Shown one piece after another: positions 1 through 60,410 of a DNA stretch of 60,410 nucleotides; position 1 is the stretch's first letter, and each line of letters opens with the position of its first letter. Both the position numbers and the translations under genes were made by a program. Origin of the DNA: Bacteroidota bacterium (lineage in GTDB: Bacteria; Bacteroidota; Bacteroidia; Chitinophagales; Chitinophagaceae); the NCBI GenBank assembly GCA_030706685.1, contig JAUZOA010000023.1, positions 1 through 60,410 on the forward strand, written 5' to 3'. The notes under the pieces are model-generated. The model was not told the DNA's origin and did not search any database. It worked only from the letters and a program-made list of their open reading frames with translations.

Positions 1-136
1 CAAAATCGGGAGGAGTATCAGCAGTGGTTGCCGGCTCTGTTGTTTTGGAAGGGTTGGGATTGCAGGAAGCGGCTAATAAAGTGGTAAGACCTGCAGTGGC
101 TAAGGTGCTGGTGGTAAGGAAGTCGCGTCGTTTCAT
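1..136 (-). CDS. Secreted lipoprotein, N-terminal part only
   Basis: The first 45 codons of a minus-strand gene that runs off the left edge. The start is the ATG at 134-136. The peptide opens MKRRDFL, a twin-arginine-like RR motif, followed by a hydrophobic stretch and the lipobox LAASC, so the product is probably exported and lipid-anchored. Residues after the Cys are rich in Thr, Pro and Ala, which is typical of a linker. This N-terminus resembles those of Bacteroidota amidases and of Gfo/Idh/MocA-type secreted enzymes, but the catalytic domain lies outside the window, so no function is assigned. Confidence 0.7.
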   Translation of the reverse strand, partial: MKRRDFLTTSTLATAGLTTLLAASCNPNPSKTTEPATTADTPPDF

Positions 137-199
137 GATTGAAAATATTTAAGAAAAGTATCGGTTTGATTTTTTATCAGGTTATCTGAAGAAGTAGGA

Positions 200-730
200 T
201 CATTTTGGTTTTTTCCTTTCCATTTTTAAACCTCGATCAATTAGAAATTCGTTAATGTCAATGCATACAACTCCATTTTTTGCAGATACGGCTGGTATTT
301 TATTGGGTTTGGTTTTATTTTCGTTGGTGATAAGTACATACTGTTTCACCTTACAATAAGCAATTAAATATGGATCCGCTTCCTCTTTTCCTTCAGCTTG
401 TTTTTTTGCATCGAAAAATCCAGTATTGTATTCTTCATTTATAATTGGAATAGCTGCATTTATGCTTTCTGAATCAATGGGTACTACAAGGCTCTTTTTC
501 CATTTGTTTACCCATGTTTTGAGAAATTCTTCTTTGCCTTCATAGCTGTTTATTTCTTCTTCTACGAAATCGATGGTTTGAAATCTTCCTTGCTTAATGA
601 GGTCTTCTATTTCTTCCCAAATAGCTGCAAAGACAGGATTGTCATATTTAAACAAGTAGTCAAGCATAATTAACCCGCTAGTATCAATTACATAAACTCT
701 ATCTTCTGTATTAGTAAAACTTAACTGCAT
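200..730 (-). CDS. DUF4411 family protein (PIN-like, putative toxin)
   Basis: A 176-aa protein with the DUF4411 layout: YVIDTSGLI at residues 13-21 (acidic residue D16), an ExxELxxYE-like segment near 56-64, ADPYLIAY around D119 and an ITNEN motif near 134-138. The spaced acidic residues resemble a PIN-type ribonuclease active site; that function is inferred, not demonstrated. The start codon at 728-730 directly abuts the stop codon of the ImmA/IrrE gene upstream (731-733), so the two are almost certainly co-transcribed and translationally coupled. DUF4411 genes commonly follow an XRE/ImmA gene, which supports a two-gene toxin-antitoxin-like module. Confidence 0.85.
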   Translation of the reverse strand: MQLSFTNTEDRVYVIDTSGLIMLDYLFKYDNPVFAAIWEEIEDLIKQGRFQTIDFVEEEINSYEGKEEFLKTWVNKWKKSLVVPIDSESINAAIPIINEEYNTGFFDAKKQAEGKEEADPYLIAYCKVKQYVLITNENKTKPNKIPAVSAKNGVVCIDINEFLIDRGLKMERKKPK

Positions 731-1882
731 CTATCCTGCATTTAGCAGTTGTCTGGTTTTGGGTATATAAGAAAGTTTAACACCTAAAAAATCAGATAAA
801 TCCTTTAAGTCGATTCTGTTTTGATCAAATGCCTTAAAAGCTAGACTTACATAGCTTCTTCCCTTTTCGTTTATTGTTTCTTTGGGGATATTTCTTCCTT
901 CAGGGTGTTTTGACCGGCCAAATTGTGGCTTATTCCAAGCGTCATGTTTTTCTTTGTAAAATGTGGAAGTAGTTAAACCGTTATCTAGTAGACGTCTCAA
1001 AACCGCTAGTGGTCCAACATGAAAGTAATTGCCTAATTCAATTAAATCTTTTTTTTCCCATGTTTTTGCTCCTTTTGCGATACACTCTTTTACAATTTTA
1101 ATTTTAAGAAGCTCTTCTGTAGGTATTAATAGTTCACCAGCGAACGCATTACACCACTTTTCGATTTGTTGAGCCTTTTCTTTAAACGAAATATCGCAAA
1201 TCCCTCCCTGATTTAATATAATGTGTCCTAATTCATGAAACAGGGTAAATATTTTTGCCGTTGTTTGTTCTCCTCGTTTTATAGCAATAACAGGCATTTT
1301 TTCATCGGTTAATGAGAAGCCTCTTAGATTATCTTGTGTAAGGCTTAATTGAAATACAGCTATTCCTAATGTTTCAATTTTTTCGATATATGCTTCAAAT
1401 AAGTGATTTGTTTTGTCGAAATCTTTGATTTCATCTAATTCTAATTCTTTTCGTAATGTTAAAGCAATTTGGGACGGGGAGGTACTTAGTTTGGCTTTAT
1501 ATAAAAAAGGTTTTATGGGTTGACTAGCATCTTCTTTCAACTCAATTAAAGTTTGAACTAAGGCCCTGGCCTTACGTACGGCTAAAAATGTTTTTTCGTG
1601 AAATTTTCCTAATTGTTTAGAATTGACAGTTCGTCTATCTTTTGGCAGCGGTTTTTCTTTTGGTGGTTGTCTAAGAACGAGAGCTGCAATTGTACGTTTA
1701 TAGGTTTTAGAAAGTGATTTTAATTCATCTAGAGTCGGTTGTTTTTTTTGCTCTTCTAATTGTTCTAGCCGTTTAACTGAAACTCCAGAATTTTCAGCCG
1801 CTTTAGCCCTACTTAATACGATTGCTTCTCTTGCCCATTTTAATACTTCGCCGTTAGCTTTTATATAGATAGGTTTCTTCAT
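731..1882 (-). CDS. XRE/ImmA-IrrE metallopeptidase (putative antitoxin partner)
   Basis: A 383-aa protein. Residues about 10-70 form a lambda-repressor-like helix-turn-helix (AENSGVSVKRLEQLEEQ). The central domain is ImmA/IrrE-type with the zincin motif HELGH at 216-220 and the likely third zinc ligand E241 in EKWCNAFAGELLIP. ImmA-like proteases cleave repressors, while family members paired with DUF4411 are regarded as antitoxin-like regulators; which role applies here is unknown. It is the first gene of a two-gene unit with the DUF4411 gene and has zero-base spacing to it. The gene is AT-richer than its neighbours, consistent with an acquired module. Confidence 0.85.
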   Translation of the reverse strand: MKKPIYIKANGEVLKWAREAIVLSRAKAAENSGVSVKRLEQLEEQKKQPTLDELKSLSKTYKRTIAALVLRQPPKEKPLPKDRRTVNSKQLGKFHEKTFLAVRKARALVQTLIELKEDASQPIKPFLYKAKLSTSPSQIALTLRKELELDEIKDFDKTNHLFEAYIEKIETLGIAVFQLSLTQDNLRGFSLTDEKMPVIAIKRGEQTTAKIFTLFHELGHIILNQGGICDISFKEKAQQIEKWCNAFAGELLIPTEELLKIKIVKECIAKGAKTWEKKDLIELGNYFHVGPLAVLRRLLDNGLTTSTFYKEKHDAWNKPQFGRSKHPEGRNIPKETINEKGRSYVSLAFKAFDQNRIDLKDLSDFLGVKLSYIPKTRQLLNAG

Positions 1883-2075
1883 AAACTAAAGCCCGAAAAT
1901 AGGATTTGCAATTAAATATACAATATCACAATCGTTTTGATTCGAAAATATCAATCTGTCAGATCTTAATTATGTTCAACAAAATTATTGAGCCTTGAAC
2001 GGGGACACAATGGAAGCCCAATCCGGATTACTATAGTGAGCTAGCCAAAAATAAAAACAACGAATATTTTTTTGC

Positions 2076-4520
2076 TCAGAATGCCTTTTGCTTATTCTCC
2101 TCCGTCTTCGGCGCATTCTTTACATACTTATCCAGCCAGGTAGCCTGCTCAGCCAGCATGGTAAGAATATTTTCCCGGCCCCGGTAGCCATGTGCTTCAT
2201 AAGGAAGCGTGATATATTTTACCGTACCCCCATGTCCTTTGATGGCATTATACATTCTTTCACTTTGAATCGGGTAAGTACCGGTATTATCATCCATTTC
2301 ACCATGTATTAATAATATCGGCGTTTTTATTTTATCGGCATACATGAATGGGCTCATTTCATTGTAAAGAGACGGATCTTGCCAATAGGTGCGGTCCTCA
2401 TTTTGAAAACCAAAAGGAGTCAGGGTCCGGTTATAAGCGCCGCTTCTTGCAATGCCGGCTTTGAATAAATTAGTATGCGCCAAAAGATTGGCCGTCATAA
2501 AGGCTCCATAACTGTGACCGCCAACCGCCATACGGTTTCGGTCGCCCACACCCATATCAGATAATTTATTGATTGCCGCTTCAGCATTCATTCGTAACTG
2601 GTCGATAAAATTATCATTGGGCTTTTTGTCTTTATCGGTGGCCACGATGGGCATCTCTGCATTATTCAATACGGCATAGCCCTGCGTGACATAAAACACC
2701 GGTGAGCCCCAGTTTACCAGGGTAAATCTATGTTCACTGCCACGAACCTGGGCTGCGTCGGAAGCAGAATTGTATTCAGCAGGGTAGGCCCAGATGAAAA
2801 CAGGCAAGGGCCCGTCTTTTGTTTTATCATACCCTTTTGGCAAATAAAGATCACCGGTCAGGTCAACGCCATCGGCACGTTTGTATTTTATCTTTTCTTT
2901 ACTCACTCCTTCCAGTTGCGGATAGGGATTCGTGAAAGCGGTAATCGGTTTTATTTCTTTTGTTTCCATAGTACGTATAAAATAATTCGGTACCTCCTTT
3001 TCATTTTCACGGCGGGTGATCAGTATCCCTTTGTCATAGTTTATCACTTTTACCACGCTCTCAAAATATCCTTCTTCGCAACGCCAGCCTATATCCAGCT
3101 TTTTATTGTTAAGGTCAAAAGCTGCCAGAAAAGGCAGGTCGCCTTTCGGCGAAGCGCCGGTGGTATTGTTCATTAAAATTTTAGTTCCTACCACTTTAAG
3201 CACATCGCGGCTCCATTGATTTTTATCGGTAACAGGAAAGCCCGGGTTGGAATAAGCGTCCGTGGTATTTCTTTCCATCAGCGTTTCCAGTTCGCCGGTA
3301 GAAGGGTTGTAACGATCCGTTCTTGTTTGCTGTTTGCCGGTTAGTCCTTCAAATACCAATGCCAAAGTTGCATTACCCCATACCATGCCACGGTAACGCA
3401 TTTTGGTTTTAAAAAGAAGTTTGGCATCGCCGGTAAAAGGAGCGGATAAGGCATATACGGCATCGTGATAGTCCATTGCCTTTTTAATCAGGCCGCTGTC
3501 GAGCGGCATCGACCAGATCACGGTGGCGGCTTCATCATCTCTCCAGTCAAAATCATGCGCGACGTTTTGCAAATTATCATTTCCACTTGGCGCTGTTTCA
3601 GCGGAAGGAAGGTCCGCTAATTGTTTGATCGTTTTTCCGTTCATATCGGCAATAACAACTAAAGAAGGGAAGCCAAATTCGGGTACCGTATAGGAAAACG
3701 GTTTTTTGATACTGCGAAGCATCATATATTTTTTATCCGGCGATATATTGATATTGTTGTACATGGCAGGCTGGCCGATCTTTGTTTCAATGCCATTTAC
3801 ATTTTTAATCAACTGGCTCGTTGCATAAAATTCGAATAGTTGTTCGTCGTAGGGGCTTTTGATCAGGTCCTGGAAAGTGGGACGCGGAGAAGCTTTACCA
3901 TAATTTTCCTGTACGGTAGGCCCCTTTGGCATCAACGGCTTTGGCGGAGCAGCCGCAGCCGGTTTCAATATGGCCCGGTACAATAAACTATTATCATCAT
4001 ACCATTGGTAGCTGCTGCCGGCAACGGCGTTCAACGCGGTTTTATTCACCTTCATGGCTTTTTGAGTAGTGATATCTACTACATACAGGTCAACGCGGTC
4101 ACGGGTAGTTTGTGTGAAGGCGATCTTTTTATTATTGGGGCTCCAGCTTAGATTGCCGGCGAATAATGGCGAGGGTAAACCTGCTATCTTATATTCCTTA
4201 CCGGAAATAATATTTTTTAAATAAAGATTATTGACAAAATTCTGGCGGCTCGGAGCAAAATTGGAGGGATTGATACGCAGGCCGGCTATTTTTAATTCGG
4301 GTCTTGCCAATTCTTCCACCGAAGGATAAAGGCTGATCTCGCTGAAGAGCATCCATTCCCCTTTATCATCTATGCTGACATTGGGAGTGGGTTTTGCCAG
4401 CAACATATCGGCAATGTCTTTGGGCGGAGCTTTGTAGGCGCCATCATCCTGGGCATTGGCCGGCAGGCTTATTGATAAAAAGAAAAAACTGGTAAATAAA
4501 AAAGAAAGCCGGATACTCAT
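2076..4520 (-). CDS. S9 family peptidase (prolyl oligopeptidase type), secreted
   Basis: An 814-aa secreted serine peptidase. I chose the ATG at 4518-4520 because it gives a clean signal peptide (MSIRLSFLFTSFFFLSISLP, cut near ANAQ); a longer frame to 4568 adds only unlikely residues. The N-terminal two thirds are a beta-propeller-like region, including WSPNNKKIAFTQ. The C-terminal alpha/beta hydrolase has GGHSYGAF (Ser about 670), HGEMDDNTG (Asp about 743) and EAHGYR (His about 777). The GEMDDNTGTYPIQSERMY segment is characteristic of the glutamyl-endopeptidase-like S9 branch. It probably degrades peptides in the periplasm. It is divergent from the sugar dehydrogenase gene. Confidence 0.9.
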   Translation of the reverse strand: MSIRLSFLFTSFFFLSISLPANAQDDGAYKAPPKDIADMLLAKPTPNVSIDDKGEWMLFSEISLYPSVEELARPELKIAGLRINPSNFAPSRQNFVNNLYLKNIISGKEYKIAGLPSPLFAGNLSWSPNNKKIAFTQTTRDRVDLYVVDITTQKAMKVNKTALNAVAGSSYQWYDDNSLLYRAILKPAAAAPPKPLMPKGPTVQENYGKASPRPTFQDLIKSPYDEQLFEFYATSQLIKNVNGIETKIGQPAMYNNINISPDKKYMMLRSIKKPFSYTVPEFGFPSLVVIADMNGKTIKQLADLPSAETAPSGNDNLQNVAHDFDWRDDEAATVIWSMPLDSGLIKKAMDYHDAVYALSAPFTGDAKLLFKTKMRYRGMVWGNATLALVFEGLTGKQQTRTDRYNPSTGELETLMERNTTDAYSNPGFPVTDKNQWSRDVLKVVGTKILMNNTTGASPKGDLPFLAAFDLNNKKLDIGWRCEEGYFESVVKVINYDKGILITRRENEKEVPNYFIRTMETKEIKPITAFTNPYPQLEGVSKEKIKYKRADGVDLTGDLYLPKGYDKTKDGPLPVFIWAYPAEYNSASDAAQVRGSEHRFTLVNWGSPVFYVTQGYAVLNNAEMPIVATDKDKKPNDNFIDQLRMNAEAAINKLSDMGVGDRNRMAVGGHSYGAFMTANLLAHTNLFKAGIARSGAYNRTLTPFGFQNEDRTYWQDPSLYNEMSPFMYADKIKTPILLIHGEMDDNTGTYPIQSERMYNAIKGHGGTVKYITLPYEAHGYRGRENILTMLAEQATWLDKYVKNAPKTEENKQKAF

Positions 4521-4659
4521 GGTTTGTGATTTTAGATCGTTAAGGTATGAAACTATGCGGTCAGGCAAACACCCCGGTATAAATATTTATGATAGTTTGT
4601 AAACCGGAATGGTTGGAATCCCCGGATGCATTAAATTTACCCCTAAATTATTTTTACTT

Positions 4660-5925
4660 ATGACCGCAATTCCTGTAAAATCCCTGCTCATTCTTTCATT
4701 ATTGATCGGTGGTTCGGGTAGCATTACAAACAAAACAAATCCTCCTGACGGCGATATAACCCTGCCGGCAGGTTTTAAATCAACTACGGTAATGGAATCG
4801 TTGGGCACTAACCGGCATATCGTGGTAAACAGTAACGGGGATATTTATGTCAAAATGGAAAGACTGAAAGATGGGAAAGGCATTTATGTATTACGGGATG
4901 TGAAAAAAGATGGCAAGTATGAAGTGGTAAAGAGCTTTGGCAACTTCGGCGGTACCGGCATTACCATCAAGAATGGTTATCTCTATGCTTCCTCTAATAC
5001 GGAAGTATACCGTTATAAGTTGAATGCAAATAATGAAGTGACCGATCCGGATAATCCTGAAAAGATCGTTACCGGTTTGATAGACAGGAACGAGCATAAC
5101 AGCAAATCCCTGGCGCTGGATAATGCGGGTAACCTTTATGTTACCATTGGCGCGCCTTCGAATGCCTGCCAGGTAGTGAACCGGACAGCAGGCTCGCCCG
5201 GACAGGATCCATGCCCGCTTTTGGAAAAAGCAGGTGGTATCTGGCAATTTAAAGCCAATAAACTCAACCAGTCTTATCCCGAAGGTGTTCGGTATGCAAC
5301 CGGTTTACGAAATGTGGTCGGGCTTGATTGGAATACGCAGCAAAACAGTTTATATGCTATGCAGCATGGCCGCGACCAGTTGAATACGATAAAACCCGAC
5401 ACCTACAACAATGAAGAAAGCGCCGAGTTGCCCGCGGAAGAATTCTTTTTGATCAAAAAAGGCGGCGACTACGGATGGCCCTATTGTTATTTTGATCCGG
5501 TGCAAAAGAAAAAAGTATTAGGCCCCGAATATGGAGGTGATGGAAAGAAGCAAGATCGTTGCGCGGGAAAAGAACAGCCTATTTATGCGTTTCCTGCACA
5601 CTGGGCGCCTAATGCAGTTTTATTTTATACGGGCAGTATGTTCCCGGCCAAATATAAAAATGGAGCTTTTATTGCTTTTCACGGAAGCTGGAACAGGGCG
5701 CCGTTGCCGCAGGCAGGTTTTTGTGTAGTGTTTGTTCCTTTTAAAAATGGAAAACCGTCGGGGAATTATGAAATGTTTGCCAATGGATTTGCTGGCAAGG
5801 ATGTGATCAAGGGACCCAACGAAGCGAAGTATCGGCCTTGCGGATTAGCACAGGGGCCTGATGGTTCTTTGTATATTTCTGACGATAGTAAAGGAAAAAT
5901 CTGGAAGATTACTTACGGGAAGTAA
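4660..5925 (+). CDS. PQQ-dependent sugar dehydrogenase-like protein (sorbosone dehydrogenase family)
   Basis: A 421-aa exported protein. The ATG at 4660 gives a signal peptide (MTAIPVKSLLILSLLIGGSGS) and is preferred over an upstream in-frame start at 4609. The mature part is a six-bladed propeller of the soluble glucose/L-sorbosone dehydrogenase type: AGFKSTTV start, GLRNVVGLDW, QHGRDQLN, GGDYGWPYCYFD and FHGSWNRAP. The family oxidises sugars with PQQ in the periplasm; substrate and cofactor dependence here are inferred. It stands alone and converges on the pentapeptide-repeat gene across a hairpin. Confidence 0.85.
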   Translation: MTAIPVKSLLILSLLIGGSGSITNKTNPPDGDITLPAGFKSTTVMESLGTNRHIVVNSNGDIYVKMERLKDGKGIYVLRDVKKDGKYEVVKSFGNFGGTGITIKNGYLYASSNTEVYRYKLNANNEVTDPDNPEKIVTGLIDRNEHNSKSLALDNAGNLYVTIGAPSNACQVVNRTAGSPGQDPCPLLEKAGGIWQFKANKLNQSYPEGVRYATGLRNVVGLDWNTQQNSLYAMQHGRDQLNTIKPDTYNNEESAELPAEEFFLIKKGGDYGWPYCYFDPVQKKKVLGPEYGGDGKKQDRCAGKEQPIYAFPAHWAPNAVLFYTGSMFPAKYKNGAFIAFHGSWNRAPLPQAGFCVVFVPFKNGKPSGNYEMFANGFAGKDVIKGPNEAKYRPCGLAQGPDGSLYISDDSKGKIWKITYGK

Positions 5926-5937
5926 AATGAGCTGTTA

Positions 5938-5960
5938 GCTATGAGCTAATAGCTCATAGC
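5938..5960. repeat. AGCTAATAGC-family palindrome, convergent 3' ends
   Basis: An 11-bp perfect inverted repeat (GCTATGAGCTA / TAGCTCATAGC) around one base, 12 bases after the sugar dehydrogenase stop and followed by a short T-rich tract. It lies between two convergent genes and could act as a bidirectional terminator. The same word family recurs after aceB, ccmD, the UDP-xylose synthase gene and rfbD. Confidence 0.75.
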
Positions 5961-6010
5961 CTTTATTCTTTCAACTTAAAGTATGCTGATTTCTTTAGCA
6001 TCGCAGCATT

Positions 6011-6586
6011 TTAGCTGTCTATTTCAATATCGTATTTATTCAGAAGTCCTGCTATTCCCGTTAATGAAAACTTTGCCTTTTTTACCCGGTTGATTTCAGG
6101 GTCAATGGAATAATTAAAAGAGGTCCGAAAGTCGGCCTTTTCAATAATAGTGCTTTCAAATTTTGAGTGGGCCAGGTCACAGTTGTCAAAAACAGAACCG
6201 GTTAAATCACATTCCGTAAAGTCGGCTTCGTGAATCTGTGAGTTCCTGAAAGTCGTTTTTTTGAGCTGGGTTTTATAAAAAGAACAATGAGTAAGGTTGC
6301 AATTATCAAAACTGAACAATAGTCCGAATGCATTGCAGTTTTCAAACGGCAACCCTAACATTTTGCAGTCCTTAAATTTTACATCCCTGAAAGAGGTTTT
6401 CGAGAGTTTGGCCAAACTCAAATTGCAACCGATAAAGTCACATTCCGAAAATTTAATGTCTGTAAGGTTCGAATTGGAAAAATCACAATTAATAAAGCTG
6501 CAATTTTCATATTCCCCCTTCATCAATGGTTTTTGAGTAAAATCGTTTTTCTCAAAAGTTTTATCTTCTATTAGCAGGTCTTCCAT
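6011..6586 (-). CDS. Pentapeptide repeat protein
   Basis: A 191-aa protein made almost wholly of A(D/N)LXX-type pentapeptides (CSFINCDFSNSNL, CDFIGCNLSLAKL, ADFTECDLTGSVF), which fold as a right-handed quadrilateral beta-helix. I chose the ATG at 6584-6586 (MEDLLIEDKTF) over a GTG 13 codons upstream because MEDLL is the usual N-terminus of this Bacteroidota family. It is cytoplasmic, with no signal peptide. Some relatives such as Qnr and MfpA mimic DNA and protect gyrase, but nothing here shows that activity. Confidence 0.85.
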   Translation of the reverse strand: MEDLLIEDKTFEKNDFTQKPLMKGEYENCSFINCDFSNSNLTDIKFSECDFIGCNLSLAKLSKTSFRDVKFKDCKMLGLPFENCNAFGLLFSFDNCNLTHCSFYKTQLKKTTFRNSQIHEADFTECDLTGSVFDNCDLAHSKFESTIIEKADFRTSFNYSIDPEINRVKKAKFSLTGIAGLLNKYDIEIDS

Positions 6587-6675
6587 TTTTTCAATTTGAC
6601 CGATGGCAGTTTGTGATGCTGGCACCCGGCGTATTCAGTAATGTAACTCCAGGCAAAAATAAATGTAGCGGTTGG

Positions 6676-8160
6676 TTATTCTTCTAATTGTTGCAAAGCT
6701 TTATTGATCCTTTCCTGTTGCTGCTCCTTTAATATTTCAACAGGAGGCACATCTCTTTCTTTACAATCCATGATACCGCAGCGTTCGCAGGTAGTATGAA
6801 CGGTCCTTACAGGAATGGCCGTATCATTTACAAAAGGCATTGTCTGCAATAATTTCTGGTCAATCATCAGGCCAATCGTTACACTCACTATCTCGCTGCT
6901 TCCCCGGGATGCGGGTTTGGCAATAGAAATACAGAGATAGCGGTTATGCGTTTGCCAGTACTGGGATATCTGGGCTTCCACTACAGGCTGCTTGTATTTT
7001 TTCTTTGCAACGAGCCCGGCGATATGTTTTATGGAGTTGATCGATACCCAGCGCCGGCAGTAGTGCTCATGTGTGGCATTGGCATAGGGGTTATGCAATT
7101 GAGATAAGTGCAGTTCTTTGGTGATCTCGAATTCATCTTTTGCCACTTCCCCGGATAGCCGTAAAAAGAAAAGATGGTCAATGCTGAAATGATTGGGAAG
7201 GATATTGGTTAACCGCTGCATCATCATTTCGGGTGTCACATCATACCGCGTACAAAGGTCAAGCCATGCTTTGTCATTCCATTTGGGCTGCATGACAATG
7301 CGCTTTATATCTTCTACAAAATTTTCTTCCGGCATCAGCAGGGCTACGCCGAAATAAGAGGCTTTAAAATTATTCAGCAACATATCAAAAGAGTCACTGT
7401 GCTGTATGATCGTTTCGAAAGGCCTGTCGGTAATGCCGAGATAATGAAAAGCGATCTCGCGGGCCAGCAGGAATTTTTCCTGTGCGGAACTGAATGCCTT
7501 ATTAATAAAAAGGGTCTTATGGGTTTTGGAATAATAAGAACGGAGATCCTGTAATGCTTCCATCGAATTCATCCGTTTGCGGTTGATGGTTACATCCATT
7601 TTTTGCAGGGTAGATTCAAGAAGGGGCATTTCAACGGGCAGTATTTCTTTCCATTTATATTCTTTCCTGAACCGGCGCACTGCATCTTCGATATCCTCAA
7701 AATAATTATCCTGGAGGTCCTGGTAGGAGCGGAGGGCGGAGTTGTAAAAACTTTCTTTTGATAAATGATAGCTCCGGGAGATTTTCAATAAAGTGCTGAT
7801 AAAGGCGGTGACTTTATCCGGCGTATTGGTAAAGAGCTCAAGCAATGAAGCGGGTGTCAGCCCAAAATGTTCCCAGGGGATGGCGTTGATAAAATCAGAA
7901 TTGATCAGGTCAATGATCGGTTGCAGTTTTTTACTGGCTCTCAGGGAAACGAGGTAATCGTAATCTACGCCCAGCGCTTTGGCCAATGATAAGATCTTAT
8001 CGGCTTTGGGAAATTTCTTGCCCGTCTCAATATCATGTACATAAGAAAGGGACATGCCTGTTTTATCGGCCAGTTGCTGGTAGGATAGATTTTTTTCCTG
8101 ACGTAAGGCCTTCACTTTGAGACCGAATATGAGCCGGACGCTGTCGTTATCAGTTAACAT
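6676..8160 (-). CDS. RamB/ScfR-like XRE regulator of acetate or short-chain acyl metabolism
   Basis: A 494-aa regulator. Residues about 10-65 are an XRE helix-turn-helix (LSYQQLADKTGMSLSYVHDIETGKKFP). The middle is an IrrE-like region without a full HExxH (AREIAFHYLG), and the C-terminus has a cysteine cluster, CERCGIMDC, near 467-475. This architecture matches the short-chain fatty acyl regulator family that includes RamB of Corynebacterium, known to control the glyoxylate-shunt genes. It is divergent from aceB across about 100 bases, so it very probably regulates aceBA and itself. The ligand is likely an acyl-CoA or acetate-linked signal (inference). Confidence 0.85.
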   Translation of the reverse strand: MLTDNDSVRLIFGLKVKALRQEKNLSYQQLADKTGMSLSYVHDIETGKKFPKADKILSLAKALGVDYDYLVSLRASKKLQPIIDLINSDFINAIPWEHFGLTPASLLELFTNTPDKVTAFISTLLKISRSYHLSKESFYNSALRSYQDLQDNYFEDIEDAVRRFRKEYKWKEILPVEMPLLESTLQKMDVTINRKRMNSMEALQDLRSYYSKTHKTLFINKAFSSAQEKFLLAREIAFHYLGITDRPFETIIQHSDSFDMLLNNFKASYFGVALLMPEENFVEDIKRIVMQPKWNDKAWLDLCTRYDVTPEMMMQRLTNILPNHFSIDHLFFLRLSGEVAKDEFEITKELHLSQLHNPYANATHEHYCRRWVSINSIKHIAGLVAKKKYKQPVVEAQISQYWQTHNRYLCISIAKPASRGSSEIVSVTIGLMIDQKLLQTMPFVNDTAIPVRTVHTTCERCGIMDCKERDVPPVEILKEQQQERINKALQQLEE

Positions 8161-8206
8161 GCCCCAAAATAGCTAAATATCGTATAAATACGAAAAAATA
8201 TTTATT

Positions 8207-8249
8207 AGCGAAATTTTCGCTTTCTGAAGAAAATATCTATTTTGCAAAA
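8207..8249. promoter_or_regulatory. Putative RamB/ScfR operator region upstream of aceB
   Basis: Two symmetric sites lie in the divergent intergenic region. The first is AGCGAAATTTTCGCT (8207-8221), 7-bp arms around one base. The second is TTTTGCAAAA (8240-8249), which contains TTTGCAAA, the core I recall from the Corynebacterium RamB consensus. The second ends only 13 bases before the aceB ATG at 8263, so a bound regulator would cover the aceB transcription start area. Assignment to the neighbouring regulator is inference. Confidence 0.5.
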
Positions 8250-8262
8250 AAAAATAACCACC

Positions 8263-9984
8263 ATGGCCACTGTTATCACACACCCCTCCACCCGGTACAG
8301 TACTCCTGAAGGAATGGAGATCAAAGCCCCGTTCCAGGCGGCTCATAAAGAAATACTGACGGCAGAAGCCCTGCATTTCATACGGGCCCTCCATCTCCGG
8401 TTTGACCCCTATCGCAAAGACTTATTAAAAGAAAGGGAAATAATACAGCAAAGAATAGATAAGGGCTGGAGACCCGGCTTCCTGCCGGAAACAGCCGTTA
8501 TCCGCGACAGCCAGTGGCTGATATCTCCCGTACCCCGTATCCTCAAAGACCGCCGCGTGGAAATAACCGGGCCGGTTGATCGTAAAATGATCATCAACGC
8601 GATGAACTCCGGCGCCAATGTTTTCATGGCCGACTTTGAGGACAGCAATGCTCCTACCTGGAATAATGTGATCGGCGGGCAGATCAATCTTCGCGATGCC
8701 ATCAACAGGACGATCCGTTTTACCAATACGGAAAACGGTAAAGAATATACGTTAAATGAAAAAGCGGCTACTTTATTCGTTCGCCCCCGTGGCTGGCACC
8801 TGGAAGAAAAACATATTGAAATAGATGGCAATCCCGTCAGCGGAAGTTTATTGGATTTTGGCCTTTATTTTTTTCATAACGCGAAAACCTTATTGAAAAA
8901 CGGCGCGGGCCCTTATTTCTATTTGCCCAAGATAGAAAGCTATAAAGAAGCAAGATTGTGGGATGATATATTCGTGTTTGCCCAGAATTATTGTGGTGTG
9001 CCCTATGGAAGCATCAAGGCGACCGTATTGGTAGAAACAATTCTCGCCAGCTTTCAACTGGATGAGATCTTGTGGGAATTAAGAGATCATTCCGCCGGCC
9101 TGAACTGCGGAAGATGGGATTATATTTTCTCCTTTATCAAAAAATTCAGGAACATCCCGGGGCAAATATTCCCCGATCGTTCGCAGGTGACCATGACTGC
9201 TCCTTTTATGCGCGCCTATACACAACTGGTCATTCAAACTTGTCATAAACGGGGCGCCCATGCTATGGGAGGAATGGCAGCGCAGATACCCATCAAAGGA
9301 AATGAAGAAGAAAACGGGTTGGCTATGGCAAAAGTAAAAGCCGATAAGCTCCGCGAAGTAAGAGACGGGCATGATGGTACATGGGTGGCTCACCCGGGCC
9401 TGGTATCTGTCGCCAAAGAAATATTTGATACCTATATGCCTGCTTCCAACCAGCTTCATGTAAAGCGGGGAGATTTTAGTTGCACAGAAAAAGACCTGCT
9501 GCAATTACCGGGAGGAACGATCACGGAAGAAGGGTTACGGCACAATATTAATGTAGGTATTCTTTACCTGGAAAGCTGGTTGCGGGGTAATGGCGCAGCA
9601 GCGCTCTATAATTTAATGGAAGACGCGGCAACGGCTGAGATATGCAGAACGCAGGTCTGGCAATGGTTGCATAATAAAGCCAGGTTAAATGACGGAAGGA
9701 CGATCACGCAGGGACTATACGAAGATCTAAGAGATGATGAAATCGAAAAGATACAACATGCTGTTGGCAGCAAAGCTTACCAGGAAGGAAAATTCACACA
9801 GGCTATTTGCATTTTTAATAAACTGGTCGTGCAGGATAAATGGGAAGATTTTCTTACCCTGCCTGCTTATGATCTTATTCTCTCCAGTGATGAGAAAAAA
9901 AATTGCGAAGAAGAAGATGTGTTGATGGGAAACAAAGCAGATTCATCCCTTTATGTAAATATTGAGAAAGAACGGGCGGGCTAA
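8263..9984 (+). CDS. aceB: Malate synthase A
   Basis: A 573-aa enzyme condensing acetyl-CoA and glyoxylate to malate, the second step of the glyoxylate shunt. Motifs include MADFEDSNAPTWNN (acidic metal and catalytic region), FVRPRGWHLEEKH, NCGRWDYIFSFIKK and the C-terminal helical plug. I chose the ATG at 8263 (MATVITHPSTRY); an upstream TTG lies within the operator-like sequence. The length fits the short A-type enzyme (about 530 aa) with a modest C-terminal extension (about 30 residues, polar). It is followed after 56 bases by aceA and forms an acetate/fatty-acid utilisation operon. Confidence 0.95.
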   Translation: MATVITHPSTRYSTPEGMEIKAPFQAAHKEILTAEALHFIRALHLRFDPYRKDLLKEREIIQQRIDKGWRPGFLPETAVIRDSQWLISPVPRILKDRRVEITGPVDRKMIINAMNSGANVFMADFEDSNAPTWNNVIGGQINLRDAINRTIRFTNTENGKEYTLNEKAATLFVRPRGWHLEEKHIEIDGNPVSGSLLDFGLYFFHNAKTLLKNGAGPYFYLPKIESYKEARLWDDIFVFAQNYCGVPYGSIKATVLVETILASFQLDEILWELRDHSAGLNCGRWDYIFSFIKKFRNIPGQIFPDRSQVTMTAPFMRAYTQLVIQTCHKRGAHAMGGMAAQIPIKGNEEENGLAMAKVKADKLREVRDGHDGTWVAHPGLVSVAKEIFDTYMPASNQLHVKRGDFSCTEKDLLQLPGGTITEEGLRHNINVGILYLESWLRGNGAAALYNLMEDAATAEICRTQVWQWLHNKARLNDGRTITQGLYEDLRDDEIEKIQHAVGSKAYQEGKFTQAICIFNKLVVQDKWEDFLTLPAYDLILSSDEKKNCEEEDVLMGNKADSSLYVNIEKERAG

Positions 9985-10003
9985 CAACTAATAGCCATTA
10001 GCG
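9982..10003. repeat. AGCTAATAGC-family palindrome overlapping the aceB stop
   Basis: The sequence TAACAACTAATAGCCATTAGC has CTAAT / ATTAG arms (9988-9992 and 9997-10001). The aceB stop codon TAA (9982-9984) is the start of the repeat. This matches the copies near 5938, 29179, 37545 and 40412. Confidence 0.6.
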
Positions 10004-10040
10004 CCTTTACCAAAACAACTAAAATTAAAAACGTATCACC

Positions 10041-11318
10041 ATGATTACGCATTCAAAGTCCACTCAATTATTCATTGACTGGCAGACCAACCCGAGATGG
10101 AAGTGTATCAAACGTCCATATACGGCAGAAGAAGTTCTCCGGTTGCGCGGCAAAGTAGAAATTGAATATACCCTGGCAAGAATGGGAGCCGAGAAACTAT
10201 GGAAGAAATTAAACTCGCAATCCTGTGTGGCCGCGCTTGGCGCATTGACAGGCAACCAGGCGGTGCAGGAAATAGCAGCAGGGTTGGAAGCTATTTATCT
10301 CAGCGGATGGCAGGTAGCGGCAGATGCTAACCTTTCAGGAACGATGTACCCGGATCAGTCACTTTACCCGGTGAACTCAGTACCAGAAGTAGTTAAGCGT
10401 ATTAACAACGCGCTATTACGCAGCGAACAGATAGATTCAGTGAATGGTGATAATAGTAAGGATTGGATGGCCCCAATCATTGCCGACGCAGAAGCTGGTT
10501 TTGGCGGCAACCTGAATGCTTTTGAACTGATGAAAGCCATGATAGAAGCAGGAGCTGCCGCTGTTCATTTCGAAGATCAATTGTCTTCTGCTAAAAAATG
10601 CGGGCACCTGGGGGGAAAGGTTTTGGTCCCAACACAGGAAGCCGTCAATAAATTAATCGCGGCAAGATTAGCGGCGGATACGATGGGAGTTCCAACTCTT
10701 ATCATTGCCCGTACTGACGCGGAAGCTGCCAATCTTATTACTTCTGATATCGATGAAAGGGATCAGCCTTTTCTTACCGGGGAAAGAACGAGTGAAGGGT
10801 TTTATACAGTGAGAAACGGGGTGGAACAATGTATCTCCCGCGGATTATCGTATGCTCCCTATGCTGATATCATCTGGATGGAGACCTCGCATCCTGATCT
10901 TGGAATAGCCAGGGAATTCGCGAAAGCCATTCATTCAGTATACCCGGGCAAATTGCTTGCTTACAATTGCTCGCCTTCATTCAACTGGAGCAAACATTTA
11001 AGCGAAAGAGAAATGGAAACTTTCCGTGAAGAATTAGCAGCACTGGGTTATAAGTTTCAGTTTATCACGCTTGCCGGCTTCCATGCGTTGAATACCTCCA
11101 TGTTTGAATTATCGAAAGCATATAAAGAGAGAGGTATGGCCGGGTTCTCTCAACTGCAACAAAGGGAATTTGCCTTGCAGGAACATGGTTTCAAAGCTGT
11201 CAAGCACCAGAGTTTTGTGGGAACGGGCTATTTTGATTATGTACAAAATACGGTGCAGCAGGGAGAAGCATCTACGGTAGCGATGAAAAATAGTACCGAA
11301 GTAGCACAATTCCATTGA
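10041..11318 (+). CDS. aceA: Isocitrate lyase
   Basis: A 425-aa enzyme that splits isocitrate into glyoxylate and succinate. It carries the signature KKCGHLGGK with catalytic Cys187, the metal-binding segment [33 protein letters not shown] and the NCSPSFNW substrate motif near the C-terminus. The length is normal for the bacterial enzyme. The ATG at 10041 follows an A-rich leader. It is second in the aceB-aceA operon and ends before a strong terminator. Confidence 0.96.
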
Positions 11319-11345
11319 TTCGTTTTACAATTAGGGTTTCGATAT

Positions 11346-11375
11346 ATAGTGCCTTTCCCGGAAGGCACTATTTTT
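11346..11375 (+). terminator. Rho-independent terminator of aceBA
   Basis: A 10-bp perfect stem (ATAGTGCCTT / AAGGCACTAT) with a six-base loop is followed by a run of T on the plus strand. The stop codon of the convergent MORN-like gene (11368-11370) lies inside the right arm. Confidence 0.85.
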
Positions 11376-12057
11376 CTATGATAATAGACCTCTCTAAATA
11401 GGTGTTCTGAAGTTCAACTGTTGACTTGCCCGCGCTGTTTTTACTTCTATAAATATTTTTGGAGTCAACGATTTGCACGTTTAGGAGATCATTACTATCC
11501 GGGACATATATCCTTCCATGTTCATCCCAAAATTTCCACGAGGAACCCATTTCGCCGGAAAACCTCATAACACGTTCCCCACAGGAATTTTCAACAATTA
11601 AAGTGTCTTTAGTATAAATACCTTCGCGCATCTTTTGACCATTTTCATACCAGTAAGTCCATTTCCCCGTTTTATAAGTATAAGGTATAGTGCAGGGGCC
11701 CGCATAGCAACAATCCTGATAATTGCTGTACTGGTATCTCCCCTTTGCTTTAATATTTCCCTTTTTATAATAAATAGTCCATTCGTCATTATCCTTATCT
11801 GAAGAATCCGGAATCAGACCGGACCAATAGCTGATTTCGAAGCTGTTCCCATAAGCATAGGAAGAATCTTCGTAATTAATCAGGAATTCCCGCGTCTTAT
11901 TAGCCAGTCTAAAAGGCACAGGACTGAGAACTTTGGCCGTGTCTGGCTTAGAATAGATTGAGCTTTTAGCGGAATAATATTTAGAATGACAGCAAAGGAT
12001 GACCAGGCTCAGTATTAACGGGATAGCGGGAAACCCATATTTAATACTTTTTTTCAT
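11368..12057 (-). CDS. MORN-like repeat lipoprotein
   Basis: A 229-aa protein with an N-terminal hydrophobic segment and lipobox-like ILCC at about residues 21-24. The mature part has MORN/YwqK-type motifs: GNIKAKGRYQYSN, GKWTYWYENGQKMREGIYTKD and GSSWKFWDEHGRIY. Such repeats form beta-hairpin strips; the function here is unknown. It is eight bases downstream of the amidohydrolase gene on the same strand and may share its transcript. The stop codon overlaps the aceA terminator. Confidence 0.75.
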   Translation of the reverse strand: MKKSIKYGFPAIPLILSLVILCCHSKYYSAKSSIYSKPDTAKVLSPVPFRLANKTREFLINYEDSSYAYGNSFEISYWSGLIPDSSDKDNDEWTIYYKKGNIKAKGRYQYSNYQDCCYAGPCTIPYTYKTGKWTYWYENGQKMREGIYTKDTLIVENSCGERVMRFSGEMGSSWKFWDEHGRIYVPDSNDLLNVQIVDSKNIYRSKNSAGKSTVELQNTYLERSIIIEK

Positions 12058-12064
12058 TTTTTAA

Positions 12065-13330
12065 TTAAAGATGGTAAATGACGCCATTTTTCATAACGAG
12101 TTTAATTTTTCTTATTGTTTTAATATCTGCAGAGGGGTCACCCTCCACGGCGATAATATCTGCCAACCAACCTTTTTCAATCCTCCCGATCTTATTACCA
12201 TAACCAAATACATCTGCATTGATCGAAGTAGCCGACCTCAGTACATCAATTGGTTTCATGCCATATTCCACCATCAGTTCCATCTCTCTTGCATTATCGC
12301 CATGAGCAAATACACCCACATCGCCACCCATACAAATGGTAATACCGGCATTTAATGCCGCGGTGAAACTTTTTTTCTTATGAATAATGCGCTCCGGGTC
12401 GGGATCCATTCCTTTGCGCCAGCCTTTGTATAATTCAACGGCTTCGCTGGCGGCAATAGTTGGGCATAGCGGAATATTCTTTTCTTTCATGAGCTTAAAA
12501 ACTTCATCAGTGCCGTTATCTCCATGCTCAATAGTTGACACGCCGGCATTAATGGCTCTTTTCATTCCTTCGGGGGTTGTAGAATGTGCCACCACTTTAC
12601 GGCCACTGCTTGCCGCGATGGCAACGGCCAATTCCAGTTCCGCCTGGGTGAAAGTTGGTTCAGCTTCCCCGGCAGGGCCATACCTGTAATCAGCATATAC
12701 TTTAATAAGATCAGCTCCATGACTGATCTGCGATCTGACCGCCTCACTTAATTCTTCCGGCCCACCCACTTCTTCTGCGCCTTTCGGTAATTCTACATCC
12801 GGAGATTCACTCTTCGGCCCATAAGTTCCTTTGGCAACGATCGCCCTCGTCGCTACGATCATTCTTGGCCCCGGGACCACTCCTTTCTCTATTGCTTTTT
12901 TCAGGCCCACATCATCATACATGGCGCCCTCTGTACCAAGATCCCTCACCGTGGTGAAGCCAGCCATTAATGTCTCTCTTGCATGATTGACGGCTCTCGC
13001 TGTTCTTTCCGCCCTGGATTCTTTCAACACCTGGTCGTCCCAGGGCGTTTCATTGTAAGGATGCAAAAACAAATGGGAATGACCTTCGATCAATCCCGGC
13101 AGTAATGTACATCCCTTTAACTCGATCACCTGCGTACCGGCGGGCAATTTAAAACTCATATTCCCGGCCTGCAGGATGGAATCGTTTTTTACGAGAACCA
13201 CCCAGCCTGTTTGCATTTGCTCGCCATCAAAGACCCTGTCTGGTTTCAGCAAAATGTATTTGCCGGAATTTTGTGTGTTGCCAAAAAGAAAGGGGAACAA
13301 AAAGATAATAGACAGTAAATATTTTTTCAT
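12065..13330 (-). CDS. Secreted amidohydrolase (imidazolonepropionase/prolidase-like)
   Basis: A 421-aa metal-dependent hydrolase with a signal peptide (MKKYLLSIIFLFPFLFGNTQ). Amidohydrolase metal ligands are visible: HSH (H84, H86), K210 in LIKVYADY, likely carbamylated, H249 in VVAHSTT, H269 in STIEHGDNG and D337 in CMGGDVGV. The family includes periplasmic Xaa-Pro dipeptidases and imidazolonepropionase-like enzymes; the substrate cannot be read from sequence. It is separated by nine bases from the small GNAT gene upstream, so these minus-strand genes may form one operon. Confidence 0.88.
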   Translation of the reverse strand: MKKYLLSIIFLFPFLFGNTQNSGKYILLKPDRVFDGEQMQTGWVVLVKNDSILQAGNMSFKLPAGTQVIELKGCTLLPGLIEGHSHLFLHPYNETPWDDQVLKESRAERTARAVNHARETLMAGFTTVRDLGTEGAMYDDVGLKKAIEKGVVPGPRMIVATRAIVAKGTYGPKSESPDVELPKGAEEVGGPEELSEAVRSQISHGADLIKVYADYRYGPAGEAEPTFTQAELELAVAIAASSGRKVVAHSTTPEGMKRAINAGVSTIEHGDNGTDEVFKLMKEKNIPLCPTIAASEAVELYKGWRKGMDPDPERIIHKKKSFTAALNAGITICMGGDVGVFAHGDNAREMELMVEYGMKPIDVLRSATSINADVFGYGNKIGRIEKGWLADIIAVEGDPSADIKTIRKIKLVMKNGVIYHL

Positions 13331-13339
13331 GTTCGGTTA

Positions 13340-13624
13340 TTAGGGATAAAGAACATCCGCGTATTCGGGCTTTTTCTTAAAAACAGCATGGGCAAAAGGA
13401 CAAAGCGGAACAATTTTGATATGATGCGTGCGGGCATATTCAACAGCCGTATGTACCAGCTGATACCCTACGTTCTGTCCCTTCAGTTCATCGCTCACTT
13501 CTGTATGCTCGATGATCATTTTCTCCGGTGACGACATGGAATAGACCATCTCTGCCAGTATATTTCCGTCAGTCTCTGCAAAGAACATCCCTTTGTTGCC
13601 TACCCGTTTATTTTGTATGAGCAT
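13340..13624 (-). CDS. Small GNAT-like N-acetyltransferase (NATD1/YjdJ type)
   Basis: A 94-aa single-domain protein of the short acetyltransferase family (Acetyltransf_CG). The acetyl-CoA binding segment is ELKGQNVGYQLVHTAVEYARTHHIKIVPLCPFAHAVFKKKPEYADVLYP, the hallmark C-terminal part of NATD1-like proteins, with the conserved CPFA and a final Y-x-D motif. The substrate is unknown; the family may act on small molecules or protein termini. Neighbours on both sides lie on the same strand with 9-12-base gaps. Confidence 0.85.
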   Translation of the reverse strand: MLIQNKRVGNKGMFFAETDGNILAEMVYSMSSPEKMIIEHTEVSDELKGQNVGYQLVHTAVEYARTHHIKIVPLCPFAHAVFKKKPEYADVLYP

Positions 13625-13636
13625 TGTTGGTTATTC

Positions 13637-14395
13637 CTATTCCATTTTCCTGAAATATTGTTCAGTATATATGCCGCTGATCTTATTATAAAAATTGATC
13701 AGCAGGGTTGCTTTTTCCCTTATACGCGGAAAGCGGCTAACAAAGGCCCAGAAGTTTTTTTCGGGTGAAAAGAGATTCTGGGCGAAAGTGTTTACATCAT
13801 TTTCAAGGCTGGATCCCCCGTATTGAGTCAATATTCCCCGGAGGCAAAGTAAGGAATCCAGCTGTTGTGATGACTGGTTATTCCGTAAAGCGCCTACGCC
13901 GTTTTCCGGGTCATTGTAAACAAAGTTACCGGTATTGGCCCCTTTCCAGAGATTGGTATCCAGTAAAGCCGGATAGTTCCTGAGTAATATGCTGGAAAAT
14001 TCATGATGAAAAGTTTGTTCAAGATATTTGTCAGTATATCCTTTGGCAACACCCTGGTTCGTGAGATAAACCGCATCGGCTGAGTTAGTTCCTCCAAAAA
14101 AAACATTATAAAACTTCATCTCGTAAAGAAAATAGACTCCTTTCAGGTTATAGGTGAGCAGGTCCTTCGGGTATTTGGCAAGGGCTTTCGCGATGACTTT
14201 TTTACTGCGGGCTATCTCACCCGCTTCTATTTGTTCGCCATAAGCATTAACAGGAGCCGGGCGCCAGGATTCGGGAAAAATGGCGGAACTATAGTTAAAC
14301 CCCACAAGGACAGATTGTATAGTCGTGTCGGGGGTTTGCGCCATTAAATAAAAAGGAAACAGCAGCAGGATATAAAATGACAGGCAGCTTTTCAT
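13637..14395 (-). CDS. Secreted protein of unknown function with HHE motif
   Basis: A 252-aa protein with a signal peptide (MKSCLSFYILLLFPFYLMAQ). The most notable feature is TFHHEFSSILLRNYP near residues 128-142, reminiscent of the zinc-binding helix of gluzincin peptidases but lacking the second His of HExxH. A helical segment (IARSKKVIAKALAKYPKDLL) precedes it. It resembles uncharacterised zinc-binding metallopeptidase-like proteins of Bacteroidota. Peptidase activity is doubtful. It is divergent from the trp operon. Confidence 0.65.
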   Translation of the reverse strand: MKSCLSFYILLLFPFYLMAQTPDTTIQSVLVGFNYSSAIFPESWRPAPVNAYGEQIEAGEIARSKKVIAKALAKYPKDLLTYNLKGVYFLYEMKFYNVFFGGTNSADAVYLTNQGVAKGYTDKYLEQTFHHEFSSILLRNYPALLDTNLWKGANTGNFVYNDPENGVGALRNNQSSQQLDSLLCLRGILTQYGGSSLENDVNTFAQNLFSPEKNFWAFVSRFPRIREKATLLINFYNKISGIYTEQYFRKME

Positions 14396-14414
14396 TCCCT
14401 AAATGTAAAAAGAA

Positions 14415-14445
14415 TTTGCTCATATTGTTTTTGCTTTTATATTTG
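14415..14445 (+). promoter_or_regulatory. trp operon promoter (TTTG-N19-TAnnTTTG)
   Basis: The -33 box TTTG (14415-14418) and the -7 box TATATTTG (14438-14445) are separated by exactly 19 bases, a full match to the Bacteroidota housekeeping consensus. The predicted start of transcription falls at about 14449-14453, at or just before the leader-peptide ATG. Confidence 0.85.
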
Positions 14446-14452
14446 TGCAATA

Positions 14453-14515
14453 ATGCGATTAGTAAAAATAAATAATCAATGGTGGTGGCATACAAACTCT
14501 TTGGGGGTGCTGTAA
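14453..14515 (+). CDS. trpL: trp leader peptide with three consecutive Trp codons
   Basis: A 20-codon reading frame from ATG 14453 to TAA 14513-14515. Codons 10-12 (14480-14488) are TGG TGG TGG, preceded by NNQ and followed by HTNS. A run of three Trp codons in a short frame directly after a perfect promoter and before a terminator hairpin and trpE is the classical signature of ribosome-mediated attenuation. The promoter lies so close that the mRNA would be leaderless or nearly so. It is too short for standard gene finding. Confidence 0.88.
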   Translation: MRLVKINNQWWWHTNSLGVL

Positions 14516-14550
14516 TGTCATTACTGTTTTATTTTAAAACATAACCAGGG

Positions 14551-14577
14551 CCCCGACAGTGTCGGGGTCTTTTGTTT
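14551..14577 (+). terminator. trp attenuator terminator
   Basis: A GC-rich stem CCCCGAC / GTCGGGG (14551-14557, 14561-14567) with a three-base loop is followed by TCTTTTGTTT. It sits between trpL and trpE. The segment TTGGGG at 14501-14506, just after the Trp codons, can pair with CCCCGA of the left arm (one G-T wobble) as an antiterminator. Ribosome stalling at the Trp codons would leave that segment free; completion of trpL would cover it and let the terminator form. Confidence 0.85.
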
Positions 14578-14598
14578 ATCAGACCGGTTATTACAGCT

Positions 14599-16032
14599 AT
14601 GAAGAAAACAACGATCAATACAACTTGTAAAAAGCTACTGGCCGACGTATTTACGCCGGTAGGCATATACCTGCGGCTTCGCGACAGGTTCCGCGATACC
14701 ATCCTGCTGGAAAGCACTGATCATCATGTAGCGGAGAACAGCTATTCGTTCATTTGTGTGAACGCGATAGGCGGTATTGAAATCAGCTCTGCAAAAAGTT
14801 TTGAATTTAAGCTGCCGGGCCAGAAGCCGGAGAGAATTGAGATCAGGAATCCGACCGAAGTAACACAGCTGTTGTCTGACTTCATGCAAAAATTCGAAGT
14901 CATAACCACTACAAACAAAGAAGAAAAATTTGCGCAGGGGTTGTTTGGGTATACGACTTATGATGCTGTTCAGTTTTTTGACAGCCTGGAATTAAGGTCT
15001 TCTAAAGCCTCCCCCGGCGGGAGAGATTTGGAGGGGGCTATTCCCTTAATGCGGTATAGACTATACCAGTATGTGATCGCCATTAATCATTTCAAAGACG
15101 AAATGATCATTTGCGAAAATGATATACCTGGTTTGGAAAGCGAACTGCCGGCACTCGAATCGATAATATACAGCAAGGATGTTCCTGTTTATCCTTTTAA
15201 AACAAACGGAGCAGAAACTTCCAATATGACAGACGAAGATTATAAAGAGATGGTGAAGAAAGGGATTCAAAGCTGTCACCGCGGTGATGTTTTCCAGATC
15301 GTTTTGAGCAGGAGATTTCAGCAAGGGTTCACCGGTGACGAGTTTAATGTTTACCGGGCCTTACGGAATATCAATCCATCGCCTTACCTGTTTTTCTTTG
15401 ACTATGGTGATTACAAACTGATGGGTTCATCCCCCGAAGCGCAATTAATCATTAAAAATGGGAAAGCCATTGTTCACCCGATCGCGGGAACATTCCGTCG
15501 TACCGGCAATGACGAGATTGACCATGAAGCGGCAGAGCTTTTATTAACGGATAAAAAAGAAAACGCGGAGCATGTGATGCTGGTTGATCTTGCCCGCAAT
15601 GATCTCAGCCGCGTCTGTGACCAGGTGGAAGTAAATCATTACAAAGAGATCCAGTATTATTCTCATGTCATTCACATGGTAAGTGAAGTGACGGGTAAAG
15701 TAAGAAAAGACAGTAATGTTTTTGAATTACTGGCTAAAACTTTTCCTGCGGGAACATTGAGTGGTGCACCCAAGATCAGGGCTATGCAACTGATCAATGA
15801 GTATGAACCGACAACAAGGAGTTTTTATGGCGGGGCAATTGGTTTTGTTGGTTTTGACGGAAGTTGCAACCATGCTATTATGATCAGGACTTTTTTAAGC
15901 AGGAATAATACATTGATCTGCCAGGCGGGAGCGGGTATTGTAGCGGCTTCCAGGCCAAAGAGTGAACTGGAAGAAGTCAGCAATAAATTGAATGCACTAA
16001 AGAATGCGATTGAGAAAGCGCAAAGCATCTGA
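14599..16032 (+). CDS. trpE: Anthranilate synthase component I
   Basis: A 477-aa enzyme making anthranilate from chorismate with TrpG. The ATG at 14599 is chosen; the frame extends upstream only into the attenuator. The LLES motif (residues 36-39), which binds feedback tryptophan, is present, as are the chorismate-binding motifs GTFRRTGNDEIDHEAAELLLTDKKENAEHVMLVDLARNDL and AGTLSGAPKIRAMQLI. Residues about 134-149 (SSKASPGGRDLEGAIP) are an insertion encoded by a palindromic repeat, in frame and in a variable loop. TrpG begins one base after the stop. Confidence 0.96.
   Translation: MKKTTINTTCKKLLADVFTPVGIYLRLRDRFRDTILLESTDHHVAENSYSFICVNAIGGIEISSAKSFEFKLPGQKPERIEIRNPTEVTQLLSDFMQKFEVITTTNKEEKFAQGLFGYTTYDAVQFFDSLELRSSKASPGGRDLEGAIPLMRYRLYQYVIAINHFKDEMIICENDIPGLESELPALESIIYSKDVPVYPFKTNGAETSNMTDEDYKEMVKKGIQSCHRGDVFQIVLSRRFQQGFTGDEFNVYRALRNINPSPYLFFFDYGDYKLMGSSPEAQLIIKNGKAIVHPIAGTFRRTGNDEIDHEAAELLLTDKKENAEHVMLVDLARNDLSRVCDQVEVNHYKEIQYYSHVIHMVSEVTGKVRKDSNVFELLAKTFPAGTLSGAPKIRAMQLINEYEPTTRSFYGGAIGFVGFDGSCNHAIMIRTFLSRNNTLICQAGAGIVAASRPKSELEEVSNKLNALKNAIEKAQSI
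14999..15040. repeat. Intragenic palindrome, family A, inside trpE
   Basis: A GC-rich block (CTAAAGCCTCCCCCGG then GAGATTTGGAGGGGGCT) with CTCCCCC / GGAGGGGGC-type complementarity, translated as KASPGGRDLEGA. The same block occurs in ugd (KASPSGEGLEGA), trpB ([12 protein letters not shown]) and, after correcting a frameshift, trpA (KSPPGDSGD). Confidence 0.8.
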
Positions 16033-16033
16033 T

Positions 16034-16654
16034 ATGAAAATTTTAGTTTTCGATAATTACGATTCCTTTACCTATAACCTGGTTCACCTGGTGGAGAAGA
16101 TATTGCACCAGCAAGTAGAAGTGCACCGCAATGACCAGATTCCTTTGGAAAAGGTGAAACAATATGATAAAATCATTTTGTCGCCGGGCCCGGGGATACC
16201 TGAAGAAGCGGGTTTGCTGTTGCCATTGATAAAAGAATATGCTTCTTCAAAATCTATTCTTGGCGTTTGCCTGGGACACCAGGCTATTGGAGAAGCATTT
16301 GGAGGAAAGCTGGTGAATCTTTCGACCGTGTATCATGGGGTGGCGACGCCGGTGAGAATTGTGAGTAGTGAGCGGTCAGTAGTGAGTAAAATTCATTCCC
16401 CACTGACCACTCACCATTCACGGAGCAGGTTGTTTGACGGTCTGCCGGAAACGATAGAAGCCGGACGTTATCATAGCTGGATCGTTTCTGATGAAAATTT
16501 TCCTGATGAACTGGAAGTGACAGCGAGGGATGATAATAATTATGTCATGGGGCTGCAGCATAAAAAATATGATGTGCAGGGAGTACAGTTTCACCCGGAG
16601 AGTGTATTGACGCCGGTGGGAGAAAAGATATTGAGGAATTGGCTGAAAGTCTGA
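16034..16654 (+). CDS. trpG: Anthranilate synthase component II (glutamine amidotransferase)
   Basis: A 206-aa class I amidotransferase. ATG 16034 is one base after the trpE stop. The nucleophile is Cys79 in LGVCLGHQ and the dyad is H187/E189 in VQFHPES; SPGPGIP is present. Residues about 109-132 (VRIVSSERSVVSKIHSPLTT and following HHSRS) are an extra loop encoded by a hairpin repeat between HGVATP and LFDGLP, absent from ordinary TrpG. The last codon and stop (GTC TGA) are the first six bases of the GxxExxY cassette; without the cassette the protein would end NWLKR and overlap trpD by ATGA. Confidence 0.95.
   Translation: MKILVFDNYDSFTYNLVHLVEKILHQQVEVHRNDQIPLEKVKQYDKIILSPGPGIPEEAGLLLPLIKEYASSKSILGVCLGHQAIGEAFGGKLVNLSTVYHGVATPVRIVSSERSVVSKIHSPLTTHHSRSRLFDGLPETIEAGRYHSWIVSDENFPDELEVTARDDNNYVMGLQHKKYDVQGVQFHPESVLTPVGEKILRNWLKV
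16361..16420. repeat. Intragenic hairpin, family B, inside trpG
   Basis: Arms GTGAGCGGTCAGT (16368-16380) and ACTGACCACTCAC (16402-16414) pair at 12 of 13 positions. The repeat is translated in frame through trpG. Half-copies with the same words occur in waaA (32904-32938) and rfbD (40119-40156), each also read as LTT-x-HS-like peptide. Confidence 0.8.
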
Positions 16655-17142
16655 ACTGAGATAAATGAGAAAATGGGATAAATGAGAATTAAACCCGAAT
16701 CTTATGGGAGATTACAAATATGGTGAGATAACCGAAAAAATTATTGGCGCTTCTTTTAGAGTACATAGTGGTTTGCGTAACGGCTTCCAGGAAGTCATTT
16801 ATCAAAGGGCTTTGGAACTGGAATTTAAAGTAATGAGTCTTGACTATGCAAGGGAATTTGAAATGCCCATCTATTATATGGATCAGCAAATAGGCACAAG
16901 AAGAGTTGATTTTTTAGTAGATGGAAAAATAAGCGTTGAACTAAAGGCGGTAATAAAGTTGGAGGACGTTCATATTGCACAGGCGATGAATTACCTGGAA
17001 GCGTATAATCTGGAGATAGGATTATTGTTGAGCTTTGGAAGCAAGCGACTGGAATTTCATCGCCTGACCAATAAGAAATACAACCCGGTAATAATCCGTC
17101 ATCCTCAAAAATCCGATAAATCTCATTAATCTCAGTTTAGAC
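16649..17142 (+). mobile_element. GxxExxY cassette with terminal inverted repeats, inserted between trpG and trpD
   Basis: A 494-bp unit bounded by 22-bp inverted repeats that match at 20 of 22 positions (left end GTCTGAACTGAGAT, right end ATCTCAGTTTAGAC). It carries a single gene. The left repeat supplies the trpG stop and the right repeat overlaps the end of the cassette gene. Removing 16649-17142 exactly gives trpG ending in AGA TGA with the trpD ATG overlapping as ATGA, the same coupling seen at trpD-trpC. No transposase is present, so mobility would need help in trans. No clear target-site duplication is visible. Confidence 0.75.
16704..17129 (+). CDS. GxxExxY protein (PD-(D/E)xK nuclease-like)
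   Basis: A 141-aa protein of the GxxExxY family; the naming motif is G27-x-x-E30-x-x-Y33 in NGFQEVIYQ. RRVDFLVDGKISVELKA gives D69, E79 and K81, the spacing of the PD-(D/E)xK nuclease fold. The family is small, often multicopy and of unknown function. It has no role in tryptophan synthesis and sits between inverted repeats inside the trp operon. The C-terminal residues (KSDKSH) are encoded by the right inverted repeat region. Confidence 0.9.
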   Translation: MGDYKYGEITEKIIGASFRVHSGLRNGFQEVIYQRALELEFKVMSLDYAREFEMPIYYMDQQIGTRRVDFLVDGKISVELKAVIKLEDVHIAQAMNYLEAYNLEIGLLLSFGSKRLEFHRLTNKKYNPVIIRHPQKSDKSH

Positions 17143-17144
17143 AG

Positions 17145-18137
17145 ATGAAAAAGATTCTTCAATATTTATTCGAACACAAAACTCTTTCAAGAGAGAAGGC
17201 TAAAGAAGTATTGGTTAACATCGGCAAAGGCGTTTACAATGAACATGAAGTAACCGCTTTCATGACCGTATACCTGATGAGGAGTATTACTATTGAAGAA
17301 TTGCAGGGCTTCCAGGATGCGTTGCTGGAACTATGTGTGAAGGTGAGCCTGGATGAGTTTGAATTGATGGATATAGTGGGAACGGGCGGCGATGGCAAGA
17401 ATACGTTTAATATTTCCACCCTGGCTTGTTTTATTGTAGCCGGCACGGGACAAAAAGTGGCCAAACATGGCAACTATGGCGCTTCGTCGGTGAGCGGGGC
17501 CAGTAACGTGATGGAACAATTGGGTTATAAGTTTAAGAATGAAAATGAAAAATTAAAGAAAGAAGTCGCGGAAGCGGGCATTTGTTTTTTACATGCGCCG
17601 ATGTTTCACCCGGCATTAAAAACCGTAGGTCCGATCAGGAAGAACCTGGCCATGCGTACATTTTTTAATATGCTGGGACCGATGGTAAACCCTGCTTCAC
17701 CGAAGTTCCAGTTAGTGGGGGTGTATAATTTGGAGATGGCGAGGGTATATAATTACTTATTACAGCAAACCGGGAATGCTTTTACGATCATTCATGGCCT
17801 CGATGGCTACGATGAAATTTCTTTGACCAATGACACCAAAGTTATTACCAATAAAGGAGAGAAGATCATGACGCCGGAACAATTGGGTAAAAGGATGGTT
17901 TCACCGGAAGATATCACCGGGGGCAATTCAGTAGAGGAAGCAGCTAAGATATTTTCAAAAATACTGAAGGGCGAAGGTTCATGGGCGCAAAACGTGGTAG
18001 TATTGGCCAACGCAGCCATGGCTTTGCAGTGTACCGGTCATTTCAAAACATATGACGATGCCTATAATGCGGCAATAGAGAGTTTGGAAAGCGGCAAAGC
18101 AAACAAAGCTTTACAAAAATTAATCAGCCTGCAATGA
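17145..18137 (+). CDS. trpD: Anthranilate phosphoribosyltransferase
   Basis: A 330-aa enzyme transferring phosphoribose from PRPP to anthranilate. It shows the PRPP/Mg motif GTGGDGKNTFN (79-89), KHGN (107-110) and SGASN. The length is canonical. The trpC start overlaps its stop by four bases (ATGA), showing translational coupling. On the upstream side it is separated from trpG only by the inserted GxxExxY cassette. Confidence 0.97.
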   Translation: MKKILQYLFEHKTLSREKAKEVLVNIGKGVYNEHEVTAFMTVYLMRSITIEELQGFQDALLELCVKVSLDEFELMDIVGTGGDGKNTFNISTLACFIVAGTGQKVAKHGNYGASSVSGASNVMEQLGYKFKNENEKLKKEVAEAGICFLHAPMFHPALKTVGPIRKNLAMRTFFNMLGPMVNPASPKFQLVGVYNLEMARVYNYLLQQTGNAFTIIHGLDGYDEISLTNDTKVITNKGEKIMTPEQLGKRMVSPEDITGGNSVEEAAKIFSKILKGEGSWAQNVVVLANAAMALQCTGHFKTYDDAYNAAIESLESGKANKALQKLISLQ

Positions 18138-18934
18138 AGAATATACTCGAAGAAATAATTGCTGTAAAAGAAAGACAGGTGGAATTTGAAAAAACGGAAA
18201 CTCCTGTTTCAGAATGGGAAAAACAGCCTTTTTTTACGAGGCAAACCTTTTCATTGTGCTCTTCTTTACTGGATAAAAACAAGACAGGGATCATTGCAGA
18301 GTTCAAAAGGAAGTCGCCTTCGAAAGGGATAATCAATAGTAAAGTGTCTGTTGAGGAAGTGACAAGGGCCTATACCCTGAACGGGGCATCAGGTTTATCT
18401 GTTTTAACGGATAAAGCATTTTTCGGAGGATCGACGGAAGACCTGGCCGCTGCCCGCTTCAACGATATTCCGGTGCTGAGAAAAGACTTTATTATTGATG
18501 AATACCAGTTGGTACAGGCCAAAGCGGTTGGGGCTGATGTTATATTATTGATCGCGGCTTGCCTTACACCTTCCCGTGTGCAGCGGTATGCAGCTTTTGC
18601 AAAAAAAATAGGCCTGGAAGTTTTGCTTGAAATTCACCAGGAAAATGAATTAGGCCATATTTGTGATGAAGTAGACATGGTGGGAGTAAACAACAGGGAC
18701 CTGAAAACGTTTAAAGTAGATGTGAATACATCGTTACGGATTATCAACAAAATTCCAACCAACAAACTGGCTGTAACCGAGAGCGGTATCAGCGATGTGG
18801 AAACGATTGTAACTTTAAGACAAGCCGGTTTCAAAGGTTTTTTGATCGGGGAGACATTTATGAAAGAAGCTGATCCCGGCTACGCATTTGCCGGCTTTGT
18901 GGAGGAGTTAAAGATCAGTAAGGTAAATGAATGA
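18134..18934 (+). CDS. trpC: Indole-3-glycerol phosphate synthase
   Basis: A 266-aa TIM-barrel enzyme. Family motifs are IIAEFKRKSPSKG (catalytic Lys), VLTDKAFFGGS, VLRKDFIIDEYQ, VGVNNRDLKTF and TESGIS. It is separate from TrpF here, unlike the fused enterobacterial enzyme. ATGA overlap with trpD. A 57-base gap to trpF holds CTTTTGC / GCAAAAG complementary words, possibly a weak hairpin. Confidence 0.97.
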   Translation: MKNILEEIIAVKERQVEFEKTETPVSEWEKQPFFTRQTFSLCSSLLDKNKTGIIAEFKRKSPSKGIINSKVSVEEVTRAYTLNGASGLSVLTDKAFFGGSTEDLAAARFNDIPVLRKDFIIDEYQLVQAKAVGADVILLIAACLTPSRVQRYAAFAKKIGLEVLLEIHQENELGHICDEVDMVGVNNRDLKTFKVDVNTSLRIINKIPTNKLAVTESGISDVETIVTLRQAGFKGFLIGETFMKEADPGYAFAGFVEELKISKVNE

Positions 18935-18991
18935 CAACAGCACAATAACGGTTGCTTTTGCTGAAGGATTAAAAATTAAAAGCAAAAGTTC

Positions 18992-19627
18992 ATGAGAATA
19001 AAAGTTTGCGGTATGACCATTCCGGAGCAGGTGACTACCCTGGATGAAATGGGTGTTGACCTTGCCGGTTTTATTTTCTATCCTAAATCACCGCGCTATA
19101 TCGGCAATAAGATATCGCCGGAAAAAATGAAGCAGGTTAAGGGCAGGATCGCGAAAGTGGGTGTCTTTGTGAATATGCCTTACGAGGAGCTGATGCGGAC
19201 AGTAGAAAGTTACCGGCTGGATATGGTACAACTGCATGGAGACGAGAACCCGGTGTTTTGCGAGAAGGTAGCCAATTATGTCACCGTGATCAAGGCATTC
19301 CGATTATCTGACAATGACCCTATCGAATGGATGGTAAGATCTTTTCATGATGCGAGCGATATGTTTATGTTCGATACGCTCGGGGCCGGTTATGGGGGAA
19401 CCGGAAAGAAGTTTGACTGGAATGTATTAAAGAAGGCGACGATCGACAAGATATTTTTCCTGAGTGGCGGTATTGAACCCGACGATGAAGAAAAATTAAA
19501 AGAGTTTGCCAAAGAAAGGGTGGCACAAAAGTTATTTGCCGTCGATATCAACAGTAAGTTCGAGATAAGTGCAGGAGTGAAGGATATGGTGAGGGTGAGG
19601 AAGTTTGTGGAGGGGCTTAGAGGTTGA
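18992..19627 (+). CDS. trpF: Phosphoribosylanthranilate isomerase
   Basis: A 211-aa TIM-barrel. KVCGMT at 4-9 carries the catalytic Cys (C6 or C7 region), GFIFYPKSPRY and the catalytic Asp segment MFDTLGAGYGGTGKKFDW are present, as is FLSGGIEPDD for phosphate binding. Normal length, single-function enzyme. It is in the operon after trpC and before a GNAT passenger gene. Confidence 0.95.
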   Translation: MRIKVCGMTIPEQVTTLDEMGVDLAGFIFYPKSPRYIGNKISPEKMKQVKGRIAKVGVFVNMPYEELMRTVESYRLDMVQLHGDENPVFCEKVANYVTVIKAFRLSDNDPIEWMVRSFHDASDMFMFDTLGAGYGGTGKKFDWNVLKKATIDKIFFLSGGIEPDDEEKLKEFAKERVAQKLFAVDINSKFEISAGVKDMVRVRKFVEGLRG

Positions 19628-19650
19628 GTGTTTCATAGTTTAATTGTTTA

Positions 19651-20151
19651 ATGATTAATATGGTTCATGTCCGGGAAGCCGTTGAAAATGATCTGCCGCA
19701 GTTGTTGTCCATTTATAACGACATCATCCTGCACACGACAGCCGTGTATGATTATGAACCGCATACACTGGAAATGAGAAAACAATGGTGGGAGACGAAG
19801 AAACAGCAGGGTTTCCCGGTATATGTGGCAGAGGAAGGCGGGAAGATACTTGGTTTCAGTTCGATAGGGCCATTCAGGGCATGGGCCGCGTATAAATATT
19901 CGGTGGAGAATTCAGTTTATGTAGCGGCTGAACAGAGAGGAAAAGGAACCGGGAAATTATTGATACCGCCCTTGATTGATGCAGCAAAGAAACTGCAATT
20001 GCATACGATCATCGCGAGTATTGATGCAACGAATGAAGCCAGTTTAAGATTGCATAAAAGTTTTGGCTTTGAAGAAGTGGCGCATTTTAAACAGGTGGGA
20101 TGGAAGTTTGAGAGATGGCTGGATTTGAAATTTTTGCAGCTAATTGTCTGA
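19651..20151 (+). CDS. GNAT acetyltransferase, phosphinothricin/methionine sulfone type
   Basis: A 166-aa acetyltransferase with the MnaT/PAT layout: VREAVENDLPQLLSIYNDII at the start, a FRAWAAYKYSVENSVYV strand, the acetyl-CoA loop QRGKGTGKLL and NEASLRLHKSFGFEEVAHFKQVGWKFERWLDL. Such enzymes acetylate amino-acid analogues. It lies inside the trp operon, 23 bases after trpF. Its final codon and stop (GTC TGA) are the first six bases of a 95-bp inverted-repeat element; without it the frame would continue ISVE to a TAG. Confidence 0.85.
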   Translation: MINMVHVREAVENDLPQLLSIYNDIILHTTAVYDYEPHTLEMRKQWWETKKQQGFPVYVAEEGGKILGFSSIGPFRAWAAYKYSVENSVYVAAEQRGKGTGKLLIPPLIDAAKKLQLHTIIASIDATNEASLRLHKSFGFEEVAHFKQVGWKFERWLDLKFLQLIV

Positions 20152-20240
20152 ACCGGGATTTGGGTGGATGAAATGGATTATGAGGAAATAGGAGGGTAAT
20201 CCTATAAATCCCGGAAATCTTTCAAAATCATGGTTCAGAC
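20146..20240. mobile_element. 95-bp MITE-like element related to the GxxExxY cassette
   Basis: The ends GTCTGAACCGGGATTT and AAATCATGGTTCAGAC are inverted repeats (14 of 16). They share GTCTGAAC with the ends of the GxxExxY cassette at 16649-17142. Inside are two further perfect inverted pairs, CCGGGATTT (20153) / AAATCCCGG (20206) and ATAGGA (20088 offset, 20188-20193) / TCCTAT (20200-20205), so the RNA can fold as a nested hairpin. It has no coding capacity. It lies between the GNAT gene and trpB. Confidence 0.7.
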
Positions 20241-20305
20241 AGTGTAGAATAGAGAACAGACCGATACCATGAAAACCCGGACTGGTAACATAAAAGAAAA
20301 ACTAA

Positions 20306-21634
20306 ATGAAAACAACAATTATAAACGACCTAAAGTCTCCTCCTTCAGGAGAAGTTTGGAAGGAGCTTCCTTCCCCCCAGGGCTACTACGGCTCCTTCGG
20401 CGGCGCCTTTATTCCCGAAATGCTTCATCGCAATGTAGAAGAATTACGGACTAAATACTTAGCGATCATTAGTGAACCAGGTTTTCAAAAAGAATTTCGT
20501 GACTTGTTGAAAGATTATGCAGGAAGACCGACACCCTTATATCATGCGAAAAGATTGAGCGAACAGTTTGGTACAACTATTTACCTGAAGCGCGAGGATC
20601 TTTGTCATACCGGCGCGCATAAGATCAATAATACGATCGGGCAAATTTTATTAGCGGAACGACTGGGCAAGAAAAGGATCATCGCTGAGACAGGAGCCGG
20701 TCAGCATGGCGTGGCCACTGCTACTGTTTGTGCATTGAAAGGCGTACAGTGCATTGTGTATATGGGTGAAAAAGATATTGAACGGCAGGCGCCGAATGTA
20801 GCAAGGATGAAGATGCTTGGAGCAACGGTGATACCGGCCGTTTCTGGAAGCAAGACATTGAAAGATGCGACTAACGAGGCTATCCGCGACTGGATCAATA
20901 ACCCCAACGATACACATTATATCATCGGATCAGTGGTCGGTCCGCATCCATACCCCGATATGGTGGCAAGGTTTCAGTCTGTTATTAGTGAAGAAATGAG
21001 ATGGCAACTAAAAGAAAAAACGGGAAATGAATTGCCCACGCATATCATTGCCTGTGTAGGTGGTGGCAGTAATGCGGCCGGCGCCTTTTATCATTATTTG
21101 GATGAGCGGAGTGTGCAATTGATAGCGGTGGAAGCAGCGGGTCTTGGCCTTAGTAGCGGGATGAGCGCTGCCACTACGCAACTTGGCAAACCAGGTGTGC
21201 TGCATGGAAGTAAAAGCCTGGTAATGCAAACGGAAGACGGACAGATAATAGAACCGCATAGTATTTCAGCCGGTCTCGATTATCCTGGTATCGGTCCGCT
21301 TCATGCCCATTTATATAAAAGCGGGAGAGGAACGTTTTTAAGTGCGACAGATGAGGAGGCTTTACAGGCTGCTTTTGAATTAGCAAGACTGGAAGGGATT
21401 ATCCCCGCTTTGGAAAGTGCCCATGCTTTAGCGGCACTTAAAGACCTCAGCTTCGTTTTCTCTCCTATGGTAGAAGGAGGCCGGGCGACGGAATATAAAT
21501 CCGGCAACAATGCTGACAAATCAGCTAAGAATATACCCGGGCAGGCGAGGTTTACTAAAGACTCAAGAGTAGTAGTTTGCTTGAGTGGCAGAGGGGATAA
21601 GGATTTGGCGACCTATATGAAAGCCATGAAGTAA
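20306..21634 (+). CDS. trpB: Tryptophan synthase beta chain
   Basis: A 442-aa PLP enzyme, about 45 residues longer than usual. The PLP lysine is K106 in [17 protein letters not shown] binds the cofactor phosphate and the C-terminus has [12 protein letters not shown]. Two insertions explain the length. The N-terminus carries [17 protein letters not shown] (residues 9-25) from a family A palindrome before the usual [15 protein letters not shown]. Near the C-terminus about 27 extra residues ([20 protein letters not shown] region) lie between FSPM and SRVVVCLS. The catalytic core looks intact. Confidence 0.95.
20331..20371. repeat. Intragenic palindrome, family A, at the 5' end of trpB
   Basis: TAAAGTCTCCTCCTTCAGG followed by AGAAGTTTGGAAGGAGCTT; TCTCCT / AGGAGA form an internal hairpin. 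It is read as [12 protein letters not shown] in the extended N-terminus of TrpB. The block aligns with copies in trpE, trpA and ugd. Confidence 0.78.
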
Positions 21635-21650
21635 TTTTTAAACTAATAAT

Positions 21651-22013
21651 ATGAAAACGATCCCCATTGCCCTGTTGTTAGTCTTAATGACAGCCTGTAA
21701 AACCAGGCCATTTGTTAAACACGGACTTGAATTCGAAAAGGTGGCTGACAATTGTAAAGCTATGAATACAGGTTTTAAAATGAACTCTAACCTGAATGGT
21801 GAACGTTATGAGTTTCAGCGTTGCCTGGATGCAGACTTTAAAAAAGAGCAGCTCACTTCCATACGGCAGGGTGATACGATTGTTTTAAAATTTGAGCGAA
21901 AGAACACACAACAGGCTTTGTATAATCTTATCGTTGACCTCGATGCTTATCCCCGTTATAATTTTTTGACGATTGATGATAATACATTCCCGATTATCCC
22001 GGTTGGAAATTAA
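21651..22013 (+). CDS. Small lipoprotein of unknown function in the trp operon
   Basis: A 120-aa protein with a type II signal peptide (MKTIPIALLLVLMTAC, Cys16). The mature part has two further Cys residues (DNCKAMN and QRCLDAD) that could form a disulfide, and a beta-rich C-terminus (LYNLIVDLDAYPRYNFLTIDDN). I do not recognise the family. It is placed between trpB and trpA with gaps of 16 and 5 bases, so it must be co-transcribed with them. A tryptophan-related role is not implied by its sequence. Confidence 0.7.
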   Translation: MKTIPIALLLVLMTACKTRPFVKHGLEFEKVADNCKAMNTGFKMNSNLNGERYEFQRCLDADFKKEQLTSIRQGDTIVLKFERKNTQQALYNLIVDLDAYPRYNFLTIDDNTFPIIPVGN

Positions 22014-22018
22014 AATAT

Positions 22019-22806
22019 ATGAGCAGGATCAAAGAATTATTCAGCAGAAAGAAAGGCAGGATATTAAATGTTTACTGTACGGCCGGTTATCCGCAATTGG
22101 ACAGCACATTACCGGTATTGAAAGCTTTGCAGGCTAATGGTGCAGATATGATAGAGCTGGGTATGCCTTACAGCGATCCTTTAGCTGATGGCCCGGTAAT
22201 ACAGCATAGCAGCACCATTGCTATCGCCAATGGGATGACGATAAAAAAAATGTTTGAGCAGTTAAAAGATTTTCGTCAAAGTCCCCACCGGGGGATTCAG
22301 GGGACATTCCTGTCATATTAATGGGAAATATAAACCCGGTTCTTCAATATGGGTTTGAAAAATTCTGTGCGGATGCGGCGGCTACCGGGATAGATGGATT
22401 GATATTGCCGGATCTGCCGATGTATGAATTTGAAACTGAATATGGCGCTATTATTCAAAAATACGGGCTTGATTTTATTTTCCTGGTAACACCCGAAACT
22501 TCTGAAGAACGAATAAAAAAATTGGATGAATTAACCAGTGGATTCCTTTATGCCGTTTCCTCCTCTTCTACTACCGGGAAAGATAAAAACATGGAAGATG
22601 TAAAGTCCTATCTTCAGCGGCTTCAGAAATTAAAACTAAAAAGCCCTGTCCTGGTCGGCTTTGGGATAAAAGACAAGCCGACTTTTGATGCAGCCTGCAG
22701 TTATTCAAACGGGGTAATCATCGGGACCGCCTTTATTAAAGCATTGGAAAACAAAGAGCCGGTAGAAAAAATGGTTAAACAGTTTATAGAGGGCATTTTA
22801 CATTAA
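22019..22806 (+). pseudogene. trpA: Tryptophan synthase alpha chain, frameshifted at a palindromic repeat
   Basis: Two frames together make one TrpA. The first (22019-22321, 100 aa) has the catalytic Glu in MIELGMPYSDPLADGPV and Asp in PLADGP. The second (22321-22806, 161 aa) starts MGNINPVLQYGFEKF and has FLVTPETSEERI and VGFGIKDKP. Between them the frame must slip by -1: the second frame read upstream gives KSPPGDSGDIPVILMGN, so strand DIPVIL is intact but out of frame with the 5' part. The shift lies in a family A palindrome (22276-22306). The stop and restart overlap as TAATG. It may be a true mutation, a sequencing error in the GC-rich hairpin, or a tolerated split; the rest of the pathway is complete. 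Confidence 0.85.
22276..22306. repeat. Intragenic palindrome, family A, at the trpA frameshift
   Basis: CAAAGTCCCCACCGGGGG then ATTCAGGGGACATT: GTCCCC / GGGGAC arms around a CCACCGGGGG centre. In the downstream TrpA frame it reads KSPPGDSGD, matching the other family A copies, but it is one base out of register with the upstream half of trpA. Confidence 0.7.
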
Positions 22807-22833
22807 CGGCTCGTATCAACGAAAAAAAGAAAT

Positions 22834-22841
22834 TATCTTTG
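22834..22841 (+). promoter_or_regulatory. -7 box for the TlpA-like gene
   Basis: TATCTTTG is a full match to the Bacteroidota -7 consensus TAnnTTTG, 29 bases before the ATG at 22871. No TTTG is seen 19 bases upstream, so the -33 half is weak. It suggests that the thioredoxin gene is transcribed apart from the trp operon. Confidence 0.5.
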
Positions 22842-22870
22842 TCAATTCATATCATTAAAACAATCTTTTG

Positions 22871-23950
22871 ATGAAACGCTTTCTTATCCTGTTTGTATTG
22901 ACACCAGTGCTGGTTATCGGCCAGAAAAAATTATCCTTAACGGGTAAAGTTGACGGTTTAAAGGAAGGATCAGTTATTGCGCTCATGGATGCAAACAAAT
23001 CCGCCGATACTATTGGTAAAGGCAGAGTAAAAAACGGAGTCTTTGTTATAAATAGCGGATTAAAAGAACCTACTTTGGCCACGCTGAATTTTGATAATGG
23101 TCAGCGGGCAGCCCTGTTCCTGGATAATTCGGCTGTCATGGTTACCGGCCATGCCAGTGATCCGAACAATATTGTTGCGAAGGGGTCTCCGTCACAAGAC
23201 GCATTTGATGCTTTTCAAAAGAAATTCAACCCATTGTTCGGCAACCTGTCAAAGATCAACCAGCAGATGCAGTTTACCGGGCCGACTGATAGCCTCCAGG
23301 CAGCCGCCAATGATATAAAGAACAGCATACAGAAAGAAATTGATGCTTTTATAAAGAAATACAAATCATCTGCTGTCAGCAGTTTCATGTTAGCAGTAAC
23401 TTACCAGTTGAGTGATGATATATTTCTTACGGAAAGAAGATTTAATTCGCTGCTCCCGGCCGCGAAAAATAATTTGTACGGCAATTACATGAAGGATATG
23501 ATCGCCGAGACGAAGGTACTCGCTGTGGGCAGCGTTGCTATGGATTTTACACAAACCGATACCCTTGGCAAACCTGTCTCTCTTTCTTCTTTTCGCGGCA
23601 GGTATGTATTGCTGGACTTCTGGGCAAGTTGGTGCGGGCCCTGCCGCCAGGAAAATCCTAATGTAGTTATCGTCTACAATAAATTTAAGGAGAAGAACTT
23701 CACCGTTCTCGGCGTATCATTGGACAGACCCGGGCAAAAAGATAAATGGCTGCAGGCCATTCATGCGGATAATCTTACCTGGACACATATAAGCGATCTT
23801 AATTTCTGGAACAATGCCGTAGCCGTTCAATATAAGATACAAAGTATACCTCAAAATTTCCTGATCGGACCGGATGGAAAAATAGTAGCCAAGAATCTCC
23901 GTGGGCCGGCGCTGGAATCCAAACTTTGCGAATTGCTTGGGTGTAATTAA
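22871..23950 (+). CDS. TlpA-like thiol-disulfide oxidoreductase with DUF4369 N-terminal domain
   Basis: A 359-aa exported protein. The ATG at 22871 gives a signal peptide (MKRFLILFVLTPVLVIGQ). Residues 20-120 are a DUF4369 beta domain (LTGKVDGLKEGSVIALMD), 120-215 a helical linker and 220-359 an AhpC/TSA-thioredoxin domain with the redox motif WCGPC at 254-258, followed by GVSLDRPGQKDKW and the cis-Pro segment QSIPQNFLI. It probably reduces or resolves periplasmic disulfides, for example in cytochrome c maturation; the ccm genes at 29192-31063 are a possible functional link (inference). Confidence 0.92.
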   Translation: MKRFLILFVLTPVLVIGQKKLSLTGKVDGLKEGSVIALMDANKSADTIGKGRVKNGVFVINSGLKEPTLATLNFDNGQRAALFLDNSAVMVTGHASDPNNIVAKGSPSQDAFDAFQKKFNPLFGNLSKINQQMQFTGPTDSLQAAANDIKNSIQKEIDAFIKKYKSSAVSSFMLAVTYQLSDDIFLTERRFNSLLPAAKNNLYGNYMKDMIAETKVLAVGSVAMDFTQTDTLGKPVSLSSFRGRYVLLDFWASWCGPCRQENPNVVIVYNKFKEKNFTVLGVSLDRPGQKDKWLQAIHADNLTWTHISDLNFWNNAVAVQYKIQSIPQNFLIGPDGKIVAKNLRGPALESKLCELLGCN

Positions 23951-23951
23951 T

Positions 23952-23985
23952 TACGAAGTCGGAAGTACGTTCTTCCGACTTCGTA
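23952..23985. terminator. Bidirectional hairpin between convergent genes (GTACTTCGTAC family)
   Basis: A 14-bp perfect stem TACGAAGTCGGAAG / CTTCCGACTTCGTA with a six-base loop starts just after the TlpA-like stop and ends 10 bases before the DUF2911 stop on the other strand. It is a plausible terminator for both genes, although its flanking T runs are short. The ACTTCGTAC word recurs at 30225-30317, 31080-31094 and 33930-33967. Confidence 0.7.
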
Positions 23986-23994
23986 CTTCCCGTT

Positions 23995-25104
23995 TTAATT
24001 CACGTCCTTACCATCTTTCAACTTCTGTATCATTCCTTCCACAGCTGTTTTTGCCTGTTGTCCCGGTGCCTGGGGCAGGGCAAGATTAGCGTACTTTAAT
24101 GCATTCTTATAATCACCATTGGCGGAATAGCCCCTTGTCAGTCCCATCAGTGTAGTGAATTGGTTAGGATTTTTCTGGCTATTCAGCTTGAATACTTCCA
24201 ATGCTTCTGCATTTTTTTTCTGTGCCAGTAATTGCCGTCCATACTGATGGATTTGTTGCATATTTCCTAAAGGCAGGGCTTTTTTCATAATAGTATCAGC
24301 TTCGGTGTTTCGTCCGAGTTTGGAAAGAATGTCGGCCTTGGTGGAAAGTGTTACAAAATTCGCCTCACCCACGAATTGATCGCTGATCGCCTGGTCGGCC
24401 CATTTCAAACCTTCTTCCAAATCCGTGTTTTTATCGGCCGTATACCTGGCGGCCTGCTGGTAAGACTGCCATCCGGGGTTAAAGCTTCTTTCACCTCTCA
24501 GCTCTCTCCGGAATGATTCTAATTGCAGCTTGACCAGGTCAACTTCTACTTTAAAAGGTATCATCAGCTTTTCCCAGACCAGGGCCACGGTTGCCGAATT
24601 CTCCGTTTCATTGATGAATTCATATTGCAGCCATTCCACACTTTTATCTGTAGCTACCGGCTTTACTTTTACCCTTAAAGCATCTTCCGCGGGGTTATAA
24701 AAGAAACTGCCCCAGCTGGTGTTGTTCCTGGAAAAAATGAGTGTGCATTCAGTAGGATCATAAGCTATAAAGAACGCATATTTCCCCGCTGATAGTGGTT
24801 GTCCTTCGATCATGACATCGGATGAAAATTCAATAGTGGTATTTTCATTGGCGCCGGCCCGCCAGGGGGCTGCCTTGCTGGTACCAAACCCGAGATCAGT
24901 ATAACCTGCATGAACTAACTGCCCCCATATTTTTCCTTCCCGACCTTTTACACCAGGCCTGTCGTAGTGGATGGTAACATCGGTGATCCCGATTCTTTCG
25001 CCCACCATCGCTTTTTTATTACCGCCATCGGGTGGCAGGGTGAGCTGGGAGAAAGCCGTAATAGTAATGACTGCCAGCAGGCAGCTAAAAACAATTTTTT
25101 TCAT
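23995..25104 (-). CDS. DUF2911 domain protein with TPR-like C-terminus, secreted
   Basis: A 369-aa protein with a signal peptide (MKKIVFSCLLAVITITAFSQ). Residues about 25-190 are a DUF2911 domain: VGERIGITDVTIHYDRPGVKGREGKIWG, PWRAGANENTTIEFS, LSAGKYAFFIAYD and SWGSFFY. Residues about 205-360 are helical with TPR-like pairs (YKNALKYANLALPQAPGQ). The function is unknown; such proteins are widespread in Bacteroidota periplasm. It is monocistronic as far as can be seen. Confidence 0.88.
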   Translation of the reverse strand: MKKIVFSCLLAVITITAFSQLTLPPDGGNKKAMVGERIGITDVTIHYDRPGVKGREGKIWGQLVHAGYTDLGFGTSKAAPWRAGANENTTIEFSSDVMIEGQPLSAGKYAFFIAYDPTECTLIFSRNNTSWGSFFYNPAEDALRVKVKPVATDKSVEWLQYEFINETENSATVALVWEKLMIPFKVEVDLVKLQLESFRRELRGERSFNPGWQSYQQAARYTADKNTDLEEGLKWADQAISDQFVGEANFVTLSTKADILSKLGRNTEADTIMKKALPLGNMQQIHQYGRQLLAQKKNAEALEVFKLNSQKNPNQFTTLMGLTRGYSANGDYKNALKYANLALPQAPGQQAKTAVEGMIQKLKDGKDVN

Positions 25105-25229
25105 ACCAGTAGTTTTAGAATAGAAAGCTAAGCAGAAAACCTGTCATCCAAAATTGATTATTACCAGCGAATGGGAAGACGGATGAATTGTATCAAATAG
25201 GGATATAAGGTGTTAATGTCTTTGTCGGG

Positions 25230-25951
25230 TCTTTTGTCCACAACTGTTCGGAAGATCATAATAAAGAGGAGTAATGAATAAAGGAAAATAAGAAACCCGC
25301 GCATTTATCATTGGCGTACAAGACCGGTGTTGCCATAAGAAAAACAGTTAAAGCTGTTCAGGGATTATTTCCTTTTCATAGCCCACAGTTAAACCCCTGC
25401 TGGCAGACAAGGCAAAACGAATTTTCCCGGATTTTCTTCTCCCCCAAGTGAGTTTTGCAGGACAGGCTAATAACCCCGGTAAAGGTAAACCTGGTGTACT
25501 GATCTATATCTATGACGTATAAAAGAGGGATCAAACACGGATAAAAGACGGATAAAAGACGGATCAAAGACGGACATTCTCCCTCTTTTGTCCCTGTATA
25601 ATCCTATTTTACTGCCTGTATTACTCTTTTTTAATATTATTTATACCCGAAAAAAATCCGGGTGGAACAAGGCTACAAGTCGTTTTTATTAATGCTATCC
25701 ATTCATGGATAGCAGGTCCGGGCGAACACTATTATTGTCTCATCCGGGAAGGGGAATTCGTTATGTAAAAGACTTTATCAAAAAAGCACAAAACCTGTAT
25801 CCGGTTCCTTTCCTACAGCATACAGATGTGCCCTGACCGCAGGGTTTAAACCTGGGCTATGAAAAAAAGAAACTACCCGGTAATCGTTTTAACGATTTCA
25901 GGTATTGGCCTGGAGATGGTAAAAATCTTCCGAACAGTTGTGGTCTTTTGT
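25230..25951. mobile_element. 706-bp transposon-like element with 19-bp perfect TIRs and 8-bp direct repeats
   Basis: The element 25238-25943 is bounded by perfect 19-bp inverted repeats, CCACAACTGTTCGGAAGAT (25238-25256) and its complement (25925-25943). Both ends are immediately flanked by TCTTTTGT (25230-25237 and 25944-25951), an apparent 8-bp target-site duplication. No transposase frame is present; a 63-codon frame at 25376-25567 (-) has no recognisable domain. It is best read as a non-autonomous (MITE-like) element. Removing it with one TCTTTTGT copy restores an ATG start to the gene at its right. The spacer 25105-25229 shows nothing beyond that gene's former 5' end. Confidence 0.85.
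25517..25571. repeat. Five 11-bp tandem repeats inside the 706-bp element
   Basis: Five units of 11 bp: GTATAAAAGAG, GGATCAAACAC, GGATAAAAGAC, GGATAAAAGAC and GGATCAAAGAC, followed by GGAC. The period equals about one helical turn, as in iterons or operator arrays. The complement GTCTTTTATCC resembles the GTCTTTTGTCC found at the element edges and again at 25592-25601. Confidence 0.8.
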
Positions 25952-26604
25952 CCCACCAAAAATGCGGGATACCACTTCTTCTGACAGGGATCTTGTTTTT
26001 ACAGAATGCCGTATCTTGGAAAGCTATGGCATCAGCATCAATTGATAAAATAGTCGGGATATACTACCTGCACAGTGTAAGGGAAACGGCATCCGGTTTT
26101 AAACTCAACGCCGATGGTACTTTCCAGTTCTTTTTTACTTATGGCGCATTGGACAGGTATGGCTCAGGCAACTGGACAATGGAAAAAGATCACGTGATCC
26201 TGCAAAGCAGGCCATGGAGCGGAAAAGATTTTGCATTGATAGACAGCAGTAAGTCGGGCAGTGGTATAACTATCAGGGTAACCGATAAAAATCCCTTCTT
26301 CCCCAAACATGTATTCGCCAGTTTGAAAAACGGTGAAGACGGATCATGGCAGCCTCCCGGTGATGGAGATATGATCCGGTTTCCCGACCAGGAACTAAAT
26401 GTAATTTCCTTAGTGTTTGAATATTGCCCTGAGCGCTTCAGCTTTTTCCCGGTTATAAATAAGGAACATAATTATTTTGAGTTCAGGCTGGAGCCCTGGA
26501 TTATGGAAGTATTCTTCAATAATTTCCCTTTGCAGATAAAGAAGCGCGTATTGATTGGCAAACATCCTTTGCTAACGGGACCGGAATATATCTATGAAAA
26601 ATGA
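25948..26604 (+). CDS. Secreted protein of unknown function, 5' end split by the 706-bp element
   Basis: A 218-codon frame from TTG 25948 whose natural start is missing. The first in-frame ATG is at 26026, after the signal-peptide-like stretch IPLLLTGILFLQNAVSWKA. If the element is removed, the frame joins the ATG at 25216: MSLSGLL fuses in frame to SHQKCGIPLLLTG. The mature part has a lipocalin-like start (KIVGIYYLHSVRETASGFKLNADGTFQFFFTYGALDRYGSGNW) and a C-terminal domain with EYCPERFSFFPVI. It may be inactive, or expressed from a promoter in the element using TTG. I do not recognise its function. Confidence 0.65.
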   Translation: MSHQKCGIPLLLTGILFLQNAVSWKAMASASIDKIVGIYYLHSVRETASGFKLNADGTFQFFFTYGALDRYGSGNWTMEKDHVILQSRPWSGKDFALIDSSKSGSGITIRVTDKNPFFPKHVFASLKNGEDGSWQPPGDGDMIRFPDQELNVISLVFEYCPERFSFFPVINKEHNYFEFRLEPWIMEVFFNNFPLQIKKRVLIGKHPLLTGPEYIYEK

Positions 26605-26653
26605 TGATTGTTCCGGCCGTGTCATCGGTGTTCCATTTTTTTCAAGCAGTTAC

Positions 26654-27088
26654 TCAGGTATCGAAGGAAAGAAAATAAACTTTCCTTTTGTCCTTATCAT
26701 ACCAAAGATAGCGGTAGGTATTTTCTTTTTGCCGGCTGAAGGGTATTGATTTTTTGATAAAGGAAGTATCCCACCATGGTTTGGGCTCAATATTCAACCC
26801 GCCGATAAGCCCTTCCTGTGGCTGGCTCTCGGGTTGCAATTCCAAACTTTCCCTGACCCGGGCAACCGTGCTTTCATTGCATTCAAAGGATATCCAGTAA
26901 GAGGGATCAATACCAGGCTCATCGGGGAAATAATAAAAGTTTTTTACATCAGGAGTGGGCTCAAATTGAAAGAAGCGGGCAAAAATCTTTTGATCTTCTT
27001 TTGATACAGGACGGCCGGAATTATTGCAGGATACAATGATTGACGATAATCCAACAAATAGTATATATGTTTTTATAAAGTTCAGCAT
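26654..27088 (-). CDS. Lipoprotein of unknown function
   Basis: A 144-aa protein with a type II signal peptide ending in SIIVSC (Cys21), followed by NNSGRPVSKEDQ. The mature region is aromatic-rich (FARFFQFEPTPDVKNFYYFPDEPGIDPSYWISFECNE; RYLWYDKDKRKVYFLSFD). No family is recognised. It converges on the split secreted-protein gene; nothing in the context indicates its role. Confidence 0.7.
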   Translation of the reverse strand: MLNFIKTYILFVGLSSIIVSCNNSGRPVSKEDQKIFARFFQFEPTPDVKNFYYFPDEPGIDPSYWISFECNESTVARVRESLELQPESQPQEGLIGGLNIEPKPWWDTSFIKKSIPFSRQKENTYRYLWYDKDKRKVYFLSFDT

Positions 27089-27185
27089 CCTTGCTTGGTT
27101 AGCGACTGACGGAGCTATTACAATGTTGCGTCTTCCCGTTCAATGGTCGCTGTAAAATTAGTATTCAGCCAGGTCACATAAGGCG

Positions 27186-27388
27186 CTATTGCTTTTCTAA
27201 CGAAATTATCTTTTCTATATTTCTTTTCTCTATTTCAGTCAGGCAATTTCCGGCATTGTCACGCCGGGGTTGGTACCAATCCTTTTTGATGAAATGATTA
27301 TATATTTTGACATATTTTGCAAATCTGTGCCCATACCGTGCAAAGATTTCATTTCTCATTATTTGAAGCTCTTCCCGGGAGGCAGCTA
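27186..27388 (-). pseudogene. YARHG domain remnant
   Basis: A minus-strand frame reads REELQIMRNEIFARYGHRFAK and then WYQP, LTEIEKRNIEKI and a TAG at 27186-27188. This is the core of the YARHG domain (here ARYGH), an extracellular domain of unknown function. The frame stays open upstream but overlaps the DUF4287 gene and has no ATG, GTG or TTG before the Met in IMRNEIF (27357-27359). It is therefore a C-terminal fragment or a 57-aa orphan gene. The rest of 27089-27385 shows no gene. Confidence 0.55.
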
Positions 27389-27592
27389 TTCTTTTGATTT
27401 TATATAGTGAGTAGTAAGTGTCCGTGCCCAGTAGCGGGGAACATTGTATTCCGATTGTAAATGGGCCACTACCTCATTCGATTTTTTTTCAGCGGCTTTG
27501 AATTTGTCCAGGATTTTTATCCATTCAGAAATTTTCTTTCCTGTTTTTTCTATTACTTGTTCATCTGTTACATCCCAGTATTCTTTTTTCAT
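27386..27592 (-). CDS. DUF4287-like small protein
   Basis: A 68-aa cytoplasmic protein, MKKEYWDVTDEQVIEKTGKK then SEWIKILDKF, with the pattern T-G-K-x-x-x-E-W and a C-terminal W-A-R-x-L-x-x-H-Y. This is the DUF4287 helix-rich fold seen alone or joined to DUF5655. The function is unknown. The stop overlaps the frame of the YARHG remnant by three bases. Confidence 0.7.
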   Translation of the reverse strand: MKKEYWDVTDEQVIEKTGKKISEWIKILDKFKAAEKKSNEVVAHLQSEYNVPRYWARTLTTHYIKSKE

Positions 27593-27657
27593 GGATAAAA
27601 TAGTTTTTATTCGGGATACAATTTAATCATCCTGTTTTAAAAACAATACAACCCTTA

Positions 27658-27689
27658 ATAAAAATCCCACTTGCTTTGGCAAATGGGAT
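27658..27689 (-). terminator. Rho-independent terminator of gdhA
   Basis: On the minus strand ATCCCATTTGC pairs with GCAAGTGGGAT (10 of 11 pairs) around a four-base loop and is followed by TTTTTATT. It lies 30 bases after the gdhA stop. Confidence 0.8.
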
Positions 27690-27718
27690 ATTCTTTATCG
27701 TGGAAACCAGGAAAGAAT

Positions 27719-29137
27719 CTATGGGAATATTCCCAGCTCTGCATAAGTAGTAGCCACCTTGTTAATGGCGACCACGTATGCGGCTGTACGCATATCAGGG
27801 ATATCCGGGTTGTTCTTCCATTCATTCATGATTTCATGCGTTGCTGTGATCATGGTTTCTTCCAGGCCGCTATATACCAGGTCAACTTCATCGGCGCCAT
27901 GTAAAATATATTCTTTTTCTTTTTCTATCACTTTCTTGCCTGTCAGTCCTTCTATCTGGCCGAGAATATGTGTGTTCATATTCTCATTAAATCTTTTTTC
28001 AAGACGACCATAGCGTACATGGCTCAGGTTCTTCAACCATTCAAAATAAGAAACAGTCACGCCACCCGCATTGAGGTACATATCGGGTACGACGATGATC
28101 CCTTTTTTTGCCAATATCTCATCGGCTTCAGGCGTCAGCGGACCGTTGGCCGCTTCCCCAATCAGTTTTGCTTTTACTCTTGGGGCATTATCTCCATCCA
28201 CTACATTTTCCAATGCAGCAGGTATCAAAATATCACATTCCATTTCCAGTGCATCCATATTTTTTTCAAAATTAGTCGCGCCCGGGAAGTTCAGTATGGA
28301 GCCGCTTTTTTTGCGAAAATTGAATACTTCATCTACATCCATCCCGTTTTTATTGAAGATGGCGCCTTCGTATTCAGCCAGCGCAACGATCTTAGCGCCG
28401 GCATCCTGGAAAAATTTCGCACTATGATAACCGACATTTCCAAGTCCCTGTACAATGATGCTTTTGCCGGTGACACCCGTATTCATGCCGAGCTTTTTCA
28501 TGATATCCGGCATATTGCAAACTTCGCGGATGCCAAAAAAAACTCCCAGGCCTGTTGCTTCCCTGCGCCCGCGGACACCGCCCTGCGATACCGGTTTACC
28601 CGTTACACATCCTGCAGCATCTATTTCACCGGGATGCATGGCTGCATAAGTATCCAGTATCCAGGCCATTTCCCGTTCACCTGTTCCGTAATCCGGGGCT
28701 GGTACATCCGTACCGGGCCCTATAAAATTTTTCTTTATTAATTCAGCAGTATAGCGACGGGTGATTTTTTCCAGTTCATAAGCCGAATATTTTCTTGGAT
28801 TGATCTTGATACCGCCTTTACCTCCTCCAAAAGGGACATTGACAATCGCGCATTTATAAGTCATCAATGCGGCGAGGGCCATTACTTCATCCTGGTTTAC
28901 CTCGGCGGCAAAGCGGATACCTCCTTTGCAGGGAGTCTTGTGCTGGGAATGTTGTACTCTATAAGCTTCAATTACCTCTACCGTCCCGTCATCCCTTTTG
29001 ATAGGAAACCTCATACGATAAACGGCATTACAGGCCTTGATCTGTTCCAGGATACCCGAATCCCATTTGGTAAATTTTGCAGCCTTGTCGAAACTTCGTT
29101 CAACCGCACCAAAAAAACTGTAATTTTTTTCTGACAT
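27719..29137 (-). CDS. gdhA: Glutamate dehydrogenase (Glu/Leu/Phe/Val family)
   Basis: A 472-aa cytoplasmic enzyme interconverting glutamate and 2-oxoglutarate plus ammonia. Visible motifs are KTPCKGGIRFA, VPFGGGKGGI with catalytic Lys107, PAPDYGT (Asp149) and the Rossmann loop GLGNVG (231-236). The family is longer than the minimal 420-aa form because of a C-terminal extension. It is last in a minus-strand run after tdk-ccmBCD and ends at a strong terminator. NAD or NADP preference is not decided here. Confidence 0.93.
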   Translation of the reverse strand: MSEKNYSFFGAVERSFDKAAKFTKWDSGILEQIKACNAVYRMRFPIKRDDGTVEVIEAYRVQHSQHKTPCKGGIRFAAEVNQDEVMALAALMTYKCAIVNVPFGGGKGGIKINPRKYSAYELEKITRRYTAELIKKNFIGPGTDVPAPDYGTGEREMAWILDTYAAMHPGEIDAAGCVTGKPVSQGGVRGRREATGLGVFFGIREVCNMPDIMKKLGMNTGVTGKSIIVQGLGNVGYHSAKFFQDAGAKIVALAEYEGAIFNKNGMDVDEVFNFRKKSGSILNFPGATNFEKNMDALEMECDILIPAALENVVDGDNAPRVKAKLIGEAANGPLTPEADEILAKKGIIVVPDMYLNAGGVTVSYFEWLKNLSHVRYGRLEKRFNENMNTHILGQIEGLTGKKVIEKEKEYILHGADEVDLVYSGLEETMITATHEIMNEWKNNPDIPDMRTAAYVVAINKVATTYAELGIFP

Positions 29138-29178
29138 GTGTTCGAATTTTGTTTAAGCAATCGTTATTGTATAATTGA

Positions 29179-29204
29179 TAGCTAATGGTTATTAGCTGTT
29201 AGCA
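29179..29204. repeat. AGCTAATAGC-family palindrome overlapping the ccmD stop
   Basis: Arms AGCTAAT (29180-29186) and ATTAGCT (29191-29197), then GTTAGC. The last residues of CcmD (NANS) and its TAA stop (29192-29194) are read from this repeat. Confidence 0.65.
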
Positions 29205-29416
29205 TTTTTTTCGAATTTACTGATCTTTCTTTCCAATCTCACCATATATAGTATGAGGCCGGTGAGTATCGTAAGGATAACAGCGATGACAACATAGCTT
29301 CGTTGATTGCTGTACATAAATTTACCTACGGGTTCCGGGTTTCCCCCCTGGGCATCTGTTAGTATGGAAAATCCCAGCAATAAAAGCAGGGTAAAGAAGT
29401 ATTTTATTTTTTTCAT
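29192..29416 (-). CDS. ccmD: CcmD-like membrane protein of heme export
   Basis: A 74-aa protein starting at ATG 29414-29416, which overlaps the ccmC stop by four bases (ATGA). It has a signal/TM segment (MKKIKYFFTLLLLLGFSILT) and a second TM helix, YVVIAVILTILTGLILYMV, followed by the basic RLERKISKFEK tail typical of CcmD. In E. coli CcmD stabilises CcmC-bound heme with CcmE. Its C-terminus is encoded by a dispersed palindrome. Confidence 0.8.
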   Translation of the reverse strand: MKKIKYFFTLLLLLGFSILTDAQGGNPEPVGKFMYSNQRSYVVIAVILTILTGLILYMVRLERKISKFEKNANS

Positions 29417-30105
29417 TGTGACAGCTTTCTTTCTTTCAATATGTTCAAACGTATTTTTAATGTAGTGATCCAAACTCCCAGTAAAGACCAGGCAATAAAA
29501 GCAGGGAGTTCTACCCATCGCATCTCGGGACTAACATCTTTAAAATTCAGGGCTGGATTAGCTTCCTGGCCGGGGTGTAAACTTGGTAATAAACGGGGCA
29601 CAATCCAGATAGTCGGGAATAAAAGCGCATAGGCAAATATGTTATACACAGAACTTATTCTTGCTCTTTTATCCATATCATTGATTGAATCTCTCAATAC
29701 GAGGTAAGCAAAATAGATCAGCAAAGCGATCGCTGTACCGATCAGTTTAGGTTCTCTTGCCACTGCACTGAAAGATTTAAACAACGGGTTATTTGGATCA
29801 GCCCAGGTATAGCTCATCCAGATAGTTCCGGTGCTGTACCCAAGTATGCCGAATACAATACCGCTGGTGACATATTGCCGTGCATAGATATCATATTTCA
29901 GGTCAAACGTTCGCAGGTAGCGTATCGCATTGACGACCGAAACGGTAAATAAAGTCATCATAGCCGCCCACATGCCTACATGAAAGAAAAGATTGCGGCT
30001 GGTTTGCCCAAGCAAAGGAAGATTGGGAATTTTTACAAGAAGCCCGGCCGTAAAAGTATAGATCAGGAGAACAACAGTTAAAATTTTCCACCAGGACTTA
30101 CGCAT
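29413..30105 (-). CDS. ccmC: Cytochrome c biogenesis heme-handling protein CcmC
   Basis: A 230-aa polytopic membrane protein with six hydrophobic helices. It has the CcmC/CcsA features: His in NLFFHVGMW, the tryptophan-rich periplasmic loop GTIWMSYTWADPNN and a second His near PSLHPGQEANPAL. These bind heme for transfer to CcmE. It is coupled to ccmD by ATGA and lies downstream of ccmB, forming a ccmBCD set; other ccm genes are not in the window. Confidence 0.92.
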   Translation of the reverse strand: MRKSWWKILTVVLLIYTFTAGLLVKIPNLPLLGQTSRNLFFHVGMWAAMMTLFTVSVVNAIRYLRTFDLKYDIYARQYVTSGIVFGILGYSTGTIWMSYTWADPNNPLFKSFSAVAREPKLIGTAIALLIYFAYLVLRDSINDMDKRARISSVYNIFAYALLFPTIWIVPRLLPSLHPGQEANPALNFKDVSPEMRWVELPAFIAWSLLGVWITTLKIRLNILKERKLSQ

Positions 30106-30224
30106 AAAGCTCTTATTAGTAACTATAGGATCGCTCGGTTATCATTTCTTTATAGCCAATAAAGTCAGCAAAAATAAGGGAAAAGAAGCAAGTACGAAAT
30201 CAGAAGCACGAGTCACCGGGTAAT

Positions 30225-30317
30225 GTACGAAGTTATATGTACGATGTACGCCTTTTCCGGATAGTTGAAGATTCTTGATTAATCGTACCTGTGTACATCG
30301 TACCCTGTACTTCGTAC
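30225..30317. repeat. Long palindromic element (GTACTTCGTAC family) between ccmB and ccmC
   Basis: GTACGAAG (30225) and GTACGATGTAC (30239-30249) are mirrored by GTACATCGTAC (30293-30303) and CTTCGTAC (30310-30317). The two pairs nest with similar spacing, so the 93-bp unit can fold as one long interrupted hairpin. It lies in the 217-base ccmC-ccmB gap, which has no gene. Confidence 0.75.
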
Positions 30318-30322
30318 ATGCG

Positions 30323-31063
30323 TCAGTCTTTCCAAAGGAAAGGAAACAGGATCACGGCCAGCATAATTATCATACTATCTAATGCAATGAGCAGCCAAAT
30401 GGTGGTGGCCGGGATAGTCAATACCGGGTTAAAGGCAGCATTGGAAAGTTTCATCAGCAATAACAATTGGGGAATAATGAGCGGAAAACCAAGAACGGCC
30501 ATGATAGCCGCATTCTGCTGCGCTTTGGCGGCAATTGCTGCTAAAAAAGTAAAAACAAGGCTAAGGCTCCATCCACCCAGCAATACCAGGCCAATGAATT
30601 GCCCGGCTTTTTGAACTGGATTGCCAAGAAAGAGCGTGAAAAGAAGGAGACTCAGCAGGCTCATCACCAGCATCAGCAAAGAATTAAAAAGCAATTTGGA
30701 GAGGACGAAGTCGGCCGGCGATGCAACCGAATAAAAATAAAGCATCCTTCCTTTACTTTCCTGCAAAAAACTTTTGGCCACAGCATTAATACATATAAAT
30801 AGTTGGATGACCCAGAAAAGGCCGTTCCACACATTATTTTCCGGCTCTTCAATAGCCATGTATAAAACAAAAATAGTGGCACCAATATATAATAGGATAC
30901 CATAAAAGCTATATTGTTGCCTGACCTCAAGCAACAAGTCTTTTTTGAACAGGGTAATTATGTGACGTACTGAAGCGATAAAAACCGGTTTTGCCCGAAA
31001 ATACGATTTTGTGGAGATGTATGAGGTGCGAAATACGCTAGTCCGGGAACGAGAAATCTTCAT
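30323..31063 (-). CDS. ccmB: Heme exporter CcmB
   Basis: A 246-aa ABC-transporter-like membrane subunit with six predicted helices. HIITLFKKDLLLEVRQQYSFYGILLY is the usual CcmB N-terminus; AGQFIGLVLLGGWSLSLVFTFLAAIAAKAQQNAAIMAVLGFPLIIP is the conserved core. About 30 basic residues (MKISRSRTSVFRTSYISTK and onwards) precede this and are unusual; no ATG, GTG or TTG lies between them and the core, so either the extension is translated or a rare start is used. ccmA is not adjacent. Confidence 0.9.
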   Translation of the reverse strand: MKISRSRTSVFRTSYISTKSYFRAKPVFIASVRHIITLFKKDLLLEVRQQYSFYGILLYIGATIFVLYMAIEEPENNVWNGLFWVIQLFICINAVAKSFLQESKGRMLYFYSVASPADFVLSKLLFNSLLMLVMSLLSLLLFTLFLGNPVQKAGQFIGLVLLGGWSLSLVFTFLAAIAAKAQQNAAIMAVLGFPLIIPQLLLLMKLSNAAFNPVLTIPATTIWLLIALDSMIIMLAVILFPFLWKD

Positions 31064-31101
31064 GATTTCGGAGAGGCGTACTTCGTACCCCTTACTTCGG
31101 G

Positions 31102-31671
31102 TTACTGTTTTTCATGATAACAGATCCTGCATCTCGGCTCATAGACGTCGGTAGCGCCAAGCATTACCTGGTCCTCATTGGGTATTTTCCGGTAGGAATA
31201 ATTGGCAATGTTTCCGCATTTTACGCAGATGGCATGGAGTTTCGTAACATAATCCGCTTTAGCCATGATATAAGGCATTTGCCCAAAGGGCTTGCCCAGG
31301 TAGTCCATATCCAGGCCAGCGACGATGACACGGATACCCCGGTAGGCCATCTCATCACAGACATAAGGTAACTGGTCGTCGAAGAACTGGGCTTCATCCA
31401 CGCCGATCACATCTACATCCTGGGCCATCAGCAGTATCTTCTGGGAATTATCGATCGGGGTAGATGGAATGGCATTGGTATCATGCGAAACGATCTTAAT
31501 TTCATCATAGCGGATATCAATAGCAGGCTTAAATATCTCTACTTTTAAATTGGCGATTCTCACCCTTTTCAGCCGGCGGATCAGTTCTTCCGTTTTGCCG
31601 CTGAACATAGAGCCGCAAATGACTTCGATCCATCCCCGCCGCTCACCCCGGATATTAGGTTCAATAAACAT
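31102..31671 (-). CDS. tdk: Thymidine kinase
   Basis: A 189-aa type II thymidine kinase. P-loop GSMFSGKT (20-27), catalytic E93 in DEAQFFD and a structural zinc site formed by CVKCG and CRIC are visible. It salvages thymidine to dTMP with ATP. A GTACTTCGTAC-type repeat (31080-31094) separates it from ccmB downstream. Confidence 0.95.
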
Positions 31672-31847
31672 TGTTAAGATTTGATTTTCCTGAGCTCATA
31701 ATTAATTTATTGGCAAACACTTTGTAATTTTAGAACGCCGGTCACGTTCATTTAAAAGGGCTTGCCGGGTTACAAAGAAAGGGAATTAACGAGTTGATTT
31801 AATTTTCTGGCCGGTCAAATCTGATTTAATCCTTTAATCTGTGATAA

Positions 31848-32543
31848 ATGATGGAACGAATAGAAATCCTGATCTCGAAATTAAAAACACAATTCGACCA
31901 GGGATCCGACCCTGCGCAGTTACTGGCAACCGTTCAGCAATTGCAAAATGAATTATTACCTATTCAGTCCCCGGCTCCCCGAACCCTGGGTACCTCCAAG
32001 GTAGCTGTGATGATGCCCGCAGGCGTAAGCGCTTTCCCCGCAGAATATGAAAGGTATGCTCCCAGGCCCTCCGTGGAGATGGTGAAAGAAGTAAAGGAGA
32101 CGGTACTTCTTGAAGAAAACTCCGTTGCCATCGTACAGGACAATGGCCAGTTGGATATGGTCTTTGACCCGATGACGGAGATACCTACCTTGTCTCACCA
32201 GGTGCAGGAAAATAAGCCGGCCAGGACAACCGCGAAGGAGCCGGAATCCCTGAATGATAAATTGAAACAACCGAAGATCGAGCTGATAGAAGTGCTGAAA
32301 GAGGCGCCGGTGAAAGACCTGCGGAAAGCGATTGGCATCAATGACCGCTTTTTATTCATCGATGACCTTTTCCGGGGTGATGAATCCATGTATGAACGCA
32401 GTATTAAAACCATCAACAGCTTTAATATTCACGCGGAAGCAGAATATTGGATCATCCGTGAATTAAAAGTGAAACTTGGGTGGGATAATGATCACCCCAC
32501 GGTGCATCATTTCGATCAGCTTGTGAGGAGGCGTTTTTCCTGA
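31848..32543 (+). CDS. Conserved Bacteroidota protein of unknown function
   Basis: A 231-aa cytoplasmic protein. Residues 1-40 form a coiled-coil-like helix (IEILISKLKTQFDQ), 40-150 are low-complexity and variable, and 155-231 are a conserved domain (KDLRKAIGINDRFLFIDDLFRGDESMYERSIKTINSF and the WIIRELKVKLGW segment). This C-terminal block is recurrent in Bacteroidota, but I know no function. Two adjacent ATGs (31848, 31851) are possible starts. Its 3' end overlaps the convergent waaA gene by 28 bases. Confidence 0.8.
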   Translation: MMERIEILISKLKTQFDQGSDPAQLLATVQQLQNELLPIQSPAPRTLGTSKVAVMMPAGVSAFPAEYERYAPRPSVEMVKEVKETVLLEENSVAIVQDNGQLDMVFDPMTEIPTLSHQVQENKPARTTAKEPESLNDKLKQPKIELIEVLKEAPVKDLRKAIGINDRFLFIDDLFRGDESMYERSIKTINSFNIHAEAEYWIIRELKVKLGWDNDHPTVHHFDQLVRRRFS

Positions 32544-33787
32544 ATGTATTGAATGATCTTCTCTGTCGCGCCTTTGTTTTCCTTTACATAATCCAGCGAT
32601 CTTTTGCTATGGAATGTGTATTTTTCCCGGTCCTGCAACAATCGCTGAATTGTTTTTTTAAGCTCATCATCATCCTTGACACAAATAGCTCCTTCCTTTT
32701 TTATTAGCTCAACAGCTTCAGTATATTTCTCATAAAATGGCCCGAATAATACCGGTTTGCCGTATACGGCGGCTTCTAATACATTGTGAACACCCAGGGG
32801 TTTATAGCCCCCTCCGATAAAAGCGATATACCCATAATGATACAGCCGGGATAACATGCCGATATTATCGATAATAAGGCAGGTGGTGTCCCGAAAGCTA
32901 CCGGGAGTTGAGTGGTCAGTGGTGAGTTGTGAGAATAGGACAGACCCGGGAAAAAGTTTTTTGAGATCATTAAGATGGGATTCATTGATCTCATGCGGAG
33001 CAATGATCAGTTTCAATGCAGGGCCATTGATTGTGGCAAACGTTTTTTGTAAAACCTCTTCATCTTCCTTCCAGGTACTGCCGGCGACAATTACTTTTTT
33101 GTCCCCGATAAATTGTTCAATAAGGGGAATAGGTTGAAATTTCTCCGCGATTTCAATTACCCGGTCAAACCTTGTATCGCCGGAAATGCTTGTAATACCG
33201 GCAAGTCCTATTTCTCCCATGAGACTGTTTGACTCTTCATTTTGTACAAATAAATGGGCAAACCGGGAGAGCATCTTTCTCTGCAGGGCGCCATACCATT
33301 TAAAAAAAGCCATATCCCTGTGAAAGAAAGCGGAAACAAGAATAAGCGGAATATGACGGTATTTGATTTTTTTCAAATAATAATACCAAAACTCATATTT
33401 CACAAAGATCACCAGCGAAGGCTTTACTATTTTCAAAAAACGTTTGGCATGCCAGGGCCCGTCCGATGGCAGGTAAAAAACCCAGTCAGCGCCTTTATAA
33501 TCTTTTTGTACTTCATACCCGGAAGGGGAGAAGAAGGTCAGCAGTATTTTGTGTTTTGGGCTTTGCACCCTGAGTCTTTCAATGAGCGGCCGGCCTTGTT
33601 CAAATTCGCCCAGGGAGGCGCAATGTACCCAGATAATATTTTCATTCCCGGGGATGGCTTTAGCTAATTTTTTAAAGATGTTTTTCCTTCCTTTTAGCCA
33701 TTTTTTTGCCTTGCGGTTAAATAGAGAAGCGACGATTATACCGGATTTGAACAAGGCCAGGAAAATATTGTACAGGATAACACCCAA
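32516..33787 (-). CDS. waaA: 3-deoxy-D-manno-octulosonic acid transferase
   Basis: A 423-aa GT-B glycosyltransferase that adds Kdo to lipid A precursor at the inner membrane. It has an N-terminal membrane anchor helix, catalytic E61 in HCASLGEFEQGRPLI, VKYEFWYYY, AGSTWKEDEE, APHEINESHL and IGGGYKPLGVHNVLE. Residues about 285-299 (SQLTTDHSTPGSFRD) are an insertion from a family B repeat within a variable loop. The gene's last 28 bases overlap the convergent gene. Confidence 0.93.
   Translation of the reverse strand: MGVILYNIFLALFKSGIIVASLFNRKAKKWLKGRKNIFKKLAKAIPGNENIIWVHCASLGEFEQGRPLIERLRVQSPKHKILLTFFSPSGYEVQKDYKGADWVFYLPSDGPWHAKRFLKIVKPSLVIFVKYEFWYYYLKKIKYRHIPLILVSAFFHRDMAFFKWYGALQRKMLSRFAHLFVQNEESNSLMGEIGLAGITSISGDTRFDRVIEIAEKFQPIPLIEQFIGDKKVIVAGSTWKEDEEVLQKTFATINGPALKLIIAPHEINESHLNDLKKLFPGSVLFSQLTTDHSTPGSFRDTTCLIIDNIGMLSRLYHYGYIAFIGGGYKPLGVHNVLEAAVYGKPVLFGPFYEKYTEAVELIKKEGAICVKDDDELKKTIQRLLQDREKYTFHSKRSLDYVKENKGATEKIIQYIQEKRLLTS
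32904..32938. repeat. Intragenic repeat, family B, inside waaA
   Basis: GAGTTGAGTGGTCAGTGGTG followed by AGTTGTGAGAATAG on the plus strand; the coding strand reads TCACCACTGACCACTCAAC. It is the same word set as in trpG and rfbD and is translated as SQLTTDHSTP. Confidence 0.75.
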
Positions 33788-33827
33788 TTTGCTGTATTTC
33801 AGATAATGGGCAAATGTAAAAGCAAAC

Positions 33828-33857
33828 TTTTAAACTACAGCTATTTTACTATTTTTG
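33828..33857 (+). promoter_or_regulatory. Likely promoter of the sugar-nucleotide operon
   Basis: The -7 box TATTTTTG (33850-33857) fully matches TAnnTTTG. A TTTT at 33828-33831, 18 bases upstream, is a partial -33 box. The resulting 5' leader of about 105 bases contains the repeats described next. Confidence 0.55.
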
Positions 33858-33872
33858 CGCCACCTATAAAAG

Positions 33873-33970
33873 CAGGAGTCGGTAGTCAGGAGTCGGGAGT
33901 CAAAAGACCAACCGTGCCAGAATGAAGCCACTTCGTACTTCGAACTTTATAAATCGTACTTCGTATTATG
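33873..33970. repeat. Repeat-rich leader of the sugar-nucleotide operon
   Basis: It contains GGAGTCGGTAGTCAGGAGTC-type tandem words followed by two ACTTCGTACTTCG / GTACTTCGTATT words. The latter belong to the GTACTTCGTAC family seen at 23952, 30225 and 31080. The aminotransferase ATG (33968-33970) lies at the end of the last word. Confidence 0.6.
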
Positions 33971-35110
33971 CGCCCGATCCAGATGGTGGATACTAAAACA
34001 CAGTATCATAAAATAAAGCAGCAGGTAGATGATGCCGTTTTGCAGGTAATGGAAAGCTCGGCTTTTATCAATGGTAAGGCGGTACAGGATTTTGCGGCTA
34101 ACCTTGGTTCCTACCTTAATATAAAACATACTATACCCTGTGCCAACGGAACAGACGCTTTGCAGATCGCAATGATGGCTCTGGGTCTCCAGCCTGGCGA
34201 TGAAGTGATCACCCCTTCTTTTACCTATATCGCTACCACCGAGGTGATAGCCCTTCTTCGCCTGACCCCGGTATTTGTGGAAGTGGATGCAAAGACCTTT
34301 TGCATGGACCCCGCGGCACTGGAAAAAGCAATTACTTCCCGTACAAAAGCGATTGTGCCTGTTCACCTCTATGGTCACGCGGCTCCTATGGAAGAAATAA
34401 TGAGGATTGCCCAAAAACATAAGCTGTATGTGATAGAAGACAATGCCCAGGCTATCGGCTGCGACTATATTTTTTCGGATGGCTCAAAAAAGAAGACCGG
34501 AACGATCGGTCATATCGGAACGACTTCCTTTTATCCTTCCAAAAATCTTGGAGCCTTTGGCGATGGTGGCGCTATTTTCACGCGGGATGATATATTGGCG
34601 GATAAAATGAAAATGATCGCTAATCATGGGCAAAGCAAAAGATACTATCATGATATAGTCGGCTGCAATAGCCGCCTGGATTCCATACAAGCCGCGATCC
34701 TGGATATTAAGCTGAAACATCTTGATGAATATATTGCGGCAAGAAGAAGAACGGCCGATTTTTACGATAAAGCTTTTGCCGGTCATAAAAAGCTGAAGAG
34801 ACCCTCGCGCGCCGCCTATTCCCATCATGTTTTTCACCAGTATACCCTTGTTATTGACGGAGTAGATAATCCCGGCGCTTACCGGGACGGGCTGAACAGT
34901 TTCCTGGCGGAGAATAAAATTCCCTCGATGATCTATTACCCGGTACCGGGGCACAAACAAAAAATGTTTGAGCAGTTCAATGTGGCGGAACTGGATATGC
35001 CTGTTACCGACTGGCTGACAGAAAGAGTGATCTCTTTACCGATGCATACGGAACTGGATGATGAGCAACTGAGATATATCACGGATAAAGTGACAGAATA
35101 TACCGGCTGA
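33968..35110 (+). CDS. DegT/DnrJ/EryC1/StrS sugar aminotransferase
   Basis: A 380-aa PLP enzyme that aminates a nucleotide-linked keto-sugar. The PLP lysine is K192 in SFYPSKNLGAFGDGG; other motifs are NGTDALQIAMMALG, PSFTYIATTEVI, VHLYGH and EDNAQAIG. The N-terminus (MVDTKTQYHKIKQQV from Met6) resembles WbpE-type enzymes of UDP-diacetamido sugar pathways. Start 33968 or Met6 at 33983 are both possible; the former lies in repeat DNA. It is first gene of the polysaccharide precursor cluster. Confidence 0.92.
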   Translation: MRPIQMVDTKTQYHKIKQQVDDAVLQVMESSAFINGKAVQDFAANLGSYLNIKHTIPCANGTDALQIAMMALGLQPGDEVITPSFTYIATTEVIALLRLTPVFVEVDAKTFCMDPAALEKAITSRTKAIVPVHLYGHAAPMEEIMRIAQKHKLYVIEDNAQAIGCDYIFSDGSKKKTGTIGHIGTTSFYPSKNLGAFGDGGAIFTRDDILADKMKMIANHGQSKRYYHDIVGCNSRLDSIQAAILDIKLKHLDEYIAARRRTADFYDKAFAGHKKLKRPSRAAYSHHVFHQYTLVIDGVDNPGAYRDGLNSFLAENKIPSMIYYPVPGHKQKMFEQFNVAELDMPVTDWLTERVISLPMHTELDDEQLRYITDKVTEYTG

Positions 35111-35149
35111 TAATTTTAAATTTTATATTTTCAACCCCTAAACTCGATT

Positions 35150-36496
35150 ATGAAAATAGCTGTCGTTGGCACTGGTTATGTTGGTTTGGTAACAGGTACT
35201 TGTTTTGCCGAAACGGGTAATAATGTCACCTGCATTGATATTGATGCAAAAAAGGTGAGTATGCTGTCCAATGGTGAGATCACCATTTACGAACCTGGCC
35301 TTGAGAAATTATTTCTCCGTAACCTGAAAGAAGAACGGCTTCATTTTACTACTGACCTGGCAGCAGGAATAAAAGAAGCGGCTATTATTTTTCTTGCATT
35401 GCCAACACCGCCGGGGGAGGATGGTTCAGCTGATCTTAAATATGTACTGGGAGTGTCTGATGACCTGGGAAAAATAATAAAACCCGGGGATTATAAGGTG
35501 ATTGTTGATAAAAGTACAGTTCCCGTAGGAACTGCTGAGAAAGTACGGGACGCCATTTTACAGAGCGCAGCTAAAGCCTCGCCATCCGGGGAAGGTTTGG
35601 AGGGAGCCTTCGACGTTGTCAGTAACCCTGAATTCCTGCGTGAAGGCGTGGCCGTGGAAGATTTTATGAAACCGGATCGCGTTGTCATAGGCACAAGATC
35701 AGATAAGGCAAAAAAACTGATGAATGACCTGTATGCCCCATTCGTTCGCCAGGGCAATCCCGTTATTTTCATGGATGAGCGTTCGGCCGAATTGACAAAG
35801 TATGCCGCCAATTCTTTTTTAGCTACCAAGATCTCTTTCATGAATGAGATAGCCAAGCTTTGTGAATTGCTTGGCGCTGATGTGGACATGGTACGTCGCG
35901 GTATCGGGAGTGATGACAGGATCGGGAAAAGATTCCTGTTCCCGGGCATTGGCTATGGCGGCAGTTGTTTTCCCAAGGATGTACAGGCATTGGTAAAATC
36001 ATCCAATGAAGTGCGGTATGATTTTAAAATACTGAATGCGGTAATGAACGTAAATGAAGCGCAAAAAGTGCATCTTATTCCCGGCATCAGGAAATATTTC
36101 AATAATAACCTGAAAGGGAAACGTTTTGCATTATGGGGACTTGCCTTCAAACCAAATACGGATGATGTGCGGGAAGCCCCCGCTTTATATATGATCGATG
36201 CTTTGACAAAAGAAGGCGCTGCGCTTTGCGCGTTTGACCCGGAAGGAATGAAGAATGTAAAAAGACAGGTTGGCGATGTCATCGAGTACGCGGAAAATCA
36301 ATACGACGCTTTGAAGGACGCGGATGCGCTGATCATTGCTACGGAATGGAATGAATTCCGGACACCGGACTTTACAAAGATCATTTCCAGTCTTAAAAAC
36401 AAAGCCATCTTCGACGGGCGCAACCTTTTTGATCTGCAGGCAATGGAAGACATGGGATTTCATTATGAAAGCGTGGGCAGAAGGATCGTAAACTAA
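35150..36496 (+). CDS. ugd: UDP-glucose 6-dehydrogenase
   Basis: A 448-aa enzyme oxidising UDP-glucose to UDP-glucuronate. The NAD loop is VVGTGYVGLVTG (5-16), the catalytic Cys is C273 in GYGGSCFPKDV, and the C-terminal KPNTDDVREAP is present. Residues about 140-153 (AAKASPSGEGLEGA) are an in-frame family A palindrome between the NAD domain helix and FDVVSNPEFLREG. The product feeds the next gene, UDP-xylose synthase. Relatives act on UDP-glucose; specificity is inferred from similarity and context. Confidence 0.94.
   Translation: MKIAVVGTGYVGLVTGTCFAETGNNVTCIDIDAKKVSMLSNGEITIYEPGLEKLFLRNLKEERLHFTTDLAAGIKEAAIIFLALPTPPGEDGSADLKYVLGVSDDLGKIIKPGDYKVIVDKSTVPVGTAEKVRDAILQSAAKASPSGEGLEGAFDVVSNPEFLREGVAVEDFMKPDRVVIGTRSDKAKKLMNDLYAPFVRQGNPVIFMDERSAELTKYAANSFLATKISFMNEIAKLCELLGADVDMVRRGIGSDDRIGKRFLFPGIGYGGSCFPKDVQALVKSSNEVRYDFKILNAVMNVNEAQKVHLIPGIRKYFNNNLKGKRFALWGLAFKPNTDDVREAPALYMIDALTKEGAALCAFDPEGMKNVKRQVGDVIEYAENQYDALKDADALIIATEWNEFRTPDFTKIISSLKNKAIFDGRNLFDLQAMEDMGFHYESVGRRIVN
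35571..35611. repeat. Intragenic palindrome, family A, inside ugd
   Basis: CTAAAGCCTCGCCATCCGGG followed by GAAGGTTTGGAGGGAGCCTT. It is nearly the same sequence as the trpE copy and is translated as KASPSGEGLEGA. Confidence 0.8.
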
Positions 36497-36553
36497 AGTA
36501 TGTCTTACTGATCAATAATGATTGATTAGTGAAACTTAACATAAATATCAGGA

Positions 36554-37537
36554 ATGAAACGTAAACGGGTATTAATTACAGGCGCCGCCGGTTTTCTTGG
36601 GTCGCATTTGTCGGATCGGTTTATTAAAGAAGGATACCACGTCATTGCGATGGATAATCTCATTACCGGCGACCTGCGCAATATTGAGCACCTGTTCAAA
36701 CTTGAACAGTTTGAATTCTATCATCATGATGTAACAAAATTTATTCATATTCCCGGTGAGCTCAATTTCATTTTGCATTTTGCATCACCTGCCAGCCCGA
36801 TTGATTATTTGAAGATCCCTATCCAGACTTTAAAAGTGGGATCCCTGGGCACGCATAATTGTCTTGGTCTCGCCAAGGCAAAAAATGCAAGGATATTGGT
36901 TGCTTCTACCAGCGAAGTATATGGAGACCCCCTGGTTCATCCGCAAACAGAAGAGTATTGGGGTAATGTAAATCCCGTGGGCCCGAGAGGGGTATATGAT
37001 GAGGCGAAGCGTTTCCAGGAAGCTATCACCATGGCCTATCATACTTTTCATAACGTAGATACCAGGATAATCCGCATATTCAATACCTATGGACCGAGAA
37101 TGAGATTGAATGACGGACGCGCGTTGCCGGCTTTTATCGGGCAGGCTTTGCGTGGAGAAGACCTTACCGTATTCGGCGAAGGTTCGCAAACCAGGAGTTT
37201 TTGTTTTGTAGATGACCTGGTGGAGGGTATTTACCGGTTATTGATGAGCGACTATCATTTACCCGTTAATATCGGGAACCCGGATGAGATATCATTGCTT
37301 GATTTTGCCAAAGAAATCCTGGCACTGACCGGCAACCGGGTAAAGATTATTTTCAAACCATTACCGGTTGATGACCCGAAGCAACGTGAGCCGGATATTA
37401 CCAAAGCAAGAAAACTTCTTGGATGGGAACCAAAAGTGAACCGTAAAGAAGGCTTGAAGATAACGTATGATTATTTTAAATCACTGCCTGAAGAAGAGTG
37501 GCGCAAACAACCTAAAGAATTTGTAAGTAATAAGTAG
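36554..37537 (+). CDS. UDP-glucuronate decarboxylase (UDP-xylose synthase)
   Basis: A 327-aa short-chain dehydrogenase. [10 protein letters not shown] (10-19) binds NAD, and the catalytic Y148/K152 lie in GVYDEAKR. The UXS hallmarks are [25 protein letters not shown] and [14 protein letters not shown]. It converts UDP-glucuronate to UDP-xylose and follows ugd, so UDP-xylose or a derived sugar is expected in the polymer. A palindrome follows its stop. Confidence 0.93.
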
Positions 37538-37544
37538 CTAAGCT

Positions 37545-37568
37545 AACAGCTAATAGCGATTAGCCGTT
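37545..37568. repeat. AGCTAATAGC-family palindrome after the UDP-xylose synthase gene
   Basis: AACAGCTAAT / ATTAGCCGTT pair at 9 of 10 positions around AGCG, eight bases after the stop. The flanking bases (AGCTAAGCTAACAGCTAATAG) carry the family word. Confidence 0.65.
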
Positions 37569-37601
37569 ATTCCTATAAACTTTTAAAATCCATCATCATC
37601 C

Positions 37602-38891
37602 ATGTACCAGGAATTAGTTGAAAAAAAAGCAAAACTGGCTGTTATTGGCCTTGGCTATGTCGGTTTGCCTATTGCACTTGAATTTGCCAAAAAAATATCC
37701 GTAATCGGCTTTGACATCAATGCGAAGCGCGTTGAAATGATGAAAAACGGTATTGATCCCAGCAATGAACTGGAAAAAGAGGCTTTCGCGGGTTGTGATA
37801 TCACTTTCACCAATTCATTGGATGTATTAAGAGAAGCGAAATTTTTTATTGTGGCCGTACCCACTCCCGTGGATGATCATAATGTACCGGATCTCATTCC
37901 TGTTCAAAGAGCTTCTGAAACAATAGGGAAGGTCATAAAAAAGGGCGACTACGTTGTATTCGAATCAACGGTGTACCCGGGCTGTACCGAAGAAGATTGC
38001 CTTCCGATCATTGAGAAATTGTCCGGGCTAAAAAATATTACTGATTTCAAACTTGGCTATTCCCCGGAACGCATCAACCCGGGCGATAAGAATCATACGC
38101 TGGCAAAAATCATCAAAGTAGTTTCGGGTTGTGACCGGGAATCACTGGAAGAGATCGCCAGTGTATATGAATTGGTGGTACAGGCAGGGGTGCACAGGGC
38201 TTCTTCCATCAAAGTAGCCGAAGCCGCGAAGATCATTGAGAACACACAGCGCGACCTGAACATTGCTTTAATGAATGAATTGTCGGTCATCTTCGATAAA
38301 ATGAATATTAATACATTCGAAGTACTCGAAGCGGCCGGTACAAAATGGAATTTTCTCAAATTTCAACCCGGTTTGGTAGGCGGCCATTGCATTGGCGTAG
38401 ATCCCTATTACCTGACCCATAAAGCGAAAGAACTCGGCTATCATTCCGAAGTAATATTGGCCGGCCGTAATATTAATGACAACATGGGAAAGTATGTTGC
38501 CAAAAAAGTGATCCAGCATATTATTAAAAACAGCGGCGATGTAAAATCATCCAAAGTGCTGGTGAAAGGAGCCACTTTTAAAGAAAATGTAAGCGATATA
38601 CGCAATTCAAAAGTGAGTGATGTGGTAAAGGCCCTGAAAGAATTTTATGTAAACGTAGATGTGGAAGATCCGTATGCCGATTCGGAAGAATTGAATCATG
38701 AATATGGATTCAGGCTTGTCAAAAACGTGGCGAACGATTATGACGCTGTTATTATTACCGTGCCTCACAAGGATTTTACTTTTCTGGATGACGGGTATTT
38801 CTGCAGTATCACCAAGCCGCACGGACTGATCGCCGACCTGAAAGGTATTTACCGTAATAAGATCATTAACAGAAATTACTGGAGTTTGTAG
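37602..38891 (+). CDS. UDP-N-acetylhexosamine dehydrogenase (TviB/WbpO-like)
   Basis: A 429-aa nucleotide-sugar dehydrogenase. VIGLGYVGLPIA (14-25) binds NAD; the catalytic Cys is C263 in LVGGHCIGVDPYYL, the form used by the UDP-GalNAc/UDP-ManNAc branch rather than by Ugd (GGSCFPKD). ESTVYPGCTEE and YSPERINPGDKNH are also typical. It should make a UDP-HexNAc uronic acid that the DegT enzyme or others could modify (inference). The rfbC ATG starts one base after its stop. Confidence 0.92.
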   Translation: MYQELVEKKAKLAVIGLGYVGLPIALEFAKKISVIGFDINAKRVEMMKNGIDPSNELEKEAFAGCDITFTNSLDVLREAKFFIVAVPTPVDDHNVPDLIPVQRASETIGKVIKKGDYVVFESTVYPGCTEEDCLPIIEKLSGLKNITDFKLGYSPERINPGDKNHTLAKIIKVVSGCDRESLEEIASVYELVVQAGVHRASSIKVAEAAKIIENTQRDLNIALMNELSVIFDKMNINTFEVLEAAGTKWNFLKFQPGLVGGHCIGVDPYYLTHKAKELGYHSEVILAGRNINDNMGKYVAKKVIQHIIKNSGDVKSSKVLVKGATFKENVSDIRNSKVSDVVKALKEFYVNVDVEDPYADSEELNHEYGFRLVKNVANDYDAVIITVPHKDFTFLDDGYFCSITKPHGLIADLKGIYRNKIINRNYWSL

Positions 38892-38892
38892 T

Positions 38893-39447
38893 ATGCCGTT
38901 TATTGCAACAGATATTCCGGGTCTGCTGGTATTTGAATCAAAGGTGTTTACCGACAGCAGGGGTTATTTTTTTGAATCCTATAATGAGAGGAATTTTACC
39001 GGGCAGGGTATCGAAGTCAAATTTGTACAGGATAATGAATCCTCTTCGCAATATGGAGTCATCAGGGGACTCCATTATCAATTAGCCCCTTTCGCGCAGG
39101 CCAAACTGATCAGGGTGCTGGAAGGAACCATACTGGATGTAGCGGTGGATATCCGCAAGGGTTCACCCTCATTCGGGAAGAGTTTTTCCATTGAGCTGAC
39201 AGCCGAAAATAAAAAACAATTGTATATTCCTGCTGGTTTTGCGCATGGCTTTTCAGTTCTCAGTGAGAAAGCAGTGGTATTCTATAAATGTGACAGCTTT
39301 TATAATAAAGAAAGCGAAGGAGGTATTCGCTTCGATGATCCGCAACTGAATATTGACTGGAAAATACCTGCCGGTAAAGAAATAATTTCTGACAAGGATA
39401 AGTTGCTCCCTTTATTTGCCAATTGTAAAAATAACTTCGTGTTTTAG
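38893..39447 (+). CDS. rfbC: dTDP-4-dehydrorhamnose 3,5-epimerase
   Basis: A 184-aa cupin-fold epimerase. Catalytic H61 in IRGLHYQ, Y131 in VVFYKCDSFY, and FAHGFSVLSE are conserved; the N-terminus IPGLLVFESKVFTDSRGYFFESY is typical. It makes dTDP-4-keto-L-rhamnose for RfbD. The rfbA and rfbB genes are not in the window. Confidence 0.95.
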   Translation: MPFIATDIPGLLVFESKVFTDSRGYFFESYNERNFTGQGIEVKFVQDNESSSQYGVIRGLHYQLAPFAQAKLIRVLEGTILDVAVDIRKGSPSFGKSFSIELTAENKKQLYIPAGFAHGFSVLSEKAVVFYKCDSFYNKESEGGIRFDDPQLNIDWKIPAGKEIISDKDKLLPLFANCKNNFVF

Positions 39448-39465
39448 AATCGCATTAAAGTAATA

Positions 39466-40401
39466 ATGGAAAATGATTCGCAAAAGAAAGAATTATCCGG
39501 CACCTCTTCAGGGGCCGGGGATATCATATTAGTAACAGGCGCGAATGGTCAATTAGGAATGGAGCTGCAAAGCCTGTCAGTGTCATACCCACAATACAAT
39601 TTTGTTTTTTTATCGCGTACTGATCTGCCGGTTGAGAATAAAGAGATGGTTCATTCTCTTTTTGAAAAATACCGGCCACAATATTGTATTAACTGCGCAG
39701 CCTATACTGCCGTTGATAAAGCTGAATCGGAAAAAGACATGGCTTTCCGGGTAAATACGGAAGGGACAGCTTCGCTTGCGGCTATTTGTTCAGCTTATAA
39801 CACAAAATTCATTCATATTTCTACTGACTATGTTTTTGATGGCACAGCTTCTGTTCCTTACAGGGAAGATAATGAGACCAACCCTCAAAGCGTGTACGGC
39901 GCTTCCAAACTGGCAGGAGAGAAACAGGTAATGAGATTCAATAAGGACGCTGTTATCATCCGCACTTCGTGGGTCTATTCTGAATTCGGAAAGAATTTTG
40001 TAAAGACCATGCTGAAATTAATGAATGAAAAAGAAGAGATCAATGTAGTCAGCGATCAAATCGGTTCACCAACCTATGCCGCTGACCTCGCCGAAACGAT
40101 TTTACAAATTATCGTAAGATTCACTACTCACCACTCACCACTCACCACTGACAGTGGAATTTACCACTTCAGTAATAAAGGGGCAATATCCTGGTATGAT
40201 TTCGCCCTCGCGATCAAAGAATTGTCTGGCAGTAAATGCAGGGTCAATCCTATTCTCACTTCTCAATATCCCACCCCGGCGAAGCGGCCGGCCTATTCTG
40301 TTTTGGATAAAACAAAGATTCAGCAAACTTTCGGGATCGTAGTAAAGGATTGGAAGGAGAGCCTTGCTGCATGCATCCGGAAAATACAAAAGATTAGTTA
40401 A
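39466..40401 (+). CDS. rfbD: dTDP-4-dehydrorhamnose reductase
   Basis: A 311-aa reductase giving dTDP-L-rhamnose. NADPH loop GANGQLG (25-31), STDYVFDG (119-126) and YGASK (Y144, K148) are visible. Two odd stretches occur: an N-terminal extension ELSGTSSGAGD before the first strand, encoded by CCGG-bounded palindromic DNA, and residues about 218-230 (RFTTHHSPLTTDSG) from a family B repeat. Both are in frame. A palindrome follows the stop. Confidence 0.94.
   Translation: MENDSQKKELSGTSSGAGDIILVTGANGQLGMELQSLSVSYPQYNFVFLSRTDLPVENKEMVHSLFEKYRPQYCINCAAYTAVDKAESEKDMAFRVNTEGTASLAAICSAYNTKFIHISTDYVFDGTASVPYREDNETNPQSVYGASKLAGEKQVMRFNKDAVIIRTSWVYSEFGKNFVKTMLKLMNEKEEINVVSDQIGSPTYAADLAETILQIIVRFTTHHSPLTTDSGIYHFSNKGAISWYDFALAIKELSGSKCRVNPILTSQYPTPAKRPAYSVLDKTKIQQTFGIVVKDWKESLAACIRKIQKIS
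40119..40156. repeat. Intragenic repeat, family B, inside rfbD
   Basis: ATTCACTACTCACCACTCAC continuing CACTCACCACTGACAGTGG: CACTCAC words in tandem with a 7-bp period. It is translated as FTTHHSPLTTDSG. Copies of the same words are found in trpG and waaA. Confidence 0.78.
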
Positions 40402-40411
40402 GCTATGAGCC

Positions 40412-40447
40412 ATTAGCTGTTAGTTTTTAGCCTGGCTAACAGCTAAT
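40412..40447. repeat. AGCTAATAGC-family palindrome between convergent genes
   Basis: A 12-bp perfect inverted repeat ATTAGCTGTTAG / CTAACAGCTAAT with a 12-base loop, 10 bases after the rfbD stop and three bases before the stop of the convergent TapB-like gene. It is the best-formed copy in the window and a plausible bidirectional terminator. Confidence 0.75.
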
Positions 40448-40450
40448 AGC

Positions 40451-41155
40451 TTACTTCTTCACTGAAGTTATCTGCGAGGATCCCATCAGCTTGCCATTCT
40501 TATTATATGTTTCAGTTTTTACAACCCCGAAACCAGGGGCCAACCATTCTGTACATTGCATATTCATGGGGATCCCGATATTCATGGGAGCCATACTGGC
40601 TTTGAATTTTACGTCATAACTGATCTTCCAGCATTCCCAGCTGCCTGCATGGGTGGTGAATGTTTCTTTGCCTTCTGCTTTCCGGTTGATCTCATCAAAA
40701 GTCACGGTCGAAAATAAATTGCCCTTATTATAGACTTCCATTTTAAAATGGACATCTTTTAGTATTTGCCCGGCCGACAGGACAGAAGGATATTCAATAA
40801 AAACTTCATCCGCTTTTACATCCATGTCTTTGTAGGCAGATAGCTGTTCCTGCGGCATAGCTACTCTGGCATCTACATACATGACTCCGCCGGTGCATTT
40901 ATATTTTCCCGATCCCCTGGATAATGATTTACCTTTTTCATTTACCATTTCAGTCGTGAAATTGGCGGTGGCAGTTGAACCTGTATTGCTTGCGTCGGTA
41001 ATTGTGTAAGTCAGCTTCCCGCTTTCCTGGAATTTTTTATCATACAGGGTCATTTGTACTTCGCCATTATTCAGGTAATAGAATCCTTTACAATCCTGCG
41101 CCCGGCTATTCGCGGCTGCCAATAACAGGCTGATAAAAAAAATGACTGTTTTCAT
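40451..41155 (-). CDS. Secreted TapB/DUF3108-like protein
   Basis: A 234-aa periplasmic protein with a signal peptide (MKTVIFFISLLLAAANSRAQ). The mature part is beta-rich: CKGFYYLNNGEVQMTLYD, KLTYTITDAS, GGVMYVDARVAMP, ETFTTHAGSWECWKISYDV and WLAPGFGVVKTETYNKNGKL. These are features of TapB/DUF3108-like families. The function is unknown; related domains bind or chaperone envelope material. It is convergent with rfbD. Confidence 0.75.
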   Translation of the reverse strand: MKTVIFFISLLLAAANSRAQDCKGFYYLNNGEVQMTLYDKKFQESGKLTYTITDASNTGSTATANFTTEMVNEKGKSLSRGSGKYKCTGGVMYVDARVAMPQEQLSAYKDMDVKADEVFIEYPSVLSAGQILKDVHFKMEVYNKGNLFSTVTFDEINRKAEGKETFTTHAGSWECWKISYDVKFKASMAPMNIGIPMNMQCTEWLAPGFGVVKTETYNKNGKLMGSSQITSVKK

Positions 41156-41503
41156 TGTTAATGGTTTTGGATTAGCAAGTTATGAAGTTGAAGTAGAAAT
41201 AATAAGAATTTGGAAAAGACAGAGTGTTACAGTTTGAAAATAGCCGGTAGGACGGGAAGAAGGGTAGGGGTCAATTTTCATACAAAATTTTTTTATCCGT
41301 ATTATACACCAGTTCGGCCTTTTGTATAGCTATTTCAGGAATAGAGATTGTTTTCCCTGGTTTCCTCCAGCGTAAAAAGGCGACACGATACCCCATCAAC
41401 GACTACCCTACATCACTCAGCAGCAGCCTTTCATCACATAAATCTTTAAACTACGAAGAAATTCGTTAACCTTATACATCAATTTGTCAAAACCATCAGC
41501 AAA
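41156..41503. other. Divergent intergenic region, no gene seen
   Basis: 348 bases between the TapB-like gene and the outer-membrane receptor gene. I see no ORF with coding character, no tRNA and no perfect TTTG-N19-TAnnTTTG promoter. It presumably contains both promoters. Confidence 0.6.
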
Positions 41504-43948
41504 ATGAAAGCTATGAGAAAATGTTTATTATCCGCTTTTTTGCCGGCAGTCCTGTTCATCCTGCCCGGATATGTGTTTTCACAAACCAAAATGAAGTTGT
41601 CAGGAACCGTCTCAGATAGCAGTAAACCCCTTCCGTTGGTAACTGTACGCATTTTAAAAAAAAATAACACGGCTCCTTTGCAAACAACTTTATCAAAGGA
41701 GGACGGCAGCTTTCAGTTCAATAAACCGGATATAGGAAATTATATTCTTTCCTTCACGCATACTGGCTTTGCCGAAAAACAAATCAATATTACTGTTGCT
41801 TCAAAGGCCGGAGATATGCAAATCGATCCGGTACAATTATCAAAAGCAACAGGCATTCTTAAAGAGGTGGTGGTAAGTTCACAAAGACCGATGGTGGAAC
41901 AGTCAGATGATAAAATTGTTTTTAATGTGGAAGATGATCCAACGAACAAAACAGAAACAGCCATCGATATCCTGCGGAAGACTCCTTTTATAACAGTAGA
42001 TGGTGAGGATAATATAAAAGTGAACGGGAAAACTAATTTTAAAGTGCTCCTCAATGGCAGGGAAACTTCCATGTTTGCCAGGAACGTTAAAGAGGCATTA
42101 AGGGGATTTCCCGGTACACTTATTTCAAAAATAGAAGTGATAACAACTCCTTCTGCCAAATACGATGGCGAAGGAATAGGAGGACTGATCAATATCATCA
42201 CCAAAAAAAAGGTCGTGGGTTATAATGGCACGCTGTCTTCTTTCTCAAGGACCAGTGATAAGCTGAATAATTTCTCCGTTAATGGAAATGCAAAAGTTGG
42301 TAAGGTAGGTTTAAGCGTCTTTTTGAATACTGGTTTTACTGACCCGGTATTACTGCATAATACCAACACTACCCTCCCGGCCACTCAAAATATTTATACT
42401 CAAAGAACCCTGGATGGCGACCAACACAGCAAGTCCGGCTGGAGTTTTGGTAACGCGGAATTAAGCTGGGAGCTTGACAGTCTCAACACGATCAGTTTGT
42501 ATACTAATATTGACAGTTGGTCGAACACGACTGTGACGGATCAAACGATCACAACTGATTTTGCGGCTTCTCCCTCTACAGTGAGTTATTATAGCCTCAA
42601 TAACAAGAGCAATAACCCCGGTGTGAACGTGGGAAGCGACTATATAAAACATTTTAAAAAGAATAAAGAAAGAGAATTCAGCCTGAGATTTCTTGGAGAG
42701 TTTGACAAAAATGATTCTAAGTTGAACAGCTTCCAGGATAACCCCGGCCCGGACCGCTACTTGATTAATAATAGCTATGCCATCAACAATCAATATACCA
42801 TCCAGGCCGATAACAGTATCCCGGTAAAAAAGAACGGTAAGCTCGAAGGAGGATTGAAAGCCATTTTGCGCCGTGCAAGCTCCGACTTTCAAAGCCTTAT
42901 CAAGTATGATGAGGCGGATAATTATAAAACGAATACTGCCAACACTGATTATTTTAAATATGCGCAGGATGTGATCAGTCTTTACAGTATGTATAGTTTG
43001 CGATTAAAGAAATCAAGTTTTCGTTTTGGCGCCCGTATCGAATATACGGATGTAAATGGCAACTTTATTTCAACCCATACACAGGTACAACATAGTTACA
43101 CTACTTTGCTTCCCAATATTCAATTCACCAACCGCATGAGCAGCGTGACAACCCTGGTGTTGGCATATACAAAAAGATTACAACGGCCTTATATCTACGA
43201 TCTCAACCCGTTTGTTTACAACAACGACTCGCTGAATATTTCATTCGGCAATCCTGATTTGGGTCCACAAACCACGCATGCTCTTTCTGCGCAACTGCGG
43301 TATGCTAAGGGAAATACATTTGCCGGGGTCAATATCGAAGGAAGCTACAGTGGCAACAAGATCCTGCAGTATTCATCCTTTGATCCGCAAACAGGAATTA
43401 CAAAAACAACCAGCCTGAATATCGGGAAGGAATTTCAATCCAGCCTGAATCTGAATTTTAATACGAAGATCACCCGAAAATGGAACCTGTTTGTGAATGG
43501 TTCACTTCGTTACAGCACGGTGACCAACAATTCAAATGCCTCGCAATCTAACAGCGGTTTTGGATGTAATTTCAACCTGAATACGAGCTATAAGTTCAAT
43601 GATAAATTCACGGTGAGCAGTTATCTTGGTTTATGGAAGGATCCCCAAACCATTCAAACCACTTATCCGTTCAGCACCTGGCACAACGTTGCATTCAATT
43701 ACAAAGTATTTAAGGGTAAGATCAATATTTCTTTAAGAGCGGTGAATTATTTCGAAAAAACGCATGACTACAAAACGATCACAAAGGATCAGAATTTTTA
43801 CAACACTAATATCACCAGGCAAATCAGGAGGGGTGGGGTGCTTGTACTTACCTGGAATTTCGGAAAGCTCACCGAAAATGTATCGAAAAAGAAAGGGGTG
43901 AATAATGATGATATTCTTACTAAACCTGCAGCGCCTACCGGTAATTAG
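41504..43948 (+). CDS. Outer-membrane beta-barrel receptor (TonB-dependent type, OMP_b-brl_3)
   Basis: An 814-aa outer-membrane protein. It has a signal peptide (to VFSQ), a carboxypeptidase-regulatory-like beta domain (about 28-110; LSGTVSDSSKPLPLVTVRI), a plug with KTPFITVDGEDNIKVNGK and TPSAKYDGEGIGGLINIITKK, and a barrel ending GVLVLTWNFGKL. This is the short-plug branch of TonB-like proteins without a SusD partner; the ligand is unknown. It stands alone. Confidence 0.9.
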   Translation: MKAMRKCLLSAFLPAVLFILPGYVFSQTKMKLSGTVSDSSKPLPLVTVRILKKNNTAPLQTTLSKEDGSFQFNKPDIGNYILSFTHTGFAEKQINITVASKAGDMQIDPVQLSKATGILKEVVVSSQRPMVEQSDDKIVFNVEDDPTNKTETAIDILRKTPFITVDGEDNIKVNGKTNFKVLLNGRETSMFARNVKEALRGFPGTLISKIEVITTPSAKYDGEGIGGLINIITKKKVVGYNGTLSSFSRTSDKLNNFSVNGNAKVGKVGLSVFLNTGFTDPVLLHNTNTTLPATQNIYTQRTLDGDQHSKSGWSFGNAELSWELDSLNTISLYTNIDSWSNTTVTDQTITTDFAASPSTVSYYSLNNKSNNPGVNVGSDYIKHFKKNKEREFSLRFLGEFDKNDSKLNSFQDNPGPDRYLINNSYAINNQYTIQADNSIPVKKNGKLEGGLKAILRRASSDFQSLIKYDEADNYKTNTANTDYFKYAQDVISLYSMYSLRLKKSSFRFGARIEYTDVNGNFISTHTQVQHSYTTLLPNIQFTNRMSSVTTLVLAYTKRLQRPYIYDLNPFVYNNDSLNISFGNPDLGPQTTHALSAQLRYAKGNTFAGVNIEGSYSGNKILQYSSFDPQTGITKTTSLNIGKEFQSSLNLNFNTKITRKWNLFVNGSLRYSTVTNNSNASQSNSGFGCNFNLNTSYKFNDKFTVSSYLGLWKDPQTIQTTYPFSTWHNVAFNYKVFKGKINISLRAVNYFEKTHDYKTITKDQNFYNTNITRQIRRGGVLVLTWNFGKLTENVSKKKGVNNDDILTKPAAPTGN

Positions 43949-44148
43949 GCCTGGGTGGTATCCGTTGCATTCAAAAAACTAATTTCTGCCCCGGGTTTGC
44001 TACCGCAGTTACACTATTGGTGGTGCTCCTTATGGGTTTATAGCTGAAAATTTCATTAGGTAAGACGGGAGACACCCACGAGGGAAATGGAGTAAATGCT
44101 AAAATCGCCAGGAGTGGCAATACACGGCTATATATTTTATATAAAATC

Positions 44149-44179
44149 AAAAAGGGAAGGCGATTTAGCCTTCCCTTTT
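44149..44179 (-). terminator. Rho-independent terminator of tRNA-Gln
   Basis: A 12-bp perfect stem AAAAGGGAAGGC / GCCTTCCCTTTT with a six-base loop, flanked by A and T runs on both sides, four bases beyond the tRNA 3' end. It can also act on the plus strand. The 200 bases between the receptor stop (43948) and here hold no gene. Confidence 0.88.
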
Positions 44180-44182
44180 GAG

Positions 44183-44253
44183 TTGCCTTGCAAGGATTCG
44201 AACCCTGACATAGAGAGCCAGAATCTCTCGTACTACCATTATACTACAAGGCA
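44183..44253 (-). tRNA. tRNA-Gln (anticodon CTG)
   Basis: 71 nt including the discriminator. Acceptor arms TGCCTTG / CAAGGCA pair fully. The D stem is GTAT/GTAC with loop AATGGTA; the anticodon stem AGAGA/TCTCT encloses TTCTGGC, so bases 34-36 are CTG; the T stem is CAGGG/CCTTG with loop TTCGAAT. The first pair is U-A, typical of tRNA-Gln. CCA is not encoded. Shifting the anticodon stem by one base would give TCT (Arg) but breaks the standard arm lengths. Confidence 0.92.
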
Positions 44254-44264
44254 TTTTGGGGCTG

Positions 44265-44295
44265 CAAAAATAAGGAAACAAAAAGAGCGGGAAAA
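44265..44295 (-). promoter_or_regulatory. Promoter of tRNA-Gln
   Basis: On the minus strand the -7 box TATTTTTG (44265-44272) lies 11 bases before the tRNA, with TTTT (44292-44295) exactly 19 bases further upstream, close to the TTTG -33 consensus. Confidence 0.65.
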
Positions 44296-44726
44296 ACCTG
44301 GCTTATCATTTTATTCAATAACGGTATTTGAGCATTTTGGAGCCGGGCTACAACGGCTGCAATAACTGATTTAGGGCTAAACAGATGCTTCCGGGAACGA
44401 TTGCATGAGGTTTTACTTCATAATTGATTTTCAGGATGCAGCAGGATAGTTGTTTTGGTATAAACCTATATTTTTAGTGCGTTAAGGTCATAATATACTA
44501 GACCTTTACAGTACGATTGCTTGTTGAGATTGCCGAAACCTAACTGATTGCTTTATGATGATAATAACTGATTCCTCAAGGTCATTTACAACAGCCGGTT
44601 TCATAAGATTTATGGTTGAACAAGTTCTTTAGTCACACTATACAGTGACAGCATTCAACATTGTCCGGTCGTACAGGTATTGTTAACTATTTCAAAGACA
44701 GTCCATACTAAAGCTTTGATTATTTT
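44296..44726. other. Intergenic region upstream of the FAS1-SusCD locus, no gene seen
   Basis: About 430 bases. It should contain the promoter of the locus, but I find no full TTTG-N19-TAnnTTTG match. The nearest is TATTTTTA near 44468. No sigma/anti-sigma pair or hybrid two-component regulator gene is next to the locus. Confidence 0.5.
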
Positions 44727-46979
44727 ATGAATACTTGTATCCAACGCATTACGTTTCTGGCCGTTGCAACCACCCTGTTATTTTCCTGCAAGAAAAAGTT
44801 TAATGATTTTTATGCTCCGCCTGCAAACCAGGACCCGGCTGTTTACCAGCAACTGCAGGCAAAAGGCAAGTTTACCCAGTTCCTGTCATTAATTGATAAA
44901 GCAGGTTATAAGCAAACATTAAGTACAGCAGGTTACTGGACGATTTTTGCACCCACTGATTCCGCCTTTCAAAACGATGCCGAATTCACCGCTTATTTGC
45001 AAAGTAAAGGTATCGCTAATGTAAACGCTATTGATTCCACTACTGCCCAGAGCATTGTACAATATTTACTGGTATTCAATGCTTTTACCAAAAACCAGCT
45101 CGATGATTACCAGTCAAATCTTGGCTGGATAACGAATTCAGCTTTTAAAAGGCGCACTGCTTATTATTCCGGTTTCTATAAAGATACGACAGCCGCGGGC
45201 CAGCCCGTTATCGCCATTGCTTCTAACCGGAACAATCAAAACAGCGCAACGGGAGGAACTCCTTATTTTGTTTCATCGGATAATAACAATAAATACATTC
45301 CTTTTTTTACAAGTGATTACTTGACAAACAACGGGTTGTCTGCATCCGATTATAATTATTTTTATCCATCCACGCCTTTTTCGGGTTTTAATGTCGTAAA
45401 TGCGAGAGTGACACAGCAGGATATCACAGCGCAAAACGGGGTGATACATATTATTGATCACGTGGTGACCCCGCTTGCCAGTCTTGACCAGTTTTTAAGA
45501 ACCAGGCCTGAGTATAGTGAATTTAGAAAATTATTTGAAAGGTACATGGTGCTCTTTATTCAAAATGCGGATGCCACCCATCGCTACCAGGTACTTACAG
45601 GCAAACCCGATAATGTATTGGTAAAAGTATATTCAAGTTTATTATCCTATTCCCCCAATAACGAGAATTTCTTTAAGCTCCAGGATAATGACGGCCAGAG
45701 AGACGGGTGGTCAATGGTGGTTCCGCAGAATGACTCTTTATTGAAATATATTAATACTGTCTTGTTGGAAAGCTATCCATCTGTAAATTCTTTACCATTA
45801 AATATTATTGCGGATTTCCTGAACTCTCACATGTGGCAAACAACTTTATGGCCCAGCAAATTCAGTAATACCCTAAACTCGCTGGTAGAACCTGCTCATA
45901 TAAATTTCCAGTCAAATATTGTTGATAAGAAAATGCTGAGCAACGGAATTTTTTATGGCAGCAACAAGGTAAATGAGCCTAATGTATTTTCTACGATTTA
46001 TGGGAAAGCCTACCTCAATCCCAAATTTTCCCTGATGACCCGTTTGCTTGACAATGACCTGAAAACAGTTATTACCAATCCCAATGCCAGGTACACGATG
46101 TTTATGTTACCGGACGCTGTATTAAGGGCCCAGGGCTTTGATTATAATTCAGCGGCCAATCTTTTTACGTATAACGGGGTGGCTAATGATACCAACAGGC
46201 TGAACCTTCTGAGAATATTAAATACCTGTGTAGTGGAAACGCCAAATGGCGAGTTGGATAATCTTGGTACGCCCGGTTTTACAGGTACCGGTGTAATCAG
46301 CACTTTTGGCGGTGAAGTAATTAAATATAATGGAAACCAGATCATTTCCGCGGGATCTGCAGACAGGAATATTACCATAACGATCGACAGCGTTAAGACT
46401 GCAAAAAACGGTCGCGTCATATATATTAATAACCTCCCTTATTTCAGTTACCTCCAGATAGGCAACCATCTCCAGGCATTGGGCACAGCTCCTTCTTCGG
46501 AGTATAATTTATTTTGGAACTATATGAAAAAATCCGCGGCCTATGACTCTGTTTTGTTCACTATTCTAGGCACTTCAGCCGGGTCTTTTTATACTGTTTT
46601 TGCCCCGAATAATAATGCCATCAGGCAGGCTATAACCAATGGGTTATTGCCCGGCACTCCTACTACTCCTAATTTCAATCCGACGCTTACATCGGATAAA
46701 TTATTGGTGGCGAATTTTATACTGTACCATGTTGTTGATAAAACAACCATTATCCCGGATAAAAAGAATATTGGCTTTTTCCCTACTTTATTACGATCGA
46801 ATAACGGGGATCCGTTTACGATAAATATCCAGTACCCCGCGAATGTATTTGAGGTCAGTGACCAGTTTAATATCCGAAAGGGGCATTTGGTAAACGGGGC
46901 GACGAACCAGACATCCAGTAACCAGCTTTCCAACAGGACAGTAATACATCTTATCGATAACTATTTGCAACATCCATAA
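44727..46979 (+). CDS. Fasciclin (FAS1) lipoprotein, four-domain
   Basis: A 750-aa lipoprotein with Cys21 in LLFSCKKK. Four FAS1-like segments follow: about 45-245 (GYWTIFAPTDSAF ... VIHIIDHVVTP), 250-405, 425-570 (YTMFMLPDAVLRAQG ... RVIYINNLPYF) and 590-750 (GSFYTVFAPNNNAI ... RTVIHLIDNYLQ). FAS1 domains mediate adhesion or polymer binding. It is 21 bases upstream of a susC gene, so it probably serves as a surface ligand-binding subunit, in the place SusE/F or SGBPs hold in glycan loci (inference). Confidence 0.88.
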   Translation: MNTCIQRITFLAVATTLLFSCKKKFNDFYAPPANQDPAVYQQLQAKGKFTQFLSLIDKAGYKQTLSTAGYWTIFAPTDSAFQNDAEFTAYLQSKGIANVNAIDSTTAQSIVQYLLVFNAFTKNQLDDYQSNLGWITNSAFKRRTAYYSGFYKDTTAAGQPVIAIASNRNNQNSATGGTPYFVSSDNNNKYIPFFTSDYLTNNGLSASDYNYFYPSTPFSGFNVVNARVTQQDITAQNGVIHIIDHVVTPLASLDQFLRTRPEYSEFRKLFERYMVLFIQNADATHRYQVLTGKPDNVLVKVYSSLLSYSPNNENFFKLQDNDGQRDGWSMVVPQNDSLLKYINTVLLESYPSVNSLPLNIIADFLNSHMWQTTLWPSKFSNTLNSLVEPAHINFQSNIVDKKMLSNGIFYGSNKVNEPNVFSTIYGKAYLNPKFSLMTRLLDNDLKTVITNPNARYTMFMLPDAVLRAQGFDYNSAANLFTYNGVANDTNRLNLLRILNTCVVETPNGELDNLGTPGFTGTGVISTFGGEVIKYNGNQIISAGSADRNITITIDSVKTAKNGRVIYINNLPYFSYLQIGNHLQALGTAPSSEYNLFWNYMKKSAAYDSVLFTILGTSAGSFYTVFAPNNNAIRQAITNGLLPGTPTTPNFNPTLTSDKLLVANFILYHVVDKTTIIPDKKNIGFFPTLLRSNNGDPFTINIQYPANVFEVSDQFNIRKGHLVNGATNQTSSNQLSNRTVIHLIDNYLQHP

Positions 46980-47000
46980 ACCAAACTTTTGATACTGATT

Positions 47001-50000
47001 ATGAAAAAATATTTGCTTCACCTTGTGTTTTGCTTTTGCCTGGTATCGGTATCATGTATCCTGAGCAAAGCGCAGGCTCAGCCAGTAACCGTACAGGGTA
47101 AAATCACGGATAAGGACAATAAACCTGTACATGGAGTAACGGTGGCCGAAATAGATGAGGATGGCCGGACCATTAAAGCCGATAAAACGGATATTGATGG
47201 TAATTTTTCACTTAAAATAACTAATAAGAAACATAAACTGTCTATCTCTCATATCAGCTTTAAAACAGTTGTACTGGATATTGGTGATAAAACAATTTTT
47301 AACCAGTCGCTGGAATCGTCTTCGAAGGACATAGGAGAGGTGGTAGTACTTTCCCAGCGAAGGGCGGATAACGGGATGGTTCAGATCCCTGAACGGAATT
47401 TGACTACATCGCAGGCTCATATAAATGCCAAAGACCTGGAAGAAATGCAATCGGCTTCTATCGACCAGGCTTTACAGGGGCGTTTGCCGGGAGTTGATAT
47501 TACGGCAGCATCGGGCGACCCTGGCGCTGGTATGCAAATCCGCATCCGGGGAACTTCTACTATTACCGGGTCTGCTAACCCGCTGATCGTCGTGGACGGA
47601 TTGCCTTATGAAACATCCATCCCTCCTGATTTTAATTTCGGAACTGCGGATGAAGTGGGATATGCGCAACTTTTAAATATTGCTCCGTCAGATATCAAGG
47701 ATATTTCTATTTTAAAAGATGCTGCCGCTACAGCGGTATGGGGTTCGAGAGCTGCCAATGGGGTTATCATTATCAATACAAAAAGAGGCGGGGTAGGCAC
47801 GCCGATTCTTACCTATACGTTTAAAGGTTCGGTTACAAAGCAACCCGAAGCGCTTCCCATGCTGAACGGGGATCAGTATTCCACATTGATTCCCGAAGAG
47901 TATATGAACTCAACAGGCACGCCATTGCCCCAGACGATTAAAGAATTTCAATATGATCCCAATGATCCGTATTGGTATCACAATTATAGCAACAATACAG
48001 ACTGGATAGGCGCCATCACGCAGATTGGTTTTACGCAGGATCATAATATTTCTATGAGCGGCGGAGGAGAAAAAGCAAGGTATTTCGCTTCCCTGGGTTA
48101 TTTTAATCAAAAAGGCACTACTATAGGAACCAGCCTCGATCGTATCAATACCCGGATTAACCTGGATTATATCGTTTCCGAAAGAATTAAGTTCCGGTCT
48201 GATTTTTCTTATTCGTACACCAATAACGACAGGAATTTTGCGGGAAACTTAAGAGATGTGGCCTATAGGAAAATGCCCAATATGAGCATTTATGAATTTG
48301 ATGAATATGGTAACAACTCGGGAAATTATTTTTCACCCTTTTCCAATATCCAGGGCACTTATGGAGGTCTTGACACTAAGGGAAATGTGATCGGTACGGT
48401 TAACCCGGTAGCCATGGCGAATGATGCGACGAATAATATTATTTCCCAGAGAGTAACGCCGCATTTCCAGCTTAACTATAACGTTAAAAAGAATATTTTA
48501 CTGGCCACTTTTGATGTACAGTTTGACATAAATAATACCAAGAACAAAAGTTTTTTACCGCAAACTGCGACAGGTCGTTTATCGACTGAGCCTGCGGTAA
48601 ACCGTGCCTATGACGGGGATATAGATGTATTTAATGTCACCACAAAAACGAACCTGGTTTATACTCCCCAGTTCAAAAATGATAAACATAGTCTTGTCTC
48701 CTTTATTTCATTAAATACATATGATAATAAAAGTACTTCACATGAGGTATTAACGTCAAATACGGCCTCCTCCATTTTGCAGGATCCTTCCAACCCGTCG
48801 CGTACGCAAAATTCCGAGTCGCAATTAAAAGCCAACCAGTCCGAAACAAGAAGCGTAGGTTTATTGGTAAGCGCCCAATATGGCTATGCGGATAAGTATA
48901 TATTCAATGCGGGATTAAGGGGAGACGGCAACTCAAGATTTGGTCCTGACAACCGCTATGGATTATTTCCTTCTTTGTCTTCCCGCTGGAGAATTTCGGG
49001 AGAAAAATTCATGAAGAATATAAAAAAGATTGATGATTTAAGCCTGCGGGCCAGTTATGGCCGGAGCGGAAATGCGCCCACAAGAGATTATTCTTATTTC
49101 AGTCTTTATAACGCGTTGATCACAGCAGGTACGACTACGAGCATTGGTACACCTTTCAGTTATCTCGGCCAGGGAGGTATTTATCCTTCCAACCCTGAAC
49201 TCGCAGATTTAAGATGGGAAACGATCATCGGACAAAACCTGGGAATTGATTTATCCATGTTTGGCAGGCGGATAACCATGACACTTGATTTTTATAAAAA
49301 CAGGACCAAGGATTTGTTTTATTCAGGCCTGCAGATTTCATCTTTTACAGGATATAACAGCATTGATTTAAATGTTGGTACGCTGGATAACCAGGGGTTT
49401 GAACTTGGATTAAATACGACACCTTACCGGTCAAAAGACTGGCAGGTAGATTTCAATTTTAATATTTCCAGCAACGAAAATATTATCAGGGAAATTTCAC
49501 CGCTCTATCCTTCTTCAAAAGGAGATGTAACGACAAATGGCCAGTATGCTACTTTCCTGAAGGTCAATAACCCCTTTGGATCTTTTTATGGATATAAATA
49601 TAAAGGGGTATATAAGGACCTGGCCTCAACTATTGCTACGGATGAGAAAGGCAAACCTATTATCGGGCCTAACGGGCAAGCGGTCTATATGAAGTTTAAT
49701 TATCCCAGCATTGGCTATACTTTTCAGCCTGGTGATGCCATGTACGAAGACATCAATCATGATGGTAATATTAATTACCAGGATGTGGTGTACCTGGGCA
49801 ACAGTAATCCCAAATTTACAGGTGGCTTTGGCGCTTCTGTTTCTTATAAAAGTCAATGGAAACTTACGGCCTTCTTTAATTACCGTTATAAATATGACGT
49901 GATTAATGGCACTCAAATGAATACGACCAATATGTATGGCTTCGATAACCAGAGTACAGCCGTATTAAGAAGATGGCGCAAAGAAGGTGATGTTACTGAT

Positions 50001-50309
50001 ATACCGCGGGCTTTATACAGGAGCGGGTATAACTTCCTTGGGTCGGATCGTTATGTGGAAGACGCATCATTTCTCCGTTTCCGGACAGTCACCTTACGGT
50101 ATACGGCTCCCAAGAAAATATCAGACAGGCTAAAATTAAAAAACCTGAGCGGTTATATCACACTGGAGAACATATTTACCTGGACGAATTATACCGGCCA
50201 GGACCCCGAAGTATCTGTAACAGGAACAGACCCGTTCAGGGTGGCGACGGATCAGTCATTTACACCTCCTGCAAAAACTTTTACGATCGGGTTAACAGCA
50301 TCTTTTTAA
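47001..50309 (+). CDS. SusC/RagA-type TonB-linked outer-membrane transporter (first)
   Basis: A 1102-aa outer-membrane transporter. ATG 47001 gives a signal peptide (MKKYLLHLVFCFCLVSVSC, then ILSKAQA); an upstream in-frame start at 46989 adds four residues. It has a carboxypeptidase-like domain (about 28-110), a plug with QALQGRLPGVDITAASGDPGAG, VDGLPYETSI, DAAATAVWGSRAANGVIIINTKRG, and a C-terminal barrel ending in Phe (GLTASF). It imports a ligand captured by the SusD lid encoded 20 bases downstream. Confidence 0.96.
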   Translation: MKKYLLHLVFCFCLVSVSCILSKAQAQPVTVQGKITDKDNKPVHGVTVAEIDEDGRTIKADKTDIDGNFSLKITNKKHKLSISHISFKTVVLDIGDKTIFNQSLESSSKDIGEVVVLSQRRADNGMVQIPERNLTTSQAHINAKDLEEMQSASIDQALQGRLPGVDITAASGDPGAGMQIRIRGTSTITGSANPLIVVDGLPYETSIPPDFNFGTADEVGYAQLLNIAPSDIKDISILKDAAATAVWGSRAANGVIIINTKRGGVGTPILTYTFKGSVTKQPEALPMLNGDQYSTLIPEEYMNSTGTPLPQTIKEFQYDPNDPYWYHNYSNNTDWIGAITQIGFTQDHNISMSGGGEKARYFASLGYFNQKGTTIGTSLDRINTRINLDYIVSERIKFRSDFSYSYTNNDRNFAGNLRDVAYRKMPNMSIYEFDEYGNNSGNYFSPFSNIQGTYGGLDTKGNVIGTVNPVAMANDATNNIISQRVTPHFQLNYNVKKNILLATFDVQFDINNTKNKSFLPQTATGRLSTEPAVNRAYDGDIDVFNVTTKTNLVYTPQFKNDKHSLVSFISLNTYDNKSTSHEVLTSNTASSILQDPSNPSRTQNSESQLKANQSETRSVGLLVSAQYGYADKYIFNAGLRGDGNSRFGPDNRYGLFPSLSSRWRISGEKFMKNIKKIDDLSLRASYGRSGNAPTRDYSYFSLYNALITAGTTTSIGTPFSYLGQGGIYPSNPELADLRWETIIGQNLGIDLSMFGRRITMTLDFYKNRTKDLFYSGLQISSFTGYNSIDLNVGTLDNQGFELGLNTTPYRSKDWQVDFNFNISSNENIIREISPLYPSSKGDVTTNGQYATFLKVNNPFGSFYGYKYKGVYKDLASTIATDEKGKPIIGPNGQAVYMKFNYPSIGYTFQPGDAMYEDINHDGNINYQDVVYLGNSNPKFTGGFGASVSYKSQWKLTAFFNYRYKYDVINGTQMNTTNMYGFDNQSTAVLRRWRKEGDVTDIPRALYRSGYNFLGSDRYVEDASFLRFRTVTLRYTAPKKISDRLKLKNLSGYITLENIFTWTNYTGQDPEVSVTGTDPFRVATDQSFTPPAKTFTIGLTASF

Positions 50310-50329
50310 GAAAAACTAATTGTGTAAAA

Positions 50330-51835
50330 ATGAGTAAGAAAATAATTATAAGAATCGCGTTGATACTGCTCCTGGTATCGGGTGTATCCTGTAAAAAATG
50401 GCTTAATCTTCAGCCGCCTGATGGTATTACAGGCGCTGCCTACTGGCAAACCAAAGAGCAGGTGCAAGCTTCCGTGACGGGCTGTTATGCTTCGCTTCTT
50501 GGCTCTCCGAATGGGAGCAGGTCCCTGGCAGAAATGCTTTTTTTATGGGGTGAGCTAAGAGCTGATATGCTCGCTTCCACTACTTCTACTATTAACGAGG
50601 AACTGGATATCATGAACGTGAATATTCTTCCCACTAATAGTATAACGAACTGGCGATCGGTATACCAGACGATCAATTATTGTAATACAGTGATAGACTT
50701 CGCCCCATTGGTATTGGACAGGGACCAGACTTTTACACAGGATGCATTGAATGAGAGCATCGCTGAAGTAAAAACATTAAGGGCGCTGATGTATTTTTAC
50801 CTGGTCAGGAGTTTTGGCGATGTACCCCTGAAAATAAAATCAACATCCAGCGATAAAGATATTGAGCAAATACCCAAAACATCAAAGGATTCTGTACTTA
50901 CACAAATCGTAAAAGATCTTAATGAAGCCGAGCCTTACGCTGTTTATTCCTTTGGCGACCGGGCTTCCGATAAAGGGAAAATAACGAAATACACTATCAA
51001 TGCCATACAGGCGGATGTTTATTTATGGATGGAAAAATATACAGAGTGTGTTGCTGCATGTAATAAAATTATTAATTCCAACCAATTTGGATTAATAGAC
51101 GGATCCAGTTCGACAACCTGGTTCAATACCCTCTATGTTAATGGAAATTCAAATGAAAGTATTTTTGAATTTCAATTTGATAACCAGCGGCAAAACACAT
51201 TTTATCCCCTATTAGCGGCCACTAACCGGCACCTCAGTGCTAACCCTACTGTATTGACTGATCTTTTTTCGCTGGATTTTGTCAACCCGCTTAATGTAGA
51301 TATACGGGGCGACGGGGCTTCCGCACGTTCTACAGACAATATGATCTGGAAGTATAGCGGGTTGAGCAATGACAACAGAACACAAAGGGCTTCCACACAA
51401 TATTATGCGCACTGGTTTGTATACCGGTACGCGGATATTCTTTTGATGAAAGCCGAAGCTACCAACCAACTGGGTAATGGCCAGGAGGCCCTGGACCTCG
51501 TTACAAGGATCAGGAATCGCGCATCGGCTTTAGCCATCACCAATCTCAACCCCAACGCGTCGGATAAAGACGGTGTAGCCGATTTTATTTTGGCCGAAAG
51601 AGCCAGGGAATTTGCCTTTGAAGGTAAACGCTGGTACGATCTTTTAAGAAACGCGCGACGTAATAATTACCAGCGATTAAATATTTTATTGCAGATGGTT
51701 GCCAATACAGTGCCACCGGACAGGCAACAAGCGGCTATTGCTAAATTCCAGGATAAGAACAGCCATTATTTCCCTATTTATTATTATGAATTGCAGACCG
51801 ATAAACAATTGGTACAAAATCCATTTTATAAATAA
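50330..51835 (+). CDS. RagB/SusD family lipoprotein (first)
   Basis: A 501-aa surface lipoprotein with Cys21 in SGVSCKKWLNLQPPDG. SusD hallmarks are the N-terminal QPPDGITGAAYWQTKEQVQASVTGCYAS, helical TPR-like core (AEVKTLRALMYFYLVRSFGDVPL), ADILLMKAEATNQLGNGQEALDLVTRIRNRA and EFAFEGKRWYDLLR. It forms the lid of the preceding SusC. The ligand is unknown, and no glycoside hydrolase or peptidase is encoded nearby. Confidence 0.96.
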   Translation: MSKKIIIRIALILLLVSGVSCKKWLNLQPPDGITGAAYWQTKEQVQASVTGCYASLLGSPNGSRSLAEMLFLWGELRADMLASTTSTINEELDIMNVNILPTNSITNWRSVYQTINYCNTVIDFAPLVLDRDQTFTQDALNESIAEVKTLRALMYFYLVRSFGDVPLKIKSTSSDKDIEQIPKTSKDSVLTQIVKDLNEAEPYAVYSFGDRASDKGKITKYTINAIQADVYLWMEKYTECVAACNKIINSNQFGLIDGSSSTTWFNTLYVNGNSNESIFEFQFDNQRQNTFYPLLAATNRHLSANPTVLTDLFSLDFVNPLNVDIRGDGASARSTDNMIWKYSGLSNDNRTQRASTQYYAHWFVYRYADILLMKAEATNQLGNGQEALDLVTRIRNRASALAITNLNPNASDKDGVADFILAERAREFAFEGKRWYDLLRNARRNNYQRLNILLQMVANTVPPDRQQAAIAKFQDKNSHYFPIYYYELQTDKQLVQNPFYK

Positions 51836-51843
51836 ATACTTTT

Positions 51844-53574
51844 ATGAAAAAAGATACCACAAGAATTGCTTTTATAGCCCTGAGCATAATAGGTTTTGGC
51901 TATTTCAGCAGTTGTCATAAAGTAAATATTGATACGCAGACCACTTCCGATGTGAACATATATCCTTATTTGCAGAGCAAGCCGGACCAGTTCTCGGAAT
52001 GGGCCAAAATAGTTGACAAATCAGGATATGCAGGCTATTTAACAGCCTACGGTGCTTATACTTTATTTTCTCCGACAAACGATGCAGTGCATACCTATTT
52101 GACGGATGTGAATAAAGCGTCGGTCAATGATTTTTCAGTAGCGGAAGCAAAGGATATTGTCACGCTCCACCTGATCCAGGATACGCTTGCCACCAATACA
52201 TTCAAAGACGGGAAATTGCCTACTGTAACCATGTATGGACAATATCTTGTAGCAGGCGTGACCAACATAAATGGCGTTTCCAGCATCACGATCAACCGGC
52301 AGGCTTTAATCACCCAGGGAAATATCAGGACAGGCAATGGATATATTCACGCGCTGGATCATGTATTAAAACCGGCTTCAAAATCGAGCGCACAATTAAT
52401 TTCAGAGAATCCCAATTTATCTGTCTTTAAACAGGCCCTGGTGGCTACAGGATTTTATGATACTATCAATACAATTAGTACCTCTACCCCCAAAAGATGG
52501 TTCACCGTTCTGGCCGAAACCAACCAGGCGCTTGCAGATTCCGGGTTTACCAGTTACAATGCTTTGTTTGCAAAATTATGTACAACAGGCAACCCCCTGA
52601 ACCCGTTAGACAGCATGCATATTTATGTAGCGTATCATATCATCCCGGATGCGAGGTATCTTGCTGATATCGCTTCCGCCAGTTCTCATTTTACCTTGCA
52701 ACCTCTTGAAGTGCTTTCGTCAAAACTTTCGGGAGAAGATGTATTGATCAACGATCTTGATTTTAATGGAGTGCATGAACCGGGGATCAAACTGGACAGG
52801 GCAACAAGTGATGTTTCCACCACTACCGGTGTATTGCATACTGCATTGGGTCATTTTCGTCCTAAAGTACGCGTTCCATTCCCTGTTTATTGGGATGTCG
52901 CCGATTTTCCGGAAGTCAGGAAATTACCTGCTATTTTCAGGAGAGCAGGAGCATCACTTGATTTTGCATACGGTACTTTAAAGGATTTTAACTGGGATAA
53001 CCCGGTAAACGTTATGACTTATTCCGGCGACGGGCCTACCAGCACTAGTTTCCCTACTTATTATGGTGATCATCTGACTGTACCCATGGGTACCACCAGC
53101 CGCCACCATTGGATTGAATTCAGGACTCCTTTATTAGTGAAAGGAAAATATAATATCTGGATTTGTTACCGGGCGGCCAAAGGATCAGGAACGCTCACCA
53201 GCAGTACGCCGACAGGCGGATCTAATTGCCCGGTACAGGTATCCTTTGACGGGATACCCACATCAAGACAATTTAATTTTTGTATTCAGCGGCCACTTGG
53301 TACTGATGGTGAACTCCTGGCCCTGGGCTGGAAAAAATATTCCGATTCATCCCGGATAGCGAATTCAACTGCTTACCAGTTCATGTCAGGAAAATTTGTG
53401 GGCTCAGTGGATGTAAGCACTACGGACCGGCATATCGTCCGCTTTGATGTACAGCCGGCAGCGGGAACCGGTAACCCATCTAATTTTTTGGATATGATAC
53501 ATTTTATACCGGTGGATTGGCCAAGTCAGTACTTGCCGCGTATGGGTACCAATGGAGCATTCGTGAATTTTTAA
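51844..53574 (+). CDS. FAS1 lipoprotein with C-terminal beta-sandwich
   Basis: A 576-aa lipoprotein (Cys24 in YFSSCHKV). FAS1 domain 1 spans about 40-180 (YTLFSPTNDAVHTYL ... YIHALDHVLKP), FAS1 domain 2 about 183-335 (WFTVLAETNQALADSGF ... TGVLHTALGHF). Residues 340-576 form a different, beta-rich module (HHWIEFRTPLLVKGKYNIWICYRAAKG ... NFLDMIHFIPVDWPSQ) whose final strand resembles jelly-roll carbohydrate-binding domains. The start is eight bases after the susD stop, so it is coupled to it. Confidence 0.85.
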   Translation: MKKDTTRIAFIALSIIGFGYFSSCHKVNIDTQTTSDVNIYPYLQSKPDQFSEWAKIVDKSGYAGYLTAYGAYTLFSPTNDAVHTYLTDVNKASVNDFSVAEAKDIVTLHLIQDTLATNTFKDGKLPTVTMYGQYLVAGVTNINGVSSITINRQALITQGNIRTGNGYIHALDHVLKPASKSSAQLISENPNLSVFKQALVATGFYDTINTISTSTPKRWFTVLAETNQALADSGFTSYNALFAKLCTTGNPLNPLDSMHIYVAYHIIPDARYLADIASASSHFTLQPLEVLSSKLSGEDVLINDLDFNGVHEPGIKLDRATSDVSTTTGVLHTALGHFRPKVRVPFPVYWDVADFPEVRKLPAIFRRAGASLDFAYGTLKDFNWDNPVNVMTYSGDGPTSTSFPTYYGDHLTVPMGTTSRHHWIEFRTPLLVKGKYNIWICYRAAKGSGTLTSSTPTGGSNCPVQVSFDGIPTSRQFNFCIQRPLGTDGELLALGWKKYSDSSRIANSTAYQFMSGKFVGSVDVSTTDRHIVRFDVQPAAGTGNPSNFLDMIHFIPVDWPSQYLPRMGTNGAFVNF

Positions 53575-53607
53575 TAGAATTTACAGGTATTTACAAATAA
53601 TAAGATA

Positions 53608-55086
53608 ATGCGTTTTAAAAAAGAATACTTCCTGGTGATCGTTTTTTTCACCATCATTACCAGTAGTTGCAGAAAATGGGATTACCATACAGCCATTAAT
53701 AAACAGGATCTGACGCAGGACCTTTACACGGCGATTTCAAATGACCTGAACCTGCGACGGTTTTCAGCGCTTGTGACCCAGGCAGGATTAGACAGCGTGT
53801 TGAAGTCGCCCAGGAATTATACAGTATGGGCCCCATCCAATGATGCGCTGGCTGCCCTGGACCCTTCCATTCTTAATGATATGACTAAGTTGAGAAGTTT
53901 TATCCTGAATCATATTTCGAACGGGTTGTACTTTACCAGGGATGCACAAACAGTAAAACGTATAGGGATGCTGAACGGAAAGTACAATAATTTCCTGGGC
54001 AATAAATTTGAAGATGCTACTATCACCAGCGCCGACAGGTATGTGAAAAATGGCGTAGTCCATAGTATGGATAAATATATTTCAGTGCTTCCCAATTTAT
54101 GGGATTATATCAATTCCAACACGCCCCAGTACACGCAAAACAGTTTTATTACCGGATTAAATTTCCAGTCTTTTGATCCTTCCACCGCAGTAATTGACAG
54201 TATCAGTTCTACCACCGGCTTACCGATTTATCATCCCGGTACCGGCATTGTGATCAAGAATACGTTTAATGAAAGGGTATACGATACACGTAAGGAAAAC
54301 AGGCAATACACTTATTTTGTTATTGCCAATGCGGGCTTTACGCTAAAGGCTGATTCTTTAAAACCTTATTTTAATACGGGCAGCACTACCAGTACCGACA
54401 GCCTGGATAAATGGAATATTGTTAAAGACCTGTTGATAGATAGTTTGTATCCCACAGCCGCCTCTCTTCCGGCCGCTTTAGTTTCAAAGTTTGGAATAAC
54501 GATTCCCATTAATAGCTCTTTAATTACAAGCACGATAAAAGTGAGCAATGGAATTGTGTATGTTTTGAGTTCGTCAAATGTTACTACCGCTTCTAAGTTT
54601 AAACAAATTTTCATACAGGGCGAAAATCCTTCGGGGTTTCTGTCCGACAAGACATCCAATACCAGTTATCGTGTCAGGTTTAATCCTGTTACTAACCAGA
54701 ACTATACAGATATCCTGGTGAGCGGCCATGGAGTAACCAGTTACTATTCTTATTACCAGTTAAGAGATATGCCATCCATGACCTATAATGTATATGCTTT
54801 TGCGGTTAATGATTTTCAAACCGGTGCTGTATTTCAAAAGATAGGGGTTAATTATTTTACGCCCCCGTCCACCTATACCGCCCTGGCTACCACACCGGCA
54901 TCTTTGAATCATGCTGTGCCATTGAAAACCGCTGTGGGCGCATATAATGAAGTGCTTTTAGGAACATGCACGTCCACGTTGTATGGAACACTGGAGTTCA
55001 GGTTAATTTCGGAAGGGGCCACTCTTGGTTCAACAGGCACAGGCCCTATTGTTTTGGATTATTTACGAATTGTTCCCGTACCATAA
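53608..55086 (+). CDS. FAS1 lipoprotein with C-terminal beta-sandwich (second)
   Basis: A 492-aa lipoprotein (Cys21 in ITSSCRKW). FAS1 domain 1 is about 35-165 (YTVWAPSNDALAALDPS ... GVVHSMDKYISV), and a more divergent FAS1 domain 2 is about 170-340 (TYFVIANAGFTLKAD ... SNGIVYVLSS). The C-terminal part (345-492) is beta-rich and ends IVLDYLRIVPVP, similar in plan to the end of the preceding gene product. It lies between the two SusCD pairs and may serve either one. Confidence 0.83.
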   Translation: MRFKKEYFLVIVFFTIITSSCRKWDYHTAINKQDLTQDLYTAISNDLNLRRFSALVTQAGLDSVLKSPRNYTVWAPSNDALAALDPSILNDMTKLRSFILNHISNGLYFTRDAQTVKRIGMLNGKYNNFLGNKFEDATITSADRYVKNGVVHSMDKYISVLPNLWDYINSNTPQYTQNSFITGLNFQSFDPSTAVIDSISSTTGLPIYHPGTGIVIKNTFNERVYDTRKENRQYTYFVIANAGFTLKADSLKPYFNTGSTTSTDSLDKWNIVKDLLIDSLYPTAASLPAALVSKFGITIPINSSLITSTIKVSNGIVYVLSSSNVTTASKFKQIFIQGENPSGFLSDKTSNTSYRVRFNPVTNQNYTDILVSGHGVTSYYSYYQLRDMPSMTYNVYAFAVNDFQTGAVFQKIGVNYFTPPSTYTALATTPASLNHAVPLKTAVGAYNEVLLGTCTSTLYGTLEFRLISEGATLGSTGTGPIVLDYLRIVPVP

Positions 55087-55114
55087 GTTTTAATTAAGAT
55101 CAACTTTAACTAAC

Positions 55115-58100
55115 ATGCAGCTATCTAAAATATTAACAGGGTTATTAGTTCTTGGGGTATGTGTTACTGCAGAGGCCCAGAAAGATTCCTCCATAACTAT
55201 AACAACGAAACAAAACCCCGCCGGTTTTAATGTATCCGGGGTCATTAAAGACGCGGCTACCGGCAAGGCCCTGCGCGGTATAAGGGTTACGTATAAAGAT
55301 TATTCGGCTGCTATTACGGATAGTATGGGCGCGTTTACCCTGGATGTTCCTTCGCCGGATGTATATGTTCTCCTGGAAGGAGAGGGGTACCAATCGAAGC
55401 AAATCGCTTTAAAAGGGAATAACCATGTTACAGCGGGTTTATATGAAGACACTTATACTTCCTTTTATGATCTTGCCAATTTACCCATGGGAACTGTGAT
55501 GAAAAACCAGGACCCTTTTGCCGCTGTTTCTGTACAAACAGATGGCAACTGGGGAAAGGTAACTGAAACGCCCTCCTCTTATCTTCAGGGCAGGGTGGTT
55601 GGTTTAAATGCAATAAGACGTTCCGGCACGCCCAACATCGGGGCTACCCTGTTTTTGCGGGGAATAAATTCTCTATATGCCACCAACCAACCTCTTATTA
55701 TCGTAGATGGAATTATTTTTGACAACGCAGATTATGGCGGTTTGATTGCAGGTCATTATACCGACCCTTTATCCAGCATTGACCCAAGGGATATTGACAA
55801 TATCACCGTAATAAAAGACGGATCATCTACTTATGGAACCAAAGGGGCCAACGGGGTGATCATCATTACTACCGCAAGAGCCAGGGAATTGGGAACCAAA
55901 ATTGATTTTGCTGTATATGGCGGTATCAACTTCAAACCTGCTGAATTGCCATTACTGGATGCGGCCGGGTACCGGGTCTATTTGTCGGAGATCTTACAAT
56001 CACAGGGATTGACCGATGCCCAGATACAGGCACAACCTTATATGAATGATGATAAAGCCAATGCCGATTATTTTCGCTATCACAATAATACCGACTGGCA
56101 AAATCTTGTCTTTCATAATAGTCATACAAAGAATATATACTTAAAGGTTACGGGCGGGGACAATATTGCCAAGTATGCGCTTTCACTTGGCTTTATGAAC
56201 AATGAAGCATCTGTAAAAAGCACCGATCTTACCCGTTACAATATGCGGTTTAACGGGGATTTAAATCTTAGCAAGAGGCTGACAGCGACAACGGATTTAA
56301 GTTTCACCTTTAATGAGCAAAACCTGAGAGACCAGGGTACCGCATCGAAAACCAACCCGATATTCCTGGCATTGGTAAAATCACCTTTGTTGCGTTTCAA
56401 AGAAGTGTCGTCAAGCGGGATTGAATCACCGACTTTAGCCGGCAGGGATACATTTAATGTAAGCAATCCTTTGGTATTGACCGATAATGCATCCGGGCAT
56501 AGCCGGAGCTATCGTTTCCTTGGTTCAATCGGGTTTAATTACCAGGTAGTAAAATCACTCGCCGTTGCTACAACTGTGGGAGTGATCTATGACAAGACAA
56601 GGGAGAATTTTTTTATACCCGGTAAAGGTGTTACCACCGATACATTAAGTACAGATATCGCGACAAGCCGTTCCGGATCCATGGTAAAAACATTTTTTTC
56701 CCTGTATAATGATACGAGATTGACTTACAGCAGGCGGTTCCGTAATATACATGACCTTTCTGCAAGCGTTGGGTTCAGGTATCTCAAAGGCAAGGCTGAA
56801 CAGGATTTCGGGTTAGGGTTTAATTCTCCTATTGATCAGTTGATCAGTGTTCAGTTTGGTTCAAACGCTTTGAGGCAGATAGGCGGATCCATTGGTGAAT
56901 CCAGTTGGCTCAACACCTATTTGAATGCTGATTATAGCTGCTTCGATAAATATTTTGTATCCTTTAATATGGCAATGGATGGCTCATCCCGGTTTGGAAC
57001 AAATATCCCGGATGCGTTGAGCATTGGCCCTGATAAATATGCTATTCTTCCCTCTTTGGCCGCCGCATGGTTGATTTCTTCCGAAAAATTTGTAAAGAAC
57101 AAGCACCTCGATATATTAAAGTTAAGAGCTTCCTATGGGTTGTCCGGTAATGATGATATTGGGAATTATACCGCGCGCCAGACCTATATCTCTCAAAATT
57201 TCCTTGGATTGCAGGGGTTGGTAAGGGCAGGCTTTGGAAACGACCAGCTTCAGTGGGAAGAAGTTCGTAAACTCAACGTAGGATTAGATATCAGTGTTTT
57301 AAATGAAAGACTTAACCTGACTTTTGACACCTACCGGGATAAAACGGATAAAATGCTTGTTTATGAATCTGTACCGGTAGCATCCGGGTCTTCGTTTACG
57401 ATTACGAATTCAGGGGCGATGACGACAAAGGGTATTGAAGCCTCTGTCAATGGCCGTATCATCAACAAAGCAATCAAATGGGATATGGGATTTAATATCG
57501 CCCGGTCAATTTCCAGGGTTGATCGTCTGCCTGTTGACCGGGTTATTACTTCTTTCGCAGGAGCAACTTTTATTACACAGGCATCCGGGGCGCCGAATCT
57601 TTTCTATGGATATAAAACCAGTGGCGTATTTATTTCCGATAATGTGGCTGCCCAGGAAAATCTTTCATTAAGAAAGCCGGATGGTACGCTGACGCCTTTT
57701 AAAGGCGGTGATATTCGTTTCGTAGATGTAAACGGTGACCATGTTATTGACGAAAATGACAGGCAGGTAATCGGCAATCCCAATCCCGATTTTTTTGGCG
57801 CTATAACAAGCAAGCTGGGATATAAGCGTTTTTCCCTGGATATGTTATTTACATTTTCGCAGGGAAATGATATTTATAATTATACCAGGAACCAGTTAGA
57901 GGCAGAATCGGGGTACTACAATCAAACTACGGCTGTCATTAACAGGTGGAGAACAAACGGAGACGCTACCAATATCCCCAAAGCGACATGGGGCGACCCC
58001 ATGGGAAACAGCCGTTTTTCTGACAGGTGGATAGACGATGGCTCATACCTGCGCCTGCGTACAATGACACTGTCTTATAACCTTCCGTTTAAACAAGGCT

Positions 58101-58273
58101 CGTTTAAATACGCTGTAATATATGTTACCGGTAATAATCTTTTTACCCTTACAAAGTATAAAGGATTTGACCCCGAATTCAGCGCCAGTGAAAGCATATT
58201 CGGGCAAGGTATTGATAATACGCTGGAGCCCCAGGTCAGATCGGTTCAGCTTGGGTTGAGGATCGGGTTATAA
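55115..58273 (+). CDS. SusC/RagA-type TonB-linked outer-membrane transporter (second)
   Basis: A 1052-aa outer-membrane transporter. The signal peptide is MQLSKILTGLLVLGVCVTAE, then AQ. The carboxypeptidase-like domain (about 38-115) is followed by a plug with SYLQGRVVGLNAIRRSGTPNIGA, LIIVDGIIFDNADYGG and DGSSTYGTKGANGVIIITTARA. The barrel ends VQLGLRIGL. It differs clearly from the first SusC, so the locus has two distinct importers rather than a recent duplication. The susD partner is 31 bases downstream. Confidence 0.95.
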   Translation: MQLSKILTGLLVLGVCVTAEAQKDSSITITTKQNPAGFNVSGVIKDAATGKALRGIRVTYKDYSAAITDSMGAFTLDVPSPDVYVLLEGEGYQSKQIALKGNNHVTAGLYEDTYTSFYDLANLPMGTVMKNQDPFAAVSVQTDGNWGKVTETPSSYLQGRVVGLNAIRRSGTPNIGATLFLRGINSLYATNQPLIIVDGIIFDNADYGGLIAGHYTDPLSSIDPRDIDNITVIKDGSSTYGTKGANGVIIITTARARELGTKIDFAVYGGINFKPAELPLLDAAGYRVYLSEILQSQGLTDAQIQAQPYMNDDKANADYFRYHNNTDWQNLVFHNSHTKNIYLKVTGGDNIAKYALSLGFMNNEASVKSTDLTRYNMRFNGDLNLSKRLTATTDLSFTFNEQNLRDQGTASKTNPIFLALVKSPLLRFKEVSSSGIESPTLAGRDTFNVSNPLVLTDNASGHSRSYRFLGSIGFNYQVVKSLAVATTVGVIYDKTRENFFIPGKGVTTDTLSTDIATSRSGSMVKTFFSLYNDTRLTYSRRFRNIHDLSASVGFRYLKGKAEQDFGLGFNSPIDQLISVQFGSNALRQIGGSIGESSWLNTYLNADYSCFDKYFVSFNMAMDGSSRFGTNIPDALSIGPDKYAILPSLAAAWLISSEKFVKNKHLDILKLRASYGLSGNDDIGNYTARQTYISQNFLGLQGLVRAGFGNDQLQWEEVRKLNVGLDISVLNERLNLTFDTYRDKTDKMLVYESVPVASGSSFTITNSGAMTTKGIEASVNGRIINKAIKWDMGFNIARSISRVDRLPVDRVITSFAGATFITQASGAPNLFYGYKTSGVFISDNVAAQENLSLRKPDGTLTPFKGGDIRFVDVNGDHVIDENDRQVIGNPNPDFFGAITSKLGYKRFSLDMLFTFSQGNDIYNYTRNQLEAESGYYNQTTAVINRWRTNGDATNIPKATWGDPMGNSRFSDRWIDDGSYLRLRTMTLSYNLPFKQGSFKYAVIYVTGNNLFTLTKYKGFDPEFSASESIFGQGIDNTLEPQVRSVQLGLRIGL

Positions 58274-58304
58274 TAATTTATTTACTTTAAAAGTTATCAT
58301 AGAA

Positions 58305-60113
58305 ATGAAATTGCTCAAAAGGAATTCTTACGGACAAACTTCCCGGAATTTTATAGGCCTGCTGGGTTGGTTAGTAGTTATCGTGGCGGTGGCTTCCTGT
58401 AAGAAAATACTGGATGTTAAGCCACAGTCGGCGGTAGATCAGAGCCAGGCATACCGGAATGTATATGACGCGGATGCCGCTGTCATAGGTATTTATGGCA
58501 AGGTGATGAACCTTGCAAAACAGTATATGCTCTGGAACGAGCTCAGGGGCGACCTGATGGATATCACTTTTAATTCTGATCAGTATCTCCGGCAGCTTAG
58601 CGAACACACTGTAACCGCCAACAATCCTTATATTAACCCGCAACCATTTTATGATGTAATTCTCAACTGCAATGATGCGCTGAAAAATTTTACCATTATG
58701 GTTCAGCAAAATAAGCTGAAAGCGGATGAATATAGCCAGCGTTATTCAGATATCGGGGCTCTCCGCTCATGGTTGTATTTGCAATTGGGTATTCATTTCG
58801 GCAATATACCTTATGTAACAGATCCCTTAGCGCAGGTAAGCGATCTTCATGATCCTTCCAAATTTCCTATGTTTCCGCTTAGCCAGCTTATTGATTCCCT
58901 GGTAAGATTTACAGAAGCCCTGCCTTTTTTTGATAATTATCCCGCGGGTACCAATTTGCAAACTGTCGTCGACGGGTACCCTACTTCAAAGTTCTTTATT
59001 AATAAAAATATATTGCTGGGTGATCTTTATTTATGGCAGGGACAATATGATAAAGCCGCCATGCGCTTTAAAAATGTTATGGAGATTAACGGTCCTGTAG
59101 GAAATTCCGAACTCTGGTATAATCAATACCGGGTATCCAGCTTTGGGAATGCCGGCATTACCTATACAAGACCCCAGGATTTCAGCTCACTTATTTATAC
59201 CAATGGATGGAGATACTTATTTGAACGTCCTTTTACCGATAATGAATTTAACTGGGAAATGATATGGGTGCTGCCTTTTGACAGAAACTTCGCGCCGAAA
59301 GACCCTTTTGTTGACCTTTTTTCTATTAGTGGCGGCAGTTACCTGGTAAAGCCTTCACAACAGGCCATGGATAATTGGAACAGCCAAACACAGGTATTTA
59401 CGTTTACTGCAGGCACCGCAACGGCCCCGGTAGTATTCGGTGATAATTTTCCATTTGATTCCCGGGGAGTTTTTACCTACAGGTATATTAACGGCCAGCC
59501 CGTTATTATGAAATTTATTTATAATTACCTGACTCCATACCCGGATTACCAGCCAATCAATGTTCTCGCTGAACAGGGAAAATGGTTTTTAACCCGTGCG
59601 GCAACATTGCACTTACATTATGCTGAAGCTGCAAACAGGGCAGGGAAATACAGGGTTGCTTATGCTCTTGTAAACAGGGGAATCGGATTTACCTATGACC
59701 CGATCCCGGGCGGTACAAACGGAAGGGATGTAACCAATATACAACAAACTTTTCTTCCTTATCCCTACGACTTTGATGCCCGTGTAGGAGATGCGCCCCC
59801 TTATAGAAACACCTGGTACAGGAACCAGGGCATACGGGGGAGAGCTAATTTAAAAGTAGTCACCTTGCCCACAACTGATAGTGTTACCAATGTAGAAAAC
59901 ATGATCGTGGATGAAGATGCGCTGGAACTGGCTTATGAAGGTGAACGCTGGCCCGACCTGCTGAGAGTAGCTATAAGAAGAAACGACCCGGGTTTTATTG
60001 CAGATAAAATTTATAATAAGCTGATCAAATCCGGGCTATCTGCCGGAGCCGCCAGCCAGGCAAGAGCCAAGCTGATGGCGAAAGACTGGTTCCTGCCCTT
60101 TAAGTGGCAGTAA
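58305..60113 (+). CDS. RagB/SusD family lipoprotein (second)
   Basis: A 602-aa lipoprotein, about 100 residues longer than the first SusD. The lipobox is VAVASCKKILDV (Cys32) after an N-terminal extension. It has the SusD start KPQSAVDQSQAYRNVYDADAAVIGIYGKV, TLHLHYAEAANRAGKYRVAYALVNRGIGF and ALELAYEGERWPDLLRVAIRR. It pairs with the preceding SusC. A 243-base gap without clear genes follows. Confidence 0.94.
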   Translation: MKLLKRNSYGQTSRNFIGLLGWLVVIVAVASCKKILDVKPQSAVDQSQAYRNVYDADAAVIGIYGKVMNLAKQYMLWNELRGDLMDITFNSDQYLRQLSEHTVTANNPYINPQPFYDVILNCNDALKNFTIMVQQNKLKADEYSQRYSDIGALRSWLYLQLGIHFGNIPYVTDPLAQVSDLHDPSKFPMFPLSQLIDSLVRFTEALPFFDNYPAGTNLQTVVDGYPTSKFFINKNILLGDLYLWQGQYDKAAMRFKNVMEINGPVGNSELWYNQYRVSSFGNAGITYTRPQDFSSLIYTNGWRYLFERPFTDNEFNWEMIWVLPFDRNFAPKDPFVDLFSISGGSYLVKPSQQAMDNWNSQTQVFTFTAGTATAPVVFGDNFPFDSRGVFTYRYINGQPVIMKFIYNYLTPYPDYQPINVLAEQGKWFLTRAATLHLHYAEAANRAGKYRVAYALVNRGIGFTYDPIPGGTNGRDVTNIQQTFLPYPYDFDARVGDAPPYRNTWYRNQGIRGRANLKVVTLPTTDSVTNVENMIVDEDALELAYEGERWPDLLRVAIRRNDPGFIADKIYNKLIKSGLSAGAASQARAKLMAKDWFLPFKWQ

Positions 60114-60356
60114 CGAAATAAATTAAATTTTTTATTGATCAATAATCTCAGCGCAGGAAATAAATTTTTAGTACAACTACCAGTATAAAACATACACCTG
60201 TCTTTTCATTTGTTGATGGATAACATTTGAAACGGAATGAACTGCTTATGACATGACCCCGGTAAAGATCCCGGGTGAAAATAAATTCCCGAAGGCAAAG
60301 AATAAAGATCTTTTTAACGTCAAAAGTTCAATAAATAATATTGTAATAAACAGTAC

Positions 60357-60410
60357 ATGCAAAAAAAGCCGGCTCTTTCCCTGCTGATCATTTTACTAAC
60401 TGTTTCATTG
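60357..60410 (+). CDS. Secreted protein, N-terminal part only
   Basis: Eighteen codons from ATG 60357 to the window edge: MQKKPALSLLIILLTVSL, a signal peptide start. Same strand as the FAS1-SusCD locus, but the 243-base gap suggests its own promoter. Function cannot be stated. Confidence 0.55.
   Translation, partial: MQKKPALSLLIILLTVSL

Follow-up and report, generated by a model that had tools for sequence, protein, structure and literature searches.

Among described systems, the nearest to the locus considered here is RAYT/REPIN, in which a REP-associated tyrosine transposase occurs together with paired REP hairpins (PMC3116915, PMC3733652). As described there, that system resembles the unit described below in having a small enzyme gene between inverted repeats, many gene-less paired repeats scattered in intergenic DNA, and a repeat type that tracks the enzyme type. 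On the same descriptions the two differ in the enzyme, which is a PD-(D/E)xK nuclease in the GxxExxY unit and an HUH/Y1 transposase in RAYTs, and in the ends, built here of short, spaced words in inverted sets and in REPs of short palindromes. By analogy, RAYT/REPIN is the nearest working model, and it is the enzyme that places the GxxExxY unit outside it. MITEs and classical insertion sequences also have inverted ends and exist in gene-bearing and gene-less versions; unlike them, the GxxExxY unit has no DDE transposase and no clear target-site duplication, and next to insertion sequences it is small, with only ~0.5 kb and one protein of ~125–140 residues. Cas4, RecB-like and lambda-exonuclease nucleases have their fold class in common with the modelled GxxExxY protein, which unlike them is stand-alone, shorter, carries a glutamate in its GxxExxY motif, and is tied to flanking arms of repeated words. 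Homing endonucleases, including those of PD-(D/E)xK type, are likewise encoded by small free-standing nuclease genes that could promote their own spread. Unlike these, the GxxExxY gene is associated with neither intron nor intein, is framed by inverted arms and, at the loci seen here, occupies intergenic sites. Our search of the open-licence literature found GxxExxY proteins in passing mentions only and no description of a GxxExxY gene-repeat unit.

The GxxExxY unit of the trp region

The window, that is, the whole analysed stretch of 60,410 nucleotides, belongs to a genome of 226 contigs and 5.74 Mb (G000). A preliminary description had presented the GxxExxY gene between trpG and trpD as a cassette bounded by 22-bp inverted repeats, and these are present with 20/22 identical positions: the left repeat (16649–16670) reads GTCTGAACTGAGATAAATGAGA and the right repeat (17121–17142), as its reverse complement, GTCTAAACTGAGATTAATGAGA. 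The left repeat contains the trpG stop codon (GTC TGA), as had been reported, and the right repeat covers the last codons and the stop of the GxxExxY gene. The repeats are the outer parts of longer arms (Table 1).

Table 1. Features of the GxxExxY unit and of the related hairpin in the window
Feature	Position	Strand	Remarks
Left arm	16649–16690	+	GTCTGAAC end, then drifted GATT-class words; outer limit set by eye
GxxExxY gene (TIGR04256 / PF13366), PD-(D/E)xK nuclease-like, GFQE subfamily	16704–17129	+	Profile matches, alignment, structure model
Right arm	17098–17142	-	Minus-strand words aimed at the gene; overlaps the gene end; inner limit set by eye
Gene-less hairpin, ~95 bp	20146–20240	.	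GTCTGAACC ends as in the trp unit; GATT words in both arms

The unit had further been thought to have landed in a junction at which trpG and trpD were already coupled. Removing 16649–17142 in silico does create the ATGA overlap on which that idea was based. Such an overlap was found in 0/10 gene-less relatives, and an ancestral ATGA-coupled junction is not supported, with all ten of these genomes having a gap of 24–189 bp between the trpG stop and the trpD start. Empty sites do exist: the gene is absent from ten genomes with a readable junction, three of them congeners and seven further relatives. Among readable junctions it is present in G000, G003, G005 and G013 only and is thus not fixed at this position. 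The trpG–trpD junction of G009 holds an array of RAG-class words (see below). Trees place the trp copy of G013 apart from those of G000 and G003, but an AU test did not reject a single clade (p 0.095; rows L278, L317 and L011 left out of one of these analyses), so that the copies may stem from one insertion or from more than one.

The gene-less hairpin of Table 1 lies 3 kb from the GxxExxY gene, between an acetyltransferase-like gene (gnat) and trpB, and supplies the TGA stop of the former. At the same gnat–trpB position, G003 carries a Y1_Tnp-like gene and G006 a hairpin with GCG-type words. At both trpG–trpD and gnat–trpB the insert varies from genome to genome, as in a permissive spot and not as after a single disruption of a coupled junction. 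The Y1_Tnp-like (RAYT-like) gene of G003 (L202:3347–3913) has inverted repeats of its own with a score of 24.5 and is probably itself mobile; its Pfam match of 21.7 bits is slightly below the cut-off of 23.

Two further observations were made on the trp genes themselves. Inside trpG, positions 16361–16421 contain an in-frame run of GTGAGT/GGTCAG words and, after it, the inverted complement of these words, and trpG is shorter at this stretch in G003, G004, G008 and others. At 22019–22806, trpA is divided into two overlapping reading frames with a break near 22300, which is a frameshift or a sequencing error; the spacing of tblastn matches indicates one continuous trpA frame in G003 and G004.

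Inverted arms frame most GxxExxY genes

GxxExxY genes are multicopy, with up to 14 matches per genome, and G000 has nine full copies and one short match. One check proposed for the cassette was whether the same terminal repeats recur at the other loci. Letter for letter they do not, and GTCTGAAC ends as a property of all GxxExxY loci were ruled out, these ends being confined to one class of words (GATT). What recurs in most copies is a common design, in which inverted arms carry two to four short words, usually 8–10 bp apart and facing inward. In G000, for example, L012 has nearly identical arms of ~56 bp built on the word GCACACGGATGACACGGGTTGGACGGAT, and the words GGACACAAAGAAGACACAAAGG and ACGCGAATTAGCGCTAATGAACGCTAAT stand inverted at the ends of L010 and L011, respectively. 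Six of the nine G000 copies reach an inverted-repeat score of 14; the others are L007, L009 and L013, of which L007, despite its score, has six GATT words pointing inward and none outward. A fragment of a GxxExxY gene on another contig of this genome (L015, G000:C101), with ACACAGAT/AATCTGTG words on either side, is a decayed unit.

The cassette-like framing holds across G000 and its relatives. For 80 genes, drawn from 113 matches in 102 of 119 loci after exclusion of fragments, duplicates and short flanks, a gene's own two flanks scored at least 14 in 56 cases (24 were below), compared with 3.3% of mismatched flank pairs; the median was 17 for own flanks and 9.5 for flanks taken from different loci. 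Previously unseen loci from 16 genomes gave a similar picture (51/68 vs. 2.7% mismatched). GLLE genes predominate in a third set, which carries the labels of 14 phyla, was taken from the best 80 out of at least 585 loci and hence represents close relatives: 82 loci yielded 79 genes when four with short flanks, duplicates and loci without a full match were excluded, and 64 of the 79 reached 14. The mismatched background here is high (15.4%) because one word is common to several phyla. The same sample included two archaeal loci, one framed (L148) and one not (L147). Control genes from the window and from eight trp-region loci of relatives behaved differently under the same scoring, with only 2/113 reaching 14 and one reaching 17, the score of the window's GxxExxY gene; the control gene above 17 is the Y1_Tnp-like gene of G003. 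Units with strong arms measure 413–846 bp (median 528; 121 loci).

The word class follows the protein subfamily

The proposed link between the protein and its repeats is borne out, as both flank similarity and word class follow protein similarity. Without any use of word classes, protein similarity predicts flank similarity among pairs below 60% identity (Mantel r 0.29; 1000 permutations, sd 0.022, maximum 0.07). Six word classes, GATT, RAG (CRCNRAG), AAT, GAT, TAG and RCG, were defined after inspection of the 80-gene and 79-gene sets. They could be assigned to 166 of 230 genes, leaving 64 without a class, in a set with a genome count of 103 when unmapped contigs are counted singly. On a FastTree protein tree of the 166 typed genes, word class changes 18 times, compared with at least 41 changes in 500 free shuffles and at least 30 in 500 shuffles within genomes. 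Since no within-genome shuffle came as low as 18, a genome effect does not account for the link between word and protein.

Among GFQE proteins, the type found in the window, 15/15 typed cases have GATT words (five untyped); GLLE proteins have RAG words in 103/112 typed cases (26 untyped). In the unseen set, GLLE was again accompanied by RAG (19/20 typed), both GFQE genes were untyped, and GFLE genes were mixed. Words also tend to point toward the gene rather than away from it: RAG 694 vs. 211, GATT 227 vs. 99, AAT 51 vs. 11, GAT 31 vs. 11 and TAG 19 vs. 8. No inward bias was seen for RCG words in the 230-gene set (42 toward, 47 away) or for GATT words in the unseen set (38 toward, 45 away). 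Three words were counted in 116 of 236 RAG-class arms, mostly spaced 8–10 bp, and GATT arms mostly have two to four.

A compact PD-(D/E)xK nuclease-like protein

The window's protein exceeds the cut-offs of TIGR04256 (119.4 bits; cut-off 35) and PF13366, PDDEXK_3 (110.7 bits; cut-off 22). PDDEXK families were its only profile matches, and no HUH/Y1 transposase was among them. The residues D69, E79 and K81, which the preliminary description had assigned to a PD-(D/E)xK centre, are invariant in an alignment of 36 relatives, as are G27, E30, Y33, Y97 and F111; Q93 is nearly so. The conserved D...E-x-K...Q-x3-Y residues resemble the motifs of Cas4 and RecB nucleases.

A structure model of the protein (pLDDT 91.4, pTM 0.82) gave SSO0001, which we take to be a Cas4 protein, as its best Foldseek match (E 6e-5), followed by the Cas4 Pcal_0546, lambda exonuclease and MGME1. 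Four matches had E < 0.001, all of them chains of one entry, and the structural match to Cas4 and lambda exonuclease is partial (TM-scores ~0.4–0.5). The model thus predicts an intact core in a PD-(D/E)xK fold like that of Cas4 and lambda exonuclease; the fold class is clear, and any closer kinship is not.

Gene-less arrays and hairpins

Word arrays also occur without a gene. Searches returned 74 GATT and 248 RAG array matches, the arms of gene-bearing units included; the RAG pattern allowed one mismatch, and its reversed control pattern gave nine matches. We examined 30 GATT and 28 RAG arrays for partners. At least two opposed words were present within 150 bp on the inner side of 17/30 and 14/28 arrays, respectively, compared with 0/30 and 1/28 on the outer side. 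This word count is a more sensitive version of a strict-score test for a partner arm, in which 11 of 68 arrays (some representing the same hairpin twice) were positive and two control stretches gave 0 and 0.

RAG arrays were found in 21/42 genomes with a GxxExxY gene and in 1/17 without; GATT arrays were not associated with the gene (7/21 genomes with it, 2/8 without). Among genomes without a TIGR04256 match, G011 (14 GATT arrays) and G022 (33 RAG arrays) are rich in arrays. In G000 itself, a gene-less element on contig C49 (L402, 1400–2800) has arms 85–89% like those of L012; nested within it is another hairpin, whose words are of a different type. In G010, likeness among the middle parts of four gene-less hairpins is only suggestive, at 0.57–0.72, with 0.50–0.64 for the flanks and 0.54 on average (maximum 0.67) for shuffled middles. 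In G034, six RAG-word arrays stand in tandem at intervals of ~90 bp and alternate with arrays of a second word (L411, G034:C33:13800–14800), a run that looks like serial duplication of hairpins.

Presence, absence and possible modes of spread

The empty-site searches covered two of the nine G000 copies, L012 and L010, together with the trp site, and presence/absence between relatives was found at 3/3. At the corresponding sites, 6/6 congeners lack the L012 and L010 units. In place of L012, G005 has a GATT hairpin, G001 and G006 have other sequence, and G003 has a 2-kb stretch. A copy related to L012 lies elsewhere on the same contig in four congeners, in G001, G003 and G006 ~220–250 bp beyond the matched downstream flank, which fits either movement or separate gains. 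Of 79 protein pairs with at least 70% identity, 54 (nine of them with short flanks) lack flank homology beyond the unit (e.g., L098/L200, L125/L153, L153/L192), 24 have it, and the two members of the remaining pair belong to one locus.

We consider it probable that the gene and its two inverted arms make up a single-protein mobile element of ~0.5 kb, mobile now or over evolutionary time, whose nuclease would recognise the words of its own arms. As an association, a minimal mobile unit of protein and repeats is well supported; what the analysis shows comprises the framing, the link between word and subfamily, presence and absence among congeners, the gene-less hairpins, the fold class and the intact core. 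Of the cassette as first proposed, the framing, the protein–repeat link and the variation of the site hold; the coupled ancestral junction is not supported, and the repeats are not identical across loci. As a mechanism, we infer recognition, cutting and movement by the nuclease, which is plausible; no insertion event was observed in the genomes compared. Counting against the mobile reading are also the lack of a clear target-site duplication, the copies that keep their place among congeners, the array-rich genomes without the gene, GATT arrays that do not go with gene presence, the untyped and low-scoring genes, and the missing inward bias of RCG words and, in the unseen set, of GATT words. 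The protein would bind the words at the two ends of the unit, of which each arm has two to four, inverted and about one helical turn apart. Binding would bring the ends together, or the protein might act on the hairpin into which the arms would fold in single-stranded form; the Cas4-like active centre could then cut at the outer edges of the unit, and the released or copied unit would be joined into intergenic DNA by host repair. Arms without a gene may be non-autonomous hairpin derivatives, movable in trans.

It is also possible that the nuclease acts by homing, that is, by cutting gene-less hairpins that bear its word, with the gene being copied into the break through the shared arms and the hairpins spreading by other means. 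Hairpins that have the same arms but no gene are frequent and in some genomes outnumber the genes (49 array matches vs. 6 gene matches in G027), arrays occur in genomes without the gene, and target-site duplication was not clearly seen in 121 strong loci, where the longest direct match between the two ends averaged 3.99 vs. 3.70 (sd 0.09) in permuted loci and had no defined length. However, the L010 site is armless in five congeners and has only a solo right arm in G001, the L012 site of congeners contains other sequence, and homing would leave the spread of the hairpins themselves unexplained. We regard it as unlikely.

Several copies have remained in the same place in congeners (e.g., L006/L020 and L008/L073/L081), and dN/dS was 0.03–0.13 in the four of 11 pairs for which it could be computed, with dS mostly near saturation. 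Judged from these comparisons, several copies appear to be stable and under purifying selection and not merely parasitic. This would agree with a resident host function, such as defence or the processing of hairpins or cruciforms of dispersed repeats, that is kept by selection and for which movement is historical and rare, as would the catalytic residues being intact in 36/36 sequences. Nonetheless, the genes are multicopy, their sites vary among congeners, and purifying selection is expected of an active element too; we think such a function unlikely as the explanation of the unit. That the words are ordinary intergenic repeats without functional link to GxxExxY genes, which would merely lie in repeat-rich intergenic regions, accords with words that occur without the gene and with intergenic spots that collect several kinds of insert, but it is already disfavoured, and in our view very improbable, given the rarity of similar framing among control genes, the inward direction of RAG and GATT words, and a word-tree fit that no within-genome shuffle reached.

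Returning to the mobile-element reading, its broadest form, on which we are evenly divided, is that of an undescribed and very widespread class of minimal transposon with GxxExxY proteins as its enzymes, in which a single Cas4-like nuclease would read a subfamily-specific word repeated in each arm and would also spread gene-less hairpins. If so, many environmental genomes would carry its non-autonomous offspring in the form of CACAGAG/CGCAAAG-type intergenic repeats, and the source of this class of repeats in several phyla would be explained. A common family of proteins so far annotated without function would gain one, a changing DNA-recognition code would be preserved in the differing words, and the known mechanisms of movement of very small DNA elements would be extended by a new catalytic type. 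With its matched subfamilies and words, the family offers a natural series for studying how a tiny nuclease reads DNA.

With regard to vehicles, none of 50,697 phage records and 8 of 72,556 plasmid records matched the window's protein, and two subfamily alignments each matched one viral contig; transport by phages or plasmids was rejected on these counts. At the intergenic L012 site, G002 (L355:904–1470) and G004 (L358:714–1451) carry genes with an ORF6N domain (Pfam), and this spot is shared by single-gene inserts of another family.
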